In this document: in pieces, positions 1 to 64,000 of the stretch
How positions within the stretch are numbered: the stretch's first letter is position 1
Layout: the number at the start of each line of letters is the position of its first letter
Origin: Parvularcula sp. LCG005
GTDB taxonomy: Bacteria > Pseudomonadota > Alphaproteobacteria > Caulobacterales > Parvularculaceae
NCBI RefSeq assembly: GCF_032930845.1
Contig: NZ_CP136758.1
Location: 2,061,001 to 2,125,000 of the forward strand
Reading direction: 5' to 3'
Length of the DNA stretch: 64,000 nt
Program-made: the position numbers and the translations under genes
The notes under the pieces: model-generated
The model's input: the letters and a program-made list of their open reading frames with translations, nothing else
Database searches by the model: none
What the model was told of the DNA's origin: nothing

Positions 1-229
1 GTGCGCCCATCATGGCCCCAAGCCCCACCACCACAGCGACAAAGCCCAGGGTGCCGCCCATGCCCGTCTGAATGGCGGTAATGATTCTGGCGGGCGCCAT
101 CCCCGTTGACAGCCCGAACAGAATGCAGACGAGCAGCAACGCAATGAATGCTGGCAGCCGGAACACGAGAACAGCGACAAGCAATCCTGCAATCGACAGG
201 GCCGTCATCAGAAGCGGCATGAGGTCCAT
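1..229 (-). CDS. GntP-family gluconate permease, N-terminal part
   Basis: Only the first 76 codons are inside the window; the frame stays open through position 1. The peptide starts MDLMPLLMTALSIAG and is almost wholly hydrophobic, with about three membrane segments (residues 4-22, 24-42, 50-75) and the pattern FIALLLVCILFGL followed by TAIQTGMGGTLGF, which is typical of the first helices of GntP/Gnt-II permeases (gluconate and related sugar-acid:proton symporters of the inner membrane). It begins 14 nt after the MazG-like gene on the same strand, in line with the gluconolactonase upstream, so gluconate import is the likely role. ATG at 229 is chosen because AAGGG lies upstream; an in-frame ATG at 220 is the alternative. 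Family assignment is from recall of the pattern, not a search. Confidence 0.75.
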   Translation of the reverse strand, partial: MDLMPLLMTALSIAGLLVAVLVFRLPAFIALLLVCILFGLSTGMAPARIITAIQTGMGGTLGFVAVVVGLGAMMGA

Positions 230-243
230 GGGGTCTATCCCTT

Positions 244-621
244 TTAAGTGGCCGCCACGATTCCTTCAACAGCACCCTTGGCCACATGCTTTTCGCGAAT
301 TTTGGCCATGATGTCGGGGTGCTCGATGCGCACCAGTTCCTTCACCGCCGCGTCCTCAAGGTCTATCCCGGCCACTCCGCTATAGGCTGCCAGCGTGATT
401 ATTACACCACCGACCTCCTGGGCGGGATCGCCCGGCGAACGGTCGAAAACATACTCGACCATCCGGTAAACCCTGTCGCGATCAAACCCTTCCGACTGGA
501 CCAGTTCGAGCGCTTCCTCCAGAAAACGGGTGACACGTTCTTCTTTGCTTTCGGCGATGGCCGGGGCGAAACATGCCCTCAGCCATCTGGCCACCCGATT
601 TTCGTAGTCTTTCAACCGCAT
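244..621 (-). CDS. MazG-like (all-alpha NTP pyrophosphohydrolase-like) protein
   Basis: A 125-residue helical protein without signal peptide. The central part has the acidic pattern of all-alpha NTP-PPases: RFLEEALELVQ (about residues 32-42), then GDPAQEVGGVIITLAAYSG (about 63-81), where EE and E-x-G positions would bind metal. Similar short proteins occur in phages and alphaproteobacteria and are usually labelled MazG-like or hypothetical. The predicted activity is hydrolysis of a nucleoside triphosphate to monophosphate and pyrophosphate; the substrate cannot be told. It sits 16 nt after the gluconolactonase gene and 14 nt before the gntP-like gene, all on the minus strand, so co-transcription is likely, yet no obvious link to sugar use is visible. 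Confidence 0.7.
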   Translation of the reverse strand: MRLKDYENRVARWLRACFAPAIAESKEERVTRFLEEALELVQSEGFDRDRVYRMVEYVFDRSPGDPAQEVGGVIITLAAYSGVAGIDLEDAAVKELVRIEHPDIMAKIREKHVAKGAVEGIVAAT

Positions 622-637
622 GCTGACGTCTTCTGAT

Positions 638-1786
638 CTAGAAGCCGACGCCTGTCAGATTGGTCTTGATCCGTGCCAGGAAGGCACCGGATGTGATGTA
701 CAGCGTCTTGCCGTCAGGTCCGCCAAATGTGCAGTTCGCCGCGGCGCTGCCCGTGACGATAACCGCAAGATGCTTGCCGTCCTTATCAAAGACATGGACC
801 CCGCCGGGGCCGGTGGTAAACAGCGTTCCGTCCTTGGCCATCGCCATGCCGTCTGGCAGGCCCGCAAGCCCTGCCTGTACCATGGGCGTTGCGTCCCAGA
901 TCGTCTCGCGGCCCAGCGGCATGCCGTCATCGCTCAACGGATAACGGTAGACCATCGCCGATTCAGGATCAGAAACGGTGACAAAGAGGGACTCTTCGTC
1001 AGGCGACAGAATGACGCCGTTGGGCCGGGTCAGGCTTTCATCGACCACCTCAAGTAGTGGCTGCCCCTCAAGGCTCTCGGCGACAAACCGATAGACCGCG
1101 TTGAACGGCAGTTCCTTCACTGTGGACTCATCGCCCCCTTCAAGGCCATAGGGCGGGTCAGTGAAATAGATGCTGCCATTGGAGGCCAGCACAAGATCAT
1201 TCGGGCTGTTCAGCGATTTGCCTTCGAAGAAACGTACAAGGAAGGTTTTCTTCTTCGTCGCCAGATCCAGCTCTGCAATGGCGCGGTTACCATGATCGCC
1301 CATCAGGATCGTGCCCGGCTTCCTCCCCGCGATCAGGCCATTGGCCCCCGCTTCGCGGAAAACGCCGCTTGGCGGATTGGCCAACCCCGATGGCTTGAGG
1401 AAGGTCGATATGCCTTCGCTCTCCGTCCACCGGTACATGGTGTTCTCTGGCACATCCGTGAACAGAAGATAATTGCCGTCCTTGATCCAGACGGGCCCTT
1501 CGGACCATTTGAATTGCGCATCAGTCAATTTCTCGACGGTTGCGCCCTCGGGGAACAGGCCCGTTCCAGCGGGATCAAGGACGACCACACCAGGCCGGGT
1601 CTGGCTCTGAATCTTGCTCAAGGCCTCCTTGGCGTCATCCTTGGGAGGGGTCGCAACGGGCGCGGCCTCCTCCTGCATCATCGTCTCGTCGGTGATGGAC
1701 GATGTTTCGATATCCGGCTCGGTCGCCCCGCCACAAGCGCTCGTCATTGCGAGCAGAGCCACGAGGGATACAGTTTTCATCGACAT
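638..1786 (-). CDS. SMP-30/gluconolactonase family lipoprotein
   Basis: Predicted lactonase that opens sugar-acid lactones such as glucono-1,5-lactone to the free acid. Residues 1-18 form a lipoprotein signal with the lipobox TSAC (Cys18), so the enzyme is expected on a membrane facing the periplasm. After an acidic linker (to about 70) comes a six-bladed SMP-30/LRE propeller with recognisable metal-site segments: SEGPVWIKDG (Glu), LNSPNDLVLASNG (Asn), RPNGVILSPD (Asn) and GLPDGMAMAKDG (Asp). The 382-residue length fits a secreted family member with a linker. The start at 1786 has AAGGA eight bases upstream. It follows the GH3 gene by 28 nt. Substrate could also be another aldonolactone. Confidence 0.85.
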   Translation of the reverse strand: MSMKTVSLVALLAMTSACGGATEPDIETSSITDETMMQEEAAPVATPPKDDAKEALSKIQSQTRPGVVVLDPAGTGLFPEGATVEKLTDAQFKWSEGPVWIKDGNYLLFTDVPENTMYRWTESEGISTFLKPSGLANPPSGVFREAGANGLIAGRKPGTILMGDHGNRAIAELDLATKKKTFLVRFFEGKSLNSPNDLVLASNGSIYFTDPPYGLEGGDESTVKELPFNAVYRFVAESLEGQPLLEVVDESLTRPNGVILSPDEESLFVTVSDPESAMVYRYPLSDDGMPLGRETIWDATPMVQAGLAGLPDGMAMAKDGTLFTTGPGGVHVFDKDGKHLAVIVTGSAAANCTFGGPDGKTLYITSGAFLARIKTNLTGVGF

Positions 1787-1814
1787 GACGGCGTTCCTTG
1801 TCGTCTTTCGGACA

Positions 1815-4202
1815 CTACGGCAGCATCTTCACAGTGACGGGGGTCGCAATCGCGGCGGCAGGTGCCGTGGCCGAAATCCCATCCCCCAGGGTGAATGTCC
1901 CCTTAGCATGAATGTCGGCGGAGGAACTGCCAAGCATGAATTGAATATCGCCGGCCTCCACGATCCAGTCCCCGCTCTGGTCGATGAACGCAAACTGTCC
2001 GGGCGTAAGGCTGAATGTCACTTCGGCAGACTGCCCCGCATCGAGGGTCATCCGCTTGAAGCCGCGCAGCTCCTGCACCGGCCGCGCCACGCTGGCCAGC
2101 GAATCACGGACATAGAGCTGCACCACCTCATCGGCTGTACGGTCACCATCGTTCGATACGGTGATCGTGATATCGAGCGTTTCACCGGCCCCCAGAGTCT
2201 CACTGCTCTGGCGCATGTCGGACATGGTGAAGCTGGAATAGCTGAGCCCGTGACCGAAGGGGTAGAGCGGTGTGATGGGCAGGTCGAGATAGCGGGCCGT
2301 GTCCTTGCTCAGATCAGGATCCGCGGGACGCCCCGTTGAATTGTGCGCCATGTAGATCGGCACCTGTCCGGTCGTGCGCGGGAAGGTCATGGGCAGCTTG
2401 CCGCCCGGAGACACTTCGCCAAACAGGACATCGGCTACGGCGTGCCCCATCTCGATACCGCCAAGCCAGGTTTCGAGGATTGCGGCAGACTGGTCATTGA
2501 TTGGCGACAGGTTCAGCGGTCGGCCGTTCATCAGCACCACGACCACCGGTTTGCCTGTTGCCAGAACCGCATCAGCGAGGGCCGCCTGCGGGGCCGGCAG
2601 GTCGATGGACGAGCGGCTGCGCGCCTCGCCCGACAGGTCGTAATCCTCACCAATAACGAGAATAACGGCATCGGCCTTTTTGGCGGCCTTCACGGCTTCG
2701 CGGATGGCTTTGGGGTCAGCGTCCTCGCGGAACGGCGCACCGGGCTCATAGGTCACAACGCCTTCGGGCAGCGCCGCCTTGATGCCATCAAGCACGGTGA
2801 CGACATCGTCGGTCTTGCCCTGCCCACGCCAGCTGCCCAGCGGTGACCATTCATCATCGGCGAGCGAACCAATGACCGCGACCGATCCCACGTCCTTCGA
2901 CAGGGGAAGCGTGCCATCATTCTTGAGCAGGACAAAAGACGAGCGCGCCACGTCGCGGGCGGCCGCGCGATGGTCATCGGACAGCATCACGGCGGCCTCA
3001 CGCTCGGCATCGTGATAGGCGAGCGGATCATCGAACAGGCCAAGGCTCTCCTTGGTCATCAGGATACGGCGCACCGACTGGTCGAGGGATTTCTGCAGCG
3101 CTTCGCTACCCTTCACCTTGTCCACCATGTCGGCAACATAGATGCCGCTGGTCATTTCCATGTCGACACTGGCCGCCAGCGCCAAGGCCCCGGCATCCGC
3201 GCGATCAGCCGCCACGCCGTGGGCGATCAGCTCAAGGATCGAATTCCAGTCGCTGACCACGAGGCCCTGATACCCCCAGACGGTGCGCAGAAGGTCATGG
3301 ACCAGCGCCTTGTTGCCCGTCGTGGGCACACCGGCAATGTCGTTGAACGCGACCATGAAGCTGCCAGCGCCCGCTTCTGCAGCCGCATAGAACGGCGGGA
3401 AGTAGACTTCCTTCAGTGTGCGCATCGACACGTCGGCGGAGTTGTAGTCACGGCCGCCGATACCTGCACCATAGGCACCAAAGTGCTTTGCGGTCGCCAC
3501 GATGGTGTCTGATGCGGTCAGGTCATCGCCCTGAAAGCCCTTGACCTGCGCCACGGCCATGCGGGCACCGAGATACGGTTCTTCACCGCCGCCTTCAACC
3601 ACGCGGCCCCAGCGCGGATCGCGTGCAATGTCGATCATCGGCGCAAAGGTCCAGTGCAGCGCCGCGGCAGCCGCCTCAGTGGCGGCAACATGCGCGGCCA
3701 GTTCCGCTGCTTCCTCGTCAAAACTCGCGGCCATGGCGAGCGGCACCGGGAAAATCGTCCGGTAGCCATGCACCACGTCCATGGCGAAAAGGAGCGGAAT
3801 ACCGTGGCGGCTCTCGGTGACGGCAATTTCCTGCAGGGGACGCAGCGCCTCGGCCCCGGCGACGTGGAGGTATGATCCCACCTGCCCCTGACGCACACGG
3901 TCAAACTCGTCATCATTCAGTCTGGAATTCAGGTTTTTGGAACGGCCGCCAGGCATCTGGTGCAGTTGCCCCAGCTTTTCTTCCAGCGTCATGCGGGACA
4001 GGATGTAATCGACCCGTTCCCCGCCGCGCAGCCCCTGCGCCGTGGCCTCAGCAGCAATTGTCGTTTGTGCCGCTGTCTCCTCCGCTGCTGGCGCAGTTTC
4101 CTGGGCGATCGCGCCCGCAAAGCAGCCCGCGCTGCCGATGGCGAGCGATGCTGCGCCCATGATGAAAAATGCGCGAAGCGATGTCGGCGAGATCTTGGCC
4201 AT
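1815..4202 (-). CDS. bglX: Glycoside hydrolase family 3 beta-glucosidase (BglX-like), exported
   Basis: A 795-residue exported GH3 enzyme, expected to remove terminal beta-D-glucosyl (or xylosyl) units from oligosaccharides or glucosides in the periplasm. A signal peptide covers about residues 1-33. The N-terminal TIM barrel contains KHFGAYG and the nucleophile segment GLVVSDWNS (Asp near residue 318); the C-terminal alpha/beta sandwich follows (about 420-640, with VIGEDYDLSGEARSRSS) and a fibronectin III-like domain ends the protein (about 690-775). Domain order and length match BglX. The start has AAGGGAAAC directly before ATG. It is first gene of the minus-strand run that continues with gluconolactonase, MazG-like protein and GntP permease, which suggests released glucose is oxidised outside the cytoplasm and imported as gluconate. 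Confidence 0.9.
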   Translation of the reverse strand: MAKISPTSLRAFFIMGAASLAIGSAGCFAGAIAQETAPAAEETAAQTTIAAEATAQGLRGGERVDYILSRMTLEEKLGQLHQMPGGRSKNLNSRLNDDEFDRVRQGQVGSYLHVAGAEALRPLQEIAVTESRHGIPLLFAMDVVHGYRTIFPVPLAMAASFDEEAAELAAHVAATEAAAAALHWTFAPMIDIARDPRWGRVVEGGGEEPYLGARMAVAQVKGFQGDDLTASDTIVATAKHFGAYGAGIGGRDYNSADVSMRTLKEVYFPPFYAAAEAGAGSFMVAFNDIAGVPTTGNKALVHDLLRTVWGYQGLVVSDWNSILELIAHGVAADRADAGALALAASVDMEMTSGIYVADMVDKVKGSEALQKSLDQSVRRILMTKESLGLFDDPLAYHDAEREAAVMLSDDHRAAARDVARSSFVLLKNDGTLPLSKDVGSVAVIGSLADDEWSPLGSWRGQGKTDDVVTVLDGIKAALPEGVVTYEPGAPFREDADPKAIREAVKAAKKADAVILVIGEDYDLSGEARSRSSIDLPAPQAALADAVLATGKPVVVVLMNGRPLNLSPINDQSAAILETWLGGIEMGHAVADVLFGEVSPGGKLPMTFPRTTGQVPIYMAHNSTGRPADPDLSKDTARYLDLPITPLYPFGHGLSYSSFTMSDMRQSSETLGAGETLDITITVSNDGDRTADEVVQLYVRDSLASVARPVQELRGFKRMTLDAGQSAEVTFSLTPGQFAFIDQSGDWIVEAGDIQFMLGSSSADIHAKGTFTLGDGISATAPAAAIATPVTVKMLP

Positions 4203-4280
4203 GTTTCCCTTGGTCGCCTTTGGCAGGCAACCTCCCTGATTGGAATGTTATTAGATGCTTTTGCCCTTCATTCGCACAGA

Positions 4281-4297
4281 TTGACCCAATCGGTCAA
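4281..4297. promoter_or_regulatory. Inverted repeat, possible operator upstream of the GH3 operon
   Basis: TTGACC-CAATC-GGTCAA is a perfect 6-bp inverted repeat with a 5-nt spacer, 79 bp before the GH3 start codon. The half-site also resembles a -35 box on either strand. It lies in the 200-bp gap between the GH3 gene and tRNA-Arg, where no gene is visible. A sugar-responsive repressor or activator site is the inference; no matching regulator gene is in the window. Confidence 0.35.
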
Positions 4298-4400
4298 ACC
4301 GGTCTCATTGGCTTAGTTGCTGGGGTTTTGTTCTGCGGCGCCTGATCGCCTGCACAGGGTTGGCGGACGGACGCGGCATGGCCTATAGGAAAGGCTGGCT

Positions 4401-4477
<77 letters not shown>

Positions 4478-4481
4478 GGCG

Positions 4482-6437
4482 CTAATTCTCAACCAATGCC
4501 GCCTCGAACCGGTCTTTCAGCGCCGATGCTCCCACATCATTGACGTGATCACCGTCGCGATAAAGCGGTGAGCCGTCATCGGCAAAGAGCGGGCAGAGCC
4601 CATCCCGGCAGAAGGCATCGAGCAGGTCCACGACCACCACATTGTCGTGCCGGTCACCGACCTTTCTCAACAGTGCCTCATAGGACGCACGCTGGGCCAC
4701 CGCCTCCTCCTCACTCAACCCCACGCTGGCCTTGCGCCATGGCGTGTGCTCGCCGCGCACATAGTCGAGAATATGGAGATCCCGGCCTGAGGGCGGATCC
4801 TCAAGGAGGATGAACTGCCGATCCGGGAACATGGCGATCAGTCGTTCCAGCCCGTTTTCAATCGCCCGGGCGTTATAGTACAGGCCTGATCCGTCATAGC
4901 CCGCATCCGCATAGACCGACCCTTCGTGCCGGTAGGTGACGCCGGTGACATAGTGGGTCCAGTAGCCGCCGAGGATGATGGTGCGAACTTCCTCATGGGC
5001 AGCAAGGAAGGCAAGCGTGTTGTCGGTCATCTGGCGCAGGTCATAGGCACCAATACGATAAACCTCCGGCAACGGAAGATATCCCGGGCCAGTGATCTGG
5101 TACCCTGCCCGCCCCAGATCGCGGGCAGCGTCAAAGACGGCGGAGGCCATGGCGTCCGCGTGGCTGTCCCCGATCAGGGCAAAGTCCGGCGCGACGCCGT
5201 CTGCGCCCCGTGTACAGGCCAGTCCGGCGGCGATCTGCGCTTCCATCAGGCCGTGGCAGTTTGGCACGTCCTCGAACTCCATCGACGCGATGAGGCCCCG
5301 CAGGCGCGGTTCAAGGCGCTGATCAAATCCCTGTTGGGAGGCGATGAAAAACCCAAGACAGATCGTGGCGAGAGATCCGATCATGCCGCCGATGAACAGG
5401 CCCGTGCGCTTGGCCAGCACTTTCCGGTACCGGAAGGGCTGCTCGACAAAACGCCACGACAGGTACGCTAGACCGACCGACAGAAAGACACAGAACCACT
5501 TCTCGCCAAGGCTCATATCGTTGTTCGAGCCGTACCGGACGAACACGATGACCGGCCAGTGCCAGAGATAGAGCGAGTAGGAAATATTCCCGATAAAGAC
5601 GAGCGGCCGCCAGCTGAGGCCGCGCGCGACCAGCGTCTGGTTCTCTGTCCCCGACCAGATGATGAACAGCGTGCCGAGGACCGGCAGAAGCGCGGTGTAG
5701 CTGGGGAATGGCATGGCAGTGGAATAAAACTGGTTCGCGATCAGCAACCCGACGAGACCGACAATGCCGATCATCTCGGCAGTCTTCTTCCGGCCGCCCA
5801 GTCGCGGAAAAACGCCAAGGGCCAGAAGCCCGCCCAGAAGCAGCTCCCACGCGCGCGTGGGCAGTAGATAGAACGCGGCACTCGCATGCTCCGCCGTGCC
5901 CCAGATGCTCAGCAGCAGCGACAGTACCGTGGCGACGATCAAAACGCCGAGCCGGATCGCCTTCGGGAAAAACTTGTACAGCACCACCATCGTCACAGGC
6001 AGGAAGAGATAGAACTGCTCCTCCACCGCCAGCGACCAGGTGTGCAGCAGGGGTTTCAGATGGGCAGCCTCAGTGAAATAGCCGATCTCCATGTAAAAAT
6101 GGATGTTCGACACATAGAGGCAGGTGGCGATCAGGCTTTTGGCGTAGTCCACAAAATCCGACGGGATCAGCACGATCGCCGCCATCAACGTCGTCAGCGC
6201 GAGAACTGCGAACAGCGCCGGGAACAGGCGGCGGATCCGCCGCTCCATGAAGTTGGCGAAGGTAAAGCGCTTTTCCTCAATATCCCGGGCGACAATACCA
6301 GTGATGAGGAAGCCGGAGATCACAAAGAAAACGTCGACACCGACAAAGCCGCCCGGCAGTCCAAGACCTGCGTGATAGAGAACAACCGGCAGGACGGCGA
6401 TCGACCGCAGGCCATCAATATCAAGACGATGCTTCAT
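4482..6437 (-). CDS. Acyltransferase 3 (OafA/YrhL type) fused to SGNH domain
   Basis: A 651-residue membrane enzyme predicted to O-acetylate a surface polysaccharide (O-antigen, capsule or exopolysaccharide). Residues about 5-345 form the acyltransferase-3 domain with ten or so membrane helices; it opens with DIDGLRSIAVLPVVLYHAG, whose Arg and His are family hallmarks, followed by GGFVGVDVFFVISGFLIT. Residues about 400-650 are a periplasmic SGNH hydrolase-like domain with the block I motif GDSHADAM and the block V motif DGDHVNDVG (Asp/His). This two-domain arrangement is the standard OafA layout. The gene stands alone: tRNA-Arg converges on its 3' end and aroQ diverges from its 5' end. The acceptor glycan cannot be inferred, as no polysaccharide genes adjoin it. 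Confidence 0.9.
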   Translation of the reverse strand: MKHRLDIDGLRSIAVLPVVLYHAGLGLPGGFVGVDVFFVISGFLITGIVARDIEEKRFTFANFMERRIRRLFPALFAVLALTTLMAAIVLIPSDFVDYAKSLIATCLYVSNIHFYMEIGYFTEAAHLKPLLHTWSLAVEEQFYLFLPVTMVVLYKFFPKAIRLGVLIVATVLSLLLSIWGTAEHASAAFYLLPTRAWELLLGGLLALGVFPRLGGRKKTAEMIGIVGLVGLLIANQFYSTAMPFPSYTALLPVLGTLFIIWSGTENQTLVARGLSWRPLVFIGNISYSLYLWHWPVIVFVRYGSNNDMSLGEKWFCVFLSVGLAYLSWRFVEQPFRYRKVLAKRTGLFIGGMIGSLATICLGFFIASQQGFDQRLEPRLRGLIASMEFEDVPNCHGLMEAQIAAGLACTRGADGVAPDFALIGDSHADAMASAVFDAARDLGRAGYQITGPGYLPLPEVYRIGAYDLRQMTDNTLAFLAAHEEVRTIILGGYWTHYVTGVTYRHEGSVYADAGYDGSGLYYNARAIENGLERLIAMFPDRQFILLEDPPSGRDLHILDYVRGEHTPWRKASVGLSEEEAVAQRASYEALLRKVGDRHDNVVVVDLLDAFCRDGLCPLFADDGSPLYRDGDHVNDVGASALKDRFEAALVEN

Positions 6438-6537
6438 GGAGAGTTCACTTCGTGACGTTCGTGCGGAAACGCTATCCTATAAAGTGTCCGTTAAGAAGAA
6501 ATTGGGCTAAAGGAAAAGCCTGAATGAAGGGATACCC

Positions 6538-6987
6538 ATGGTCTGTATTCACATCCTGAACGGTCCCAACCTGAATCTTCTAGGCACCCGTGAGCCGCAG
6601 ATTTACGGGAGTGATACGCTGTCGGCGATTGAAACAGCCTGTCACGCGCATGCAAACGGCCTCGGCGCGACCCTCATCTTTGAACAGACCAATTCCGAAG
6701 GCACGCTGATTGACCAGATCCAGTGCGCAGGACGTGAAGCGGATGCACTGATATTGAACGCTGCGGGCTACACACACACATCCGTGGCCATCCACGATGC
6801 CCTGAAAGCGATCCCGACCTTCAAGATCGAGCTGCACCTGTCCAACCCCCATGCGCGTGAGAGCTTTCGCCACAAGAGTTTTGTCAGCCCAGCGGTGAAT
6901 GGCGTCATCTGTGGTTTTGGCGCAGCCGGTTATCGGCTGGCAATCGACGCGGCGATGGCGGCAGTGGACGATGCGGCCAGCGACTGA
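6538..6987 (+). CDS. aroQ: Type II 3-dehydroquinate dehydratase
   Basis: Third step of the shikimate pathway: 3-dehydroquinate to 3-dehydroshikimate, cytosolic dodecamer. At 149 residues it has the usual length. Family signatures are HILNGPNLNLLGTREPQIYG at the N terminus (with the catalytic Tyr in IYG and the preceding Arg), EQTNSEG, LNAAGYTHTSVAIHDAL (substrate-binding Asn and His), and ELHLSNPHARESFRHKS. The start ATG follows GAAGGGATACCC, a fair Shine-Dalgarno. In many alphaproteobacteria aroQ is followed by accB-accC; here it is alone and the next gene converges on it. Confidence 0.95.
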   Translation: MVCIHILNGPNLNLLGTREPQIYGSDTLSAIETACHAHANGLGATLIFEQTNSEGTLIDQIQCAGREADALILNAAGYTHTSVAIHDALKAIPTFKIELHLSNPHARESFRHKSFVSPAVNGVICGFGAAGYRLAIDAAMAAVDDAASD

Positions 6988-7013
6988 TCCTCGCCTGCCC
7001 CAGACAACAAACG

Positions 7014-7039
7014 ACGGCAGCCCGATGGACCGCCGCCGT
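7014..7039. terminator. Hairpin between convergent aroQ and VPLPA-CTERM genes
   Basis: ACGGCAGC (7014-7021) pairs with GCCGCCGT (7032-7039) with one G-T pair, leaving a 10-nt loop. On the minus strand it is followed by CGTTTGTTG, a weak T-tract, so it could end transcription of the exported-protein gene and perhaps of aroQ from the other side. Confidence 0.4.
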
Positions 7040-7063
7040 TCCAATAGATTTCATTAGATGATG

Positions 7064-7627
7064 TTACGCGCGGGCTTGGCGACGACGGCGGAGAAATGCG
7101 GCACCGCCAAACGCCGCGGCAAAAAGCGGTGCGGCAGCTGGCAATGGCACTGCATCACCAGCCAATTCAAATGAAAATCCGCCATAATAGAAACCGGCAC
7201 CGGCGCTGCTGTCATCAAACACCAGTCGGGTTATCGTTCCCAAGGCAGAGAGATCGACAAGCGTCGCACTGCTAACGACGATTGAGCCGACTGCCGTAAA
7301 ACCATTAAACGCTGTCACCTCAACAACTACATCAGGTGTAAAGTTTAGCGTCTGGAACGAGAGCTGGTTTACGGCCGCATCAAAAGTGATCTCAAAATCA
7401 GCTGCGCAGGTTACATTCAGGGCAACGCTGCAAACGATTCCGTTGCCGTCCAGGAAGTTCCCGATAAACAGCTCTTCACCAAAGCCGGTGATCGTCGCAT
7501 TGGATAGCGTAATTGTATTTGTGCGCTGAAAACCATCGCCTGCTTCCAGAAAATTGAGCGTCGCCGCACTCGCGGCAGAACACAGTAGTGCACTTGCAGC
7601 TAACGCGGCACTGATCAAAGTTTTCAT
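7064..7627 (-). CDS. Exported protein with VPLPA-CTERM-like sorting signal
   Basis: A 187-residue protein with signal peptide (about 1-21, cleavage after SAASA) and a C-terminal tripartite sorting tail: VPLPAAAPLF, then a short hydrophobic stretch AAAFGGAAFL, then RRRRQARA. That is the VPLPA variant of PEP-CTERM, recognised by an exosortase that anchors or releases the protein at the surface, often with exopolysaccharide. The body (about 22-158) is beta-rich, has two cysteines (IVCSVALNVTCAAD) and segments such as FYYGGFSFELAG, typical of PEP-CTERM cargo of unknown function. No exosortase gene is in the window. It is monocistronic, with its own roughly 120-bp upstream gap. Confidence 0.8.
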   Translation of the reverse strand: MKTLISAALAASALLCSAASAATLNFLEAGDGFQRTNTITLSNATITGFGEELFIGNFLDGNGIVCSVALNVTCAADFEITFDAAVNQLSFQTLNFTPDVVVEVTAFNGFTAVGSIVVSSATLVDLSALGTITRLVFDDSSAGAGFYYGGFSFELAGDAVPLPAAAPLFAAAFGGAAFLRRRRQARA

Positions 7628-7747
7628 GATTTTCCCCCTAAATTGACAGATGCGATGTCCTAGGTCCTCTTTATCTCAATTAACAGGTCATTAGTGAACT
7701 TTGGTAAACCGAGACGATGAACGCCGCGTCCGTTACGCATGCGCATT

Positions 7748-8698
7748 CTAGAAATGCCGGTAACCCGTCTTTCGAATATCAGGAAGACGCCCCGACCGTC
7801 CTGATACGTGCACCCTACCTACATCAGTATCCACACAGTGCCCGATCGCCGTAACACTGAGGCCATGCAGGCCAGCCTCAGAGACCGTATTTTGCGCCAA
7901 TGCCGGTGATACACTGAAGAGGATCTGGTAATCGTCACCACCCGTCAGGAGGTCGACCAACCCCGCCTCGCCGTTGGCCGCGACATGCGCCCTGCCCTCA
8001 TCCGACAGGGGCACGGCAGCGGCGTCAATCTCAATGCCGACCCCGCTCTGTCGGGCCAGATGCTCGGCATCGGCGATCAGGCCGTCCGATACATCAAGGG
8101 CCGCGGTCCCGACGCGCGCTACAAGTTCCTGCAGACCAAAGGAAAGGGTTGGACACTGATAATAGTCAATTGCGCCATTGCCATGATCACCGCGCGTCAG
8201 CGCCTGAAGGCCCAGCCAGCCATCACCGATAACGCCAGAGACCATGAGTACATCGCCAGGCTGCGCGCCGGTGCGCAGGACAGGCCCCGCTCCCAGCGGC
8301 GTGCCCATCATCGTCACACTGATCATTAGCGGCGCGCCCGCCATCTCGTGCCGGGTCGTGTCGCCGCCCAGCAACGTGCAGCCGTAGAGATCTTGGTCCC
8401 GGCGCAGACCTTCGGCGAATAGCTGTGCATCAGCGTGGCCCATCTCCCGGGGCCAGACCAGCCCCAGAAGATAGCCCGCAGGCTGACACCCCTTGGCGAT
8501 GATGTCGGAAATATTGGTCCGCAGCGCCTTTTGCGCGACAAGGTCCAGCGGATCCTCACGCCGGAAATGCACGCCTGCGACCAACAGGTCCTTGCTGACA
8601 ACCTGTGCCCCGGTCACGGCGATATCGTCAGTCAGCCCAAATGAACCCTCACCCGCCAGCGGCGCAAAGACGGTCTTGATGAGGTCAAACTCGTTCAT
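7748..8698 (-). CDS. thiL: Thiamine-monophosphate kinase
   Basis: Phosphorylates thiamine monophosphate with ATP to the cofactor thiamine diphosphate. The 316-residue protein belongs to the AIR synthase-like/PurM fold: DDIAV near the N terminus, LLGGDTTRHEMAG, GVIGDGWLG, DVSDGLIADAEHLAR and GGDDYQILFSV are the ThiL nucleotide and metal motifs. It is the last gene of the minus-strand run glyA-nrdR-nusB-thiL and starts 28 nt after the nusB stop, an arrangement common in alphaproteobacteria. Confidence 0.95.
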   Translation of the reverse strand: MNEFDLIKTVFAPLAGEGSFGLTDDIAVTGAQVVSKDLLVAGVHFRREDPLDLVAQKALRTNISDIIAKGCQPAGYLLGLVWPREMGHADAQLFAEGLRRDQDLYGCTLLGGDTTRHEMAGAPLMISVTMMGTPLGAGPVLRTGAQPGDVLMVSGVIGDGWLGLQALTRGDHGNGAIDYYQCPTLSFGLQELVARVGTAALDVSDGLIADAEHLARQSGVGIEIDAAAVPLSDEGRAHVAANGEAGLVDLLTGGDDYQILFSVSPALAQNTVSEAGLHGLSVTAIGHCVDTDVGRVHVSGRSGRLPDIRKTGYRHF

Positions 8699-8726
8699 GG
8701 CCGCCTGTCATGGTGGCGCGGTGGGA

Positions 8727-9218
8727 TCAGCCGCTGATTTCGTCAGTACGAATTTCCCGGGCGCTCGAATCGAGGACGCCGTTGATAAAGCGCGGCTCGG
8801 TCTCGCCCTTCTCGAAGAAGCTGTTGGCCAGTTCCACATACTCATCGACCACGACCTTGTAAGGCACGTCAGGACGACGGATGAGCTCAAAAAGACCGCA
8901 GCGCAGGATGGCCCGGGCTGTCGCATCGAGACGTTTCAGGGTCCATTTCTCGGACAGATGCTTCTGGATGAACGGATCGATCCCGCGCTGGGTCTCGACC
9001 ACACCGCGAACGATGTCGGCGAAGAACTCTTCGTCCGCATCGCGCAGAAGCGAGCCCTCCATCTCCCCGCCCAGACGGAAGGAGCGAAACTCACGGATCA
9101 CGGCATCAACGCCGATATCCGCATGCTCCATCTGATAAAGGGCCTGAACGGCGGCAAGACGCGCCATCGTCCGCGCTTCGAGCGCCTGGGCCTGGTTTTG
9201 TTCGGTCGCGATCTTCAT
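8727..9218 (-). CDS. nusB: Transcription antitermination factor NusB
   Basis: RNA-binding antitermination factor that joins NusE (S10) at boxA of rRNA operons. All-helical, 163 residues, with [18 protein letters not shown] at the start and the family C-terminal pattern [24 protein letters not shown], ending [12 protein letters not shown]. The start ATG overlaps the nrdR stop (ATGA), implying translational coupling. In many relatives ribD-ribE-ribH lie between nrdR and nusB; they are missing here. Confidence 0.95.
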
Positions 9219-9667
9219 TCCTGTTCCATCGAGTCCAAAAAGGCCTCGAAATCCTTAGCCTGTGTAAAATTGCGGTAGACGCTGGCATAGCGAACAAACG
9301 CCACAGCATCGATATCCTTGAGCGCGCGCATGACATACTCACCCACGTCGCGCGAGGAAATTTCGTTTTCGCCAGAAGCCTCTAGCTGACGAATGATCGT
9401 CGAAACCGTTCGTTCCAGCTGTTCGGCGTCTATATCCCGCTTACGGGTGGCAATGGCGATTGAACGGTGCAGCTTCTCCCGGTCGAACGGGACTTTCTTG
9501 CCCGAGCTTTTGACAATGGTCAGCTCTCGCAATTGCACGCGCTCAAAGGTCGTGAACCGTCCGCCGCATTCACCGCACTGGCGACGCCGACGAATGGCCG
9601 CGCCCTCTTCCGCAGGGCGCGAGTCCTTCACTTGCGTATCTTCGCTAGAACAGAATGGGCAGCGCAT
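9215..9667 (-). CDS. nrdR: Transcriptional repressor NrdR
   Basis: Zinc-finger/ATP-cone repressor of ribonucleotide reductase genes that senses dATP/ATP. Residues 1-36 form the zinc ribbon: MRCPFCSS and [13 protein letters not shown] supply four cysteines. Residues about 49-139 are the ATP cone ([15 protein letters not shown], then [29 protein letters not shown]). Length 150 is standard. It sits between glyA and nusB on the minus strand, 68 nt after glyA, with a 4-base overlap into nusB. Confidence 0.97.
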
Positions 9668-9735
9668 AGGCGACGGCCTCTAGCCGGAACTTATGCACAA
9701 GGCCAGTCATTCGAGCGGATTGCTTAAATCAGCGA

Positions 9736-11037
9736 TCAGGCGTCGCTATAAATCGGAAACTTCGCCGTCAGCGTTTCGACTTCAGCCCTCACCGCATCTT
9801 CGATCGAGGTCGTGTCCTTGCCCTCTGCCAGGCCATCAAGGACCTGCGCCATCAGGCAGGCGGTCTGCTGGAATTCAGCGACGCCAAAGCCGCGGGTCGT
9901 GGCCGCTGGCGAGCCAACGCGGATGCCCGATGTGATCGCCGGCTTCTCGGGATCATTTGGCACGCCGTTCTTGTTGCAGGTGATGCCGGCGCGCTCGAGC
10001 GCTTCTTCCGCGGCATTGCCCTTCACGCCTTTGGGACGGAGATCGATCAGCGCCAGATGCGTGTCGGTACCGCCGGAGACCACAGCGTAGCCGGCGTCGA
10101 CCAACGTCGCCGCCATCGCCTTGGCGTTGTCGATGATGGCTTTGGAGTAGATCTTGAAGTCAGGGCGCAGCGCCTCACCAAAGGCGACGGCCTTGCCTGC
10201 GATGACATGCATCAGGGGGCCGCCCTGCAGGCCCGGGAAGAGCGCCGAACGCACCTTCTTGGCAATATCGGCGTCATTGGTCAGGACCATCCCTCCGCGT
10301 GGGCCACGCAGTGTCTTGTGGGTTGTTGTCGTCACGGCATGGGCGTGCGGCAACGGGCTTGGGTAGTGGCCGCCCGCAACCAGACCGGCAAAGTGCGCCA
10401 TGTCGACCATCAGATAAGCACCGACCCGATCGGCAATGGCACGGAACGCCGCAAAATCGATGACACGTGAATAGGCAGAGCCGCCCGCGATAATGAGCTT
10501 TGGCTTGTGCTGGTCCGCCAGGCGGGAGACCTCATCCATGTCGATGATGTGGGTTTCGGGATCGACACCATAATGGACAGCGTTGAACCACTTGCCCGAC
10601 TGATTGACCTTGGCGCCATGGGTCAGGTGCCCGCCGGCCGCCAGATCGAGGCCCATGAAGGTATCGCCGGGTTTCAGCAACGCCATGAAGACAGCCTGAT
10701 TGGCCTGGCTGCCCGAATGGGGCTGAACCACCGCTTCGGCACAATCAAAGAGCTCGCAGGCCCGGTCGATCGCCATCTTCTCAACCTCATCAACGACCTC
10801 GCAGCCACCATAATAGCGGCGGCCCGGATAGCCCTCGGCGTATTTATTGGTGAGGACCGAGCCCTGCGCTTCCAGCACAGCGCGGGACACGATGTTCTCC
10901 GAGGCGATCAGCTCGATCTGGCGCTGCTGACGCGAGAGCTCACGCGCGACGATGTCGGCGACATCAGCGTCAGTGCCGGACAGGCTTTCGCTAAAGAAGG
11001 AGTTGGCGGAGCGGGAGGACAAGGCAGACTGGCTCAT
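9736..11037 (-). CDS. glyA: Serine hydroxymethyltransferase
   Basis: PLP enzyme that interconverts serine and glycine while charging tetrahydrofolate with a one-carbon unit. At 433 residues it has the expected size. Visible motifs are [36 protein letters not shown], the PLP-lysine segment [17 protein letters not shown], and [11 protein letters not shown]. First gene of the run with nrdR, nusB and thiL. Its 5' region on the minus strand contains two short, mutually exclusive hairpins (11094-11126) about 60 bases before the start, which may be a leader element. Confidence 0.97.
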
Positions 11038-11378
11038 GGCGATCTTTCAGCTGAACATCGATTTCGTGCGCCTCTTAATACTCAATGCCCCTCCCGGGCA
11101 ACGCCCGGACCGCTATTGTGTGGTCCTGCGACGCCATGGACCTGAATCAAGTTCAAATCGCTCCTTTTGAATAAACGCGCGCTCGATTTTTTCAGGACAG
11201 CATAGTTGTCGTGTCGATGACTATGCTTTCTTATTATTCATACCCGTTTTTACGATTGTTTTTTAAGATAATAGATATTAAGCGCCTGCAATTATGATAT
11301 CCGCCAGTGAACGACGAAAGTTTTTCTCGATTAAATTCTCGCGGTGCTGGCAAGAAAAAGAACCAGAAAGGTGTTCAA
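11038..11378. promoter_or_regulatory. Divergent glyA/mucR intergenic region
   Basis: A 341-bp gap without a gene. The glyA side is GC-rich and holds CCGGGC-AAC-GCCCGG (11094-11108) and, sharing two bases with it, GGACC...GGTCC (11107-11126), so only one hairpin can form at a time. The mucR side, about 11225-11345, is strongly AT-rich, with runs such as CTTTCTTATTATTCAT and TTTTTTAAGATAATAGATATT. MucR/Ros proteins bind AT-rich DNA and commonly repress their own genes, so autoregulation is plausible. Confidence 0.6.
11200..11226. promoter_or_regulatory. Inverted repeat upstream of mucR
   Basis: GCATAGT (11200-11206) and ACTATGC (11220-11226) form a perfect 7-bp inverted repeat; allowing two G-T pairs the stem extends to 11 bp around a 5-nt loop. 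TTTCTTATTATT follows on the plus strand, so the element could be an operator or a weak terminator-like hairpin in the mucR leader. It lies 153 bp before the mucR start. Confidence 0.4.
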
Positions 11379-11843
11379 ATGGACAATAGCGAATTTGCAG
11401 CGGAAAATTTATCCAGAAGCGAAGCGTTGAGCTTGACGACTGACATTGTATCGGCATTCGTCGCGAATAATTCAGTCCCGGCCGACCAGCTGCAGGACCT
11501 GTTGCAATCGACGTTCGCAACCGTACTTGGCCTTTCGGGCGCCGGCGAAGCCGGTCCGACGAATCAGAAGCCAGCTGTCGCGGTCAAGAAATCCATCACC
11601 GACGATTACATTATCTGTCTTGAAGACGGCAAAAAGCTGAAGATGCTGAAGCGTTATCTTCGCACGCAGTACGACATGTCGCCAGAGGACTATCGTCGAA
11701 AATGGAATCTGCCTGCGGATTACCCAATGGTTGCACCGAACTACGCCAAGCGCCGTTCAGAGTTCGCCAAGAAGATCGGCCTCGGCACGGGCGGCGGTCG
11801 CAAGACGGCAACCAAACGCACGACTCGCAAACGCGCTGCGTAA
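11379..11843 (+). CDS. mucR: MucR/Ros-family transcriptional regulator with altered zinc site
   Basis: A 154-residue member of the alphaproteobacterial MucR/Ros family, global regulators of surface polysaccharide, motility and cell-cycle genes that bind AT-rich DNA. The N-terminal oligomerisation half (1-55) starts EALSLTTDIVSAFVANN. The DNA-binding half has DDYIICLEDGKKLKMLKRYL, WNLPADYPMVAPNYA and FAKKIGLGTGGG, with a basic tail. The zinc finger normally shows Cys-x2-Cys/Asp-x9-His and a second His; here the series is Cys80, Asp83, Tyr93, Gln97, so both histidines are replaced. ATG 11379 is chosen (AGAAAGGTG upstream) over an earlier GTG at 11307, which would add residues unlike the family. 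A strong terminator follows. Confidence 0.92.
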   Translation: MDNSEFAAENLSRSEALSLTTDIVSAFVANNSVPADQLQDLLQSTFATVLGLSGAGEAGPTNQKPAVAVKKSITDDYIICLEDGKKLKMLKRYLRTQYDMSPEDYRRKWNLPADYPMVAPNYAKRRSEFAKKIGLGTGGGRKTATKRTTRKRAA

Positions 11844-11867
11844 ATCGGCTGAACCGCTCTAAAAAAC

Positions 11868-11899
11868 AAAACCCTGCCAGGCGACCGGCAGGGTTTTTT
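11868..11899 (+). terminator. Rho-independent terminator of mucR
   Basis: ACCCTGCC (11871-11878) pairs with GGCAGGGT (11887-11894); the stem is preceded by A residues and followed by TTTTTT. It lies 25 nt after the mucR stop and between convergent mucR and tatC, so it may act on both strands (the minus-strand side has AAAAC-rich flank giving GTTTTGTTTT). Confidence 0.9.
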
Positions 11900-11945
11900 G
11901 TCATCTGGCGTGATCGCACCGTCCGTTCAGTGACAGAGTCGCGGA

Positions 11946-12782
11946 TCAGATATCGTCTTCGACCTCTTCGACATAGGGCTTCATGCCGAAGATGCGGACC
12001 ATAACGATCGAGACTTCGTAGAGAACATACATGACTGCGGCCATGGCGAACTGGCTGAACGGATCAGGCGGCGTGAGGATCGCAGCGATCGCAAAGCCGA
12101 TCACGACGGCATAAGGCCGGCCCTTGGACAGGAATTCCGCGTTGATGATACCAACCCGCCCCAGAAGCGTCATGATCACAGGCAGCTGCATCGCAAAGCC
12201 AAAGCCGACCATGAGCGTCAGGACGAGGCTGAGATATTCATCGACGCGCACGAACAGATTGTAGGTCGCCTGCCCTGTCGCCTCGGCTGGTGCCTCCATG
12301 GACAAGGCAAAGTTGATGACCACCGGCAGAATGAACTGGTGAACAAAAACAAAGCCAATGGCGAACAGAAACGGGATCGCCATCAGGAAAGGCAGAACGG
12401 CAGAGCGCTCTTTCTTGTACAGGCCCGGCGCCACGAATGCGTAAAGCTGCCACGCCATGATCGGGAAAGCGACCACGAGTGATCCGGCGAAAGCCAGCTT
12501 GATGTAGGAAAAGAAGAGCGCCAGTGGCGGGTAGTTGAGGACGGCCGACATCCCCTCCTGATGCCTCGCAACGGCATGGGTGAAGGGGATGGTCAGAAGG
12601 TTATAGAGCCGCGGCGCGAAGATCATGCACAACACGAAACCGATCGCAACGGCGGCGGCGCAGATGATGAGACGCTGCCGCAATTCCGTCAGATGACTGA
12701 GGAGCGGCGCTCGGCTCTTTTCAACCTCGTCATCGGAAACGGTCGGATCATCATCGGCGGGGGCCGGTACGGTACCACTCAT
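11946..12782 (-). CDS. tatC: Sec-independent protein translocase TatC
   Basis: Polytopic core of the twin-arginine translocase that reads the RR signal. The 278-residue protein has a 25-residue acidic N-terminal extension, then the TatC hallmark PLLSHLTELRQRLI (conserved Glu), PLxLFF-like segment YPPLALFFSYIKLAF, the FPIMAWQLYAFVAPGLYKKER loop start, and six membrane helices ending near residue 265. The start overlaps the tatB stop (ATGA). The order tatA-tatB-tatC directly after scpA-scpB is the usual alphaproteobacterial arrangement. Confidence 0.97.
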   Translation of the reverse strand: MSGTVPAPADDDPTVSDDEVEKSRAPLLSHLTELRQRLIICAAAVAIGFVLCMIFAPRLYNLLTIPFTHAVARHQEGMSAVLNYPPLALFFSYIKLAFAGSLVVAFPIMAWQLYAFVAPGLYKKERSAVLPFLMAIPFLFAIGFVFVHQFILPVVINFALSMEAPAEATGQATYNLFVRVDEYLSLVLTLMVGFGFAMQLPVIMTLLGRVGIINAEFLSKGRPYAVVIGFAIAAILTPPDPFSQFAMAAVMYVLYEVSIVMVRIFGMKPYVEEVEDDI

Positions 12783-13174
12783 GAACGGTCACTGGTCTCT
12801 GGCGTGGCGGCAGCGGGCGATGTCACCTCCGGCTCGGGTGCAGTTGTGTCTGTGGTCGAAGCAGCCGGCTGCGGTCGCGCGCTGGCTGTTTTCGCAGACG
12901 CTGGCCGATCAACATCGTCCAGGGCCGATTTAATATCCTTGGTCGGGTTCGCGGCTTTCAGCGCCTCGATCTCCTTGCGCATATCCTCAAGCTCGGCTTC
13001 GCGGGCCATCTGGTCGAAGCTCGATTTGAATTCATCTGCCAGACCACGGATGTGCCGGAAGATCTTGCCGACCCGGTACATCAGGCGCGGCAGATCTTTG
13101 GGCCCGATGATGATCAGGGCAACCATTCCGATGACCAGAAGTTCGGCCATCCCGATTTGCGGGACAAGGCTCAT
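12779..13174 (-). CDS. tatB: Sec-independent protein translocase TatB
   Basis: Single-span partner of TatC in the substrate receptor. 131 residues: a short periplasmic start, one membrane helix (ELLVIGMVALIIIGPKDLP, with the conserved GP hinge), an amphipathic helix (LPRLMYRVGKIFRHIRGLADEF), then an acidic, Ala/Thr/Pro-rich cytoplasmic tail. Gap to tatA is 12 nt and tatC overlaps its stop codon. Confidence 0.95.
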   Translation of the reverse strand: MSLVPQIGMAELLVIGMVALIIIGPKDLPRLMYRVGKIFRHIRGLADEFKSSFDQMAREAELEDMRKEIEALKAANPTKDIKSALDDVDRPASAKTASARPQPAASTTDTTAPEPEVTSPAAATPETSDRS

Positions 13175-13186
13175 ACAGGATGTGCG

Positions 13187-13435
13187 TCAGACTTTTGTCT
13201 TGTTTTCCGTGGCCTCTACGACCCCGGCATTTTCAGCCGAATGGCTGTGATCGACGATTTCATCCGCTTTCTTCGGTGTCTTCGTCTTGTCATCATCATC
13301 GTCGGCCAAGCCCTGCTTGAACGACTTGATGCCCTTGGCCATGTCGCCCATCAGCGAAGAAATACGGCCGCGTCCACCAAACAGGACAACGACAAGAATG
13401 AAGAGGATCAGAAAACTCTGCCAGTTCGGGCCCAT
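13187..13435 (-). CDS. tatA: Sec-independent protein translocase TatA
   Basis: Forms the translocation pore or membrane-thinning assembly of the Tat pathway. 82 residues: membrane helix [18 protein letters not shown], hinge, amphipathic helix [19 protein letters not shown], and an Asp/Lys-rich tail. ATG at 13435 is chosen because GGAGGTCACT precedes it; the longer frame would begin with TTG at 13447 inside that ribosome-binding site. It is the first tat gene, 90 nt after scpB. Confidence 0.95.
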
Positions 13436-13525
13436 AGTGACCTCCAAAATTGTTGCGCCTTAGTTAGGCGCGCTTAGGCCCTAACGCAAATAACAGGCGT
13501 GTTGGAAAGTGATTTTCCTGCAAAA

Positions 13526-14410
13526 TCAGTCGAAATCGCGATCGTTAGCGTCGTCCACCGCGTCATTCGCGTCGCTATCCAACCCGACGGATGTTTCATC
13601 GTCGTGAAAATCACCGGCAAATTCGGCATGACCGGCAAGAGCATCGGCCTCGGCGTTCTCGTCGTCATCATCTGATCGCGGCGTCGGCACGGAAAATCCC
13701 GGCGGCAGACGCGCATCGAGCAGGCCAGCGGCCTTGAGGTCCGCCATCCCCGGCAGATCATTTAGTCCTGCGAGCCCGAAATGTTCAAGAAACGACGACG
13801 TGGTGCCGTAGAGAACAGGTCGGCCTGGTGCCTCACGGCGGCCGCGCAGCTTCACCCAACCCAGTTCCAGCAGCTGGTCGAGGGAGCCTTTGGCCACGGC
13901 GACGCCGCGCACATCCTCGATATCTGCACGACTGCACGGCTGGTGATAGGCAATGATGGCAAGGGTTTCGAGAGCGGCCCGACTGAGCTTGCGGTTCTGG
14001 GTCCGCTGCTCGACCAGTACGCCCACCACATCCGGCGCCGTGACGAACTGCCAGCGGCCATCGACCATACGCAGGTTGACGCCGCGATCGTCGTATTCCT
14101 CGACAAGCTGCGCCAACAGCGCCGGTACATCGGCATGGCCCACACGGTCAGCCAAAAAGGATTCCGCTAGCGGCTTGGGCGATGCAAAGAGCATGGCTTC
14201 AATCTTGCGCTTGGCCAGATGCGCCGAAACCTCCTGAGCGAAGGGGTTATCGAGCTCGGGAATATCTTCGTCGCCATTCATTGCTACGACTGTACTTTCA
14301 TCGCCGTCAGGGTCACCCCCAAAGGCTTCTTCCAGGCGATCCTGCGCTTCACGTGGACCAAACCGCTCGGCGGTTTCAAGGTCGTCAGCCTTCGCGTTGG
14401 CATCACTCAT
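13526..14410 (-). CDS. scpB: Segregation and condensation protein ScpB
   Basis: Winged-helix subunit of the SMC-ScpAB condensin that organises and segregates the chromosome. The two WHD regions lie at about residues 60-225: KIEAMLFASPKPLAES, VAPDVVGVLVEQR-like stretch, SRAALETLAIIAYHQPCSRADIEDVRGV (strong ScpB signature) and the GRREAPGRPVLYGTT wing. The 294 residues include long acidic tails at both ends (about 1-50 and 240-294), longer than in Firmicutes but common in alphaproteobacteria. Start overlaps the scpA stop (ATGA). Confidence 0.95.
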   Translation of the reverse strand: MSDANAKADDLETAERFGPREAQDRLEEAFGGDPDGDESTVVAMNGDEDIPELDNPFAQEVSAHLAKRKIEAMLFASPKPLAESFLADRVGHADVPALLAQLVEEYDDRGVNLRMVDGRWQFVTAPDVVGVLVEQRTQNRKLSRAALETLAIIAYHQPCSRADIEDVRGVAVAKGSLDQLLELGWVKLRGRREAPGRPVLYGTTSSFLEHFGLAGLNDLPGMADLKAAGLLDARLPPGFSVPTPRSDDDDENAEADALAGHAEFAGDFHDDETSVGLDSDANDAVDDANDRDFD

Positions 14411-15225
14411 TGCGGTGTCTCCGTGTCGGCATGGCGGCGCAAATAGATCGGTGCAAAAGCCGCCGACTGCCGCAACTCGATTTTTCCGGCCTTGGCGTAT
14501 TCGAGCGCCGCCCCAAAATTACTGGCGACCACCGACCGGCTCGGCGCATCCACGTTCTGATCGGCACCAATTTCGGTCAAGAGGCACCAGTCCGGAATGT
14601 CGCCCAACATCTTGGCGAGGCGGTCACGCGCCGCCTCGAGATTGAAAACTTTCGGCGCTTCGCGGTGATAGACAGGCTCGATCGCCGCGACACGCTGGCG
14701 AGAATAGGCCTTTAGCAGGTCGTAAAGGTCGGCCGTCCACTCCGTTGATGTCTGGACCGACAGGTCGTTGGCGGGCCGCGCGAACAGATCGTGTCCCAGC
14801 TGCGGACGGGCAAGCAGTTCCTCGGACGCTTTCCGCATGGCATCGAGCCGCTGCAGTTGGAAAGCCAGACGGGCGCTCATCTCGTCAGCGGTCGGCTCCT
14901 CGCCGTCCGTCTTGGGAACAGGCAGCAGAAGTCGGGATTTGAGGTATGTCAGCCAAGCGGCCATGACGAGATAGTCAGCCGCCAGTTCAAGGTCGCGCTT
15001 CTTCGCTTCGTCTATAAATTCCAGATACTGATTGACCAGGGCGTGCACAGAAATATGCCGCAGATCGACCTTCTGTCGCTGCGCCATGTCCAGCAACATG
15101 TCGAGCGGGCCCTCATAGCCGTCGAGCCGGACAATAAAGTCCTGCTCCTCGACCTCTTCCTGACGCACCGGCGCGTCAAAAGGGTCGGCTTCCGCCTCAA
15201 CATCCGTCACCGAATCAACAACCAT
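14407..15225 (-). CDS. scpA: Segregation and condensation protein ScpA
   Basis: Kleisin subunit bridging SMC heads in the bacterial condensin. 272 residues with the N-terminal kleisin signature FIVRLDGYEGPLDMLLDMA (about 29-47), then VDLRHISVHALVNQYLEFI and ADYLVMAAWLTYLKSRLLLP, and a C-terminal winged helix (FGAALEYAKAGKIELRQSA). Its start codon overlaps the nagZ stop by one base (TGATG), and scpB overlaps its end, so nagZ-scpA-scpB are translationally linked. Confidence 0.96.
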   Translation of the reverse strand: MVVDSVTDVEAEADPFDAPVRQEEVEEQDFIVRLDGYEGPLDMLLDMAQRQKVDLRHISVHALVNQYLEFIDEAKKRDLELAADYLVMAAWLTYLKSRLLLPVPKTDGEEPTADEMSARLAFQLQRLDAMRKASEELLARPQLGHDLFARPANDLSVQTSTEWTADLYDLLKAYSRQRVAAIEPVYHREAPKVFNLEAARDRLAKMLGDIPDWCLLTEIGADQNVDAPSRSVVASNFGAALEYAKAGKIELRQSAAFAPIYLRRHADTETPQ

Positions 15226-16241
15226 CAGGAAAGGCTAGCGCCATTCGTTAACGAAGCAAACTCCTGCTCCGCCGCCGCCACGTCATAAACCCCAGGGTTT
15301 ATCAACATTTTGAGGGCGCGGTCGCTCCGCCGTTCGGCCTCAGAGGTTAACGCCGAAAGACCGTTGGCCGTGTCGCGCATCTCATCCATATCGCCATTGC
15401 AGTGCAGGATCAGGTCACACCCTGCTTCCAGCGAATGGGCGGCCCGATCACGATAGCTGCCGGTTAGGGCCTTCATCGACAGATCATCCGTCATCAGAAG
15501 ACCATCAAAACCAAGGTCCTTGCGAATGACCTCCAGCACCGGCGGCGACAGGGTCGCCGGACGGTCAGGGTCAATGGCATCGTAGACGATGTGCGCCGTC
15601 ATCCCCAAGGCGAGGTCATTCAGGGCGCGGAAAGGCGCGAAGTCGATCTCATCCAGGTCCTCGCGACCGACGCTGACGCGGGGCAGTTCAAGATGGCTGT
15701 CGGACAGCGCCCTGCCATGCCCGGGTATATGCTTCAGGACCGGCAGGCACCCCCCGGCCAGTGTGCCGTCGGCCACTGCCCGGCCCAGCACCGCAACCTG
15801 ATCCGGCGTCATACCGAGCGCGCGGTCACCGATAATATCGTGCGCGTCTGGCTGGCGCACATCCACCATGGGCACACAATTCACGTTGCAGCCGACAGAC
15901 AGCACATCACGCGCAAGGATTTCACCGCCCAGTCGCGCCGCGCGCGCCGCCGTCTCAAGATCGGTTCGCTGCGCCAACAGATCGAAGAGACCCATTGCGG
16001 GCCGCTTTGGCACGATATGAGGTGAGAGACGCGAAACGCGACCGCCTTCGTGATCGATCAGGATCGGGGCGTGGCGCCCGACGGTGTCGCGCAACTCGTC
16101 ACACAGGGCGCGGGTCTGTTCCACCGTCTCGCAGTTCCGGCGGAACAGGATAAAGCCCCAGGGATCAGTGTCGGCGAAAAACGCCCGCTCGTCCGCGGAG
16201 AGTGTCTGCCCCGCGCACCCGAAAATTGCTGCGCTGACCAT
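15225..16241 (-). CDS. nagZ: Beta-N-acetylhexosaminidase NagZ (GH3, cytosolic)
   Basis: Removes N-acetylglucosamine from anhydromuropeptides during peptidoglycan recycling. 338 residues, no signal peptide, single-domain TIM barrel. Signatures are FILFRRNCE, LIDHEGGRVSRL, VLKHIPGHGRALSDSHLELP (family KHFPGHG loop with catalytic His) and GLLMTDDLSMKAL (nucleophile Asp). Lies between the SPOR protein gene and scpA in a conserved alphaproteobacterial block. Confidence 0.95.
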   Translation of the reverse strand: MVSAAIFGCAGQTLSADERAFFADTDPWGFILFRRNCETVEQTRALCDELRDTVGRHAPILIDHEGGRVSRLSPHIVPKRPAMGLFDLLAQRTDLETAARAARLGGEILARDVLSVGCNVNCVPMVDVRQPDAHDIIGDRALGMTPDQVAVLGRAVADGTLAGGCLPVLKHIPGHGRALSDSHLELPRVSVGREDLDEIDFAPFRALNDLALGMTAHIVYDAIDPDRPATLSPPVLEVIRKDLGFDGLLMTDDLSMKALTGSYRDRAAHSLEAGCDLILHCNGDMDEMRDTANGLSALTSEAERRSDRALKMLINPGVYDVAAAEQEFASLTNGASLS

Positions 16242-16247
16242 GCCTGA

Positions 16248-17051
16248 TCAGCGTTTCCGCACGAGGCAGTCCTGCCCCTTGGCTTTCAGCTGATCGCAAT
16301 AGGCCGATGCCGCATCGTAGCTGGCGAACTGGCCAATCCACAGGCGGTTATATTCCTTGCCGTTGACGACAGCATTCTGCACTTCCGGCGCATAATTCCC
16401 GACCAAGGGCCCCATCTTCGTCATCATCGAGCCGTAATGGCCAAGTGCTTCATCGCGGGAGCCGAAGGCACCGACCTGAACAGTATGGGTACCCGACCCG
16501 ACGGCTGGCGTTACTGGTTTGGTCGTTGACGCAGCCGGCTTGGGATCAGGCTGACGCGGCTTGGGCGTAGGCGTCACGGCCTCACGCTGAGGCGCCGTCG
16601 TCGTTGAGCTTGGCGTCTGGGTTGGCGTCGTCCGTGGTTGCGTGGTCGGCAGTGAAGCATTGGCGGCAATACGAACATCGTCGGTGGTCGGTACCGTGAC
16701 GGACCGCGCTGGTTCAGACGTGAAGTCTTCCAGCGGATCAGCCTGAGGATCGACATCTGCCACGACACGCGACGGTGTTGTGTCGTTCATTTCGTCGATG
16801 ACTTCGCGCCGGGACGAATCAACGTTGGCCAGCGGCACTTCCTCGCGAATCGGCGTCGGATCGGCAGCGATCGTCGGCAGGGCGCTCTCATTGGACGCAC
16901 GCTGCTGAATACCCTTCTGATAGGCAATGTAGACAATACCCGCAAAGGCCGCGAGCACGATCAGGAAGATCACCAGGATCCAGAAACCTGACAGGCCACC
17001 ATCGTCGTCAATATCGTCGTAATTCTCGTCCGCTGTCGATGCTGTCGCCAT
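16248..17051 (-). CDS. SPOR-domain membrane protein
   Basis: A 267-residue bitopic protein predicted to bind denuded peptidoglycan at the division site. Layout: acidic cytoplasmic start (1-20), one membrane helix (FWILVIFLIVLAAFAGIVYI, about 23-42), a long Thr/Pro/Ser-rich periplasmic linker (about 55-185, with repeats such as TPTQTPSSTTTAP), and the SPOR domain (about 188-267: THTVQVGAFGSRDEA ... LWIGQFASYDAASAYCDQLK). The stop is 6 nt before nagZ. In relatives argS often lies just upstream; here the gap to dgt is only 84 nt and argS is absent. Confidence 0.9.
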   Translation of the reverse strand: MATASTADENYDDIDDDGGLSGFWILVIFLIVLAAFAGIVYIAYQKGIQQRASNESALPTIAADPTPIREEVPLANVDSSRREVIDEMNDTTPSRVVADVDPQADPLEDFTSEPARSVTVPTTDDVRIAANASLPTTQPRTTPTQTPSSTTTAPQREAVTPTPKPRQPDPKPAASTTKPVTPAVGSGTHTVQVGAFGSRDEALGHYGSMMTKMGPLVGNYAPEVQNAVVNGKEYNRLWIGQFASYDAASAYCDQLKAKGQDCLVRKR

Positions 17052-17135
17052 CGCTACCTCCTGCGCCCCTCACCTTAACCTGTTTGCAGGCATACAACCA
17101 AGGGGGGTTTTTCGTCTCTCAAAATCTACTCAAAT

Positions 17136-18353
17136 TCACAACCACCGAGTCGCGTCGAACAGTTTCCGATGCTCCTCAATGGCATAACCGTCAGTCATGC
17201 CGGCAATGTAGTCACAGATCGCCCGGGCGCGCTTCTCAGGCGACTTGCCTTCCTGTCGCTCGAACCAGACCGGCGGCAGAACCTCGGGCTCGTTGAAGAA
17301 CAGGTCGAACAATTGCCGCACGACGCGTTTGGCATGGCTGCGCGCCCGGTTCACCTTATAATGTCGATACATTCGCCCCCACAGAAAACCCCGCAATTCC
17401 GTCAGTGATGGCGCGAGCTTTTCTGAAAACGCCACCATGGGCACACCCGCCTCGCGCACGGCATCGGCGCTCGTCGGCTTGTAGGTCGCGAGGCGGTCTT
17501 TGGTCTCGGCGAATACATCCTCTACCATGCGGCCGATCAGGATGCTGACAGCTTCGGAAATCTGCACGGACTGGGGCGCATCGGGATATTTGGCCAGGAT
17601 CTCGTAAAGAGCCGGGCCAATCAGCGGTACGTCGCGAGCCTCATCAATATCAAAAAGCCCTGCCCGCAGGCCATCTTCGGTATCGTGATTATTATAGGCG
17701 ATGTCGTCAGCGAGTGCGGCCACCTGGGCCTCAATCGAGGGATAGCCATCGAGTTTCAGGTCGTGATTTTCGCCATATTCAACAATCGCGGCGGCAAGCG
17801 GCGGCGCTCCTGCCCGGCCTTTGAGCTTTGCCAGTTCGTCAGCCAGCGGCCCGATCAGCGGGCCATTGTGCTTGACGGCGCCTTCGAGGGTCTCCCAGGT
17901 CAGGTTCAGCCCATCATAGGCTGCCCGGTGGCGTTCAAGTTTGGTCAGTACCCGCAAGGTCTGCGCATTATGATCAAAGCCGCCATAGGGGGCCATGCAC
18001 TCTTCGAGCACATCCTCCCCCGTATGGCCGAAAGGCGAATGCCCAAGATCATGGGCCAGCGCCACGACCTCGCCCAGATCCTCATCCAGCTGCAGTCGGC
18101 GACACAGCGTGCGGGCGATCTGGCTGACTTCCAAGGAATGGGTCAGGCGCGTGCGATAATGGTCACCCTCGTGAAAAACAAAAACTTGGGTCTTGTGTTT
18201 CAGGCGACGGAACGCGGCGGAGTGGATCACGCGATCGCGATCCCGCTGAAAAGGCGTACGTGTCTGCGACTCGGGCTCGTCATGCAGACGGCCCCGCGTA
18301 TTTTCCGCGCGCTCGGCATAAGGCGCCAGAGGGGCAGGAAATGGCAGCGGCAT
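17136..18353 (-). CDS. dgt: Deoxyguanosinetriphosphate triphosphohydrolase-like protein
   Basis: HD-domain nucleotidase family (dGTPase, type 2) hydrolysing a dNTP to nucleoside and triphosphate. Metal ligands are visible in THSLEVSQIAR (H), VVALAHDLGHSPFGHTGE (HD) and the later LADDIAYNNHDTEDG. Other signatures: FQRDRDRVIHSAAFRRLKHKTQVF at 20-plus residues from the start. The ATG at 18353 (AAGGAG, six bases upstream) is preferred over the longer frame from GTG 18371, which would put that ribosome-binding site inside the gene; the protein is then 405 residues. The head-to-head neighbour is the AI-2E family gene. Confidence 0.92.
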   Translation of the reverse strand: MPLPFPAPLAPYAERAENTRGRLHDEPESQTRTPFQRDRDRVIHSAAFRRLKHKTQVFVFHEGDHYRTRLTHSLEVSQIARTLCRRLQLDEDLGEVVALAHDLGHSPFGHTGEDVLEECMAPYGGFDHNAQTLRVLTKLERHRAAYDGLNLTWETLEGAVKHNGPLIGPLADELAKLKGRAGAPPLAAAIVEYGENHDLKLDGYPSIEAQVAALADDIAYNNHDTEDGLRAGLFDIDEARDVPLIGPALYEILAKYPDAPQSVQISEAVSILIGRMVEDVFAETKDRLATYKPTSADAVREAGVPMVAFSEKLAPSLTELRGFLWGRMYRHYKVNRARSHAKRVVRQLFDLFFNEPEVLPPVWFERQEGKSPEKRARAICDYIAGMTDGYAIEEHRKLFDATRWL

Positions 18354-18507
18354 GAGGGACTCCTTATTCACGTCCTGTCCGCCGGTTCGCGCAAAACCTC
18401 AAGTCTGAAGCCACCAGAGAGACATTTAATAAAGCAGCGCCGCCCGCAACCTTTTGTCGCGCGAAGGGTTTGGTTTCGTTAGGCGGAAAAAGGAGCGCGC
18501 CCTCGGC

Positions 18508-19704
18508 ATGACGGACGGGAACGCCAATAGCGATCTGGGGAACGACACCTCTTCACCGAACAATTCTGGGCCGCTGGGCGGATTGGGCAAATTGCTGACC
18601 ATTCGGCACAGCTGGGCACTCGTGGCCGTTTTTCTCATCGTCGCCGTCGCCGCGATCATTCAGGCGCGCGCGCTCCTGATGCCCATCCTGTTTGCTTTTC
18701 TGCTCGCCATTACTTTTGCCCCCATCCGCCGCGGCCTAAACAAGGCGAAAATCCCGTCGAGCATCGCCGCAGCGGTCATTGTACTTTCATTGATCGGCGT
18801 GCTGGTCCTCGGGATCATCGGCCTGTCTGCGCCTGTGCGCAGTTACATGGAGAATGCGCCGGACCTTATCGCCCAGGTCGAGCAGAAACTCACCTCGGTC
18901 TCCAGCACGATGGAGAGTGTCAGCAAGGTCGGCAAGGAAATGGAAAAGCTGACACCGACCGATAGCGAAGAAGATGTGGTTGTCATGAAGCAGCCGGGGC
19001 CCCTCGCCAAGTTCGCGACTGGCGCGCCGTTGCTCCTCGGGCAAATTATCCTGACCCTGGCCCTGCTTTATTTCATCCTCGCATCCGGCGACATGTTTTA
19101 CGAAAAGACAGTGCACGCCATCCCCAGCTTCGCCGACAAGCGGCGCGCTGTGCAGATTTTCCGGGACATTGAGAACAAGCTCAGTCGATATTTTCTGACA
19201 ATTACCGTCATCAATATCGGGCTCGGCGTGGTGACGGGCCTGGCCCTGCATCTGTGCGGCATGCCGAACGCCGCTCTTTTCGGGGCCATGGCATTTGTCT
19301 TCAACTATGTCCCCTACCTTGGCGCTGTGGCAGGCACAGCGATTGTCAGCATGGTGGGCGTCCTGACCTATGACACGGTTTCGCCAGCCATTGGCGTCGG
19401 TTTCCTGTTCTGGTTCCTCACCGCGGTGGAAGGCCAGTTCGTGACCCCCGTGGCTGTGGGGAAAAGCCTCAAGCTCAATACTGTTGTCGTGTTTCTCGCC
19501 GTCGCGTTCTGGGGTTGGGCCTGGTCCGTGATTGGCATGATCATCGCCATGCCGACACTGATCGCGCTCCGGGCCTTTTCCGAACACGTGCCAAAACTGC
19601 GGCCACTCGGCACATTCCTCTCAGCGCGCCATGCGGAGATGGATGACCCACCCCGCACCGCCACCGAGCCGGAGCCCGCTGCACAGACCGCGAGCGCGGT
19701 CTGA
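18508..19704 (+). CDS. AI-2E family transporter (PerM-like)
   Basis: A 398-residue inner-membrane protein of the AI-2 exporter/PerM superfamily, whose members export small molecules or act in Na+/H+ antiport. After a 30-residue polar start come paired hydrophobic segments (LVAVFLIVAVAAIIQARALLM; ILFAFLLAITFAPIRRGL), a non-membrane stretch (about 115-180), and the conserved second half with NYVPYLGAVAGTAIVSM and FLFWFLTAVEGQFVTPVAVG. ATG 18508 follows AGGAG with a 12-base spacer; the frame extends upstream to a TTG at 18454 with no better site. Substrate unknown. It sits between dgt and erpA, which are close neighbours in many relatives. Confidence 0.85.
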   Translation: MTDGNANSDLGNDTSSPNNSGPLGGLGKLLTIRHSWALVAVFLIVAVAAIIQARALLMPILFAFLLAITFAPIRRGLNKAKIPSSIAAAVIVLSLIGVLVLGIIGLSAPVRSYMENAPDLIAQVEQKLTSVSSTMESVSKVGKEMEKLTPTDSEEDVVVMKQPGPLAKFATGAPLLLGQIILTLALLYFILASGDMFYEKTVHAIPSFADKRRAVQIFRDIENKLSRYFLTITVINIGLGVVTGLALHLCGMPNAALFGAMAFVFNYVPYLGAVAGTAIVSMVGVLTYDTVSPAIGVGFLFWFLTAVEGQFVTPVAVGKSLKLNTVVVFLAVAFWGWAWSVIGMIIAMPTLIALRAFSEHVPKLRPLGTFLSARHAEMDDPPRTATEPEPAAQTASAV

Positions 19705-19752
19705 CCCTTTGCAGCACGACCGCCAATCCCTATATCGCGTGTAGGAGGCCCC

Positions 19753-20097
19753 ATGGCAGACGGAAGCGATCACCCTCAAATTACCCTGACGGATAGTGCC
19801 GCGCGACGGATCGCGAAGATCCTGAAGGGCGAGCCGGATGGGTCCATGTTGCGCATCGCTATTCTGGGCGGCGGCTGCTCCGGGTTTCAGTACGACTACA
19901 AGATCGTCACCAGCCGTGAGGACGATGACCTCGTCCTTGAAAAGGATGGCGCCACTGTCCTGATCGACGAGATGACCCAGCAATATATGCCGGGTGCCGT
20001 TATTGATTACACCGAAGAGCTGATTGCCGCGGCCTTCAAGATCGACAATCCGCTGGCAACAGCCAATTGCGGTTGCGGCACCAGCTTCTCCATCTGA
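19753..20097 (+). CDS. erpA: Iron-sulfur cluster insertion protein ErpA (HesB/IscA family)
   Basis: A-type carrier delivering Fe-S clusters to apoproteins. 114 residues; ITLTDSAARRIAKIL start, then the three conserved cysteines in GGGCSGFQYDY and ANCGCGTSFSI. GGAGG stands eight bases before the ATG. Encoded 48 nt after the AI-2E gene on the same strand. ErpA rather than IscA is preferred because no isc genes are nearby and the dgt-side location matches ErpA in relatives; the families are hard to separate by eye. Confidence 0.92.
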   Translation: MADGSDHPQITLTDSAARRIAKILKGEPDGSMLRIAILGGGCSGFQYDYKIVTSREDDDLVLEKDGATVLIDEMTQQYMPGAVIDYTEELIAAAFKIDNPLATANCGCGTSFSI

Positions 20098-20195
20098 GAC
20101 GCTCCGGCTTCTCCTAATGTTTCAAGAAGTGACGGCGCGATTGGGACGACCGGCAAAATCCGCTATGGGAAAGCTTTATTGCCGGGGAGCCCCTC

Positions 20196-20663
20196 ATGCT
20201 GACAGCCCTGTTCGCCTTCCTTTCAATGGCTGGCGCCGATCATCATCAACCTGATGAAAAAGACGTCATCCTCGCGGTGACGCAGACGGTCTTTGACGCC
20301 ATGGCCGCCCATGATGGCGACATGCTCCTCGCAGCTTTCCATTCCCCGGACACACCCCTACGGATCATTCGTCCGCAGGCAGATGGACCGACGATCATTC
20401 AGACAGTCCCGGTCTCGACCTTCGCAGCCTCCATCGCGGGGTCCGAACACGATCTGTACGAGGCGGGCCGCGACAGCACGGTGCTTGTCAGCGGGCCCAT
20501 GGCCATGGTCTGGATGCCGTTCACCTTCCAGCTGGACGGCCAGCACTCCCATTGCGGCGTCAACAACTTTACTCTCGCCATGACGCAAGATGGCTGGAAA
20601 ATCATCGACAGCGCCTATAACCATGACACCGATTGCGCCGAAGACGGGTTTCCCAAGAAATGA
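20196..20663 (+). CDS. NTF2-like (SnoaL-type) protein, probably exported
   Basis: A 155-residue protein with a short hydrophobic start (MLTALFAFLSMAGA, possible signal peptide). The remainder fits the NTF2-like fold: an opening helix ILAVTQTVFDAMAAHDGDMLLAAFHSP, a middle beta region, and a closing FTLAMTQDGWKIIDSAYN, the usual last strands. The family covers many small-molecule binding or isomerase proteins, so function is open. Two cysteines (SHCGV, TDCAE) could form a disulfide in the periplasm. Its stop overlaps the xth start (ATGA). Confidence 0.7.
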   Translation: MLTALFAFLSMAGADHHQPDEKDVILAVTQTVFDAMAAHDGDMLLAAFHSPDTPLRIIRPQADGPTIIQTVPVSTFAASIAGSEHDLYEAGRDSTVLVSGPMAMVWMPFTFQLDGQHSHCGVNNFTLAMTQDGWKIIDSAYNHDTDCAEDGFPKK

Positions 20664-21457
20664 AAATTGCCTCCTGGAACGTCAATTCCATTAATGCCCG
20701 CCTGCCCCGCATCCTTGACTGGTTCGATGCAGCCAAGCCCGATGTCTGTGTGCTGCAGGAAATCAAATGTGTGGACGAGAAGTTCCCTGTCAGCGATTTT
20801 GAGGATCGTGGCTATAATGTGCATGTCTACGGACAGAAAACCTATAACGGCGTCGCGCTTCTATCAAAGCATCCCGTAGAAGATGTCATCCGGGGCGTCC
20901 CGGGGTTCGATGACGAATTCAGCCGCTATATCGAGGCGACAATCACGCCTGACGATGCCCAGCCTGTCCGCGTCGGCGGGCTCTACCTGCCCAATGGCAA
21001 CCCGGCCCCCGGGCCCAAATATGACTACAAGCTGGCATGGATGGAAGCGTTCGAGGCGCACGCGCGGTCACTGCTCAACACCGAAGAGGCTGTTGTTCTG
21101 ACCGGCGACTACAACGTCATCCCTGAGCCCGAAGGCGTCTACGACCCGCGCGGCTGGGCCGATGACGCCCTCTTCCGGCTGGAGACCCGCACCGCGTTCC
21201 GCCGCATCCTCAATCTGGGGTATACGGACGCTCTGTGGCATACCCATCAGGGTCAGCCATTCTACACCTTCTGGGACTATCAGGCCGGCGCCTGGAACAA
21301 GAATAACGGCCTGCGCATCGACCACTTCCTGATGTCGCCCCAAGCCTTTGATCGCCTGTCGAGCGGAGGGGTCGACAAGGATACTCGCGATCCCTCCATC
21401 GGCAATGGCGACGTCAAACCGTCAGATCACGTGCCGGTCTGGGTTGAGATGGAATAA
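20660..21457 (+). CDS. xth: Exodeoxyribonuclease III
   Basis: AP endonuclease/3'-5' exonuclease in base-excision repair. The ATG at 20660 overlaps the previous stop and gives MKIASWNVNSINARLP, the exact family N terminus; the longer frame is not used. 265 residues. Catalytic motifs: LQEIKC (Glu), LTGDYNVIP (Asp, Asn), IDHFLMS and SDHVPVWVE (Asp/His). Standard length, and the start overlap with the NTF2-like gene suggests co-transcription. Confidence 0.97.
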   Translation: MKIASWNVNSINARLPRILDWFDAAKPDVCVLQEIKCVDEKFPVSDFEDRGYNVHVYGQKTYNGVALLSKHPVEDVIRGVPGFDDEFSRYIEATITPDDAQPVRVGGLYLPNGNPAPGPKYDYKLAWMEAFEAHARSLLNTEEAVVLTGDYNVIPEPEGVYDPRGWADDALFRLETRTAFRRILNLGYTDALWHTHQGQPFYTFWDYQAGAWNKNNGLRIDHFLMSPQAFDRLSSGGVDKDTRDPSIGNGDVKPSDHVPVWVEME

Positions 21458-21547
21458 CGCGACGACGCACCTCACACAGTTGCAAATCACATGCCGAGAT
21501 TCGGCTCCCCCTTGGCCTTGCGGCGAACAGCCCCTAGAGGGATGTTC

Positions 21548-22651
21548 ATGAAATGGTCCCCCCAACAGGATGAGGCGCTGAAGGCCGCCTCCAAATGGCT
21601 GAACGGCAAGCGCGAGTCGCAGGTGTTCCGCCTCTTTGGCTATGCCGGCACCGGCAAGACAACACTCGCGCGGCATCTGGCCGAGCATATGGACGGCGAT
21701 GTTGTCTTCGGCGCATTCACGGGCAAGGCCGCCCACGTTCTGCGGCAGAAGGGGTGCGAAGGCGCCCAGACGATCCACTCCCTCATCTACCGACCCGCCG
21801 TCAGTGAGGACGAAGAGCCCGGCGAGGAAGGCCCGCAATTCACCATCCGCCGGGACGCCCCCGCCGCTGATGCCGACCTCATCATCATCGATGAATGCTC
21901 CATGGTGGATGAGGATCTGGGTCGTGACCTCCTGTCTTTTGGTCGCCCTGTCCTCGTCCTCGGTGACCCGGCCCAGTTGCCCCCCGTCAAGGGCGGCGGC
22001 TATTTCACGGATCATGAACCGGACATGATGCTGACAGAGGTGCATCGTCAGGCGGCGGACAATCCGATCATCCAGCTGTCCATGCAGATTCGCGATGGAG
22101 AGATTCCCCCTGCCGGCGATTACGGCGCGGCGAAGATCATCGCCAAGCGCGACCTCGATCCCAACCTGGTGATGGAGGCCGATCAGGTCCTCGTCGGCAC
22201 CAACCGCACGCGCCAGCGCTATAACGAGCGGATGCGGGAGCGCCTGGGCTTTGACGGCAATGAGCCATGGATTGGCGAACGCCTCGTCTGCCTGCGGAAC
22301 AACAAGACCAAGGGGCTGCTCAATGGCGGCCTCTGGACGGTGAAGACCCGTCACGGGAAAAAACGCGGCATGTTGCGCATGGACCTGACGCCAGAAGATG
22401 GCGGCCGCGCCACACGCGTTTCGGTCCTGCCCGAATTTTTCAGTGGCGATACCGCGAACATCCCATGGCCCAAACGCCGCAACTCCGATGAATTCGATTA
22501 CGGCTACGCCCTGACGGTCCACAAATCCCAAGGCAGCCAATGGGACAATGTGGTCCTGTTCGACGAGAGTTATGCGTTTCGCGATGATCGGCTAAAGTGG
22601 CTCTATACCGGCGTGACCCGGGCGGCAGAAACCCTGACCGTCGTCCGCTAA
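21548..22651 (+). CDS. Small RecD/Dda-like ATP-dependent DNA helicase
   Basis: A 367-residue superfamily 1B helicase of the stand-alone type seen in phages and many proteobacteria. Motif I is FGYAGTGKTTLARH, motif Ia region GAFTGKAAHVLRQKGC, motif II LIIIDECSMVDEDL, motif III LVLGDPAQLPP, motif IV/V near VHRQAADNPI, and the C-terminal UvrD_C_2 box TVHKSQGSQWDNVVLFDES followed by LYTGVTRA. Likely works on stalled forks or primer displacement, like T4 Dda. ATG 21548 has GAGG seven bases upstream; ATG 21542 would be adjacent to it. Lies 90 nt after xth. Confidence 0.88.
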   Translation: MKWSPQQDEALKAASKWLNGKRESQVFRLFGYAGTGKTTLARHLAEHMDGDVVFGAFTGKAAHVLRQKGCEGAQTIHSLIYRPAVSEDEEPGEEGPQFTIRRDAPAADADLIIIDECSMVDEDLGRDLLSFGRPVLVLGDPAQLPPVKGGGYFTDHEPDMMLTEVHRQAADNPIIQLSMQIRDGEIPPAGDYGAAKIIAKRDLDPNLVMEADQVLVGTNRTRQRYNERMRERLGFDGNEPWIGERLVCLRNNKTKGLLNGGLWTVKTRHGKKRGMLRMDLTPEDGGRATRVSVLPEFFSGDTANIPWPKRRNSDEFDYGYALTVHKSQGSQWDNVVLFDESYAFRDDRLKWLYTGVTRAAETLTVVR

Positions 22652-22671
22652 CCCTGACCTCGGAGGGCCCT

Positions 22672-23619
22672 ATGCGACTGATCCCTGTTTTATTGAGCGC
22701 CGCGATGCTGGCCGCCTGTTCTGACGGCGCGGTCGAGATAAGCGATGTCGAGGAGGTCGGCGCCGCCCTGCCCGCGGCGGATTACACCGCCCGCGAAAAA
22801 GCTATTGTAGGGGTGCTGAACGATTATTACGCCAGCGCCAAGGCGGCCGATTTTGACCGATGGATTGCCCTGTTTGCGCCCGACGCCATATTCTACGGCA
22901 CCGATGCGACCGAAGCGTGGCCCCGCGACGAATTCGCGGCCGGCGTGAAGGAAAGCTTTTCCATGGGACAGGGCTGGGATTTTCACGTCCGCGAGCGAAA
23001 GGTCACCGTCGCAAAAGACGGCAACACCGCCTGGTTTGCCGAGCTGTCCTATTTTCAGAACACGGACTACCTTCTTCGCCCAACAGGTGTGATGGTGCGG
23101 GATGCTTCAGGGGATTGGAAAATTGCGCAGCTGGTGATGGGCGTACCCTTCCCCAACGCGATCTATGAGGCCTTCCTGAGCGGTCTGCAGGCCACCGATG
23201 AGGGAGCCTCAGTCCAGATTGCGGCCATTGGCGGCGTCCTCGACACGCTTCACACCGCGGCGGCCAAGGGCCAGTTTGATGAGTACTTTTCGCTTTATAC
23301 GGATGACGCAATGTTTCTCGGGACAGACGCAACGGAGCGTTGGACGATGGAGCAGTTCCGCAGTTACGCCAAACCGGCTTTTGCCGATGGTCATGGCTGG
23401 ACCTATGAGGTCGTCGACCGCCATATCGAATTGTCACCAATGAAAAATGTCGCCTGGTTTGATGAGCGCCTGATCAATGACGCCTATGGCGAAACGCGCG
23501 GCACCGGTACGCTCGTCCGCACAAATAAGGGCTGGAAGATTGCCCAGTACAATCTCACCTTCACGATCCCCAATGAGGTGGCTGACAAGGTGGTTGCCAC
23601 CGTCAAGGGCGGGCCGTGA
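22672..23619 (+). CDS. Lipoprotein with two tandem NTF2-like (SnoaL) domains
   Basis: A 315-residue lipoprotein (lipobox LAAC, Cys16; GGAGG before the ATG). Two copies of one domain follow. Copy 1 (about 45-175) contains ALFAPDAIFYGTDATEAW and GQGWDFHVRERKVTV ending SGDWKIAQLVMG; copy 2 (about 185-310) contains SLYTDDAMFLGTDATERW and GHGWTYEVVDRHIEL ending NKGWKIAQYNLTF. Each matches the SnoaL_3-type NTF2 fold, with the FxGTDATE loop conserved in both. Ligand or activity unknown; it is probably a periplasmic binding protein or enzyme. The downstream pseudouridine synthase gene overlaps its stop codon. Confidence 0.8.
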   Translation: MRLIPVLLSAAMLAACSDGAVEISDVEEVGAALPAADYTAREKAIVGVLNDYYASAKAADFDRWIALFAPDAIFYGTDATEAWPRDEFAAGVKESFSMGQGWDFHVRERKVTVAKDGNTAWFAELSYFQNTDYLLRPTGVMVRDASGDWKIAQLVMGVPFPNAIYEAFLSGLQATDEGASVQIAAIGGVLDTLHTAAAKGQFDEYFSLYTDDAMFLGTDATERWTMEQFRSYAKPAFADGHGWTYEVVDRHIELSPMKNVAWFDERLINDAYGETRGTGTLVRTNKGWKIAQYNLTFTIPNEVADKVVATVKGGP

Positions 23620-24290
23620 CCGCGACCACGAAAACCGGGCGCCCCCTGCCCGAATATCACCCGCCTACCGACCCGTGGCTGGATATTCTGCATGAGGATG
23701 ACGACATCGTCGTTCTGAACAAGCAGGCAGGACTGTTGTCAGTGCCCGGCAATATCAGTCGCGACAGTCTGGAAACCCGCGTGGCAGATCGATTTGGCGA
23801 TACACTTGTCGCTCACCGGCTGGACATGGCGACCAGCGGCGTCATCGTCATGCCAAGGGGCAAGGCGAACCTGGCCAATATCGGCAAGCAGTTCGAGAAC
23901 CGCCAGACCCATAAACGGTATATTGCCATGGTCTGGGGTCAATTGTCATCTGATGCAGGAACGATAGATGCGCCCATGCGCTGCGACTGGCCCAACCGGC
24001 CGATTCAGATGATCTGTCATGAGCGGGGCCGTCCTGCCCTCACCCACTGGCAGGTGACGGACCGCTTTGATGACCGAACTCGCGTCGCCCTGACGCCTAT
24101 CACGGGGCGATCACACCAGTTGCGCCTTCACCTGAAATCGATCGGCCACTCGATCCTTGGTGATGAGTGGTATGCGGATGGCCCGGCACGCGCGGCGGCA
24201 GACCGCCTTTTGCTACATGCAGAGGCGCTGACCCTGCGGCATCCGGGATCGGGGGAGATGATGACGTTCATCGCCCCCGTCCCGTTCTGA
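23616..24290 (+). CDS. rluA: RluA-family pseudouridine synthase
   Basis: Isomerises uridine to pseudouridine in RNA, most likely 23S rRNA U746 and tRNA U32 by similarity to RluA. 224 residues, no S4 domain, which fits RluA rather than RluC/D. Motifs: DILHEDDDIVVLNKQAGLLS, the catalytic HRLDMATSGVIVMP (Asp), ITGRSHQLRLHLKSIGH and the LLLHAEALTL close. The start is GTG 23616 overlapping the lipoprotein stop (GTGA). It converges on fadB with only 4 nt between stops. Confidence 0.9.
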   Translation: MTATTKTGRPLPEYHPPTDPWLDILHEDDDIVVLNKQAGLLSVPGNISRDSLETRVADRFGDTLVAHRLDMATSGVIVMPRGKANLANIGKQFENRQTHKRYIAMVWGQLSSDAGTIDAPMRCDWPNRPIQMICHERGRPALTHWQVTDRFDDRTRVALTPITGRSHQLRLHLKSIGHSILGDEWYADGPARAAADRLLLHAEALTLRHPGSGEMMTFIAPVPF

Positions 24291-24294
24291 GCAA

Positions 24295-26487
24295 TCAGGC
24301 TGCGTACAATTTGCCGTTCTTGGCGGCCAGGTCCTTGAACATTTGCGGCGGGTCAAACCGTTCGCCATGCTCGCTTGCCAACCGTTCTGCAGTTTCCACG
24401 AAGGTATTGACGCCGATCGTGTCGATATAGCTCATCGGGCCACCGGTCCACGGACAGAAGCCCCAGCCAAAGATGGCCCCGAGGTCGGCGGATTGCGGAT
24501 CGTGCACCACATCCTCGGCGAAGAGGTGCGCCGCGGCGACGAGCTGCAGGAACATCAGACGCTCCTTGACGACGTCCGGTGAAGGCTGCACCGCCTGCAG
24601 CGGGAACAGCTCGGCCAGGCCAGGCCACATGTATTTCTTGGCGCCGCCTTCGGGGTATTCATAATATCCCTTACCGACCTTCTTGCCCTTGCGACCCAGT
24701 TCGACCACGAACTTTTCGAAGAACTCTTCGACGCCGGTCGGCTTGTAATTGTCGCCTTCCTCCGCCTGCGCCGCTTTCATGATGTTATAGCCAAGCTCCT
24801 GGCTAACTTCATCCGTCAACGCCAATGGCCCGACCGGCATGCCCATATGCACAGCGCAATTGTCGATCAGGACGGGACTGATCCCCTCCTTCACCATCAG
24901 CGCCGCTTCATTGAGATAGGGCAGAACGACCGAGTTGCAGTAGAAGCCGCGATAATCGCGAACGACAATCGGTGTTTTCTTGATCATCCCGACATAATCG
25001 AGGGCCGTCGCCAAGGCGGCATCGCCGCTACCCGAATGCGGAATGATTTCCACCAGCGGCATTTTGTCGACGGGGGAGAAAAAGTGGATGCCGATAAACT
25101 GATCCGGTTTGCTCGAGTTTTTCGACAGATTGCCGATGGGGATCGTGGAGGTGTTGGTGGCAAAAATCACCTCCGGTTTGATCACGGCCTCAGTGGCCTT
25201 GATGACATCAGCCTTGACCTTCGGGTCTTCAAAAACGGCCTCAATGATGAGGTCGACATCGGCAAGATCGGCATAATCCGCCGTCGTCGCAATGCGGTTG
25301 AGAATCGCCTCGGCCTTGTCCTTGGTGATCTTGCCGCGAGAGACACCCTTGTCGTTCAGCTTGGCGGTGTAGGATTTGCCCTTCTCCGCCGCCTCGACGT
25401 CGCGGTCGAGCAGGACCACCTCCATGCCAGCGCGTGCAGTGACATAGGCGATGCCAGCGCCCATCATCCCCGCACCAAGGACGCCAACCTTCTTGATCTG
25501 AGACTTTGGCACGCCCTCTGGTCGGGCTGCGCCTTTTTCCGCAGCGCCCTTGTTGACGAACAGGGTACGGATCATGTTCCGCGCCTGTGGCTCCATCAGG
25601 CACTGTGTGAAATATTTGCTCTCGATCCGAAGCGCGACATCGATCGGTGTGATCGATCCTTCATAGATCGCAGACAGGATGCGCTGAACCGCCGGATAGT
25701 TATGGTTCGTCTGCCCCTGCGCAATGGCGGACGAGCCCGCGAATGTCGGCACGACACGGGGGTCCATGGCGCCAGCCCCACCGGGGATCTTGAAGCCCTT
25801 CTTGTCCCAGGGCTGGGTAGATTTCGGATTGGCCTTCACCCACTCCTTGGCCTTGGCAACAATCTCCGCATGCGGTGCAATCTCGTGGATCAGCCCTTGT
25901 GCCTTCGCGGCATTGGCATCCATATTCTTGCCTTGGGTGCAGATCTGCATCGCCGCCTGCACACCGGCCAGACGCATGATGCGCTGTGTCCCGCCCGCAC
26001 CGGGGATCAGGCCGACCATCACTTCTGGTTGCCCAAGGTTCAATTTGGGGTTGTCGCTTGCGACGCGGTAGTGGCAGGCGAGCGCCAGTTCCATCCCGCC
26101 GCCCAGGGCCAGACCATTGATTGCGGCAGCCACCGGCTTGGCGGTCGCCGTGCCCTTGACCAGATCCTTCGCCGACTGGCCAGCCGTTTCCATTTTTCGC
26201 AACAGGCGCTGCAATGTGTAGTTCGCCTCAAAAATGTCCTTGGGCGACGCATCCTCGGGCATGGAGGCGATCATGTTGAGATCCGCACCAGCGAGGAAGC
26301 CGGAGTCCTTGCCGCTGGTGACAACAAGACCCTTGATGCTGTCATCCGTACAGAACTTGTCGATCGCCTGTTCGAATTCTTCGATCAGTGCAGCGTTCCA
26401 GACATTCATGGACTGGTTTGGCAGGTCGATAGTCAGGAGCGCGATACCGTCAGCGTCCACATCGAAAGAAAAGGTTGTATAGGTCAT
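24295..26487 (-). CDS. fadJ: Fatty acid oxidation complex, enoyl-CoA hydratase/3-hydroxyacyl-CoA dehydrogenase
   Basis: Bifunctional beta-oxidation alpha subunit, 730 residues. The N-terminal crotonase domain (about 1-200) has SGKDSGFLAGADLNMI and AINGLALGGGMELALACHYR, the oxyanion and Glu motifs. The dehydrogenase half begins with the NAD-binding VGVLGAGMMGAGIAYVTARAG (about 335) and contains IFATNTSTIPIGNL and GIHFFSPVDKMPLVEII (catalytic His). Closest in pattern to alphaproteobacterial FadJ/FadB. The start codon overlaps the stop of the unknown exported-protein gene (ATGA), and fadA is one gene further upstream. Confidence 0.95.
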   Translation of the reverse strand: MTYTTFSFDVDADGIALLTIDLPNQSMNVWNAALIEEFEQAIDKFCTDDSIKGLVVTSGKDSGFLAGADLNMIASMPEDASPKDIFEANYTLQRLLRKMETAGQSAKDLVKGTATAKPVAAAINGLALGGGMELALACHYRVASDNPKLNLGQPEVMVGLIPGAGGTQRIMRLAGVQAAMQICTQGKNMDANAAKAQGLIHEIAPHAEIVAKAKEWVKANPKSTQPWDKKGFKIPGGAGAMDPRVVPTFAGSSAIAQGQTNHNYPAVQRILSAIYEGSITPIDVALRIESKYFTQCLMEPQARNMIRTLFVNKGAAEKGAARPEGVPKSQIKKVGVLGAGMMGAGIAYVTARAGMEVVLLDRDVEAAEKGKSYTAKLNDKGVSRGKITKDKAEAILNRIATTADYADLADVDLIIEAVFEDPKVKADVIKATEAVIKPEVIFATNTSTIPIGNLSKNSSKPDQFIGIHFFSPVDKMPLVEIIPHSGSGDAALATALDYVGMIKKTPIVVRDYRGFYCNSVVLPYLNEAALMVKEGISPVLIDNCAVHMGMPVGPLALTDEVSQELGYNIMKAAQAEEGDNYKPTGVEEFFEKFVVELGRKGKKVGKGYYEYPEGGAKKYMWPGLAELFPLQAVQPSPDVVKERLMFLQLVAAAHLFAEDVVHDPQSADLGAIFGWGFCPWTGGPMSYIDTIGVNTFVETAERLASEHGERFDPPQMFKDLAAKNGKLYAA

Positions 26488-27068
26488 TGTATACCTTCTG
26501 GTTTCCTCGTTTCTTGCTCGTATTTTTCCAAGAACGATCGCAAATCTATAGTGTAATAATAGCCGCCATCGTACCCATCGGGGCGAATTGTACTGTGCAC
26601 GAACGAATTTCTTATGTTCTCTGACTTCGTGATGTATGATACCGGCTGTGGGGACCAGTTTTCTATTTCACCGATCTTTGCCAGCGCGATATAGGACATC
26701 AGGTCCCTCTTCGAGAGATAGGAGGCGTATTCGATCCCGGCACTATGCCACATGTCCAGACAGTCACTTGGCGAACCGGGAAAATCTACACCCTCCAAGC
26801 AGTAGGTGTAGTGATCGAAATCCATCTCGTGCCAGCTATCATGCTCTGATAGTTGGAACACGAAAAGATTTGCAAATGGAGGGTGAACCGTGACCCTGTA
26901 GGTGTCATGGCCAAACGGGTCGATTTTAATTTGCGGCGCTTCTTTATAATCGCCAACATTGCCGGCGGTGACTCGCGCCAGCTTCACCCACTCAGCATGT
27001 GCAACAGCTCCTGAGCCCAACGTTGCGCAGCAGGCAAAGAGGCCAAGAGCGAGAACGTTATGCCTCAC
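26484..27068 (-). CDS. Unknown exported protein inserted between fadA and fadJ
   Basis: I do not recognise this 194-residue protein. It has a signal peptide (about 1-25, ending VAHA) and a body rich in Tyr, Asp, His and Ser with three cysteines (YCLEGVDFPGSPSDCLD and the one in the signal). Base composition is visibly lower in GC than its neighbours. It begins with GTG three bases after the fadA stop and ends in a 4-base overlap with the fadJ start, so it sits in the middle of a beta-oxidation operon and fadJ translation may depend on it. A periplasmic protein in such a spot is unexpected; a recent insertion that kept the reading linkage is one explanation. Confidence 0.75.
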   Translation of the reverse strand: MRHNVLALGLFACCATLGSGAVAHAEWVKLARVTAGNVGDYKEAPQIKIDPFGHDTYRVTVHPPFANLFVFQLSEHDSWHEMDFDHYTYCLEGVDFPGSPSDCLDMWHSAGIEYASYLSKRDLMSYIALAKIGEIENWSPQPVSYITKSENIRNSFVHSTIRPDGYDGGYYYTIDLRSFLEKYEQETRKPEGIQ

Positions 27069-27071
27069 AGC

Positions 27072-28283
27072 TTAAACCCGCTCAATGATCGTCGCCGTGC
27101 CCATGCCGCCGCCGATGCAGAGCGTCACCAGCGCGGTTTCCTTGCCGGTCCGTTCCAGTTCATCGAGCGCGGTGCCAAGGATCATGGCACCCGTCGCGCC
27201 CATGGGGTGACCCATGGCGATGGCGCCGCCATTGACGTTAATGTCGTCCGGCGTCAGATCCATCGCCTGCAGATAGCGCAGAACGACCGAGGCGAAGGCC
27301 TCGTTGAGCTCCCACACATCGATGTCGGATTTTGACATGCCCGCGCGGGCGAGAATTTTCTTGGTCACGAATTCGGGACCGGTCAGCATGATGGTCGGCT
27401 CTGACCCGACAGAGGCCATATGCTTGATCCGTGCACGGGGTTTGAGCCCCAGCTTCTCACCGATTTCTTTCGAACCGATCAACACGCCCGCGGCGCCGTC
27501 GACGATACCCGAGGAGTTGCCCGCCGTGTGGATATGGTTGACCTTCTCCAGCTCAGGATATTTCTGCAGCGCCACCTTGTCGAAGCCCGGCATCATTTCA
27601 CCAAGACCAAGGAAGGCCGGCGGCAGACCGCCAAGAGCCTGCATATCTGTCGTCGGACGGATGGTCTCGTCACGATCCAGAACGACCTCGCCAATCACAT
27701 CGCGAACGGGGATGACAGATTTCTTGAAGTCGCCCCGCTCCCACGATGCGGCAGCGCGCCTGTGCGACTCAACCGCCAACGCATCAACGTCGTCACGGGT
27801 GATGCCGTATTTCGTAGCGATGATGTCGGCCGAGATACCCTGGGGCACCACGTAGTTCTTGAAGGTAACGTCGGGGTCCGAGATGATGGCGCCGCCATCG
27901 GCACTCATCGGCACCCGGCTCATCGATTCGACGCCGCCGCCGATCGCCATGTCCGCCTCGCCTGAAATGACCTTCGCCGCGGCGAGGTTCACCGATTCAA
28001 GCGCCGACGCGCAGAAGCGGTTCACCTGCATTCCGGCGGTCGACTGAGCGTAGTCTGCCTGCAGTACACATGTCCGGGCAATATTGGCGCCCTGTTCGCC
28101 CACTGGCATGACGCAACCAAAAATCACATCATCCACATGAGACGTATCCAGATCATTCCGGTCACGCAGGGCCATCAGGACCTGAGCACCAAGCTGGACG
28201 GGCGTGATTTCGTGCAGGCTGCCATCCGGCTTGCCTTTCCCGCGCGGGGTTCGGACGGCATCGTAAATATAAGCTTCGGACAT
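27072..28283 (-). CDS. fadA: Acetyl-CoA C-acyltransferase (thiolase, FadA/FadI type)
   Basis: Last step of beta-oxidation, cleaving 3-ketoacyl-CoA with CoA. 403 residues from ATG 28283 ([18 protein letters not shown], the usual start; an upstream ATG at 28304 would add seven residues). Active-site cysteine in [14 protein letters not shown], His in [16 protein letters not shown], and second cysteine in [13 protein letters not shown]. Together with fadJ it forms the trifunctional activity. The order fadA, unknown gene, fadJ differs from the usual direct adjacency. The 188-bp region upstream holds a 23-nt AT-rich palindrome. Confidence 0.95.
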
Positions 28284-28412
28284 ATCTCTGGGGGTCCCTG
28301 TCATCGCGGCGACACCCGGCGGGCACCGCCATTTCTTATTGCTGATGACTTATAGTTTGTCATACCCGTCGGCAACGGGGGACGCCGTAATTTTCACACA
28401 AGAAATGCGGCC

Positions 28413-28435
28413 ATATATTTGCTTTTCAAATATAT
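28413..28435. promoter_or_regulatory. AT-rich palindrome upstream of fadA and tRNA
   Basis: ATATATTTG-CTTTT-CAAATATAT is a perfect 9-bp inverted repeat with a 5-nt spacer, 130 bp before the fadA start and 58 bp before the tRNA gene. In such GC-rich DNA this is striking. It could be an operator for a fatty-acid-responsive regulator, or a promoter-proximal AT element for the tRNA. No regulator gene is adjacent. Confidence 0.45.
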
Positions 28436-28493
28436 TCGACGATTGGTCTTTGCTTCCCTACCCGCACAAAAGATGCTATCGCGCCGCTTCAGC

Positions 28494-28569
28494 GGGCCTG
28501 TAGCTCAATGGTTAGAGCTGGCGGCTCATAACCGCTAGGTTGGGGGTTCGAGTCCCTCCGGGCCTACCA
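28494..28569 (+). tRNA. tRNA with CAT anticodon, probably Ile2 (lysidine type)
   Basis: Cloverleaf: acceptor GGGCCTG pairs with CGGGCCT (28559-28565, with G-T pairs at 1-72 and 6-67), discriminator A, encoded CCA. Anticodon loop CTCATAA, anticodon CAT at 28527-28529. A CAT tRNA can be elongator Met, initiator or Ile2. Initiator is excluded by a paired 1-72 end and lack of three G-C pairs in the anticodon stem. Acceptor pairs C4-G69 and C5-G68, the determinants read by TilS, and overall likeness to E. coli ileX favour Ile2, which reads AUA after lysidine modification; Met remains possible. Confidence 0.9.
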
Positions 28570-28658
28570 CCTCACCGCTATTCTCCCTCACGTCTGTCCC
28601 TTGCGGAACGCTTCAGATCGAAAGCCGTTGTGTTGTGGCAGCGGTAAGGACGACAGAT

Positions 28659-31256
28659 GTGGCAATAGATCCAAGATTGTTGACGAGCACGGAAGAGCGC
28701 AGCACGTTCCAGGCCCTCGTGCTGAAAGACCTCGCCAAGGTCGAAGATCAGTTGCGCGAGGGGCGCGGCGACCGCCAGAGCGGCGGCCTTGTCGGTATCG
28801 AACAGGAACTGCAGTTCGTCGACGCGGATATGCGTCCAGCCTGTATCGGCACGGATATCCGGGCATCGCTCAGCGATCCGACGTATCAGGAAGAATTTGC
28901 CCGCTTCAATTTTGAAGCGGCCTTGCCGCCCGAAAAATTCGAGGGCAATGTTCTCGGGCTACTGCACGACAATCTCGAGAACCGGCTCGATGCGATTGCT
29001 AGCGCGGCACAGCAATATGATGCCCGCCCCATCCTCTGCGGCATCCTCCCATCGCTGGATCTTGATGACATCCGACCCGAAACCCTGACGGGGAAAAGTC
29101 GCTACAAGGCCCTGTTTGAGACCCGGCATGCCGATGACGGTCTGCACCACCGCGAATACCGCATCAGGGCGATGGATGACCTTGTGCTGAGGGACAATGG
29201 GAGCGTGGTCGACGGCGTGCTGACCAGCCTGCAACTCCACTGGCAACTCGACTACCGGACCGCAGCGCACCACTACAATTGGAGCCAGCTCATCATGGCC
29301 CCGGTGCTGAGCGCGGCCGTCTGCTCGCCCCTCTTTCTGGGTCGCCGTCTCTGGCACGAGACACGCATCCCGCTCTTCGAGCAGGTCACCGATATTCCCG
29401 GACAGCAATTATCCGCCGTTCGCCGGCGACCCCGTCGGGCCCGGTTCGGGGAGAGCTGGGTCGATGATGTTGTCGATGTCTGGCACACCGATGTTGCTGA
29501 CTACGAACCCGTTCTTGGGTGCGGGGAAGACGAAGCGGCAGGATCGCCATTCTGTGCATTGCAGCTGTTCAATGGTTCCGTTTACCGCTGGAACCGCGTC
29601 TGCCTCGGGGTTGAGGACGATGGCGATGTCAGCCTGAGGGTCGAATCGCGCAGCTTGCCCTCCGGCCTGACATTGCGCGATGAAATGGCCAACGCGGCGC
29701 TCTGGTGGGGTCTCATGGCGTATGCGGATAATGTGTCCAAGCAGGATGTCTGCAAGCTGAATTTCGGTCGCGTGCGCGAAAACTTCCAGCGGTCCGCGCG
29801 CGAAGGGCTTGAATGCCAGCACTATTGGTTTGGCGACCGGGTGCGTCCCGTAGCAGATATTCTGGCCGAAGACCTTATCCCTTGGGCGGCAGCCGGACTG
29901 CAAAGCCGTGGCATTACCGATGCGGCCGAATGGTTGGCACCGGTCCGCGACCGGGTCGCCAATGGGCAGACCGGCAGCCGCTGGATGCTCGACAATATCG
30001 AAGCGCTGCGGTCCGATCGCACCGAGGCTGAAGCCGACAAATTTCTGACGGATGCCATGGTCGACTTCGGCCAAAGCGGCCTGCCTGTCGCGCGATGGCC
30101 CGCCATTCATCCCCGCACCCTGTCGGCCGCCCCAAAGCCCGCGCACGACGTCCCGCTCCGCGCAAACGACACGCTGGCTCTTGCCGCTGCCCGATTTGAC
30201 TGGGACGAGGTCGACACGCTGCCGATGCAGTCGATCGCCGGCCGGTCAGACCGCAGCGTTTCCCGTGCGCAGGTCAAGGACGGCATCGAAGCTGGTCTGA
30301 CAACGGTCGGGGAACTGACGCTGCCGCCATCAGATCAGCCAGCTGACAATACTGCAGACGGATCAATTGACGCCTTTGGTCGACAGGTCCCTCTTCAGCG
30401 ACAGTACAAAATCGTCGAAGGCCGCGGGGATGGTCCCCTTGTCGTTCTGCTCGCTGGCCTGCACGGTAATGAGAAAAACGGCGTCGCCGTACTGGCCGAC
30501 CTCTTCGACGACCTCGACGTGGAAGCCGGGGTGGTGGCTGGCGTCCTTGGTAATTTGCCCGCTCTCGCCGCACACACACGATTTGTCGACCGGGATATGA
30601 ACCGGTCATTTGATGCAACCCTGAAGGATCGCAGCGACTGTGAGGCCGGGGAAGCGCGGGCGCTCCTTGAGATGCTGGACCAGCTGACGACCGACTATCC
30701 CAATCGGGAGAAATGGCTGATCGACCTGCATGGTACGTCCGGCCATGCTCCGCCCTATCTGTCGATTTGCGAAACGGTAGACACGTTCCCGGTCGCCCCG
30801 AAGCTGCCCATCCCGAAAGTGCTGTTCACACCGGACCAGTTTCCCGGAACGCTGGTCGGCGAAATCGTCCCGAAGAACTGGCACACCGCGACATTTGAGA
30901 CAGGCTGCCTGTCGGCGCCAGTATCGGTCACCAACGGTGTCGCCGTCGTCCGGCTGATCCTGCATGAACTTGGCGTGGCAAGGCTCAGCGAAACCGTCAT
31001 CCACCGCTATCACGATGCTCTGCGGGCGCAATCCCCGACCCGCGCGCTGAGCCGCTTCACTCATCGGCATATTATCAGTGATGACGATCAGTTCCGCATG
31101 CTGCCCGGCTTTGTCAGTTTCCAGCGGATCGAGAAAGGCGAGCATCTCGCCGATGACCGCAACGGCGCCGTCCTTGCCCCCGCTGACGGCCGGATCGTCA
31201 TGCCGCTTTACCAGTCCAAGGGACAGACCGGCTTTTACGTCGCAGAGACCTTCTAA
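28659..31256 (+). CDS. Fusion of GCS2-type glutamate-cysteine ligase-like domain and AstE/aspartoacylase-like domain
   Basis: An 865-residue two-domain cytosolic protein. Residues about 40-500 resemble the GCS2/YbdK carboxylate-amine ligase family (glutamine synthetase-like fold): GGLVGIEQELQFVD near 42-55, QLHWQLDYRT, NGSVYRWNRVCLGV and LRVESRSLPSGLTLRDEMAN. A linker (about 500-575) leads to an AstE/AspA zinc hydrolase (about 580-865) with GLHGNEKNG (His602, Glu605), RDMNRSFDA and LIDLHGTSG (His691), plus a C-terminal beta domain. One half should form an amide or gamma-glutamyl bond using ATP, the other should cut an N-acyl amino-acid bond. GTG 28659 is chosen because TAAGGA lies 8 nt upstream; an earlier GTG is at 28635. 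An ABC-F gene follows after 41 nt. Confidence 0.82.
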   Translation: MAIDPRLLTSTEERSTFQALVLKDLAKVEDQLREGRGDRQSGGLVGIEQELQFVDADMRPACIGTDIRASLSDPTYQEEFARFNFEAALPPEKFEGNVLGLLHDNLENRLDAIASAAQQYDARPILCGILPSLDLDDIRPETLTGKSRYKALFETRHADDGLHHREYRIRAMDDLVLRDNGSVVDGVLTSLQLHWQLDYRTAAHHYNWSQLIMAPVLSAAVCSPLFLGRRLWHETRIPLFEQVTDIPGQQLSAVRRRPRRARFGESWVDDVVDVWHTDVADYEPVLGCGEDEAAGSPFCALQLFNGSVYRWNRVCLGVEDDGDVSLRVESRSLPSGLTLRDEMANAALWWGLMAYADNVSKQDVCKLNFGRVRENFQRSAREGLECQHYWFGDRVRPVADILAEDLIPWAAAGLQSRGITDAAEWLAPVRDRVANGQTGSRWMLDNIEALRSDRTEAEADKFLTDAMVDFGQSGLPVARWPAIHPRTLSAAPKPAHDVPLRANDTLALAAARFDWDEVDTLPMQSIAGRSDRSVSRAQVKDGIEAGLTTVGELTLPPSDQPADNTADGSIDAFGRQVPLQRQYKIVEGRGDGPLVVLLAGLHGNEKNGVAVLADLFDDLDVEAGVVAGVLGNLPALAAHTRFVDRDMNRSFDATLKDRSDCEAGEARALLEMLDQLTTDYPNREKWLIDLHGTSGHAPPYLSICETVDTFPVAPKLPIPKVLFTPDQFPGTLVGEIVPKNWHTATFETGCLSAPVSVTNGVAVVRLILHELGVARLSETVIHRYHDALRAQSPTRALSRFTHRHIISDDDQFRMLPGFVSFQRIEKGEHLADDRNGAVLAPADGRIVMPLYQSKGQTGFYVAETF

Positions 31257-31297
31257 ACGGTCATTCCATTGGGGTCGCGGTTTGGCTATGGGCAAGC

Positions 31298-33109
31298 ATG
31301 GCCTCACCTCTTATGACCCTCCTTGATATTCGCCTGACATTCGGCGGCCAGCCCCTGCTGGCTGGCGCCGACATGATGGTTCACGACAATGACCGAATTG
31401 CGCTGGTCGGGCGGAATGGTTCGGGCAAATCGACATTCCTGAAGATCGCCGCAGGGCTTGTTGAGCCGGACAGTGGCGACCGCACTGTCAGAGGGGGCGC
31501 AACGTCGCGCTATCTTGAGCAGGACCCGAATTTCAGCCATTTCGAGACGATTGAAGAGGCCGTACGGAGCGGGCTTGGTCCTGGGGACAGTGATCACCTG
31601 ATCCCGCAATTGCTGGCTGATCTTGGCATGGTGGGTGCGGACAGCCCCAAGAACCTGTCAGGCGGCGAGGCCCGCCGCGTGGCCCTTGCCTGCGCGCTCG
31701 CCCCTGAACCCGACGTCCTGTTGCTGGACGAGCCGACCAACCATTTGGACCTGCCCACCATCCATTGGCTTGAAGACTATCTGAAACGGTCCCGCAGTGC
31801 GGTCATCGTGATCAGCCACGACCGGCGTTTCCTTGAGACCCTCACCCGCAAGACCGTCTGGATTGATCGCGGTGAAACCCGTCAGCTGTCTGAGGGTTTT
31901 GCAAAGTTCGAGGCATGGCGCGACGAGGTCTATGCCGAGGAAGAGGTACAGGCGCACAAGCTGGAACGGCAGATCGTGCGTGAGGAACACTGGCTGCGCT
32001 ATGGCGTCACTGCGCGTCGCAAGCGGAACGTTCGGCGGCTCGGTGATCTGCACGCCTTGCGGCAGAAGCGTGCAACCCTGAACCGTCCCCAGGGCAGCGC
32101 ATCGATGGAAGCATCCGAAGCCAATGCCTCCGGCAAGAAGGTGATTGAGGCGAAAAATATCGGCTTCGCCTTCGGCGATCGGCCCATCGTTGATGATTTC
32201 ACCATCCGCATCAATCGCGGCGACCGCATCGGCGTTGCTGGTCCCAATGGTGCGGGGAAGACCACGCTGCTGCGGCTGTTGATGGGGACACTCGAACCGC
32301 AATCCGGCGAAATCGTACACGGAACGAAGCTAGAGCCCGTGACATTGGACCAGCAGCGCGCTGGCCTGAACGAAAGCACACGGCTCGTGGATGCCGTCAC
32401 CGGCGGCCGCGGTGATATGGTGTCCGTCGGTGGTGAGCCGCGCCACGCCATGAGCTATCTCAAGGACTTTCTGTTCAAACCAGAACAGGCCCGCCAGCCG
32501 ATCAGCGCGCTGTCGGGTGGTGAGCGGGGCCGCCTTGCCCTCGCGATTGCGCTGGCCCAGCCGTCCAACCTCCTCGTTCTCGACGAACCGACCAATGACC
32601 TTGATCTTGAAACGCTGGATGTTCTTGAAGAGGTGCTGAACGATTATCAGGGCACGGTCCTTCTGGTCAGTCACGACAGGGATTTCCTTGACCGCGTGGT
32701 CAGCAGCACCCTCGCCCCCGTCCCCGAGGAAGGCGCAGGCAAATGGCGTGAATTCCCCGGCGGCTATTCGGACATGATGGAACAGCGCCGGCTCGCCAAG
32801 GCCGCGGTGGTCGCAGAAAGCAAAGCCACGACAAAACCAGCCGATAGTGGGCGGTCGCCATCAAAGCCGACTGGCAAACTGTCCTATAAGGACAAATTCG
32901 CGCTGGAGAATTTGCCCAAGGAAATGGCCAAGATGGAGGCCGAGATTGCCCGTCTCCAGACTGTCCTTGCCGACCCCAAACTTTTCACGGCGGACCCGCC
33001 CAAATTCAAGGCGGCGAGCGAAGCCCTGACGAAAACTCAAGGGGCCCTGGAGGCCGCAGAAGAACAATGGCTTGAGCTGGAAATGCGTCGCGAAGAGCTG
33101 GAGGGATGA
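31298..33109 (+). CDS. uup: ABC-F family ATPase (Uup-like)
   Basis: A soluble ribosome-associated ATPase of 603 residues with two ABC domains and no membrane helices. Domain 1: Walker A VGRNGSGKST, signature NLSGGEARRVALA, Walker B VLLLDEPTNHLD; domain 2: AGPNGAGKTT, LSGGERGRLALA, LVLDEPTNDLD. The linker is charged (EEVQAHKLERQIVREEHW). A Lys-rich stretch (about 505-525) and a C-terminal coiled coil (about 530-603, ending MRREELEG) match Uup, which acts on branched DNA and stalled ribosomes. The N-acetyltransferase gene starts two bases after its stop, so coupling is likely. Confidence 0.9.
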   Translation: MASPLMTLLDIRLTFGGQPLLAGADMMVHDNDRIALVGRNGSGKSTFLKIAAGLVEPDSGDRTVRGGATSRYLEQDPNFSHFETIEEAVRSGLGPGDSDHLIPQLLADLGMVGADSPKNLSGGEARRVALACALAPEPDVLLLDEPTNHLDLPTIHWLEDYLKRSRSAVIVISHDRRFLETLTRKTVWIDRGETRQLSEGFAKFEAWRDEVYAEEEVQAHKLERQIVREEHWLRYGVTARRKRNVRRLGDLHALRQKRATLNRPQGSASMEASEANASGKKVIEAKNIGFAFGDRPIVDDFTIRINRGDRIGVAGPNGAGKTTLLRLLMGTLEPQSGEIVHGTKLEPVTLDQQRAGLNESTRLVDAVTGGRGDMVSVGGEPRHAMSYLKDFLFKPEQARQPISALSGGERGRLALAIALAQPSNLLVLDEPTNDLDLETLDVLEEVLNDYQGTVLLVSHDRDFLDRVVSSTLAPVPEEGAGKWREFPGGYSDMMEQRRLAKAAVVAESKATTKPADSGRSPSKPTGKLSYKDKFALENLPKEMAKMEAEIARLQTVLADPKLFTADPPKFKAASEALTKTQGALEAAEEQWLELEMRREELEG

Positions 33110-33111
33110 CA

Positions 33112-33909
33112 ATGGACGTGGATGCTTATCTGCAACGGATCGGGATCAGCACCCGCCCTGCGTCGACACTCGCGGGCCTGGCCGAGCTGCAGGGTGCGCA
33201 TATCCTGGCCGTGCCGTTTGAGAATCTCGATATTCCCTTGGGCTACGGCATCTCACTGGATCGCGCACATATCTTTGACAAGATCGTGAACCGCCGTCGG
33301 GGCGGCTATTGCTTCGAGCTGAATGGGCTGTTCGGCGATTTGCTGCGTGCGTTAGGGTTTGACGCGCGGCCCATCCTGGCTCGCGTTTGGTATCGCAATC
33401 CACCCCAGACGTCGCCCCTCACCCATACGCTCAATCTCGTGACCGTTGATGATCACCCCTATCTCGTCGATGTCGGTTTTGGCGGCACCACAGCCCGCTG
33501 TCCCATTCCGTTTCGCGCAGGGGCCGAAGTCACTGACGCTGATGGCGGTGTGCGACTTGAAGCAAATGATGAATTCGGCACGATGCTGTATCGTCAGACC
33601 AATGAAGGTTGGATGAAGCAGTTCAGTGTGACGGGCGCGCTCGCCTATCCCATGGATATGGAGATGGGCAATCATTTCACCTCCACCAGCCCCCTCACCC
33701 ATTTCACCAGTTCGATTGTCGCTGGACGCTTCACGCCGGTGGGTCGGCACGGCCTTGTGGGCCGGACACTGACCATCCGCGAAGGCTGGGGCAGCGTATC
33801 GCGTGAGGTGTCTGATGACGAATTTGAAGGCGTGCTCGCCTCATCGTTCGGCATTGATCTGGGAGCGGATGCCGATCGTCTGATCGCAAAATTGCCTCCT
33901 CTGACATAA
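33112..33909 (+). CDS. nhoA: Arylamine N-acetyltransferase
   Basis: Transfers acetyl from acetyl-CoA to arylamines, hydrazines or related amines in the cytoplasm. 265 residues. Catalytic triad: Cys in RRRGGYCFELNGLF, His in SPLTHTLNLVTV, Asp in YLVDVGFGGTTARCP, all in family context; HILAVPFENLDIPLG is the N-terminal signature. ATG 33112 has GGAGGG six bases upstream; ATG 33106 would touch that site. It is the last gene of a three-gene plus-strand run with the ligase-hydrolase fusion and the ABC-F ATPase, suggesting a shared xenobiotic or secondary-metabolite role. Confidence 0.93.
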   Translation: MDVDAYLQRIGISTRPASTLAGLAELQGAHILAVPFENLDIPLGYGISLDRAHIFDKIVNRRRGGYCFELNGLFGDLLRALGFDARPILARVWYRNPPQTSPLTHTLNLVTVDDHPYLVDVGFGGTTARCPIPFRAGAEVTDADGGVRLEANDEFGTMLYRQTNEGWMKQFSVTGALAYPMDMEMGNHFTSTSPLTHFTSSIVAGRFTPVGRHGLVGRTLTIREGWGSVSREVSDDEFEGVLASSFGIDLGADADRLIAKLPPLT

Positions 33910-33984
33910 GATCAGCGCTGGCCCGGATTTGCATCGATATCGTTCACGATATACGGTCCATCGAACCGTGAGGGAGCCCGCAGA

Positions 33985-34245
33985 ATGACAACCCGTGATG
34001 AGATGACCGCTGACCGGAAAACTGACGCGAAGCCGCTGACGGTTGTGCAGGTCGTGACCACAATCACACTCGTCCTGTTGGCCTTGAGCGGTATTGCTCT
34101 GGTCATGTCGGGCGTCGCTTTTAAACCTGCAAATGCGCTTCAACAGATCTATCAGCTCATCAGCATAGTCGGCGGCTTGATCATCTTCGCCTTGGCCGGA
34201 ATCTGGAAAGCGCTCACGCGACTGGACACGAAGACTCGCGGCTGA
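33985..34245 (+). CDS. Small two-helix membrane protein, unknown
   Basis: 86 residues: polar start (1-20), helix 1 VVTTITLVLLALSGIALVMSG (about 23-43) and helix 2 LISIVGGLIIFALAGIWKAL (about 58-77), ending LDTKTRG. GAGGGAGCC lies before the ATG. No known family recognised. It is 75 nt after the acetyltransferase gene; membership in that operon is uncertain. Confidence 0.65.
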   Translation: MTTRDEMTADRKTDAKPLTVVQVVTTITLVLLALSGIALVMSGVAFKPANALQQIYQLISIVGGLIIFALAGIWKALTRLDTKTRG

Positions 34246-34476
34246 CCCCTGACCTTCGCACCATTTAGGCCATCTGGCATCGTTCATCGGCGTGCTAATA
34301 GTTAACGGGCACGAGCCCCGAATAGCGCGCGAAATGGCGGCCGGTGCAGTATCGACCAATCGTCAACGCGCACCTGTTATCGCCGTTTTATATCCGTACA
34401 CGCTCAGGTTAAGCCCGCTTGTCAGGATCTTTTCTGTCCGCATACCATGATCCTTCCGCTGCCAAAGGATATCGCC

Positions 34477-34704
34477 ATGGTCCCCCCTACTGCGCCCCTC
34501 GCCCAGATCCTCAAGCTGCCAACGCCCGTTGGTGAGGTTTCCGTCAACGTCGCGCACATCGTTCGCTATCAGGCAAACCACAATGAAGGGATGACGGATG
34601 TGTATCTGTCGAACGCCATTGACGCCATGCATGTCAACGTGGGTATGCCGCAGTTCGAAAAAGCCTTACGCGACGTTCTGAATGTGCCGATCGAACAGGT
34701 GTGA
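34477..34704 (+). CDS. Small protein of unknown function
   Basis: 75 residues from ATG 34477, which has AAGGA seven bases upstream; a longer frame begins at ATG 34447 without a good site. The pattern LKLPTPVGEVSVNVAHIVRY...DVYLSN...MPQFEKALRDVLN suggests a small beta barrel followed by a helix, loosely like FlbD or LytTR-type short proteins. That likeness is weak and no function is claimed. Flanked by a 231-bp gap upstream with no recognisable gene and tRNA-Glu downstream. Confidence 0.6.
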   Translation: MVPPTAPLAQILKLPTPVGEVSVNVAHIVRYQANHNEGMTDVYLSNAIDAMHVNVGMPQFEKALRDVLNVPIEQV

Positions 34705-34748
34705 GGGGGCCGGAAAACGGCTTTATTTTTCAATCGTGAGAGATAGTG

Positions 34749-34823
34749 TGGCAGTCCCTAGGGGAGTCGAACCCCTCTTTTCAGGTTGAAAACCTGACGT
34801 CCTAACCGATAGACGAAGGGACC
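34749..34823 (-). tRNA. tRNA-Glu (TTC)
   Basis: On the minus strand the acceptor GGTCCCT (34823-34817) pairs with AGGGACT, discriminator G, encoded CCA at 34751-34749. D arm region TTCGTCTA...GGTTAGGA is the classic Glu form, anticodon loop TTTTCAA with TTC at 34790-34788, and T arm GAGGGGTTCGACTCCCC. Transcribed away from recJ, which ends 82 bp upstream on the same strand. Confidence 0.95.
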
Positions 34824-34904
34824 GCGCTGGCCGACCCTTGGGCCGGAGACAGCGCGTATAACGAACGGCAAAATGGCTTGCAAGTGCTTTCGCCGATTTT
34901 TTGA

Positions 34905-36725
34905 TCAAAAAATCGCGGCATCTTCGATGTGAAACTGGCCTGCATTTCCGCCGCGCCAGTCATCGGGTTTGATGCGCCCGGCGAGGTGCACCTGACGCCC
35001 GTCAGCGGCCGCCTGAAGGAAGTCGCCTAGCGGCTGGCCGATACAGCCGAAGGTGATCGCCCGCGCCGTCCGACCCATGCCATCCTCCACCGTCAGCGCG
35101 ATATGCTTGTCCTTCAGCACCTTGAGATGACGGAGGCGAACCCCTTCCAGCGCGAAGCGGGGTTCGGGTGCGGCGTTACCGAACGGCCCCGCCAGCTCGA
35201 CCATGTCGCAGAAATCCCGCGTGATGCTGCCAACCCCTATCAACCCGTCCAGAAGGAAAGCCCGCTCCGCACGGGACGTCCCAACCGCCGCGGACAGGGT
35301 CTCCGCCAGATAGGCTTCGAAACCTGGCAATTGCGCCCGGGTGAGCGAGACGCCGGCCGCCATGGGGTGCCCCCCGCCGCCCGCAATGATGCCCGCCTTC
35401 ACGGCCTGCTGGATGGCTTCGCCCAGATCGACACCCGGCAGTGAGCGACCGGAACCTTTGCCCTCATCGCCCTCAAACGCGATGACAATGGTGGGGCGGT
35501 CGAAGCGCTCCTTCAGCCGACCGGCCACAATGCCGATAACGCCGGCGTGCCAGCCCTCCTCCGCCACCACGAGCGGTGCCGCCACATCGCGCCCGCCCCG
35601 GGCCTCAGCCTGCTCGATGGCTGCGTCCAGAACGGCTGCCTCGACGTCCTGCCGCGCGCCGTTCAGCGATTGCAGCCGGTGCGCGAGGGTTTCCACCGTA
35701 GCCGGATCGTCGGACGATAGAAGCTCATAGGCGAGTCGCGCATGGCCGATCCGGCCTGCGGCATTGATCCGTGGCCCAACGGCGAACCCGAAATGATGCG
35801 CCTGGGCACGCCCCTTGGCCCCGGCCATCGCAGCGAGAGCCCGCAGACCCGGATTGCCAACCTGGCAGGTGTCAAAATCCTGCAGCAGCTTCAGTCCCTG
35901 TGCCACCAGCGTCCGTGTCAGCCCCTTCAGGGGCATGACATCACAGACGAGGCTGAGGGCCACAAGATCAAGCCATTGCAGCAGGTTTGGCTCCTTGCGG
36001 TCCTTGAAATGCCCAGCTTTGCGCAGCGCCCTGTTGGTGGCCACCAATGTCATGAACACAACGCCGCCTGCGGACAATTCGGTCAGACCGGACAGGTCAT
36101 CGGGCCGCTGCGGGTTTACGATGGCCAGTGCGTCCGGCACGGTTTCCATGAGGTGGTGGTCAAGAACGACGATCTCGTAGCCCTTGACCTTGGCGGCGGA
36201 CAGGACGGCACCGGCCGTCGCGCCACAATCGACCGTGACGATCAGCTTCGCGCCCTTTTCCGCAAGGCCATCAAAAGCTGGCAGATTAGGCCCGTATCCT
36301 TCCGTCATCCGGTCCGGGAGATGCACCGCATGGGGGACATCAAGCGCCGTGAGGTATCGGGACATCAGCGCGGAAGAAACCGTACCGTCCACGTCATAAT
36401 CACCAAAGATGCCGATCGTCTCACCACCAGCAATCGCGTCTGCAAGCCGCTGTGCCGCCACGTCCATATCCTTCAGTACCGAAGGGTCAGGCAAGGCGTC
36501 GCGCAGGCTGGGCTGGGTGAAACTGTGAAAACTGTCCGCCGTGACGCCCCGGGATACGAGAATGTCCGCCAGGATGGGGTGGCATCCCTCCCGCTGAACG
36601 ATGGTTTCAGCCGCACGGGCGTCCACCTTCCGCCGTTGCCACTTCTTTCCGCTCACGGAGGATGTGACGTTGAGAAAGGCGTCAGTGTCTTGGACTGGAT
36701 TGTCGATTGGGGAGGTATTCTGCAT
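34905..36725 (-). CDS. recJ: Single-stranded-DNA-specific exonuclease RecJ
   Basis: 5'-3' ssDNA exonuclease used in RecF-pathway recombination, mismatch and base-excision repair. 606 residues. DHH-family motifs: FGDYDVDGTVSSALM, VTVDCGATA, VVLDHHLME, NPQRPDDL and, in DHHA1, GIIAGGGGHPMAAGVSL. The N-terminal GCHPILADILVSRGV and C-terminal OB-like region (IKPDDWRGG) are as in the family. Last gene of the minus-strand run that includes comF, grxC, amidase and DUF1178. Confidence 0.96.
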   Translation of the reverse strand: MQNTSPIDNPVQDTDAFLNVTSSVSGKKWQRRKVDARAAETIVQREGCHPILADILVSRGVTADSFHSFTQPSLRDALPDPSVLKDMDVAAQRLADAIAGGETIGIFGDYDVDGTVSSALMSRYLTALDVPHAVHLPDRMTEGYGPNLPAFDGLAEKGAKLIVTVDCGATAGAVLSAAKVKGYEIVVLDHHLMETVPDALAIVNPQRPDDLSGLTELSAGGVVFMTLVATNRALRKAGHFKDRKEPNLLQWLDLVALSLVCDVMPLKGLTRTLVAQGLKLLQDFDTCQVGNPGLRALAAMAGAKGRAQAHHFGFAVGPRINAAGRIGHARLAYELLSSDDPATVETLAHRLQSLNGARQDVEAAVLDAAIEQAEARGGRDVAAPLVVAEEGWHAGVIGIVAGRLKERFDRPTIVIAFEGDEGKGSGRSLPGVDLGEAIQQAVKAGIIAGGGGHPMAAGVSLTRAQLPGFEAYLAETLSAAVGTSRAERAFLLDGLIGVGSITRDFCDMVELAGPFGNAAPEPRFALEGVRLRHLKVLKDKHIALTVEDGMGRTARAITFGCIGQPLGDFLQAAADGRQVHLAGRIKPDDWRGGNAGQFHIEDAAIF

Positions 36726-36766
36726 GGGGATTTATGTCACGCCCGGCCACAAAAGACAAAGCGCGA

Positions 36767-37207
36767 CTAATTCAGCTTCCGCTTCTGTGCGCCCGCATCA
36801 ATCGGTTCGGGTAACGGTGCGACCGTCACGCCTTCTTCGCGCAGCTCAGAGACTTCTTTCGGTGACGCCTCGCCGTAAATAGGGCGATCCTTCGTTTCGC
36901 CGTAGTGAATACGCCGCGCCTCTTCCGGGAACTGTTTGCCCACATGGTCGAAGTTCTTTTCGACATAGTCTTTCGCGCGGCGAGCGCTTTCGTTGAAGGC
37001 TTCGAGCACGGCGTCGGCATTGGGGGCTGAGGACGTCCGACGCGATGTTGAAATGGACGGCGCCATCAACGCCTTCTCAACGGCGGCGGTGCCGCAGACC
37101 GGACATTCGAGGAGGTGCTTTTCAGCCTGCTCGTCATAGTCGGCACTGTTGGAGAACCAGCCCTCGAACCCGTGGCCGTCCTCACACTTCAACGCATATT
37201 TGATCAT
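36767..37207 (-). CDS. DUF1178 family protein with zinc ribbon
   Basis: 146 residues, cytoplasmic. MIKYALKCEDGHGFEGWFSNSADYD and HLLECPVCGTAAVEKALMAP give the C...H and CxxC pattern of a zinc ribbon at 1-55; the rest is the DUF1178 helix and the segment FPEEARRIHYGETKDRPIYG. Function unknown. In alphaproteobacteria it commonly follows the nitrilase-family gene and glutaredoxin; here its ATG overlaps the amidase stop. Confidence 0.9.
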   Translation of the reverse strand: MIKYALKCEDGHGFEGWFSNSADYDEQAEKHLLECPVCGTAAVEKALMAPSISTSRRTSSAPNADAVLEAFNESARRAKDYVEKNFDHVGKQFPEEARRIHYGETKDRPIYGEASPKEVSELREEGVTVAPLPEPIDAGAQKRKLN

Positions 37208-38037
37208 AGCTCATAGATGCGCGTTTCTACGTCCCGATCAAGGGTAAGGTTTGGCACGCGTCGACGGACATCGGCGACCTTGTCCAGATCAATATCAGCC
37301 ACGATGACTCCCGGCTGGTTATTGGGCTGTTCAGCCAGAATCGTCCCCCAGGGATCGACGATCAGGGAATGGCCATAGGTGGCTCTGCCGTCCTCATGCT
37401 GCCCGCCCTGGGCCGGGGCGATCACATAGCTGCCGGTTTCGATGGCCCGCGCCCGCAGAAGGACGTGCCAGTGCGCTTCTCCCGTTGGCACGGTGAACGC
37501 GGCGGGGACGGCCAGAATGCTCGCTCCCGCCTGCGCCAGTCGCCGGAAGTGGTGAGGAAAGCGCAGATCGTAGCAGACAGACATGCCAATCCCGCCCAGC
37601 GGGGTGTTGGCGAGGACGGCCTTGTCGCCGCCAGCCACGGTGTTCGATTCCTTCCAGCTCTCCCCGGTCGGCAGGTCCACATCAAACAGGTGGATCTTGT
37701 CATAGGTCGCCACCGCACCCCGGGGGCCGAAGAGAAAGCTGCGATTGGCAAATTTGCGCGTCTCCCCGCGCTCCACAGCCACAGGCATGGAGCCAATCAG
37801 AAGATGCGCGCCGAGGTCCCGGGCCAGTGCGGAAAAGGCGTCGACCTCCGGCATGGCATCGGGCGCCGGCAAATTGCCAAACAGGCGATCCGAATTGCGG
37901 TCGAGCAGTGTCGTCATTTCAGGCGTCGCGATCAGGTCGGCCCCGCGCGCAGCGGCTTCCCGGATCAAGCGAGTTGCCTCATCCAGATTGCGCATCCGGT
38001 CGATCCCGGAATTCATCTGCACCAGTCCAACACGCAT
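37204..38037 (-). CDS. Carbon-nitrogen hydrolase (nitrilase superfamily)
   Basis: 277-residue cytosolic amidase. The catalytic triad is visible: Glu in LIATPEMTTLLDR, Lys in TYDKIHLFDVDLP and Cys in SVCYDLRFPHHFR. The pattern resembles the Nit1/deaminated-glutathione amidase or omega-amidase branch, where the product of off-target glutathione or glutamine transamination is hydrolysed; its neighbour grxC fits a thiol-metabolism setting. Starts 4 nt after the grxC stop. Confidence 0.92.
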   Translation of the reverse strand: MRVGLVQMNSGIDRMRNLDEATRLIREAAARGADLIATPEMTTLLDRNSDRLFGNLPAPDAMPEVDAFSALARDLGAHLLIGSMPVAVERGETRKFANRSFLFGPRGAVATYDKIHLFDVDLPTGESWKESNTVAGGDKAVLANTPLGGIGMSVCYDLRFPHHFRRLAQAGASILAVPAAFTVPTGEAHWHVLLRARAIETGSYVIAPAQGGQHEDGRATYGHSLIVDPWGTILAEQPNNQPGVIVADIDLDKVADVRRRVPNLTLDRDVETRIYEL

Positions 38038-38041
38038 TGCC

Positions 38042-38299
38042 TTAGTCCTCCAGCAGGGCGTCGAGCTTGCCGCTGCGATCCAGCAGCATCAGGTCATCAC
38101 AGCCGCCCACATGGGTATCGCCGATGAAAATCTGCGGATAGGTCCGCGCGCCACCGGAACGCTCCAGCATTTCGGCTTTCTTATCCGGGTCAAAGGCTGC
38201 GGGAATGTCGGTTATCTCAACCCCCTTGTCGGCCAGTTTGGTCAGGGCGCGCACACAATAAGGGCAACCGGGCTTGGTGTAGATCGTCACAGATTTCAT
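38042..38299 (-). CDS. grxC: Glutaredoxin 3
   Basis: 85-residue dithiol glutaredoxin that reduces disulfides with glutathione. Active site TKPGCPYCVRALTKL (CPYC), then GARTYPQIFIGDTHVGGCDDL, the cis-Pro and glutathione-binding stretch. Standard length. Located between comF and the amidase gene in a block that is common in alphaproteobacteria. Confidence 0.97.
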   Translation of the reverse strand: MKSVTIYTKPGCPYCVRALTKLADKGVEITDIPAAFDPDKKAEMLERSGGARTYPQIFIGDTHVGGCDDLMLLDRSGKLDALLED

Positions 38300-38305
38300 A
38301 GGGAC

Positions 38306-39148
38306 TTACTCCTTTACGTCCTCATATAGGGCTGTTTGCCCGCCTGTAACGACCCTGGCGAGGGTCAGGCCGTGAACCTTTGCCGCACCTGCGCCGCGCA
38401 GCAGTCGCGCACAGGCGAGCAATGTGGCGCCTGTGGTCAGGACATCATCAATGAGGACGACCGTGCGGCCCTCGATCCGCTCTGGCTGGCGAAGGGCGAA
38501 GGCGCCGCGCACATTGCGCGCACGATCCTGCCGACTGCCCCCCTTTTGCGGCGGCGTTTTTCTCGCGCGCCGCACGGCCCGCGGCAGCACGTCGAGGCTT
38601 GCCTGCCGACCGATGGCTGCGGCCAGCAGCCCCGCCTGATTGTATCGCCGCTGCGCCAGTCGACTGGGGTGTAGCGGCACAGGGACGAGCACACTGTCCG
38701 GCGTCAGGATCTCCCGGCCCGCCTGCATCATCAGACGCGCAAATAGGGCCACACCATCGGACCGGTCGGCATATTTCAGCTTGAGAATACCCCCGGAGAT
38801 CACATCGTCATAAGCCAATGCCGCCCGGTACTGATCAAGCCGCCGTGGACCGGTCAGACGCTCGCGAAAGCGGTCCGGCGCAGCGCAGGTCACGCAGAGA
38901 GGCTGCGCAGTCCCCTCATGGGGAAAGGGCCAGCCGCACGCCGCACACCAAGGCGGCGCGAGAAATTTCAGCTGGCTCCATATCTCCGGTGCCAAGGTAT
39001 CGTGCCGCTGCACGAGGCGGTCGGAAACCGGACATCGCGGCGGATAGACAAAGCGGCCCACGGCCTGAACGGCCGATGATTGCCACAGCCGCAGCCGGGT
39101 GGTTAAGGGGTCGCGTCCCTGCTCCTCCTCGGTGAAAGGCTGATCCAT
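38306..39148 (-). CDS. comF: ComF family phosphoribosyltransferase-like protein
   Basis: A 280-residue member of the ComF/GntX family. An N-terminal zinc-ribbon region has CPVSDR, WCAACGWPF and LCVTCAAPD; the C-terminal phosphoribosyltransferase domain has the VPVPLHPSRLAQRRYNQAG and PRPP-binding VVLIDDVLTTGATLLACA motifs. In naturally transformable species it helps DNA uptake; here it may serve DNA or purine metabolism. ATG 39148 overlaps the divergent methyltransferase ATG 39147 (shared CATG); an in-frame ATG at 39172 is an alternative. Confidence 0.88.
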   Translation of the reverse strand: MDQPFTEEEQGRDPLTTRLRLWQSSAVQAVGRFVYPPRCPVSDRLVQRHDTLAPEIWSQLKFLAPPWCAACGWPFPHEGTAQPLCVTCAAPDRFRERLTGPRRLDQYRAALAYDDVISGGILKLKYADRSDGVALFARLMMQAGREILTPDSVLVPVPLHPSRLAQRRYNQAGLLAAAIGRQASLDVLPRAVRRARKTPPQKGGSRQDRARNVRGAFALRQPERIEGRTVVLIDDVLTTGATLLACARLLRGAGAAKVHGLTLARVVTGGQTALYEDVKE

Positions 39149-40031
39149 GTCGTCCCCGCAAGCTCCCTCCATCTTCAATGCCGCTGCCCGGCGAAGCAAG
39201 CGCCTGCGCGCAGCGCGGATGGACGGCGATTTCCACTTCCTTTGGAAGGAAGCTGCGGCTGACGTGGTGGATCGTCTTGAGACCGTCCTCAAGCGGTTTG
39301 ATACCGCTCTGTTTTACGGCCCGGCTGCCGCGACGGTGAAAGACGCCCTGACGGAGAAGGCGGATGTGGGCGAGGTCGTCCTGGCCGATTCAGTGAGCGT
39401 GCGCCGCGACGTGATCGAGGCGGACCCTGCAGCCCTGCCCTTTAACGACAGACAGTTCGATCTTGTGGTCTCGGTCATGGCCCTGCACGCGGTCGACCAT
39501 ATCCACAGCGCGCTGGTGGAGGCCCGCCGTGTGCTCAAGCCCGATGGCCTCTTCATCGCCATTTTCCCCGGCGAGCGGACGCTGACGGAATTACGGCTGT
39601 CGCTGCAGGCAGCGGAAACTTCCGTCCTCGGACGGGTTTCTGCGCGTGTCATGCCGTTCGTGGCGGTGAAAGATGGCGGCGCATTGTTGCAGGCCGCCGG
39701 TTTCGCCCTGCCTGTGTCAGACGTGGCCACCGTGCCGGTGTCCTATCAGGACCCGTTCCGACTGTTTCAGGATCTGCGGGGGATGGGGGAAACAAGTCAT
39801 CTCAAAGCAGGCCCGAAGGGGGCTTTGCGGCGTGACGTGGTAGGCGCCGCCCTCACCCATTACCGGGAGCATTACGGTAACAGTGAGGGCGGCGTCAGAG
39901 CCAGGTTTGACCTGGTCTGTCTCACAGGCTGGGCGCCCCATGGCAGCCAGCCGAAGCCTCTTCGTCCCGGCAGCGCTAAGATGTCGCTGGCCGATGCCGT
40001 AAAAGATTTTGATCCGTCAAAAGATCAATAA
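39147..40031 (+). CDS. Methyltransferase-domain protein (NDUFAF5/BioC-like)
   Basis: 294 residues. The later part is clear class I methyltransferase: PFNDRQFDLVVSVMALHAVDHI, EARRVLKPDGLFIAIFPGE and the region after LLQAAGFALP, closest to the BioC/NDUFAF5 group that acts on assembly of complex I in mitochondria. The glycine-rich SAM motif I is not recognisable: the expected position reads FDTALFYGPAAAT instead of LDLGCGxG. GAAAGG lies nine bases before the ATG. Its start codon overlaps that of comF on the other strand. Function uncertain. Confidence 0.8.
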   Translation: MSSPQAPSIFNAAARRSKRLRAARMDGDFHFLWKEAAADVVDRLETVLKRFDTALFYGPAAATVKDALTEKADVGEVVLADSVSVRRDVIEADPAALPFNDRQFDLVVSVMALHAVDHIHSALVEARRVLKPDGLFIAIFPGERTLTELRLSLQAAETSVLGRVSARVMPFVAVKDGGALLQAAGFALPVSDVATVPVSYQDPFRLFQDLRGMGETSHLKAGPKGALRRDVVGAALTHYREHYGNSEGGVRARFDLVCLTGWAPHGSQPKPLRPGSAKMSLADAVKDFDPSKDQ

Positions 40032-40035
40032 GGGA

Positions 40036-40233
40036 TCACTCGCCGATGGCGGTCGTCAGTTCGCTATCGACTGAATCGTAGAGATTGTTCGAAATCTTCT
40101 CGCCGATAGATCGTACGGTGCCGACGATGGCGATGGACAGCGTCGCGATCAGAAGACCGTATTCGATCGCTGTTGCGCCGTCTTCTTCTTCGAAGAAACG
40201 GACGGCCAGACTTTTTCGTTTAACGTCCACCAT
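40036..40233 (-). CDS. flp: Flp-family type IVb pilin
   Basis: A 65-residue prepilin. The leader is MVDVKRKSLAVRFFEEEDG, cut by prepilin peptidase before ATAIEYGLLIATLSIAIVGT, the Flp/Fap hydrophobic helix with Glu at +5 and adjacent Tyr. Flp pilins build tad adhesive pili for surface attachment. ATG 40233 has AGGTGCC upstream; the frame extends further but overlaps mutT. It is an orphan: no tad/cpa genes are in the window, and it follows mutT by 23 nt on the same strand. Confidence 0.9.
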   Translation of the reverse strand: MVDVKRKSLAVRFFEEEDGATAIEYGLLIATLSIAIVGTVRSIGEKISNNLYDSVDSELTTAIGE

Positions 40234-40256
40234 GGCACCTGCCCCTCGGCTGGTCC

Positions 40257-40664
40257 CTAGCCTATCAGATAATCCCGCAACTGCGCGGCGATCGGCCGAT
40301 CGACCGGGGGCATATCCAGCCCGATTAATTGTTCCGGACGCACCCATTTGAGGGTTTGCCCTTCCTTCGCCATCGGAATGCCCTGCCATTTGCGACACAG
40401 GAAAACAGTCATCAGCAGCGAGTTGTTTTCTCGCGCCTCTGTTCCGAAGCTGAACGGCCCCAGACAGCTTTCCTGGGTTCGGATACCCAGTTCTTCCTCA
40501 AGCTCACGGACAAGCGCCGCTTCCGGCGTTTCTCCGTCTTCCACCTTGCCACCCGGGAATTCCCAAAGCCCGGCATGGTGCCGACCTTCGGGCCGCGTGG
40601 CCATCAGTACCCGTCCATCCTGATCGATTAGCGCCACCGCGCTGACGAGAAGAAGGCCGGTCAT
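40257..40664 (-). CDS. mutT: Nudix hydrolase, MutT type (8-oxo-dGTP diphosphatase)
   Basis: Cleans oxidised dGTP from the nucleotide pool. 135 residues from ATG 40664 (GAGGTATCA before it); the longer frame starts with TTG. The Nudix box [20 protein letters not shown] plus ELGI is complete (G-x5-E-x7-REVxEE-x-G form). Also [17 protein letters not shown] and a C-terminal QLRDYLIG. Placed between the PpiC gene and flp. Confidence 0.93.
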
Positions 40665-40746
40665 TGATACCTCGTCAGTAGACGGCAAAGAGTTGAAAGG
40701 CAGGCTAAGGAACGACGTTAAAATAGGTTAAGCGTAATTTATTTCG

Positions 40747-41745
40747 TCACCAGGACGACGCCACCAGGCTAGCCGTCGGCATGACGCCAGAATAGGGCCG
40801 CATGGTCGAGGCCAGGCGGATCGGCACAGCCGAGCGGGCCAGACGAACCGTGTCCACGACCACTTCGTCACGAAGCTGCGCTTCGATCTGCGGTCGCATC
40901 TCGTCAAACGGTGGCAGGCGCATCGCCCGGCGGGAATCGACACAAAGGAGATACCAGCCCTGCTCGCCCTTGACCGGCGCCGAAGCCGTATCGAAGGGCA
41001 GATCGCGCACAGCCTCGATCATCGCAGGCGGCAATTCGCTCATGCGGACACTGCCCACGAGCCCGCCCTTGGCGCGGCTGTCCATATCGAGTGATTGGCG
41101 GCGGGCCAGATTTGCGAAAGACTGCCCCTGATCGATACGCCGCTTCAGGGCGACGGCCTCGGCTTCGCTCGAGACCTGAATGCGCCGCAGCTCAATCAGT
41201 TGATCCGCATCGGCCAGTTGGCGGGCCTCATCATAGACGGCCCGGATGCGTTCTTCTGTGACCGTCTGACGGACCGCCATCTCCAGATAGGCGCTCGAGA
41301 GGATCCGGCGGCGGGCCAGCGCCAACTCGGCCCGGATTTCCAGCGTTTTGTCGAGGCCCTGGGCCGTAGCGGCCTTGGCAAGCGCCACCTGATCGGCCGC
41401 TTCATCCACCAGACCGGTCCGGAACAGGGCCGCAGGCGGCAGGATAGCCGCATCCACATTTTCCATGAAAACAGCCTGTGCCCGGGCGTCCGATACGCGA
41501 ATCGGCGTAGTGCCTACCTCCATCAGGACAGGATCGGGATCTGAGGGCTCAACCATCATCACCGGCTCAATCCAAGACTGGCCGACGATTTCATTGCCTG
41601 CTGCGGTCATCAGAACCATCGCAGCACCGGCAACAAAGATATCGCGAATGTCGATGGCATCCATGGCCGCGGCGACAATCATCGCGACATATTCCAGACC
41701 GCGGGGTGATTCGCGTCCGATCAGAGCTTTTGGCACATGCCTCAT
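40747..41745 (-). CDS. PpiC-type peptidyl-prolyl cis-trans isomerase, membrane or exported
   Basis: 332-residue parvulin-like folding factor. An N-terminal hydrophobic region (about 34-52, IFVAGAAMVLMTAAG) could be an anchor or signal. Residues about 90-185 are helical SurA-like, and the PpiC domain (about 185-285) has IELRRIQVSSEAEAVALKRRI, GQSFANLARRQSLD, KGGLVGSVRMSELPPAM and GWYLLCVDSRR. ATG 41745 is chosen; a TTG at 41775 is the longer alternative. It diverges from secA across 201 bp, a sensible pairing for protein export. Not clearly SurA, PpiD or PrsA. Confidence 0.82.
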   Translation of the reverse strand: MRHVPKALIGRESPRGLEYVAMIVAAAMDAIDIRDIFVAGAAMVLMTAAGNEIVGQSWIEPVMMVEPSDPDPVLMEVGTTPIRVSDARAQAVFMENVDAAILPPAALFRTGLVDEAADQVALAKAATAQGLDKTLEIRAELALARRRILSSAYLEMAVRQTVTEERIRAVYDEARQLADADQLIELRRIQVSSEAEAVALKRRIDQGQSFANLARRQSLDMDSRAKGGLVGSVRMSELPPAMIEAVRDLPFDTASAPVKGEQGWYLLCVDSRRAMRLPPFDEMRPQIEAQLRDEVVVDTVRLARSAVPIRLASTMRPYSGVMPTASLVASSW

Positions 41746-41818
41746 GGTCACTAGCGATTTAAGATTGAGGCCCAAGAGTCAATCCTTCTCGCGTAAATGG
41801 TAGATTTTCCGCTGTCAT

Positions 41819-41847
41819 TTGACACCCTAAAGCGGCCTCCCTATCTG
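41819..41847 (+). promoter_or_regulatory. Predicted sigma70 promoter of secA
   Basis: TTGACA at 41819-41824, 17-nt spacer, TATCTG at 41842-41847. The -35 is perfect and the -10 partial. It would give a leader of roughly 95 bases before the secA ATG. The leader holds no clear secM-like open frame. Confidence 0.55.
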
Positions 41848-41946
41848 TGCGCCAACCGAAACCGCGGTCAGATGGCCGCACATCCCCCTAGCAGGGCTGT
41901 GCAAGATCTCTGCCTGCCAAATCCGTAACCGAGCGCTATTTATTCC

Positions 41947-44931
41947 ATGGCCAAAAAAACACTCGCCGTCCGCCTCTTCGGGTCCACAACTGAGCGTCGC
42001 ATCAAGCCGCTAACGAAGAAGGCCAAAGCGATTGGCGAGTTGGCGGACCAGATGGCGGCCCTGACCGATGTACAGATCGCGCTGAAGACCGAAGAGTTCA
42101 AAACCCGGTTCCAGGACGGCGAGACCCTTGATGACCTGCTGCCAGAGGCGTTCGCCCTCGTCCGCGAAGCGGCGACGCGCGCCTTGGGCCTGCGCCCTTA
42201 TGACGTCCAGCTCGTCGGCGGCATGGTGATCCATTCGGGCAATATTGCCGAGATGAAGACCGGTGAAGGTAAGACGCTGGTGGCGACCCTGCCCGTCTAT
42301 CTCAACGCCCTCGCTGGCAAGGGTGTCCACGTCGTCACCGTCAACGATTACCTGGCCACCCGCGACGCTGAATGGATGTCCAAGGTTTACAGCCTGCTGG
42401 GCATGACCACCGGGATCATCGCCCACGGGATGAGCGATAATGAACGTCGCGAGGCCTATGCCTGTGACATCACCTACGCGACCAACAATGAGCTCGGCTT
42501 CGACTATCTTCGCGATAATATGAAGCAGCGGATCGAGGATATGGTCCAGCGCGGGCACTATTTCGCTGTGGTGGACGAGGTCGACTCCATTCTGATCGAC
42601 GAAGCCCGGACCCCGCTGATCATCTCCGGCCCCACCGAAGACAAGTCGGATCTCTACGTCAAAATCGACAGCCTGATCCCGCAGCTGACCGAAGAGCATT
42701 TTGAGGTCGACGAAAAAGCCCGCTCCGTTGGCCTGACCGAAGAAGGCAACGAGTTCATCGAAGAGCTGCTGCGCGCCGAAGAGATGCTTGAGGGTGACCA
42801 GCTCTACGACGCCGCCAATGTTGCGGTCGTGCACCACCTCCAGAACGCCCTGCGCGCTCACAAGATGTTCCAGCGGGACAAGGATTACATCGTCAAAGGC
42901 GGCAAGGTCGTCATCATCGATGAGTTCACCGGCCGTATGATGGATGGCCGCCGCTGGTCCGATGGCCTGCACCAGGCGGTGGAAGCCAAGGAAGGCGTCC
43001 AGATCCAGCCCGAGAACGTCACGCTGGCATCGATCACCTTCCAGAACTATTTCCGCCTGTATGAACGTCTGTCCGGCATGACCGGCACCGCCCTCACCGA
43101 GGAAGGTGAATTTCAGGACATCTACAAGCTCAGCGTTTTCGAGATCCCCACGAACCGGCCGATTGCCCGTGAGGACATGGAAGACGAGCTCTACATGACG
43201 GCCAAGGAGAAATACCGGGCCATCGCCGCACAGATCGCGGAATGTCACATGAAGGGCCAGCCGGTACTGGTCGGCACGGTGTCGATCGAAAAATCGGAAT
43301 ATCTGTCCTCCCTGCTCAGCGACAAGAAATTCTGGCGTGAGACCGCGACCATCCTTCGCAGCCAGGCCGATGACCTGAACGAGAAGAAGGATGCCGACGA
43401 CATTGAGCGCCTGCGCAAGCGGGCCGACAATCTTGAGGCGCTATCCCGCAAGCCCGTCCCTGTTCCTCACAACGTCCTGAACGCCCGGTTCCACGAACAG
43501 GAAGCTGAGATCGTGGCGCAGGCCGGTGTGCCGGGTGCCGTGACCATCGCCACCAACATGGCCGGTCGCGGGACGGACATCCAGCTTGGCGGGTCCGTCG
43601 ATATGGAAGTCATGGCCCTTCTCGAAGACGATGACGATGCGGAGACGATTGCCCGCAAGCGCGCCGAGATCGAGGCAAAGGTCAAGGATCGGAAGGAAAA
43701 GGCGCTGGAAGCTGGTGGGCTCTACGTTCTGGCCACGGAGCGTCACGAAAGCCGCCGCATCGACAATCAGCTGCGCGGCCGGTCGGGACGCCAGGGTGAC
43801 CCCGGCACGACCAAATTCTTCCTGTCCCTCGAAGATGACCTGATGCGCATTTTCGGTACTGGCATGGAGAAGATGCTGAAACGCTTTGGCATCAAGGAAG
43901 ACGAATCGATCGAGCACCCATGGTTCACCAAGGCCGTGGAAAACGCTCAGAAGAAGATCGAGCAGCGCAATTTCGACATGCGCAAGAACGTCCTCAAATA
44001 TGATGACGTGATGAATGATCAGCGTAAGGCCATTTTCGAGCAGCGGATCGACTTCATGTCGGCCGATGACGTCAGCGATATCGTTGCCGATATGCGCGAG
44101 ACCCTGCTTGAAGACGTGGTTGCCACCTATATTCCGCCAAAATCCTATGCCGAGCGGTGGGACACTGAAGGTCTCGCCGAGGAGATCGAAGAAATCTTCG
44201 GCGTGCAGATGCCTGTACAGGAATGGGCCGCCGAAGAGGGCGTTGCCGATACCGAGATACTCGAGCGTATCCGCGAGCGGGCTGACGCCCGTTATGAGGA
44301 ACGGACGACAGAATTCGGCCCTGAAATGTCACGCCGTGTCGAGAAAGCCGTCCTTCTGCAGACCATCGACGCCAACTGGCGTGAGCACCTGCAGATGCTG
44401 GATCACCTGCGGTCTGTTGTCGGCCTCCGCGGGATGGGTCAGCGCGATCCCCTGCACGAGTTCAAGAACGAGGCGTTCGCCCTGTTCAGTGGCCTTCTGG
44501 ATGGTCTGCGCCGGGACGTGACGCGTGCGCTGTATCACGCCCAGGTTCGCCAGCCCGATGCGCCGCAACCGACACGGACGCTGGATATCGAAGAAGCCAA
44601 GCGTCTGATTCAGGAGTTGCAGCGCAAGGGCCAACTCGACCCCTCACAGCTGCGCGAGACCCATATTGATGCCACGACCGGCGAAAACGATGCCGGCCAC
44701 GGTGGTCCTGAAGCGCCGCAACGGGGCTATGGCCAGTCTGCTGGCCTTGGCACCTTGCGCGCCCAACGCGCCGCCCGCTCTGTTCGCGCGGATGACCCCT
44801 CGACCTGGTCGAAGGTCTCCCGCAACGCGCCCTGCCCTTGCGGCTCTGGCAAAAAATACAAGCATTGCCACGGTGATCCGAAGGCGGAAGGCGCAAACGC
44901 CGGAACACCGCCGACCGATCAGCCAGAGTAA
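41947..44931 (+). CDS. secA: Preprotein translocase ATPase SecA
   Basis: Motor of general protein export at SecYEG. 994 residues, slightly long for the family. DEAD motor: [19 protein letters not shown] (Walker A), [20 protein letters not shown] (DEVD box), [46 protein letters not shown]. Helical scaffold follows, and the C-terminal zinc/SecB-binding tail is [16 protein letters not shown]. Closed by a strong terminator hairpin. PpiC diverges upstream, pairing export with folding. Confidence 0.98.
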
Positions 44932-44943
44932 GGCTTACGCACA

Positions 44944-44971
44944 AAAAAGGCGCCCCGCGGGGCGCCTTTTT
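44944..44971. terminator. Bidirectional terminator, secA and DUF547 gene
   Basis: AAAAAGGCGCCCC (44944-44956) and GGGGCGCCTTTTT (44959-44971) are exact complements around GC, giving a long GC-rich stem with A-tract and T-tract on either side. It lies 12 nt after secA and 23 nt after the convergent DUF547 gene stop, so it can serve both. Confidence 0.92.
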
Positions 44972-44994
44972 CCGTTCTGTGTCAGGGCGAGCGA

Positions 44995-46218
44995 TCAGTC
45001 GACTTCGCCCGAAGCATCACCTTCCACATCCCATTCCGTGCCTGGCACATCGATGATGGTGACTGTCGCACTGCGCAGGCGTCCCTGCTCCTGCAGTGTT
45101 TCAAACTTCTGACCGACTTCACGGACATAGTCCCTGAAGGCCTGCGGCATGCTGTCGATGCCCATGCCAGGGGTCATTTTTGAGTAAGGCTCGCCGCCGA
45201 CCAGATCGGCTGTGCGATCCTCGTAGCGCCAAGGGGCGATCGGCTTGCCGCTGTCGATCAGCTCCTGCGCGTCTTCACTGGCAAATTTCGAAAGATGCGC
45301 TTTCAGGTCCGTGGGCCAGTTCGGGAACAGGCCCGCCTGTGCTTCGTAATAGAGCGGCGAAACGTAGGTCACATTGCGGCCCCGGCTGACACCGCGCAGG
45401 GCGTTGACGAATTCGGCCGCGTTGGAATCCAGATCCCGCGACACTGTCGAACCTTTCCAAGCATAGGTGCGGATATTCGGGCTGGCGAGGTCGCCATGGA
45501 AGAAGCCGTACATCACGCGTGGATCGTCCCAGTACCGATAGACAATGTTGCGACGGATATCGCGCAGAGAAAGCGGCACGCCGCGAATAGTGACCAGCTT
45601 CGCGTCGTGGAACTTCACCTTGTCCTCACCGAACGTCATATCGCGTGGGCGGGCGACCGGATATTCCTCAGCAATCGTCGCAATGACGATCATGTTGTGC
45701 AGATTGTACCAGTAGGCGAGCTGCTCGTTCTTGGGCAGCTTTGCAATATCCACCTGATTACCGATGGCAATCAGGCTGTCCGTATACTCCCGCATCGACT
45801 CCGTCGTGGAGCGGTCAAAGCGCGAGAAAAAGATCTTGTTGCCTTCGAGGCGCAAGGGGGAATCGTGCCCCCGCTGAATCCGCGAGCCCGCCTCACGGAC
45901 CGGTGCCCGGGCAAAGCGGCGGAGTGATGGGCCGGTGTCGAGGACAATGGCGCCCAGCGCATCGTCGATCACGCTGTAGTCGATTGTCCGGCCATTGGCG
46001 ACGGGCACTGGCTCAAAAGCCGCGAAGGCCCCCGGCTCCCCCAATTCTGTGGCAAACCCGAGTTCACCGGTCGGGACATCGACCTCATCCATCACCGCAG
46101 TATCGTCGGCAGCTTCGGTCGGCGTATCGGGTGTCGTCGAGCACGCGCCGAGGGCCAGGGCCGATGCGCCAAAGAGAAGGAGGAGCGAATGTGGCGCAAC
46201 AGCGCGACGGTGCATCAT
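44995..46218 (-). CDS. DUF547 domain lipoprotein
   Basis: 407-residue lipoprotein, lipobox LGAC (Cys about 26), acidic linker (to about 55). The DUF547 domain (about 150-290) is marked by FDRSTTESMREYTDSL, LPKNEQLAYWYNLHNMIVI, LSLRDIRRNIVYRYWDDPRVMYGFFH and YVSPLYYEAQAGLFPNW; this domain is structurally related to thiol and papain-like folds but its activity is unknown. ATG 46218 is chosen (first of two adjacent ATG codons; the longer frame begins with TTG). Divergent from the propeller protein gene. Confidence 0.85.
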   Translation of the reverse strand: MMHRRAVAPHSLLLLFGASALALGACSTTPDTPTEAADDTAVMDEVDVPTGELGFATELGEPGAFAAFEPVPVANGRTIDYSVIDDALGAIVLDTGPSLRRFARAPVREAGSRIQRGHDSPLRLEGNKIFFSRFDRSTTESMREYTDSLIAIGNQVDIAKLPKNEQLAYWYNLHNMIVIATIAEEYPVARPRDMTFGEDKVKFHDAKLVTIRGVPLSLRDIRRNIVYRYWDDPRVMYGFFHGDLASPNIRTYAWKGSTVSRDLDSNAAEFVNALRGVSRGRNVTYVSPLYYEAQAGLFPNWPTDLKAHLSKFASEDAQELIDSGKPIAPWRYEDRTADLVGGEPYSKMTPGMGIDSMPQAFRDYVREVGQKFETLQEQGRLRSATVTIIDVPGTEWDVEGDASGEVD

Positions 46219-46425
46219 GATGGTGCGTTCCAATTGTTTGTTACTGAATAACGATATAGGCTGATGGCCTTCAAGTGAAGCCTTTCACCTGCAACGAACG
46301 TCAATTTTTCGGCTTGAAACCAAGACAATTGATCGCAGGGCACAAACATCGCAAAACAAAAGCGCTTTGGCGCGCCTCATGCGTCGAATTATCATAAGAT
46401 TGACTGCGCTTGAGGGGATGATGTG

Positions 46426-47595
46426 ATGACGATGGCTGGCTTGATGATGGCGATAGCGCTGATGGCGCAACCGCCCGCCACGGTATCAGAACCGGCAGAC
46501 GTCGTCGAAGATGCCGGCGTGGACGGGGGGACCGTCGTTTCACTGGCAGCGCCCACCATCCTGCCTCGTTCCCTGCCCGCCCGTGACGAACGCGGTCAGG
46601 ACTTTGCTGATCGTGTCAGTCTCTCCCCCGATGGCTCGACGGTCGCATTTGCCACCAAGACCCGGACGGGATTCACGCTGTCGATTGCGACGATCGGCGA
46701 GCAGACCGCCAGCATCGTGCAGGCGTTCCGCGGCGAACCCACCTTTGTCGGCTGGCGTGATGATTCCAGCGTCCTGGTCGGGCGCCGCGACGGTAAGCCG
46801 ATCGGGACTTCCACAATCCGCCCGCTGATGATCGATGTGATCAACGCCCGCACCGGTCAGGCCACAGAACTGCCGAATGGGGGTAGCGGGACATCCGCAC
46901 GGGCCTGGCATCTCGCCAATGGCATTTACGCACAGGATGTGATGAGCGGCGGCTTTGTGCACGATGCCGCGGGAGGGCGCACCCTCGCCATCTATGAGGG
47001 CGGAAGCACGCCGCGCGTAACAGACTGCTGTTCAGGCGATGCCATGGCCGTGCAGGCTGCTGGCGTTGACGGCGCGCGACTTCTGGTGGAGCAGCGTTTA
47101 CCCGGCGGTTCAGTGACCGCTACCTGCCCTGGCTCTTCGGCGGCAGCAGCGCTGCCCGAGGGCGTCATTGTGCAGCCCGCCGGACCAGCGGACCGCTATG
47201 GTCGACCGGTCGTTCTGGTCGACGCAGATGAGGCCCCGGGCTTTGAACGCCTTGCCGTCTTCGACTGCGACACCGCCACCTTTGATGAAACGCTGTATGA
47301 GGACGATCGGCCGATTGGCGGTGCTTTGTTCAACGCCCGCAACCAGAGCTATTATGGTGTTTGGCGGGAGTCTGGCGACCGGATCGAGGTGTTCGACCGC
47401 AGCCTGGCCCATGACCTTCGGGAGGTGGAAGCGGCCCAGGCAGGACCTGCCACCGCCTACCCCATCGACTTTGTGCGCGGCAACAACACCGTCCTCGTCT
47501 ATGTGGCCGGTCCACAGGTCGCAGGGGGCTATTACCTCTACGACCGTTATATGGGCTTTCTCGACCTCGTCATCCAGTTCGCCGAGGAGAACTGA
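46426..47595 (+). CDS. Exported beta-propeller protein, S9-peptidase N-domain-like
   Basis: 389-residue protein with hydrophobic start (MTMAGLMMAIALMAQPP), then TolB/WD-type repeats such as DRVSLSPDGSTVAFATKTRTG and EPTFVGWRDDSSVLVG. The closing segment GGYYLYDRYMGFLDLVIQF resembles the propeller end of S9 family (prolyl oligopeptidase-like) enzymes, but the catalytic alpha/beta-hydrolase domain is absent: the gene stops and scoB converges 12 nt later. It may be a binding protein or a shortened S9 enzyme. A CC pair (VTDCCSGDA) and two other Cys suggest periplasmic folding. ATG 46426 has GAGGGG eight bases upstream. Confidence 0.72.
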   Translation: MTMAGLMMAIALMAQPPATVSEPADVVEDAGVDGGTVVSLAAPTILPRSLPARDERGQDFADRVSLSPDGSTVAFATKTRTGFTLSIATIGEQTASIVQAFRGEPTFVGWRDDSSVLVGRRDGKPIGTSTIRPLMIDVINARTGQATELPNGGSGTSARAWHLANGIYAQDVMSGGFVHDAAGGRTLAIYEGGSTPRVTDCCSGDAMAVQAAGVDGARLLVEQRLPGGSVTATCPGSSAAAALPEGVIVQPAGPADRYGRPVVLVDADEAPGFERLAVFDCDTATFDETLYEDDRPIGGALFNARNQSYYGVWRESGDRIEVFDRSLAHDLREVEAAQAGPATAYPIDFVRGNNTVLVYVAGPQVAGGYYLYDRYMGFLDLVIQFAEEN

Positions 47596-47607
47596 CGCCT
47601 GCGGACT

Positions 47608-48243
47608 TTACGCCGCGAGATCGGCTTCGGTCGCGGCTTTGACGTCTTCAAGTGTCACGTCGGGCGCCAGCTCAACCACTTTCAGCTGACCCTTGCCCTC
47701 CACCACATCGAAGACACCGAGATTGGTGATGATCCGGTCCACGCAGCCGACGCCGGTCAGGGGTAACGTGCATTCCTTGAGCAGTTTTGAGCTGCCGGAT
47801 TTCGACGTGTGATCCATCAGCACGATGACGCGCTTGACCCCGGCGACGAGATCCATGGCGCCACCCATGCCTTTGACCATCTTGCCCGGAATCATCCAGT
47901 TGGCCAGATCGCCGCCCTCGGACACTTCCATGGCGCCGAGGATCGACAGGTCGATATGTCCACCCCGGATCATCCCGAAGCTGTCAGCGGACGAGAAATA
48001 CACCGTCTTGGGCAGCTCGGTAATCGTCTGCTTGCCAGCATTGATCAGATCGGCATCCACATCGTCCTCATACGGAAAGGGGCCCATGCCCAGCATGCCG
48101 TTTTCGGACTGCAGCGTCACCTCCACGCCGTCGGGGATGTGGTTCGCCACGAGAGTGGGGATACCGATACCAAGATTGACGTAGAAGCCGTCTTCCAGTT
48201 CTTGCGCCGCACGGGCGGCCATTTCATCGCGTGACCAGGGCAT
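47608..48243 (-). CDS. scoB: 3-oxoacid CoA-transferase subunit B
   Basis: Beta subunit of succinyl-CoA:3-ketoacid CoA transferase, activating acetoacetate. 211 residues, [18 protein letters not shown], catalytic Glu in [28 protein letters not shown] and [15 protein letters not shown]. Together with scoA, 53 nt upstream, it feeds ketone bodies into acetyl-CoA; the fad genes elsewhere in the window feed the same pool. Confidence 0.95.
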
Positions 48244-48296
48244 AGCTGAATATCCTATATGTCAATTCTATCAGGAAACGGAGCAGTTCAATACGC

Positions 48297-48995
48297 TTAG
48301 CGTTCTCGCACCGTGCGCTGCTCGATGCGTTTTTCCTGTTTGGCTTCAATGATGCGGTCGACAAAAATCCCAGGCGTGTGAATGCAATCGGGATCAAGCT
48401 CACCCGGCTCGACCAGATGTTCCACCTCGGCAACGCACATCTTGCCCGCCGTCGCCATCATCGGATTGAAGTTCCGCGCTGTCTTTCGATAGATCAGGTT
48501 GCCTTCCGTATCGCCTTTCCATGCGCGCACGATCGACAGGTCGGCTTTCAGGCCGGTTTCCATGATGTAGCGTTCGCCTTCGAACTCGCGCTCTTCCTTG
48601 CCTTCAGCAATCAGGGTGCCGACACCGGTCTTGGTGAAAAAGGCCGGAATGCCCTTGCCGCCCGCCGTGATCCGTTCGGCCAGCGTGCCTTGCGGATTGA
48701 ATTCAAGTTCCAGCTCGCCGCTCAGATATTGCTTCTCGAACGTCGCGTTCTCACCGACATAGGAGCTGACCATCTTCTTGATCTGCTTGGTCTGCAGCAG
48801 GAGACCGAGCCCCCAGTCGTCGACGCCTGCATTGTTTGAGATGACCGTCAGTCCCTTCGCGCCGGAATCCCGCAGGGCCAGGATCAGCGTTTCGGGAATA
48901 CCGCAAAGGCCAAAGCCGCCCGCCATGACGGTCATATTGTCTTGGGTCAGGCCCTCAAGAGCCGCCACTGCATCGGAAAAAACCTTGTTTGCCAT
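48297..48995 (-). CDS. scoA: 3-oxoacid CoA-transferase subunit A
   Basis: Alpha subunit, 232 residues from ATG 48995 (GGAGG upstream). VMAGGFGLCGIPETLI and VISNNAGVDDWGLGLLL, then ISSYVGENATFEKQYLSGELE-like and KADLSIVRAWKGDTEGNLIYR are family signatures. Forms the heterodimer with ScoB. The 178-bp region upstream separates it from the divergent membrane-protein gene. Confidence 0.95.
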   Translation of the reverse strand: MANKVFSDAVAALEGLTQDNMTVMAGGFGLCGIPETLILALRDSGAKGLTVISNNAGVDDWGLGLLLQTKQIKKMVSSYVGENATFEKQYLSGELELEFNPQGTLAERITAGGKGIPAFFTKTGVGTLIAEGKEEREFEGERYIMETGLKADLSIVRAWKGDTEGNLIYRKTARNFNPMMATAGKMCVAEVEHLVEPGELDPDCIHTPGIFVDRIIEAKQEKRIEQRTVRER

Positions 48996-49173
48996 GAAAC
49001 CTCCGTGTCGCCCCGCTTGTGGTCTGAAGCTCATCCGAACTCAAGGCGCAATCCGCACAAGATCGGCGGGGCCGCTTCCTAGACCAGATAGGCAAAATTG
49101 CATCCTCGGCGACAAAGGTTCCTCAAAGAGATGCAGCTACGAACACCTTCCGTCTGAAGCGTGAGGGATGAAG

Positions 49174-50001
49174 ATGAGCATAGGCGACATGGATGACCTG
49201 ACCGCGCGGCGATATCGCGAGGCGGAACTGACGGGTCGGTCGGATGACCCCGCGGTCCAGCGCCAATTGAAGCTGCGCGGTCAATCGGCTGGCGCCCGCA
49301 CGGCCGGTGCGGCGATTACGCGTGACGAACTGGGCGCGCTCACCATGCTGATCGGCATTGCCCTCCTCTTCTGCTTTTTAATGGCGCCATTTTCCGAAGT
49401 GGCCAGCCGCACCTTTCTTCAGGATCGCGCCATCGGCTTTGCCGACCGCTTCGTGCCGGTTGCCCTCTTCACGCTCGCTGCAGCGACAGCCACCTACACG
49501 CTGGCACGACGCATCAGCCCTGCGTTCGCGCTCATCGGCATGGCGGCCGTGTTGCTGCCAGGCACAATGATGGCTGAGACCCCTCTGGTGATGAGCGGGA
49601 TGCTGCTCGCAGAGCTCGCCGTGATCGTCGGGTTCGCGCGTCTGAAAATCCGGCGGGCGGTCTTTAGCCGGTTTCGCCTGGTGCGGGCCTTGCGCGACCT
49701 GGTCGCCCTCGTGATCAGCCTCTTCTTTCTGGCCACCGTCGCGATTGAGCCGCGCGGCAGCGACTGGCCGGTGATGGCCGCGCGCTGGCTGAACGAAGCG
49801 CACCATCTCATCGCCACAGCCTTACCAGCGCGTTTGACGGCTGTCGGCGCGCCCTATGGCCTCGATGAGCCGTGGCTGGTCGCGATGAGTATTTTCTCCA
49901 CCGGACTGCTGACCTTTCTCACTTTGTGCGCGCTTCAGGATGTGCGGCTACCCCGCCGCCGGCCCAAACCCGCCCTGCCCGAGGCGCCCGTCGCCGCGTA
50001 A
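49174..50001 (+). CDS. Polytopic membrane protein of unknown function
   Basis: 275 residues with a polar N-terminal segment (DDLTARRYREAELTGRSDDP) and about six or seven hydrophobic segments, including LTMLIGIALLFCFLMAPF, ALFTLAAATATYTLA, ALIGMAAVLLPGTM, MLLAELAVIVGFARL and LVALVISLFFLATVAI. No family recognised. ATG 49174 is placed seven bases after GAGG; ATG 49168 would abut it. Flanked by scoA (divergent) and the DGPF gene. Confidence 0.75.
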   Translation: MSIGDMDDLTARRYREAELTGRSDDPAVQRQLKLRGQSAGARTAGAAITRDELGALTMLIGIALLFCFLMAPFSEVASRTFLQDRAIGFADRFVPVALFTLAAATATYTLARRISPAFALIGMAAVLLPGTMMAETPLVMSGMLLAELAVIVGFARLKIRRAVFSRFRLVRALRDLVALVISLFFLATVAIEPRGSDWPVMAARWLNEAHHLIATALPARLTAVGAPYGLDEPWLVAMSIFSTGLLTFLTLCALQDVRLPRRRPKPALPEAPVAA

Positions 50002-50088
50002 AATTTTTTCAGGTCCTGTCGAAATGACCTATGCTCGATCGTCCAGGGGGTGAGCGCAATCACGCGCGGCAATGGAAGTGAGAGACCG

Positions 50089-50442
50089 ATGCAATACATG
50101 CTGCTGATCTATGGCAATGAGGACCAGCCGGAGCCTGCGCCGGGTACACCCGCGTTCGATGCCTATATGGAGCCGTGGATGACCTATACCGAGGAACTGC
50201 GCGAGGCAGGCGTCATGGTGGCCGGCGAAGCCCTTCAGCCCTCCCTTACCGCCAGCTGTGTCCGGATGGCCCCGGGCGGTCGGCAGGTGCAGGATGGCCC
50301 CTTCGTCGATTCAAAGGATCAATTGTCAGGGTTCTATATGATCGACGTCCCAAGCCTTGATGAAGCGATTGAGTGGGCCGCCAAATGTCCGGGCGCCCGC
50401 GAAGGCACGATGGAAGTGCGGCCCATCATGGTCTTTGGCTAA
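50089..50442 (+). CDS. YciI/DGPF-domain protein
   Basis: 117 residues. MQYMLLIYGNED start and VQDGPFVDSKDQLSGFYMIDV with the DGPF motif define this family; EEWAAKCPG-type end is as expected. Such proteins are encoded next to ECF42 sigma factors and are thought to be under their control. The sigma gene starts three bases after this stop codon. Confidence 0.92.
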   Translation: MQYMLLIYGNEDQPEPAPGTPAFDAYMEPWMTYTEELREAGVMVAGEALQPSLTASCVRMAPGGRQVQDGPFVDSKDQLSGFYMIDVPSLDEAIEWAAKCPGAREGTMEVRPIMVFG

Positions 50443-50445
50443 GAC

Positions 50446-51660
50446 ATGCGCGATGCAGCCCATGTCGCTGTGGAGCGGGCTGCACGCCATTCCTATGGAC
50501 GGTTACTGGCCGTCCTCGCCCGGACGACGGGGAATATCGCGGCGGCCGAGGATGCGTTGTCCGATGCCCTGGCCTCAGCCCTGAAGACCTGGGCGGTCAG
50601 CGGTGTGCCGGACGCGCCCGATGCCTGGCTCATTACCGTCGCCCGGCGGCGCGCTGTGGACCGCATTCGGCATGAACGGACCGCGGCCAATCATACCGGT
50701 ACACTGACACTGCTGACCGAAGAGCGGGGAGTGGCGGATGAGCCCAGCGATGCCCGGCTTAATCTCCTGTTTGTCTGCGCCCATGAAGCCATTGATCGGG
50801 ATATGCACGCGCCATTGATGCTGCAGACGGTTCTCGGTCTGACGGCCGCGCAGATTGCACCGCTGTTCCTGTTGCGCCCCGCGACACTCAGCCAGCAACT
50901 GGTCAGGGCCAAGACGAAAATAGCCAAGGCCGGCATCCGGTTTGACCTGCCGACGCCGTCACGCTGGACCGATCGGCTGCCCTCCGTCCTCGATGCGATC
51001 TATGCGGCTTTTGCCGCGGGCGCGACCGCTCGGGACGAAGCGATGATGGAGGAGGCCCTCTACCTCGTGGAGCTTTGCGTCAGTCAGCTGCCGGAGGAAC
51101 CGGAGGCGAAGGGCCTGTTGGCCCTGTGCCTTTATACGCTGGCGCGGTTTGGCGCAGACCGGGATGAGGATGGACGCTTCGTGCCGCTATCGGCCCAAGA
51201 CATCCATGGCTGGCGAATATCGCTGATCGACCGTGCGGAGATCGCGCTGCACGATGCAGGAAAACATAAGCGATTTGGTCGCTATCAACTGGAAGCTGCC
51301 ATCCAGTCGGCACACTGCCATCAGAAACGGACGGGTACGCCCCAATGGCCCGCCATCCTGCACCTATACAAGACGCTTTCCATCGTTGCGCCCTCCGTTG
51401 GTGCGACGGTCGGCCACGCCGCGGCCCTACATGGTGCAAGTCTTTCGGAAACAGCGCTGGACCTTCTAGATACGATTGCCGTCAAGTGTGAGGACTACCA
51501 GCCCTATTGGGCGACGCGGGCCGCCGTGCTGGCGGCAATTGGTCAACGTACGGAAGCAGAAGCGGCCTATACCCGAGCCGCCGAATTATCGGACGACCCG
51601 GCGACGCGGCAATGGCTGACGGCGCAAAAGCAGAAAAGCGATCCGGCGACAGCCATCTAG
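50446..51660 (+). CDS. ECF42-group RNA polymerase sigma factor
   Basis: 404 residues: sigma region 2 at about 5-75 (SYGRLLAVLARTTGNIAAAEDALSDAL, then PDAWLITVARRRAVDRIRHE), sigma region 4 at about 110-160 (LMLQTVLGLTAAQIAPLFLL, LSQQLVRAKTKIAKAGI), and a long helical C-terminal extension (165-404) with TPR-like units, for example RAAVLAAIGQRTEAEAAYTRAAELS. This extension, in place of an anti-sigma partner, is the ECF42 feature and may restrain or direct the sigma. The DGPF gene lies 3 nt upstream; PaiB converges downstream. Confidence 0.93.
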   Translation: MRDAAHVAVERAARHSYGRLLAVLARTTGNIAAAEDALSDALASALKTWAVSGVPDAPDAWLITVARRRAVDRIRHERTAANHTGTLTLLTEERGVADEPSDARLNLLFVCAHEAIDRDMHAPLMLQTVLGLTAAQIAPLFLLRPATLSQQLVRAKTKIAKAGIRFDLPTPSRWTDRLPSVLDAIYAAFAAGATARDEAMMEEALYLVELCVSQLPEEPEAKGLLALCLYTLARFGADRDEDGRFVPLSAQDIHGWRISLIDRAEIALHDAGKHKRFGRYQLEAAIQSAHCHQKRTGTPQWPAILHLYKTLSIVAPSVGATVGHAAALHGASLSETALDLLDTIAVKCEDYQPYWATRAAVLAAIGQRTEAEAAYTRAAELSDDPATRQWLTAQKQKSDPATAI

Positions 51661-51669
51661 CGTCGAAGG

Positions 51670-52308
51670 CTACTGTTCATCATCAGTACGGATCATCTCC
51701 GCGATCGCCCTCGCCCCTTCCCTTGAGGAGCGCGACAGATGGTCGACGACCGACCGCCGGTCCTCTGCGCTATAGTCCTGATGCAGCATGGCCACGGGCT
51801 CGACGGCTGTGACATCGACCTCGAAAGCCGTCAGCTGCGGCAGGAGGCGTTCGATATAGCCGTCCGGCGCCATGGCGTCCGTCCAGACCGGATAATCGCC
51901 GATCTCCGCATATTGCGGCTCCACCAGCGCGGACAGATCGTTGACGAGCGCGCGGAAAAAATCGGGCTCAGGCCGCAGGCGCGCCGTGCCGCGAATGTTG
52001 ACGCCGGTGAAGTTCCATGTGCCGCCGCGCCCCTTGTCCGCCCGCCAGTGGGGCGAGACGTAAGTGTGCGGCCCCGTAAAACTGACAAGTACATCACCGC
52101 CATCGAGAAGGCCCGCCTGCGGGTTGCGCGCATTGACATGGGCGCGCAGGCGTAGGGGCTGCCCCTCCTCCATGTCCACCAGCACGGGCAGGCGGGTGGC
52201 ATGAAGCCCGCCGCCAGCCGTGAACAGCGTGGCGAAAGGGTGCTCACGGACAATACTCGCGATGAACCGCTCATCCTTGGGGCGGTAAGGCAACGGCGGA
52301 TAGGCCAC
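51670..52308 (-). CDS. paiB: FMN-binding negative transcriptional regulator PaiB
   Basis: 212 residues, split-barrel flavin-binding fold. MAYPPLPYRPKDERFIASIVREHPFATLFT, then LRAHVNARNPQA, VSFTGPHTYVSPHWRADKG and YSAEDRRSVVDHL are the PaiB pattern. In Bacillus PaiB acts with PaiA to limit protease synthesis; homologues are also thought to be flavin enzymes. Convergent with the ECF42 gene, separated by 9 nt. Confidence 0.93.
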   Translation of the reverse strand: MAYPPLPYRPKDERFIASIVREHPFATLFTAGGGLHATRLPVLVDMEEGQPLRLRAHVNARNPQAGLLDGGDVLVSFTGPHTYVSPHWRADKGRGGTWNFTGVNIRGTARLRPEPDFFRALVNDLSALVEPQYAEIGDYPVWTDAMAPDGYIERLLPQLTAFEVDVTAVEPVAMLHQDYSAEDRRSVVDHLSRSSREGARAIAEMIRTDDEQ

Positions 52309-52369
52309 GGTCTCTCTCCATCAATTGGGCAACATGGTCATGGCGCGGCCAAAACCCGCCGGTCAAACG

Positions 52370-52400
52370 AAAAACCCCGCTCGTGATGAGCGGGGTTTTC
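52370..52400 (-). terminator. Terminator of rplM-rpsI operon
   Basis: AACCCCGCTC and GAGCGGGGTT (52373-52382 and 52388-52397) form a 10-bp stem with loop GTGAT, flanked by A and T tracts. It lies downstream of rpsI on the minus strand and gives TTTTT at its end. Confidence 0.92.
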
Positions 52401-52421
52401 CAAAACAGATAACGAAACGGA

Positions 52422-52922
52422 TTAGCGTTTCGAGAACTGGAAGCTCCGACGAGCTTTCTTCTTACCGTATTTCTTCCGCTCGACCGCACGGCTGTCGCGG
52501 GTCAGGAAGCCGCCGCGCTTGAGCACGGTGCGCAGGCCTGGCTCGTAAAAAGTCAGTGCGCGGGCAATGCCGTGACGCACAGCGCCGGCCTGGCCGGAAG
52601 GACCGGAGCCCTTGACCGTGCAGAACACGTCGAACTGGTCTTTGCGCTCAGCGGCCTCGAGAGGCTGCTTCAGGATCATCTGCAGAACCGGACGACCGAA
52701 ATACGCGGTGTAGTCCTTGTTGTTCACGACGATCTTGCCGGAACCTGGTTTGATCCAGACGCGGGCAACGGCCGTTTTGCGTTTGCCGGTGGCGTAGGCG
52801 CGGCCCTGGGCGTCGATCTTTGGCTCGGCCGGGACGAAATCATCCGCAACCGTCGCAGTGTCGACACCGGCTTCGCCGGCGAGGTCTTTCAGGCCATCAA
52901 GCCCTTGAGTAGTTTCGCTCAT
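52422..52922 (-). CDS. rpsI: 30S ribosomal protein S9
   Basis: 166 residues, longer than the usual 130 because of a roughly 35-residue N-terminal extension ([16 protein letters not shown]...). Core signatures: [48 protein letters not shown] and the C-terminal [17 protein letters not shown], whose end contacts P-site tRNA. Follows rplM by 16 nt and ends in a terminator. Confidence 0.97.
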
Positions 52923-52938
52923 GTCTTAACGTCTATCC

Positions 52939-53421
52939 TTAGCGGCGAGGCATGTTTTTGGGGCTGAGTGAAGCAACATCCAGCACTTCTGGCTGTTGGG
53001 CTTCGTGCTTGTGCTCTGGACCGGCATAGATGTGCAGGTTGCCGAGCTGCTTGCGCGCCAGCGGGCTGTCTTTTGGCAGCATGCGCTGAACGGCTTTGTG
53101 AAGCACGCGCTCAGGGAAACGGCCCTCGAGAATTTTCTCAGGCGTCCGGGATTTGATGCCGCCAGGGTGCCCGGTGTGCCAGAAGTACTGTTTATTCTTC
53201 AGCTTGCGACCGGTGAATTGCACCTTCTCGGCATTGATGACGATGACGTGGTCGCCGTCGTCAACATAAGGGGTGTAAGTTGGCAGATGCTTGCCGCGCA
53301 GGCGCATCGCGATGAGAGAAGCCAGACGGCCGACGATGAGGTTCTCAGCGTCGATCACGACCCATTTCTTCTCGATGTCCGCGGGCTTCGTATTGTAAGT
53401 CCGTGAGGCCTCGGTTTGCAT
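52939..53421 (-). CDS. rplM: 50S ribosomal protein L13
   Basis: 160 residues, typical length. [64 protein letters not shown] and [20 protein letters not shown] are the L13 motifs. First gene of the rplM-rpsI operon, with a predicted promoter 42-70 bp upstream. Confidence 0.97.
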
Positions 53422-53462
53422 GGATATAGCAGTCCTGGTGAAAGAATGATTCGAAGAGGCGC

Positions 53463-53491
53463 CTTTAAGAGGCCCTCCACGGAACTGTCAA
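53463..53491 (-). promoter_or_regulatory. Predicted sigma70 promoter of rplM-rpsI
   Basis: On the minus strand TTGACA (53491-53486), 17-nt spacer and TTAAAG (53468-53463) lie 42-70 bases before the rplM start. The -35 is perfect, the -10 partial. Confidence 0.5.
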
Positions 53492-53531
53492 CACGCTTTT
53501 GAAAGACGACGGAAAAACAGGCGCTTAATGA

Positions 53532-53551
53532 TGTGGTATTATGTTACCACA
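53532..53551. promoter_or_regulatory. Palindrome between divergent rplM and propeller lipoprotein genes
   Basis: TGTGGTA and TACCACA are a perfect 7-bp inverted repeat with spacer TTATGT. Shape and length fit a dimeric repressor site (GntR-type sites share TGGT...ACCA). It is 84 bp before the lipoprotein start and 110 bp before rplM, upstream of the rplM promoter, so control of the lipoprotein gene is the more natural reading. Confidence 0.45.
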
Positions 53552-53634
53552 GGATTTGACCACCTCCCCTTAGCGCAGTTGAATCAATGTGCTAACAGGG
53601 CGGCGACATTGCCCATCCGCAACAGGAAAATTTC

Positions 53635-54753
53635 ATGACCAAGCTGAAACTGCTATGCGCCGGCGCCGTGCTGGCCCTCCTTCCCGCCTGTGGGGGCAAT
53701 GACGATACCGAGGCGGAGAAAGCCGCCGATGCCGCTCAGGCAGCTCAGGAGGAGCGCCGGATCGAGGTCGACATGGCAGCGAGCCCGGCCAGCGTGCCGG
53801 CCCGCACCGCAAGCGTCGCCGATACGCTGGGCGGGTTTGAGGGCGAAGTGTCCGGCCTCGCCTTCTGGCAGCACCCCACCGTCCCCTTCATGAGCGCGAT
53901 CCTTGCCGCGAATGGCGATGCCGGACTGTTTGTCGTGCCGTTGAGCGAAGACGGGACGGCCAGTCAGGTCGAGGGGCTGTTCAATGGCGGCGTCGCCGTC
54001 AGCTATCTGCCCGGCGGGTCAATTGCCGCCGCCTATGAGGGCGGCAGCGGCGATGTGCAGATCTTTGCTATCTCCCCCGCCGACCGGACCCTGACGCTGC
54101 TCGGCGCGGTCGAAGCGGCGAATGGAGCAAAGGCTTTGTGCTTCCTCGGCCGCGACCTTTTGCGGATTGATGAAAGCGGACGCCAGCACGCCATCCGCCT
54201 GACGATAGAAGACGACAGCGTCACTGGGACCACGGCACCGATGGCCGGGCCGTCGGCCAAGGGCTGCACCAGCACGGGCAAGGCAATCTATGTCCTGGCG
54301 GAGAACGGGAACGTGCAGAAGGCCAATATCGGCGACCAGACCGGTAGCGCAGAGGTCCCGCCGTCCAATCCGGCCGCGATCAGCATCGCTGCCCTGCCCA
54401 CGACCAAGGGACCAGTGTTCCTCTCTCTCCTCCCCGACGGGACATTGCAGGTGGGGCGCGACGCGATCCCGGTCACCGGCTTTGCCGACGACCGCGCGGC
54501 CGTCCTGAGCCAGGCGATCACCGTCGGCCCGGGTAATTTTGGCGGCGTCTATCGCGACGGCGTGGTGGGGGTGCTGACCCGCAAGAACGAGCTGAAGCTG
54601 ATCCCGTGGCTCGGCATCGCCAATGCCACGGACAGCGACGCGTCGACGATCAGTCTGATGCCGCAGGTGACGTCAGAGGATTCTCAGTCGCCGCAGGTTG
54701 CGGTGCCGCAGATCGAGGTGCCGTCCCTGCCCGGCTCGTCGCCCGCGGAATAA
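53635..54753 (+). CDS. Propeller lipoprotein, phytase-like, overlapping ctaA
   Basis: 372 residues with a lipoprotein signal (ALLPAC, Cys19). After an Ala/Glu-rich linker (about 25-45) come propeller-like repeats: GEVSGLAFWQHPTVPFMSAILAANGDAGLFVV, GVAVSYLPGG, GSGDVQIFAIS and GNFGGVYRDGVVGVLTR. The set resembles the 3-phytase propeller family, which can hydrolyse inositol phosphates, but the acidic calcium-binding residues were not confirmed. The C-terminal tail (about 338-372) is Pro/Ser/Val-rich and lies on 104 bp shared, on opposite strands, with the 3' end of ctaA. AGGAAA precedes the ATG. Confidence 0.78.
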   Translation: MTKLKLLCAGAVLALLPACGGNDDTEAEKAADAAQAAQEERRIEVDMAASPASVPARTASVADTLGGFEGEVSGLAFWQHPTVPFMSAILAANGDAGLFVVPLSEDGTASQVEGLFNGGVAVSYLPGGSIAAAYEGGSGDVQIFAISPADRTLTLLGAVEAANGAKALCFLGRDLLRIDESGRQHAIRLTIEDDSVTGTTAPMAGPSAKGCTSTGKAIYVLAENGNVQKANIGDQTGSAEVPPSNPAAISIAALPTTKGPVFLSLLPDGTLQVGRDAIPVTGFADDRAAVLSQAITVGPGNFGGVYRDGVVGVLTRKNELKLIPWLGIANATDSDASTISLMPQVTSEDSQSPQVAVPQIEVPSLPGSSPAE

Positions 54754-55750
54754 GGTCATAGGCGGCCCAGACGGTGACCGCCAGCACACCCAGCGCACCA
54801 AGCTGATGGACCAGCCCCAGCCATAGGGGCACAGCCGCGAGCAGTGTCCAGATCCCCAGCACCGCCTGCAGCCCGATGGCCCCCATCAGGGCGTGGGCAT
54901 GCTTTTTCGCGACTGTCTTCCTGGCTTTCAGGAAGAACGCAACGGCGAGCCCGAAGACCACGTAGGCCATGATCCTGTGATTGAACTGGACCGAAGCAAT
55001 CCGGTCAAACAGGTCGTGAAAGCGCGCCGGCTCACCAAAATACCCTTCGGGGATGAACCGCCCGTCCATCAACGGCCAGGTGTTATAGGTCTTGCCCGCC
55101 CGCAGGCCGGCCACGAACGCCCCAAGGATGATCTGCACAAAGACAGCCGCCATCAGCACCAGCGGCCAGCGCCGAAAGCCAGCGGATGCAGCCACGCCGG
55201 GAGGACGCATCAGCGCGAGGATCTGCCAGATGATCAGGCCGAACAGGATGAAGGCTGTGCCAAGGTGCAGGGCGAGCCGATACTGGCTGACATCCACCCG
55301 CTCTGACAGGCCGCTGGACACCATGAACCAGCCGATCGCGCCCTGCATGCCGATCAGTGCGAACAGCCCCCAAAGGCGCCAGCGCAGACCACCGGTCACC
55401 CGGCCCCGAACGGACCACCACAGAAGCGGGAGGAAAAAGGCCATGCCGATCAGGCGGCCAAGATTGCGATGCCCCCACTCCCACCAGAAAATCTCCTTGA
55501 ACTGATCAAGGGTCATGCCCTTGTTCACCAGCTCATATTCGGGGATCGTCCTGTATTTATCGAACACCTCCGCCCAGGCGGCATCCCCCATCGGCGGCAG
55601 GGAGCCCATGATGAGGTCCCATTCGGTGATGGACAGGCCAGAATCAGTCAGGCGGGTCGCGCCGCCGATCGTCACCATAATGGCGGTCAGCACGGCCATG
55701 ACGATCAGCCACAGGGCAACGGGGCGCATTTGCGGATTTGATGTTGTCAT
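54650..55750 (-). CDS. ctaA: Heme A synthase (CtaA/Cox15)
   Basis: Oxidises heme O to heme A for aa3-type cytochrome oxidase. 366 residues from ATG 55750. Eight membrane helices with the four axial histidines in context: WEWGHRNLGRLIGMAFF, ALHLGTAFILFGLI, QFNHRIMAYVVFGL and GLVHQLGALGVLAV; TIGGATRLTDSGLSITEWD is the Cox15 loop. The C terminus has a 30-residue Ala/Pro/Ser tail that lies antisense to the lipoprotein gene. No other cytochrome oxidase genes adjoin. Confidence 0.95.
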   Translation of the reverse strand: MTTSNPQMRPVALWLIVMAVLTAIMVTIGGATRLTDSGLSITEWDLIMGSLPPMGDAAWAEVFDKYRTIPEYELVNKGMTLDQFKEIFWWEWGHRNLGRLIGMAFFLPLLWWSVRGRVTGGLRWRLWGLFALIGMQGAIGWFMVSSGLSERVDVSQYRLALHLGTAFILFGLIIWQILALMRPPGVAASAGFRRWPLVLMAAVFVQIILGAFVAGLRAGKTYNTWPLMDGRFIPEGYFGEPARFHDLFDRIASVQFNHRIMAYVVFGLAVAFFLKARKTVAKKHAHALMGAIGLQAVLGIWTLLAAVPLWLGLVHQLGALGVLAVTVWAAYDLIPRATSRAGTAPRSAAPQPAATENPLTSPAASD

Positions 55751-55841
55751 GGCGGCCTTATATGCGCTTTGACACGACACGCTAGATGGAGCGCCATATC
55801 CGGGCGCCGGATGCGACCATAGACCACTGGAGATGCCCCTG

Positions 55842-56063
55842 ATGACGCCCATGAAACCGCGCCAGAAAAAGCTGATCATCGCCCTGGGCGTGGTGCCGTT
55901 TCTGGTCGTCTATGCGGGGCTGTGCGTGTGGATATCCGACTACCTGCCTGACCACTGGCTGGTGCGGCTCATCTACTACATATTCGTCGGCACAGTGTGG
56001 GCGTTCCCCCTCAAGCCCGTGATGAAGTGGATGAACCACGACCCGGACTATCCGGCGGTGTGA
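55842..56063 (+). CDS. DUF2842 family small membrane protein
   Basis: 73 residues, two membrane helices: KKLIIALGVVPFLVVYAGLCVW (about 9-30) and LIYYIFVGTVWAFPLKPVMKWM (about 43-64), the DUF2842 pattern in alphaproteobacteria. Function unknown. ATG 55842 is preferred since GGAG lies nine bases upstream; ATG 55833 would be adjacent to it. Divergent from ctaA. Confidence 0.82.
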   Translation: MTPMKPRQKKLIIALGVVPFLVVYAGLCVWISDYLPDHWLVRLIYYIFVGTVWAFPLKPVMKWMNHDPDYPAV

Positions 56064-56142
56064 GGCTAACTAACGATCTGGGGTGAGCCTACTTTTAATT
56101 CAGCACCCATTGCTGGTACGACTCTTTCAGAGGAGAGAGAAT

Positions 56143-57138
56143 ATGAGCATTTGGGGAATCGTCAGAAAACTTTTCAGCGGTAAGGAAAGCGAACCGCCTG
56201 AGATCTCGTCCTATCGACGCACCGTGCAAATGCCCGAAGAAGACGGACCAGATGAGCTGGACACTTCGGACTTCAATCAAGACGCCGCCTTCCTGTCTCA
56301 AGACAGCAAACCAAGCAGAAAACAGTCGCAGAAAAAATCGACTAGCGAAAAAGAAATTTTGGATGGCGATCTTTGGGGGACGACATTCGCAATAGAATAC
56401 AAATGCGCAAAAAAACTGATTAGTACACGTCGCGTTTCGATGCGACATTTCATCCTGACACACGGAAAGTCACTTTGCCTGTCGGCTTATTGTCACGAAA
56501 GAAATGCACTCAGGCATTTCCGATTTGACCGAATTATTAGTGTCATTGATGACGACGGCGAAGTCTACGATCCTATCGTATTCTTTAGAGACGAACTCCA
56601 TTGCCCGATTAGTCATTATATCGACAAAGCCTGCGTCGTGAAATCAACCCGTCCAGTCGAATCTGTGGCTTCCGCGCCTATCCAGAAGACGGGAGAAAAA
56701 CCAAACCACGAAGAGCGAAAGCCAGGCGTCGCGCATCGGGCCGTTTGCCGAGATGGGCTTCGCATCCTCGTCGGAATTGCGCGCAGTGACGGCGACTATT
56801 GTCAATCAGAATTGGATGCGATTCTTGCCTACGTCGAGTCAGAGTCCGAGATCGCCGGTTTGCTCACGAACGAGTCAGATCGTTCGTATCTGTCAGGATA
56901 CTTGAAGCGACAGCGTCCAGATGCTGCCGTTCTGGATAAGTGCATCGAAAAATTATCCGTCGCCCCGATAGCAGACCAAGTTAGATTTTTAACGTCCGCA
57001 AAAGCAGTCGTTCTTGCAGACGGGCAGATTCACCCGGCCGAAATAGAAATTCTTGATCAAATCGGATCGGTACTGAAGCGGCCAACAGGTATGTCCAACG
57101 AGCTGCAAACGCTTTCGCTTCACCCGCCCGTCATGTGA
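56143..57138 (+). CDS. WYL-like and TerB-like domain protein
   Basis: 331 residues, cytoplasmic, visibly lower in GC than its neighbours. N-terminal low-complexity region (about 1-85). Middle part (about 90-165) matches a WYL-type domain: IEYKCAKKLISTRRVSMRHFIL, LSAYCHERNALRHFRFDRI, IISVIDDDGEV. C-terminal part (about 205-325) resembles TerB: GLRILVGIARSDGDYCQSELDAI and KAVVLADGQIHPAEIEILDQI, with paired acidic residues (SDGD, ADGQ) that could bind metal. Both domains recur in stress and defence regulators. Ends 19 bp inside the convergent mntP 3' end. Possibly acquired by transfer. Confidence 0.72.
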   Translation: MSIWGIVRKLFSGKESEPPEISSYRRTVQMPEEDGPDELDTSDFNQDAAFLSQDSKPSRKQSQKKSTSEKEILDGDLWGTTFAIEYKCAKKLISTRRVSMRHFILTHGKSLCLSAYCHERNALRHFRFDRIISVIDDDGEVYDPIVFFRDELHCPISHYIDKACVVKSTRPVESVASAPIQKTGEKPNHEERKPGVAHRAVCRDGLRILVGIARSDGDYCQSELDAILAYVESESEIAGLLTNESDRSYLSGYLKRQRPDAAVLDKCIEKLSVAPIADQVRFLTSAKAVVLADGQIHPAEIEILDQIGSVLKRPTGMSNELQTLSLHPPVM

Positions 57139-57683
57139 GAGACAAATATCGACACGCCGATCAGGATCAGGATGACGCCGCCGCCGATTTCGGCGCGGTG
57201 ACCCAGCTTCTCGCCCACTTTCGGACCCACGAGGAAACCGGCCGTGCTGGCCATGAAGCTGACCAAACCGACCAGCAGCGCAACGCTCGCCGGCCCACCG
57301 GCAAGGGACAGGGCGATGCCCACGGCGGCGGAATCGATACTCGTGCCCATGGCAGTGACCAGGGTCATGGCCAGGCCCTGCTCCGCTCGCGGGGCGTCGT
57401 CATCATCGTCGCCTGACAGGCCCTCGCGGATCATCCGCACGCCGATAACCGTCAGCAGAATGAGCGCGATCCAGTGATCGGCGGCGGTGATGAACTGGGC
57501 GAAGCTGGCCCCGGCCAGCCAGCCCGTGAGGCACATCACCCCTTCCATCCCGCCAAAGATTGCGCCTGAGCCGAGCGCCGCCTGCAGATCCACGCGCCGC
57601 GCCCGCCCGCCGCGCGCCAATGACGCGGCAAAGGCATCGGTGGACAGGCCAAGGGACAGCGGCAACCAGGTGAACAAGGACAT
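57120..57683 (-). CDS. mntP: Manganese efflux pump MntP
   Basis: 187 residues, six membrane helices in two repeats. FTWLPLSLGLSTDAFAASLARG and LAMTLVTAMGTSIDSAAVGIAL are the two hallmark segments with the membrane Asp residues needed for Mn2+ export. ATG 57683 is chosen; the longer frame reaches back over the end of the acetylesterase gene. It follows that gene by 52 nt on the same strand, and no yybP-like riboswitch could fit. Confidence 0.93.
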   Translation of the reverse strand: MSLFTWLPLSLGLSTDAFAASLARGGRARRVDLQAALGSGAIFGGMEGVMCLTGWLAGASFAQFITAADHWIALILLTVIGVRMIREGLSGDDDDDAPRAEQGLAMTLVTAMGTSIDSAAVGIALSLAGGPASVALLVGLVSFMASTAGFLVGPKVGEKLGHRAEIGGGVILILIGVSIFVSHMTGG

Positions 57684-57735
57684 GGGCGGGCCCCTACCCC
57701 ACCGGCCTGATACTGACCAGTGGGGATTGGCGTCG

Positions 57736-59652
57736 TCAGTCGACGGTGACTTCGAACGGCGTGATCGGCGTATCGCCCTGATCAAACAGGGTGCAGACCG
57801 GCGCTTCACCCCAACAGTACCGCACTTTGTCCACAGGCTTGGCCGATGGCAGGGTCAGGACGACACTGTCCTTGTCGATCGACGCGGGGACGATCTGGCA
57901 GGTGCCCTCTGCGCAAGCCTCAAACCCGATCGGCGTGCTCATCGCGGCGCGCAGGTCACCATTCAGCGGTGCGAAGCTGATCGTCAGTTGCTTTTTCTTC
58001 TGGGTCACCGACACCGGCTGGGGCCCGTCGCCACCGGCCGCATCGCCGTCCATCAGGGCCAGCGCAGATGTAGCAACCCGTTTGGCCACCGCCTGCTTGT
58101 TCGGCGGATGGATGTCGTAGCGGTCACCCACATCGATGGTCACGGCGATCCCGGTCTGGTCATCGTTCAGCGCGACCTGGCGCATCGCCTCCCGCACCTC
58201 GGCCCAGCCGCTTTCAACCGGACCGAAGGGGACGGGCCCGAAATTGGGAAGCTGGACGATGACGGTGATGAGGTCTTCGCCGAAATGCGCCTGCCAGTCA
58301 TCAACGAGCGCGGACATCAGCGGCTCATATTCGCTCGCCCGACCCGCATTGCTTTCACCCTGATACCAAAGCGCGCCCGTCATCGTGAAATGGCGGAACG
58401 GATGCAGCATCGTATTGTAAAGGCTGGTCAGCCCACTGATCGATTCCCAAGGCGCCCGGGGCGGTGCTCCATAAGCCTTTGGTGCGATCTTGTAGGACCA
58501 GTCGGTCAGAGGCACAGTATTGCCGCTTGGGAGCGTCGCACCGATATTGTCTGTGCCCGTAATACCGCCTGCGCCCCAGCTGTTATAGATGTTCAGAACG
58601 ATGGTGTTTTCACCGGCCTTCAAAAGATCGCCGTCAACCGTATAAACGCGCTCAGACCCCCAGCCAAAGGTCGTGCCCACATAGGTGCCATTGACCCAGA
58701 TCGTGTCCAGCTCATCGATGCCGCCCACATTGATTGCCACATCGCCGCCGTCGTAACTGTCAGGCAGCGTCAGGTTGGCCCGGTGCCAGACCATACCCAG
58801 ATGATCTTTCAGTTCAGGGTCGTCCCAGTCCTTCCAGTCGCCAAGACCGTCAGGCGCGGCACTCCATTCGCTTTCATCCGTCCACGGCTGGTCACCGGCA
58901 GGTGCCTTTTCCGCCCACCAGTCGAGCCAGATGTCCGCAAACTTCGCTTTCGCTGCGGCGGGGTCATCGCCGTAAATGTTGAGAAGATCGACGCCTTGGG
59001 GGTTGATGCCGCCGGCCTTCATTGCATCAAGGCTGAGCCACGCTTCGATCTGGGAGCCGCCCCAATTGCTGTCGATCAGGCCGAGCGGCATATCCGGGTT
59101 CGCCTCGCGCAGATGGCGCGCGGTAAAATAGCAGACCGCAGAGAACTCTTTTACCGTGTCGGCAGAGGCCACAGCCCACGGCACGGGCGTCACCAGCTCA
59201 TCCTGCGGCACCGGCGCGTATTCCATGTTCACTTCGATCAGCCGGATCTGATCATCGTGGGGCCGCCCGACCTCATAGCCGCCATTCAGCGCGCGGGAGA
59301 CCGGGAATTCCATGTTCGACTGGCCTGAGCACAGCCACACATCCCCGGCCAGAACGTCAGAAACGGTCTGGGTTTCCTTGCCGGATGTCGCTGTGATCAT
59401 GAACGCCTCCCCCACGCTGAGGGCGGGCCATTCCGCCGACCACGCGCCGTCGCCGTCGGCGGTCACCGTCTTCTCATCGCCCGCAAGCCTGACCACGACT
59501 TCCGCGCCAGGCTCAACATGCCCCCAAAGCGTGACGGGCTTGCCCTGCTGCAGGACCATGTGGTCGCCGAAGACGTTGCTCAGCGGTGCGGCATGGGCGG
59601 CCGTCGCGGCACAAAGGGCGATAGCGCTAACAAGGAGTGAGTGACGTTGCAT
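57736..59652 (-). CDS. Sialate O-acetylesterase (SASA) family protein, exported
   Basis: 638 residues with a signal peptide (about 1-21). A SGNH-type esterase: GDVWLCSGQSNMEFPVSRAL has the nucleophile Ser, WYQGESNAGRASEYEPLM the second conserved block, and DVGDRYDIHPPNKQAVAKR the Asp-His pair. The insert (about 250-370) is a jelly-roll with YTVDGDLLKAGENTIVLNIYNSWG. In bacteria that eat plant or algal polysaccharides such enzymes often remove acetyl groups from xylan or pectin as well as sialic acid; no sialic-acid genes are in view, so the substrate is open. Confidence 0.9.
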   Translation of the reverse strand: MQRHSLLVSAIALCAATAAHAAPLSNVFGDHMVLQQGKPVTLWGHVEPGAEVVVRLAGDEKTVTADGDGAWSAEWPALSVGEAFMITATSGKETQTVSDVLAGDVWLCSGQSNMEFPVSRALNGGYEVGRPHDDQIRLIEVNMEYAPVPQDELVTPVPWAVASADTVKEFSAVCYFTARHLREANPDMPLGLIDSNWGGSQIEAWLSLDAMKAGGINPQGVDLLNIYGDDPAAAKAKFADIWLDWWAEKAPAGDQPWTDESEWSAAPDGLGDWKDWDDPELKDHLGMVWHRANLTLPDSYDGGDVAINVGGIDELDTIWVNGTYVGTTFGWGSERVYTVDGDLLKAGENTIVLNIYNSWGAGGITGTDNIGATLPSGNTVPLTDWSYKIAPKAYGAPPRAPWESISGLTSLYNTMLHPFRHFTMTGALWYQGESNAGRASEYEPLMSALVDDWQAHFGEDLITVIVQLPNFGPVPFGPVESGWAEVREAMRQVALNDDQTGIAVTIDVGDRYDIHPPNKQAVAKRVATSALALMDGDAAGGDGPQPVSVTQKKKQLTISFAPLNGDLRAAMSTPIGFEACAEGTCQIVPASIDKDSVVLTLPSAKPVDKVRYCWGEAPVCTLFDQGDTPITPFEVTVD

Positions 59653-59799
59653 GGGTTATAGTCCCGTCTGGTTGTTTCTTCCCGATCACTTTGTGCCCCC
59701 AACGCGCTTGGCAAGGCAAGGCTTAGGCATGACGCCCGCGATTGACGCCGTGCAGGACATGGAGCACCGTGCCGTCTGGCGTTGGATGGGAAGAGGAAC

Positions 59800-60513
59800 A
59801 TGCGGGCAGTCATTCTTCTGAGCAGCACCATGCTTCTCCAGCCCGTCGCCCTGACACCGGCAGCGATGGCCTCCTCCGCCCCGCCGATCATGCAGCCCGG
59901 GCCACCCGGCACTGCCAGCCAGCCCATCACCGTCGACGAATCGCTGGCTCTTGGACGTACGAGCTATTCCGCCGCCGATGTCGCCTTCATGCAGCACATG
60001 ATCGTGCATCATGCCCAGGCGGTTGAAATGGTGGCCCTGATTTCCGAGCGCACCACCGCGCCGCAGGTTGTGAGGATGGGAGAGCGGATCAGCCTTTCAC
60101 AGGCGACCGAGATGGCCTTCATGCAGCAATGGCTGGAGACACGCGGCGAGCCCGTGGCGATGCCCCGCCATGCCCCCATGATGCACGCACCCAAGGGGCA
60201 TGAGCATCATAAACCCGGCATGGACATGACCGATCCCATGGACACGCCGCTGATGCCGGGCATGTTGTCGCCCCGACAGATGATGACGCTGGAAGCCGCC
60301 AGCGGAACTGCATTTGATCGCCTGTTTCTTGCGGCGATGATCCAGCATCATGAAGGCGCACTGGGCATGGTCCACGACCTGCTGGCCACCCCCAATGGCG
60401 GGGAGGATCCCGACCTGTCCGAATTTCTCACGGCTGTCATCGCCGACCAGTCTGCCGAAATCATTCGCATGAAGACCATTCTGAGTGCCATTCCTGACCC
60501 AGCTGTCAATTAA
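59800..60513 (+). CDS. Exported DUF305 protein with Met/His-rich centre
   Basis: 237 residues, signal peptide about 1-24. DUF305 (ferritin-like helical domain) is present as two parts: DVAFMQHMIVHHAQAVEMVALI near 65 and FLAAMIQHHEGALGMVHDLLA near 185. Between them is a Met/His-rich stretch (APMMHAPKGHEHHKPGMDMT) that could bind copper or another metal. AAGAGGAAC precedes the ATG. A gene for an LVIVD-repeat lipoprotein follows after 12 nt, a partnership also seen in other bacteria. Confidence 0.9.
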   Translation: MRAVILLSSTMLLQPVALTPAAMASSAPPIMQPGPPGTASQPITVDESLALGRTSYSAADVAFMQHMIVHHAQAVEMVALISERTTAPQVVRMGERISLSQATEMAFMQQWLETRGEPVAMPRHAPMMHAPKGHEHHKPGMDMTDPMDTPLMPGMLSPRQMMTLEAASGTAFDRLFLAAMIQHHEGALGMVHDLLATPNGGEDPDLSEFLTAVIADQSAEIIRMKTILSAIPDPAVN

Positions 60514-60525
60514 GAGGTTACGACC

Positions 60526-62367
60526 ATGACGATGACCACCCGCACCCTCTTTGCCGCTGCGCTCATGGGCGCGAGCCTTGCTGCGTGTTCGACAACCGAT
60601 ATCGTCTTGCCGCCGATGGACGCCCCGCCACCGCATCAGGACACGCGCGCAGGCCTGGCACCGGGCCTTTACGATGCCGGTGAAGCGAACTGGAACCTCA
60701 CGCTTGTGCAGTCCCTTCCGCAGCCTGAAGGGTTTGTGGACAGTGAAGGCCAATGGTCGCCCCAGATTGAAATGGCGCTCGCCAAGGATATGGAAGACGG
60801 CAAGGACGTCCCCCGCCCGCCAAAAGGCATTTCCTTCGCCAATTCCGACCTCGCCTTTGGCAAGGATATGGTGGTCATGGGCAATTTCCATGGCTTCAAC
60901 GTCTATAAGGTCGGCAGCAACAGCAAACTGAAACACGCCCTTTCTGTGGCCTGTCCCGGCGGCCAGGGCGATGTGTCGATCCACGGCAATCTGGTATTTT
61001 TCTCGACCGAGCAGCGTCGTGGGCGCCTTGATTGCGGCGGCGGCGGGGTAGAAGGGGAGAGCAGCGCCGAGCGGTTTATCGGTGTGCGCATCTTTGACAT
61101 CAGTGACCTTTCTGCGCCGCGTCAGGTTGCGGCTGTTCAGACCTGTCGGGGGTCCCACACCCACACTCTCGTCCCTCACCCGACGGACCCCGGTATTCTG
61201 TACGTCTATAATAGCGGGACCTCTGCGGTCCGCCCCAGTTCAGAACTGGCTGGCTGTTCGGACGGCGATCCCGGCGACAATCCGGACACGGCCCTTTATT
61301 CGATCGATGTGATCGAAGTGCCGCTTGATGCCCCCCAGAACGCGCGTGTCGTCAACAGCCCCCGCGTCTTTGCCGACCGCGATAGCGGGAAGGTCGACGG
61401 GCTGTGGGAGGGCGGAGAAATGACCGAGGACGCCCAGACGACGGCCGCCACCGTCGCGTGCCATGATATCCTCGCCTATCCTGAATTCGCCCTCGCGGCG
61501 GGGGCCTGCGGCGGGAATGGCATCCTTCTCGACATTTCCGATCCTGTGAACCCGCGGCGGATTGATGAGGTCTCCGATCCCAATATGGCCTATTGGCACT
61601 CCGCCAATTTCAACAATGACGCCACAAAGCTTCTGTTTGCGGATGAGTGGGGCGGCGGCATCGCCGCGCGGTGCCAGGCCGATGATCCGCCCGAATGGGG
61701 CGCCGACATCATCTATGACCGGACCGAGAGCGGGCTCGAAAAGCGTGGCATGTTCAAGATACCGACCGTTCAAACCGCACAGGAAAACTGCGTCAGCCAC
61801 AATGGGCAGCTGATCCCCGTCCCCGGACGGGATATCCTCGTCCAGGGCTGGTATAGCGGCGGGATCTCGGTGATCGACTTTACGGATTCCGAGCATCCGA
61901 TCGAGATCGCTTATTTCGACCGCGGGCCGGTCAGCGCGGAGAACCTTTATCTCGCCGGGCACTGGGCCGCCTACTGGCACAATGGCCGGATCTATGCGCC
62001 GGAGATTGCGCGCGGTCTCGACGTTCTGGAGTTGGTCCCCAGCGATTATCTGACGGCCAATGAAATCGCCGCTGCTGAACTCATCACCTATGACGAGGCC
62101 AACACCCAGACGCAGGTCATGGCCAACTGGCCCGCCGAGCCCGTCGTGGCCCGCGCCTATGTGGATCAGCTCTGGCGAACCGATGCGATTGACGAGGCGC
62201 TGGCGAAAGATGTGCTGTCCGCCGTTGCAGAGTGGGATGCCGGACGCTGGGACGCGCAGCTGATGACCGATCTCGCCGAAGCGTTGGGCGGTGCGGCGGA
62301 GCGGAGCGAAGGCAAGACCGCCGAACGTTACGCGGCGCTGGCCGAGATTCTCGGCGAAGCGCGCTGA
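60526..62367 (+). CDS. LVIVD-repeat lipoprotein
   Basis: 613 residues, lipobox LAAC (Cys20). LVIVD-type propeller: NFHGFNVYKVGS, GVRIFDISDLSAPRQVA, GNGILLDISDPVNPRRIDEV, GGISVIDFTDSEHPIEIAY are successive blades. GSHTHTLVP, YWHSANFNNDATKLLFADEW and WAAYWHNGRIYAPEI hold conserved His residues. Ten or so Cys outside the signal suggest disulfides. The C-terminal helical segment (about 515-613) is Ala/Glu-rich. It is cotranscribed with the DUF305 gene upstream; both are surface or periplasmic, so they may form one complex of unknown function. Confidence 0.88.
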   Translation: MTMTTRTLFAAALMGASLAACSTTDIVLPPMDAPPPHQDTRAGLAPGLYDAGEANWNLTLVQSLPQPEGFVDSEGQWSPQIEMALAKDMEDGKDVPRPPKGISFANSDLAFGKDMVVMGNFHGFNVYKVGSNSKLKHALSVACPGGQGDVSIHGNLVFFSTEQRRGRLDCGGGGVEGESSAERFIGVRIFDISDLSAPRQVAAVQTCRGSHTHTLVPHPTDPGILYVYNSGTSAVRPSSELAGCSDGDPGDNPDTALYSIDVIEVPLDAPQNARVVNSPRVFADRDSGKVDGLWEGGEMTEDAQTTAATVACHDILAYPEFALAAGACGGNGILLDISDPVNPRRIDEVSDPNMAYWHSANFNNDATKLLFADEWGGGIAARCQADDPPEWGADIIYDRTESGLEKRGMFKIPTVQTAQENCVSHNGQLIPVPGRDILVQGWYSGGISVIDFTDSEHPIEIAYFDRGPVSAENLYLAGHWAAYWHNGRIYAPEIARGLDVLELVPSDYLTANEIAAAELITYDEANTQTQVMANWPAEPVVARAYVDQLWRTDAIDEALAKDVLSAVAEWDAGRWDAQLMTDLAEALGGAAERSEGKTAERYAALAEILGEAR

Positions 62368-62402
62368 TCGGCGCACATGCCCTGCATTAAAGGAGAGACA
62401 GT

Positions 62403-62750
62403 ATGACCTATGTTGATGGTGTGGTCGCAGCCGTCCCGAAAGCCAACAAGGACCAGTATCTGAAACACGCGACGCTGGCCGCCGCTATCTTCAGGAAACA
62501 TGGCGCGCTTTCGGTCACCGAATGCTGGGGCAACGATGTGCCGGAGGGGAAGAACAACTCCCTGCATACCGCCGTCATGCGCAAAGACGACGAAGAGATC
62601 GTTTTCTCGTGGATCAAATGGCCCTCCAAAGAGGTCCGCGACGCCGGCTGGGCGAAAATCATGGAAGACCCTGAAATGCAGAAACATGAAATGCCATTCG
62701 ATGGCAGTCGCATGATCTTTGGCGGCTTCGACGTGATGATGGAGGCGTAG
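62403..62750 (+). CDS. DUF1428 family protein (YbaA-like)
   Basis: 115 residues, dimeric alpha-beta barrel fold. YVDGVVAAVPKANKDQYLKHA, CWGNDVPEGKNNSLHTAV, FSWIKWPSKEVRDAGWAKIMED and FDGSRMIFGGFDVMME are the family pattern. Function unknown, possibly a small-molecule binding or oxygenase-like protein. AAGGAGAGAC before the ATG; 35 nt after the LVIVD gene, likely same transcript. Confidence 0.92.
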   Translation: MTYVDGVVAAVPKANKDQYLKHATLAAAIFRKHGALSVTECWGNDVPEGKNNSLHTAVMRKDDEEIVFSWIKWPSKEVRDAGWAKIMEDPEMQKHEMPFDGSRMIFGGFDVMMEA

Positions 62751-62825
62751 GCCGCGAGGCGATGCCTGCCCTCTTGCTCTTTTCGCGGCGATCCTGTACC
62801 CGCCCGTCCTCTAGCACTGAACGGT

Positions 62826-62903
62826 GGTCACTGTGACCGGGGATGGCCCCAACCGCAGTTGAGCCAAAGGCAGCAAGGCGACTCCCGCCGCGCCGTCTCC
62901 GCC
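62826..62903 (+). promoter_or_regulatory. Leader of rpsF with palindrome and bulged hairpin
   Basis: GGTCAC-T-GTGACC (62826-62838) is a perfect 13-nt palindrome. Further down GGC/GAC (62877-62882) can pair with GTC/GCC (62895-62897, 62901-62903) leaving bulge TCC. S6:S18 autoregulatory leaders form a stem with a 3-nt bulge, so this may be a variant; the bulge sequence differs from the CCG form remembered for the family. Confidence 0.3.
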
Positions 62904-62926
62904 GTCAAACAGGAGTGATAAGCGGA

Positions 62927-63268
62927 ATGCCGCTCTACGAACACGTATATGTTGCCCGCCAGGACGTCAGTCCGGCCCAGGTCGAAGCCCTTTCGGACGA
63001 ATTGACCTCCATCATCAAAGAACATGGCGGATCGATCGTGAAGACCGAATATTGGGGTCTTCGTAATCTGCAGTACAAAATCGCGAAGAACCGCAAAGGC
63101 CACTACAGCCTGATGCACCTCGATGCCCCTGCCGAAGCCATCAATGAGATGGAACGTCAGATGCGCATCAAGGAAGACATCCTGCGTTTCATGACCCTGC
63201 GCGTTGAAGAACATGACGAAGAGCCTTCGCCTGTCATGTCCCGCCGCGACCGCAGCGATCGCGACTAA
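62927..63268 (+). CDS. rpsF: 30S ribosomal protein S6
   Basis: 113 residues from ATG 62927, preceded by AGGAG and [51 protein letters not shown] and [21 protein letters not shown] are the S6 motifs; the acidic tail is short. First gene of the rpsF-rpsR-rplI operon. Confidence 0.97.
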
Positions 63269-63280
63269 GGAGAAGACACA

Positions 63281-63505
63281 ATGGCAAAAACATTTTTCCG
63301 CCGTCGCAAGTCCTGTCCGTTCTCCGGTGAAAAAGCACCGACGATCGACTACAAGGACCCTAAACTGCTCGGCCGCTACATCTCCGAAAAGGGCAAGATT
63401 GTCCCTGCACGGATTTCAGCCGTCAGCGCCAAGAAGCAACGCGAGCTGGCCCGCGCCATCAAGCGCGCCCGCTATCTTGCCCTGCTGCCCTACACGACGG
63501 AGTAA
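63281..63505 (+). CDS. rpsR: 30S ribosomal protein S18
   Basis: 74 residues. [42 protein letters not shown] and [20 protein letters not shown] are diagnostic. Twelve bases after rpsF; binds S6 on 16S rRNA. Confidence 0.97.
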
Positions 63506-63511
63506 GCACCA

Positions 63512-64000
63512 ATGCAAGTCATTCTGCTGGAACGCATTGAAAAGCTCGGCACCATTGGTGACGAAGTCACGGTGAAAGACGGTTTCGGTCGCAATTTCCT
63601 CCTGCCACGGAAGAAAGCGCTGCGCGCCAACGAAGCCAATCGCAAGAAGTTCGAAGCACAGCGCGCCGATATCGAAGCGAAGAACGAAGAAGCCCGCGAA
63701 AAGGCGCAGAACCTCTCTGCTTCGATCGCGGACAAGACCTTCCCGGTCATTCGTTCGGCGTCCGATATGGGTCAGCTCTACGGTTCGGTCAGCTCGCGCG
63801 ACATCGCCGAGATCGCCTCAACCAAAAAGCTGAAGCTGCAGCGCAATCAGATCCTTCTGAACGCACCGCTGAAAGAACTCGGCATTTTTGACGTTCGCGT
63901 TTCTCTTCACCCTGAAGTGACTGTGAACATCAAGATCAACATCGCGCGGACGGCTGAGGAGGCCGAAGCGCAGGAGCGCGGTGAAAACGTGCTCGCCAAG
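63512..64000 (+). CDS. rplI: 50S ribosomal protein L9, truncated by window edge
   Basis: Six bases after rpsR. 163 codons are visible without a stop. MQVILLERIEKLGTIGDEV, VKDGFGRNFLLPRKKALRAN and the C-terminal domain with DMGQLYGSVSSRDIAEI. Completes the rpsF-rpsR-rplI operon; a C-terminal extension beyond the usual 150 residues is likely since the frame is still open. Confidence 0.97.
   Translation, partial: MQVILLERIEKLGTIGDEVTVKDGFGRNFLLPRKKALRANEANRKKFEAQRADIEAKNEEAREKAQNLSASIADKTFPVIRSASDMGQLYGSVSSRDIAEIASTKKLKLQRNQILLNAPLKELGIFDVRVSLHPEVTVNIKINIARTAEEAEAQERGENVLAK

Follow-up and report, generated by a model that had tools for sequence, protein, structure and literature searches.

The window, a 64,000-nucleotide stretch of the Parvularcula sp. 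LCG005 genome, holds a gene at 56143–57138 (+ strand) whose 331-residue product joins a WYL domain to a TerB domain. The best overall explanation, to which we give a probability of about one half, is that an accessory gene of the type carried by alphaproteobacterial temperate phages was acquired laterally, now stands alone and encodes a WYL-TerB sensor-adaptor. Lateral acquisition is well supported and highly probable, and a prophage-type source is somewhat favoured. What is new is a prophage-linked WYL-TerB subfamily, which appears as a set of eight in the family tree: the parts of the protein are ordinary, and it is their combination and the prophage setting of the relatives that are unusual.

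A lone gene bordering a variable region

The open reading frame comprises 331 open codons with an ATG start and is preceded, 7 bases upstream, by GAGGAG (56130–56135, +), read from the sequence as a likely ribosome-binding site. It lies between a DUF2842 gene (55833–56063, +) and the convergent mntP (57120–57692, −; Pfam Mntp, E 6.6e-38). Both neighbours are identified by Pfam, which supports the placement as a lone gene given in an earlier, sequence-only reading. The overlap with mntP noted there is also present, tail to tail at 57120–57138; a 19-bp convergent overlap is, however, not by itself evidence of insertion, as that reading had taken it to be. A search for insertion boundaries found no direct repeats of 11 or more bases in 55900–57400, and upstream of the gene there is no promoter match on its own strand. 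The codon content is AT-rich relative to the surroundings, again as first described: GC is 0.497 and GC3 0.509, against means of 0.606 and 0.709 (z −3.3 on both) in the 50 other window ORFs of at least 150 aa, a mechanically picked set in which some may not be genes. Within it, one ORF has lower GC3 and one has equal GC.

A family search of 62 genomes at 1e-5 matched only the window's own genome. The gene is missing from 61/61 other genomes of the family, 9 congeners included, and is therefore not core; this absence and the position in the tree described below argue for a lateral origin, so the earlier view of the gene as foreign rather than vertically inherited stands. A set of 60 relatives, drawn from as far out as the order, contains a single divergent homologue, in G045. 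A six-row profile at 1e-12 matches in 11 of the 298 other genomes of the same order and in 4/82 genomes of the order of G136, and an earlier two-row profile at 1e-8 matched in 11 of 384 other genomes of the class.

CtaA and DUF2842 occur together in 9/9 congeners, which makes DUF2842 the conserved neighbour at the start of a variable region. The sequence after it differs between congeners, so that no exact empty site can be defined. The spacing between the DUF2842 and rpsF matches is about 1.1 kb in G007 and 2.1 kb in G006, the two congeners in which rpsF (window position 62843) fell in the stretch fetched, against 6.8 kb in the window. The region from DUF2842 to rpsF (56064–62842) holds the WYL-TerB gene, mntP, a SASA esterase gene, a DUF305 gene and an ORF at 60526–62367 that has no Pfam match. 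The longer spacing and the variable gene content after DUF2842 place the WYL-TerB gene at the edge of this region. A functional link to mntP was considered and dropped: mntP was not recognised by eye beside WYL-TerB homologues in the neighbourhoods inspected, and is itself patchy, with matches in 1/9 congeners and 4/40 relatives.

No phage genes were recognised around the locus, and the closest integrase is 486 kb away. The window gene does not occupy a prophage, the location that defines a moron, whereas many of its relatives do.

Relatives on prophage-like elements and elsewhere

In a tree of 26 members, the window protein falls in a set of eight (support 96/96) together with G301 and six rows carrying a “phage” label assigned by the analyst. 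These six copies sit on alphaproteobacterial prophage-like elements; several adjoin a repressor or antirepressor gene, and some lie near an integrase. The copy in G301 is surrounded by genes that appear, by eye, to be ordinary chromosomal ones. The nearest copies by tree path are those of Skermanella and G466, and all 11 homologues from the window's own order fall outside the set. Over the whole tree the “phage” label is not clustered (500/500 shuffles as low), so the prophage-type grouping of the window copy comes from the local set of eight alone, in a tree whose root is arbitrary, whose window end branch is long (1.36) and in which 13/23 inner branches are weak. The tree and the counts drawn from it omit the distant copies L056–L060 (five genomes), L079 and L080, in which the open frame stops after the WYL part, and L075, which is the protein of L074 again, truncated at a contig end. 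Judged by sequence, the window gene appears to belong to a prophage-type WYL-TerB subfamily, grouping with prophage copies over the other homologues.

The setting of the relatives is consistent with this assignment. An integrase lies within 6 kb of the WYL-TerB gene in 5/21 genomes (G510, G136, G543, G610 and G460) against 0.45 expected (P 6e-5) and within 15 kb in 6/21 against 1.07 expected (P 4e-4), counting integrases at E 1e-8 or better, a list outside which the integrase 2 kb from the G699 copy falls. An HTH_3 match over the cut-off lies within 1.5 kb in at least five of 20 genomes (G136, G510, G551, G699 and G648; window genome omitted) against 0.31 expected (P 1e-5), a lower bound, with the neighbours of the other loci scanned in part. 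These tests assume independence, and G510, G136 and G543 are of the same family, which makes the P values optimistic.

Four viral contigs of 42–45 kb (L070–L073) carry full-length relatives with 34–38% identity in the best segment. From identical protein sequences, two of them appear to be elements of Skermanella stibiiresistens and Azospirillum cavernae. The viral contig L074 (18.6 kb) has its WYL-TerB gene a short distance ahead of genes for an AntA antirepressor and a tape-measure protein, and the G610 copy is on a viral contig of 39 kb. Neighbours of the homologues were chosen by eye and then scanned with Pfam: S24 with HTH stands beside L081 (HTH below cut-off) and L078, an HTH_3 gene beside L071, L085, L111, L116 and L117, and an integrase near L081, L071 and L116. 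The HTH_31 neighbour of L114 is 0.1 bit under the cut-off and the Phage_pRha neighbour of L108 is also below it. DnaJ, with which the sequence-only reading had associated such proteins, was not recognised by eye in the neighbourhoods inspected. The viral contigs with WYL-TerB also hold a PAPS-reductase-like gene (L071, 1538–2746) and a DUF5131 gene (L122, 9295–10584).

The viral-contig profile scan yielded 11 loci. The window protein gave no tblastn match at 1e-5 in plasmid and phage collections; at 1e-3, the A. cavernae homologue gave none in plasmids or deposited phages, and the plasmids likewise held none for the G045 homologue. In a scan of genome contigs, the window protein alone confirmed no relative and an alignment (A4) confirmed two. 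In viral contigs, the G301 and G699 proteins confirmed none, a further alignment (A5) returned one locus, L077 again, and the G610 protein returned the G610 provirus.

Other copies are chromosomal or linked to defence genes. The genes around the copies in G175, G376, G045, G301 and G628 were judged chromosomal by eye. In three species of one genus (L109, L110 and L112) WYL-TerB stands beside an ELM1-like gene, with mnmA on the other side in L109 and L112, and within this genus its inheritance looks vertical. In G634, the copy is divergent to the Shango genes SngA, SngB and SngC (L113, 9688–16872; PADLOC E 9e-89, 8e-172 and 7e-267). In G580 (L118, 4997–13204), the copy has its start 4 bases within the end of a DUF4011 helicase gene that matches PDC-S37 (E 0), and an SMC/PtuA-like ATPase gene comes next, giving an operon-like trio. 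This trio is a candidate defence unit, and PDC itself is a label that we take to denote a candidate category. Such copies, and the chromosomal ones with three at one place in one genus, fit an account in which WYL-TerB serves defence or stress and travels from chromosome to chromosome by routes of its own, prophages being one of several vehicles and having little bearing on function. The window's tree set consists mostly of prophage rows, and the G634 and G580 copies both lie outside it; we consider this account unlikely for the window gene and prefer the temperate-phage-type origin.

Makarova et al. 2014 (PMC4012209) already name WYL-TerB fusions, with reference to Anantharaman et al. 2012. 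The domain combination is the same, but the prophage setting, the N-terminal segment and the neighbours are not described in the portion of that paper available to us. By title, no prophage WYL-TerB family appears among the literature matches listed, in which subscription journals are thinly covered, so that one may be in print.

A WYL barrel joined to a TerB domain

Pfam places WYL at residues 83–134 (E 5.1e-6; 26.8 bits, cut-off 21.8) and TerB at residues 209–312 (E 6.5e-6; 26.9 bits, cut-off 24.4), and both patterns first noticed in the translation are thereby confirmed over their cut-offs. In the prophage relatives TerB scores 17–23 bits, under the cut-off, and L073 is without a TerB match at E 0.01. 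The window protein is the genome's sole WYL match at E 0.001; the same genome has six other TerB matches, five of them over the cut-off. PADLOC gives three hits, all to WYL-bearing models (best E 1.3e-8) and none to Sng proteins. The best PHROG is phrog_6785 (E 3.1e-8), whose function is not assigned, and NCBIfam yields no match up to E 1.

An AlphaFold2 model built from 10 rows (mean pLDDT 72, pTM 0.67) contains a barrel at residues 80–135 and a helical domain at 196–310, mostly at high confidence; disorder is modelled ahead of the barrel and between the two domains. The N-terminal segment (residues 1–20; 56143–56202, +) resembles, in a six-member alignment, the MG.FD.L..LFRR..PP start of the prophage copies. 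An amphipathic helix at the N-terminus was rejected, as the hydrophobic moment of the window copy is not above that of shuffles (P 0.31); P is below 0.05 in 3/13 copies, and one copy lies under nearly all its shuffles (P 0.98). The WYL β-barrel (56380–56547, +), delimited by the model, Pfam, conservation and alignments with PafC and a WYL-ATPase, bears R96, C117, R120, R124, R127 and R130. It is followed by a disordered linker (residues 164–190; 56632–56712, +; model pLDDT below 50) and by the TerB helical domain (56728–57072, +), which is supported by Pfam, the model and conservation and contains D216, E223, D293 and E300.

The C-terminal tail, defined from the 26-member alignment, spans residues 312–331 (57076–57135, +). 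At this place 24 of the 25 other members have no more than 11 residues and G301 has 27; the tail could derive from an insertion junction. This unusual tail and the long end branch would suit a neutral stray or a decaying, now functionless remnant of a vanished prophage, as would the restriction to one genome, the lack of recognised partner genes and the lack of a promoter match on the gene's own strand. Against this, the open frame is full-length and has a good ribosome-binding site, and the groove and TerB signature residues are intact, which leaves decay a distinctly improbable explanation and the sensor-adaptor the preferred one.

A Foldseek search with the whole chain found nothing in the PDB or among viral structures with an E of 0.001 or lower. 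With VIA, the barrel aligns with the WYL domains of CapW (ssDNA-bound, Z 6.3), PafBC, BrxR and DriD, and the helical part aligns with 2h5n at Z 8.8; these values are modest, and 8.8 is within the tool's “possibly common” range for helical bundles. Globin rows in the same list are taken as reflecting a common helical arrangement. The family profile's sequence matches to PafBC, CapW-type and TerB chains agree with the fold matches. A helix-turn-helix (HTH) is absent from both the Pfam matches and the secondary structure of the model, so the window protein is not a WYL transcription factor of the PafBC, DriD, BrxR and CapW kind. As it has no DNA-binding domain, it is expected to work as a sensor-adaptor rather than a repressor.

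WYL domains are described as Sm-like barrels in which basic residues are conserved and a cysteine is frequent (PMC4012209). The window domain has this form in its model, its fold matches and its conserved residues: R96 is conserved in 24 of the 25 other members, C117 in all 25, R120 in 21, R124 in 22, R127 in 16 and R130 in 23. The R120-R124-R127-R130 spacing is the same as that of R204-R208-R211-R214 in PafB (numbers counted from the alignment), and R127/R130 align with R201/R204 of PafC. In the available text of PMC11804915, changes of PafB R211/R214, R181, R181/R204/R208 or Y196 abolish ssDNA binding by PafBC, and a change of PafC R201/R204 alone does not. Five of the window arginines (R96, R120, R124, R127 and R130) also align with R464, R491, R495, R498 and R501 of a Pif1-type WYL domain, chain 8bnv_A, which we infer from its residue numbering to be the Pif1 of PMC9964779; for these residues, ssDNA contacts are proposed there from a model. 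The position of the WYL-motif tyrosine (PafB Y196) is Cys112 in the window protein, which counts against full likeness. Cationic grooves are common to WYL domains according to PMC11804915, so the groove arginines do not single out ssDNA. Given five aligned arginines and a replaced motif tyrosine, ssDNA binding by the window WYL domain is a prediction, and we put the chance that this domain senses nucleic acid at roughly even.

Acidic residues of TerB bind metal, and D216, E223, D293 and E300 are invariant in 26/26 members. The sequence-only suggestion of a nucleic-acid or metal sensor is consistent with these residues and with the WYL arginines, and as to the ligand it stays a prediction. The same acidic residues could belong to a Ter-type sensor of metal or redox stress, in which TerB would do the sensing and the WYL barrel would bind protein; a shared manganese theme would then explain why mntP is the convergent neighbour. 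The high conservation of the WYL arginines speaks against this, as do the patchiness of mntP and its apparent absence, by eye, from the homologue neighbourhoods inspected; in one study, as far as its available text goes, terB was dispensable for tellurite resistance (PMC8779313). We regard a Ter-type sensor as quite improbable and favour the sensor-adaptor.

A proposed route from WYL to TerB

The protein probably combines a sensor of nucleic acid with a stress-response module. The arginine groove of the barrel would take up short ssDNA, or another nucleic-acid ligand, arising from damage or infection. The signal would then run across the flexible linker to the TerB helical domain, whose D..E pairs would probably hold a divalent cation and which would relay the signal to a protein partner. 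Its setting is probably phage competition or stress: in a lysogen, the protein would couple superinfection or damaged DNA to a response against phage or stress. A role in defence or superinfection is put forward tentatively. More doubtful still is the wider proposal of a prophage-borne adaptor family whose WYL domain would recognise ssDNA arising from damage or from the replication of phages, with TerB passing the signal on to Ter-type or Shango-like effectors and no transcription factor involved. If true, it would give lysogens a non-transcriptional WYL route for detecting superinfection or DNA damage. WYL proteins are known mainly as transcription-factor switches, and more than 90% of WYL sequences are reported to carry an HTH (PMC6789036). 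A compact WYL-TerB protein that occurs on prophages beside a repressor gene, and also next to defence genes, offers a small purifiable system for the use that TerB makes of a WYL signal.

The nearest known systems share parts of this design. PafBC (PMC11804915), DriD (PMC12340889) and CapW (PDB 9c5g), WYL transcription factors that bind ssDNA, have the same WYL barrel by fold, with conserved groove arginines; however, PafBC and DriD, as described in the accessible text, carry a winged HTH, whereas the window protein has none and has Cys for the motif tyrosine. In the Pif1 helicases with WYL (PMC9964779), the domain is found outside transcription factors, as it is here, but is joined to a helicase instead of TerB.

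Shango is an anti-phage system of TerB-like, ATPase and helicase proteins, as outlined in PMC10250203, and so sets a TerB-like protein in phage defence, with one distant WYL-TerB gene divergent to a Shango locus. The window gene, in contrast, is not SngA-like and has neither SngB nor SngC beside it: no Sng genes were found among the neighbours tested with Pfam, and the locus lacks the SngA, SngB and SngC combination that defines Shango. TerB is likewise carried by phages in Iyer et al. 2021 (PMC7824862), whose available text treats it as a standalone phage gene and proposes that Ter genes act against superinfecting phages. Those are jumbo phages, whereas the relatives here lie on alphaproteobacterial viral contigs of about 40–45 kb and have TerB fused to WYL.
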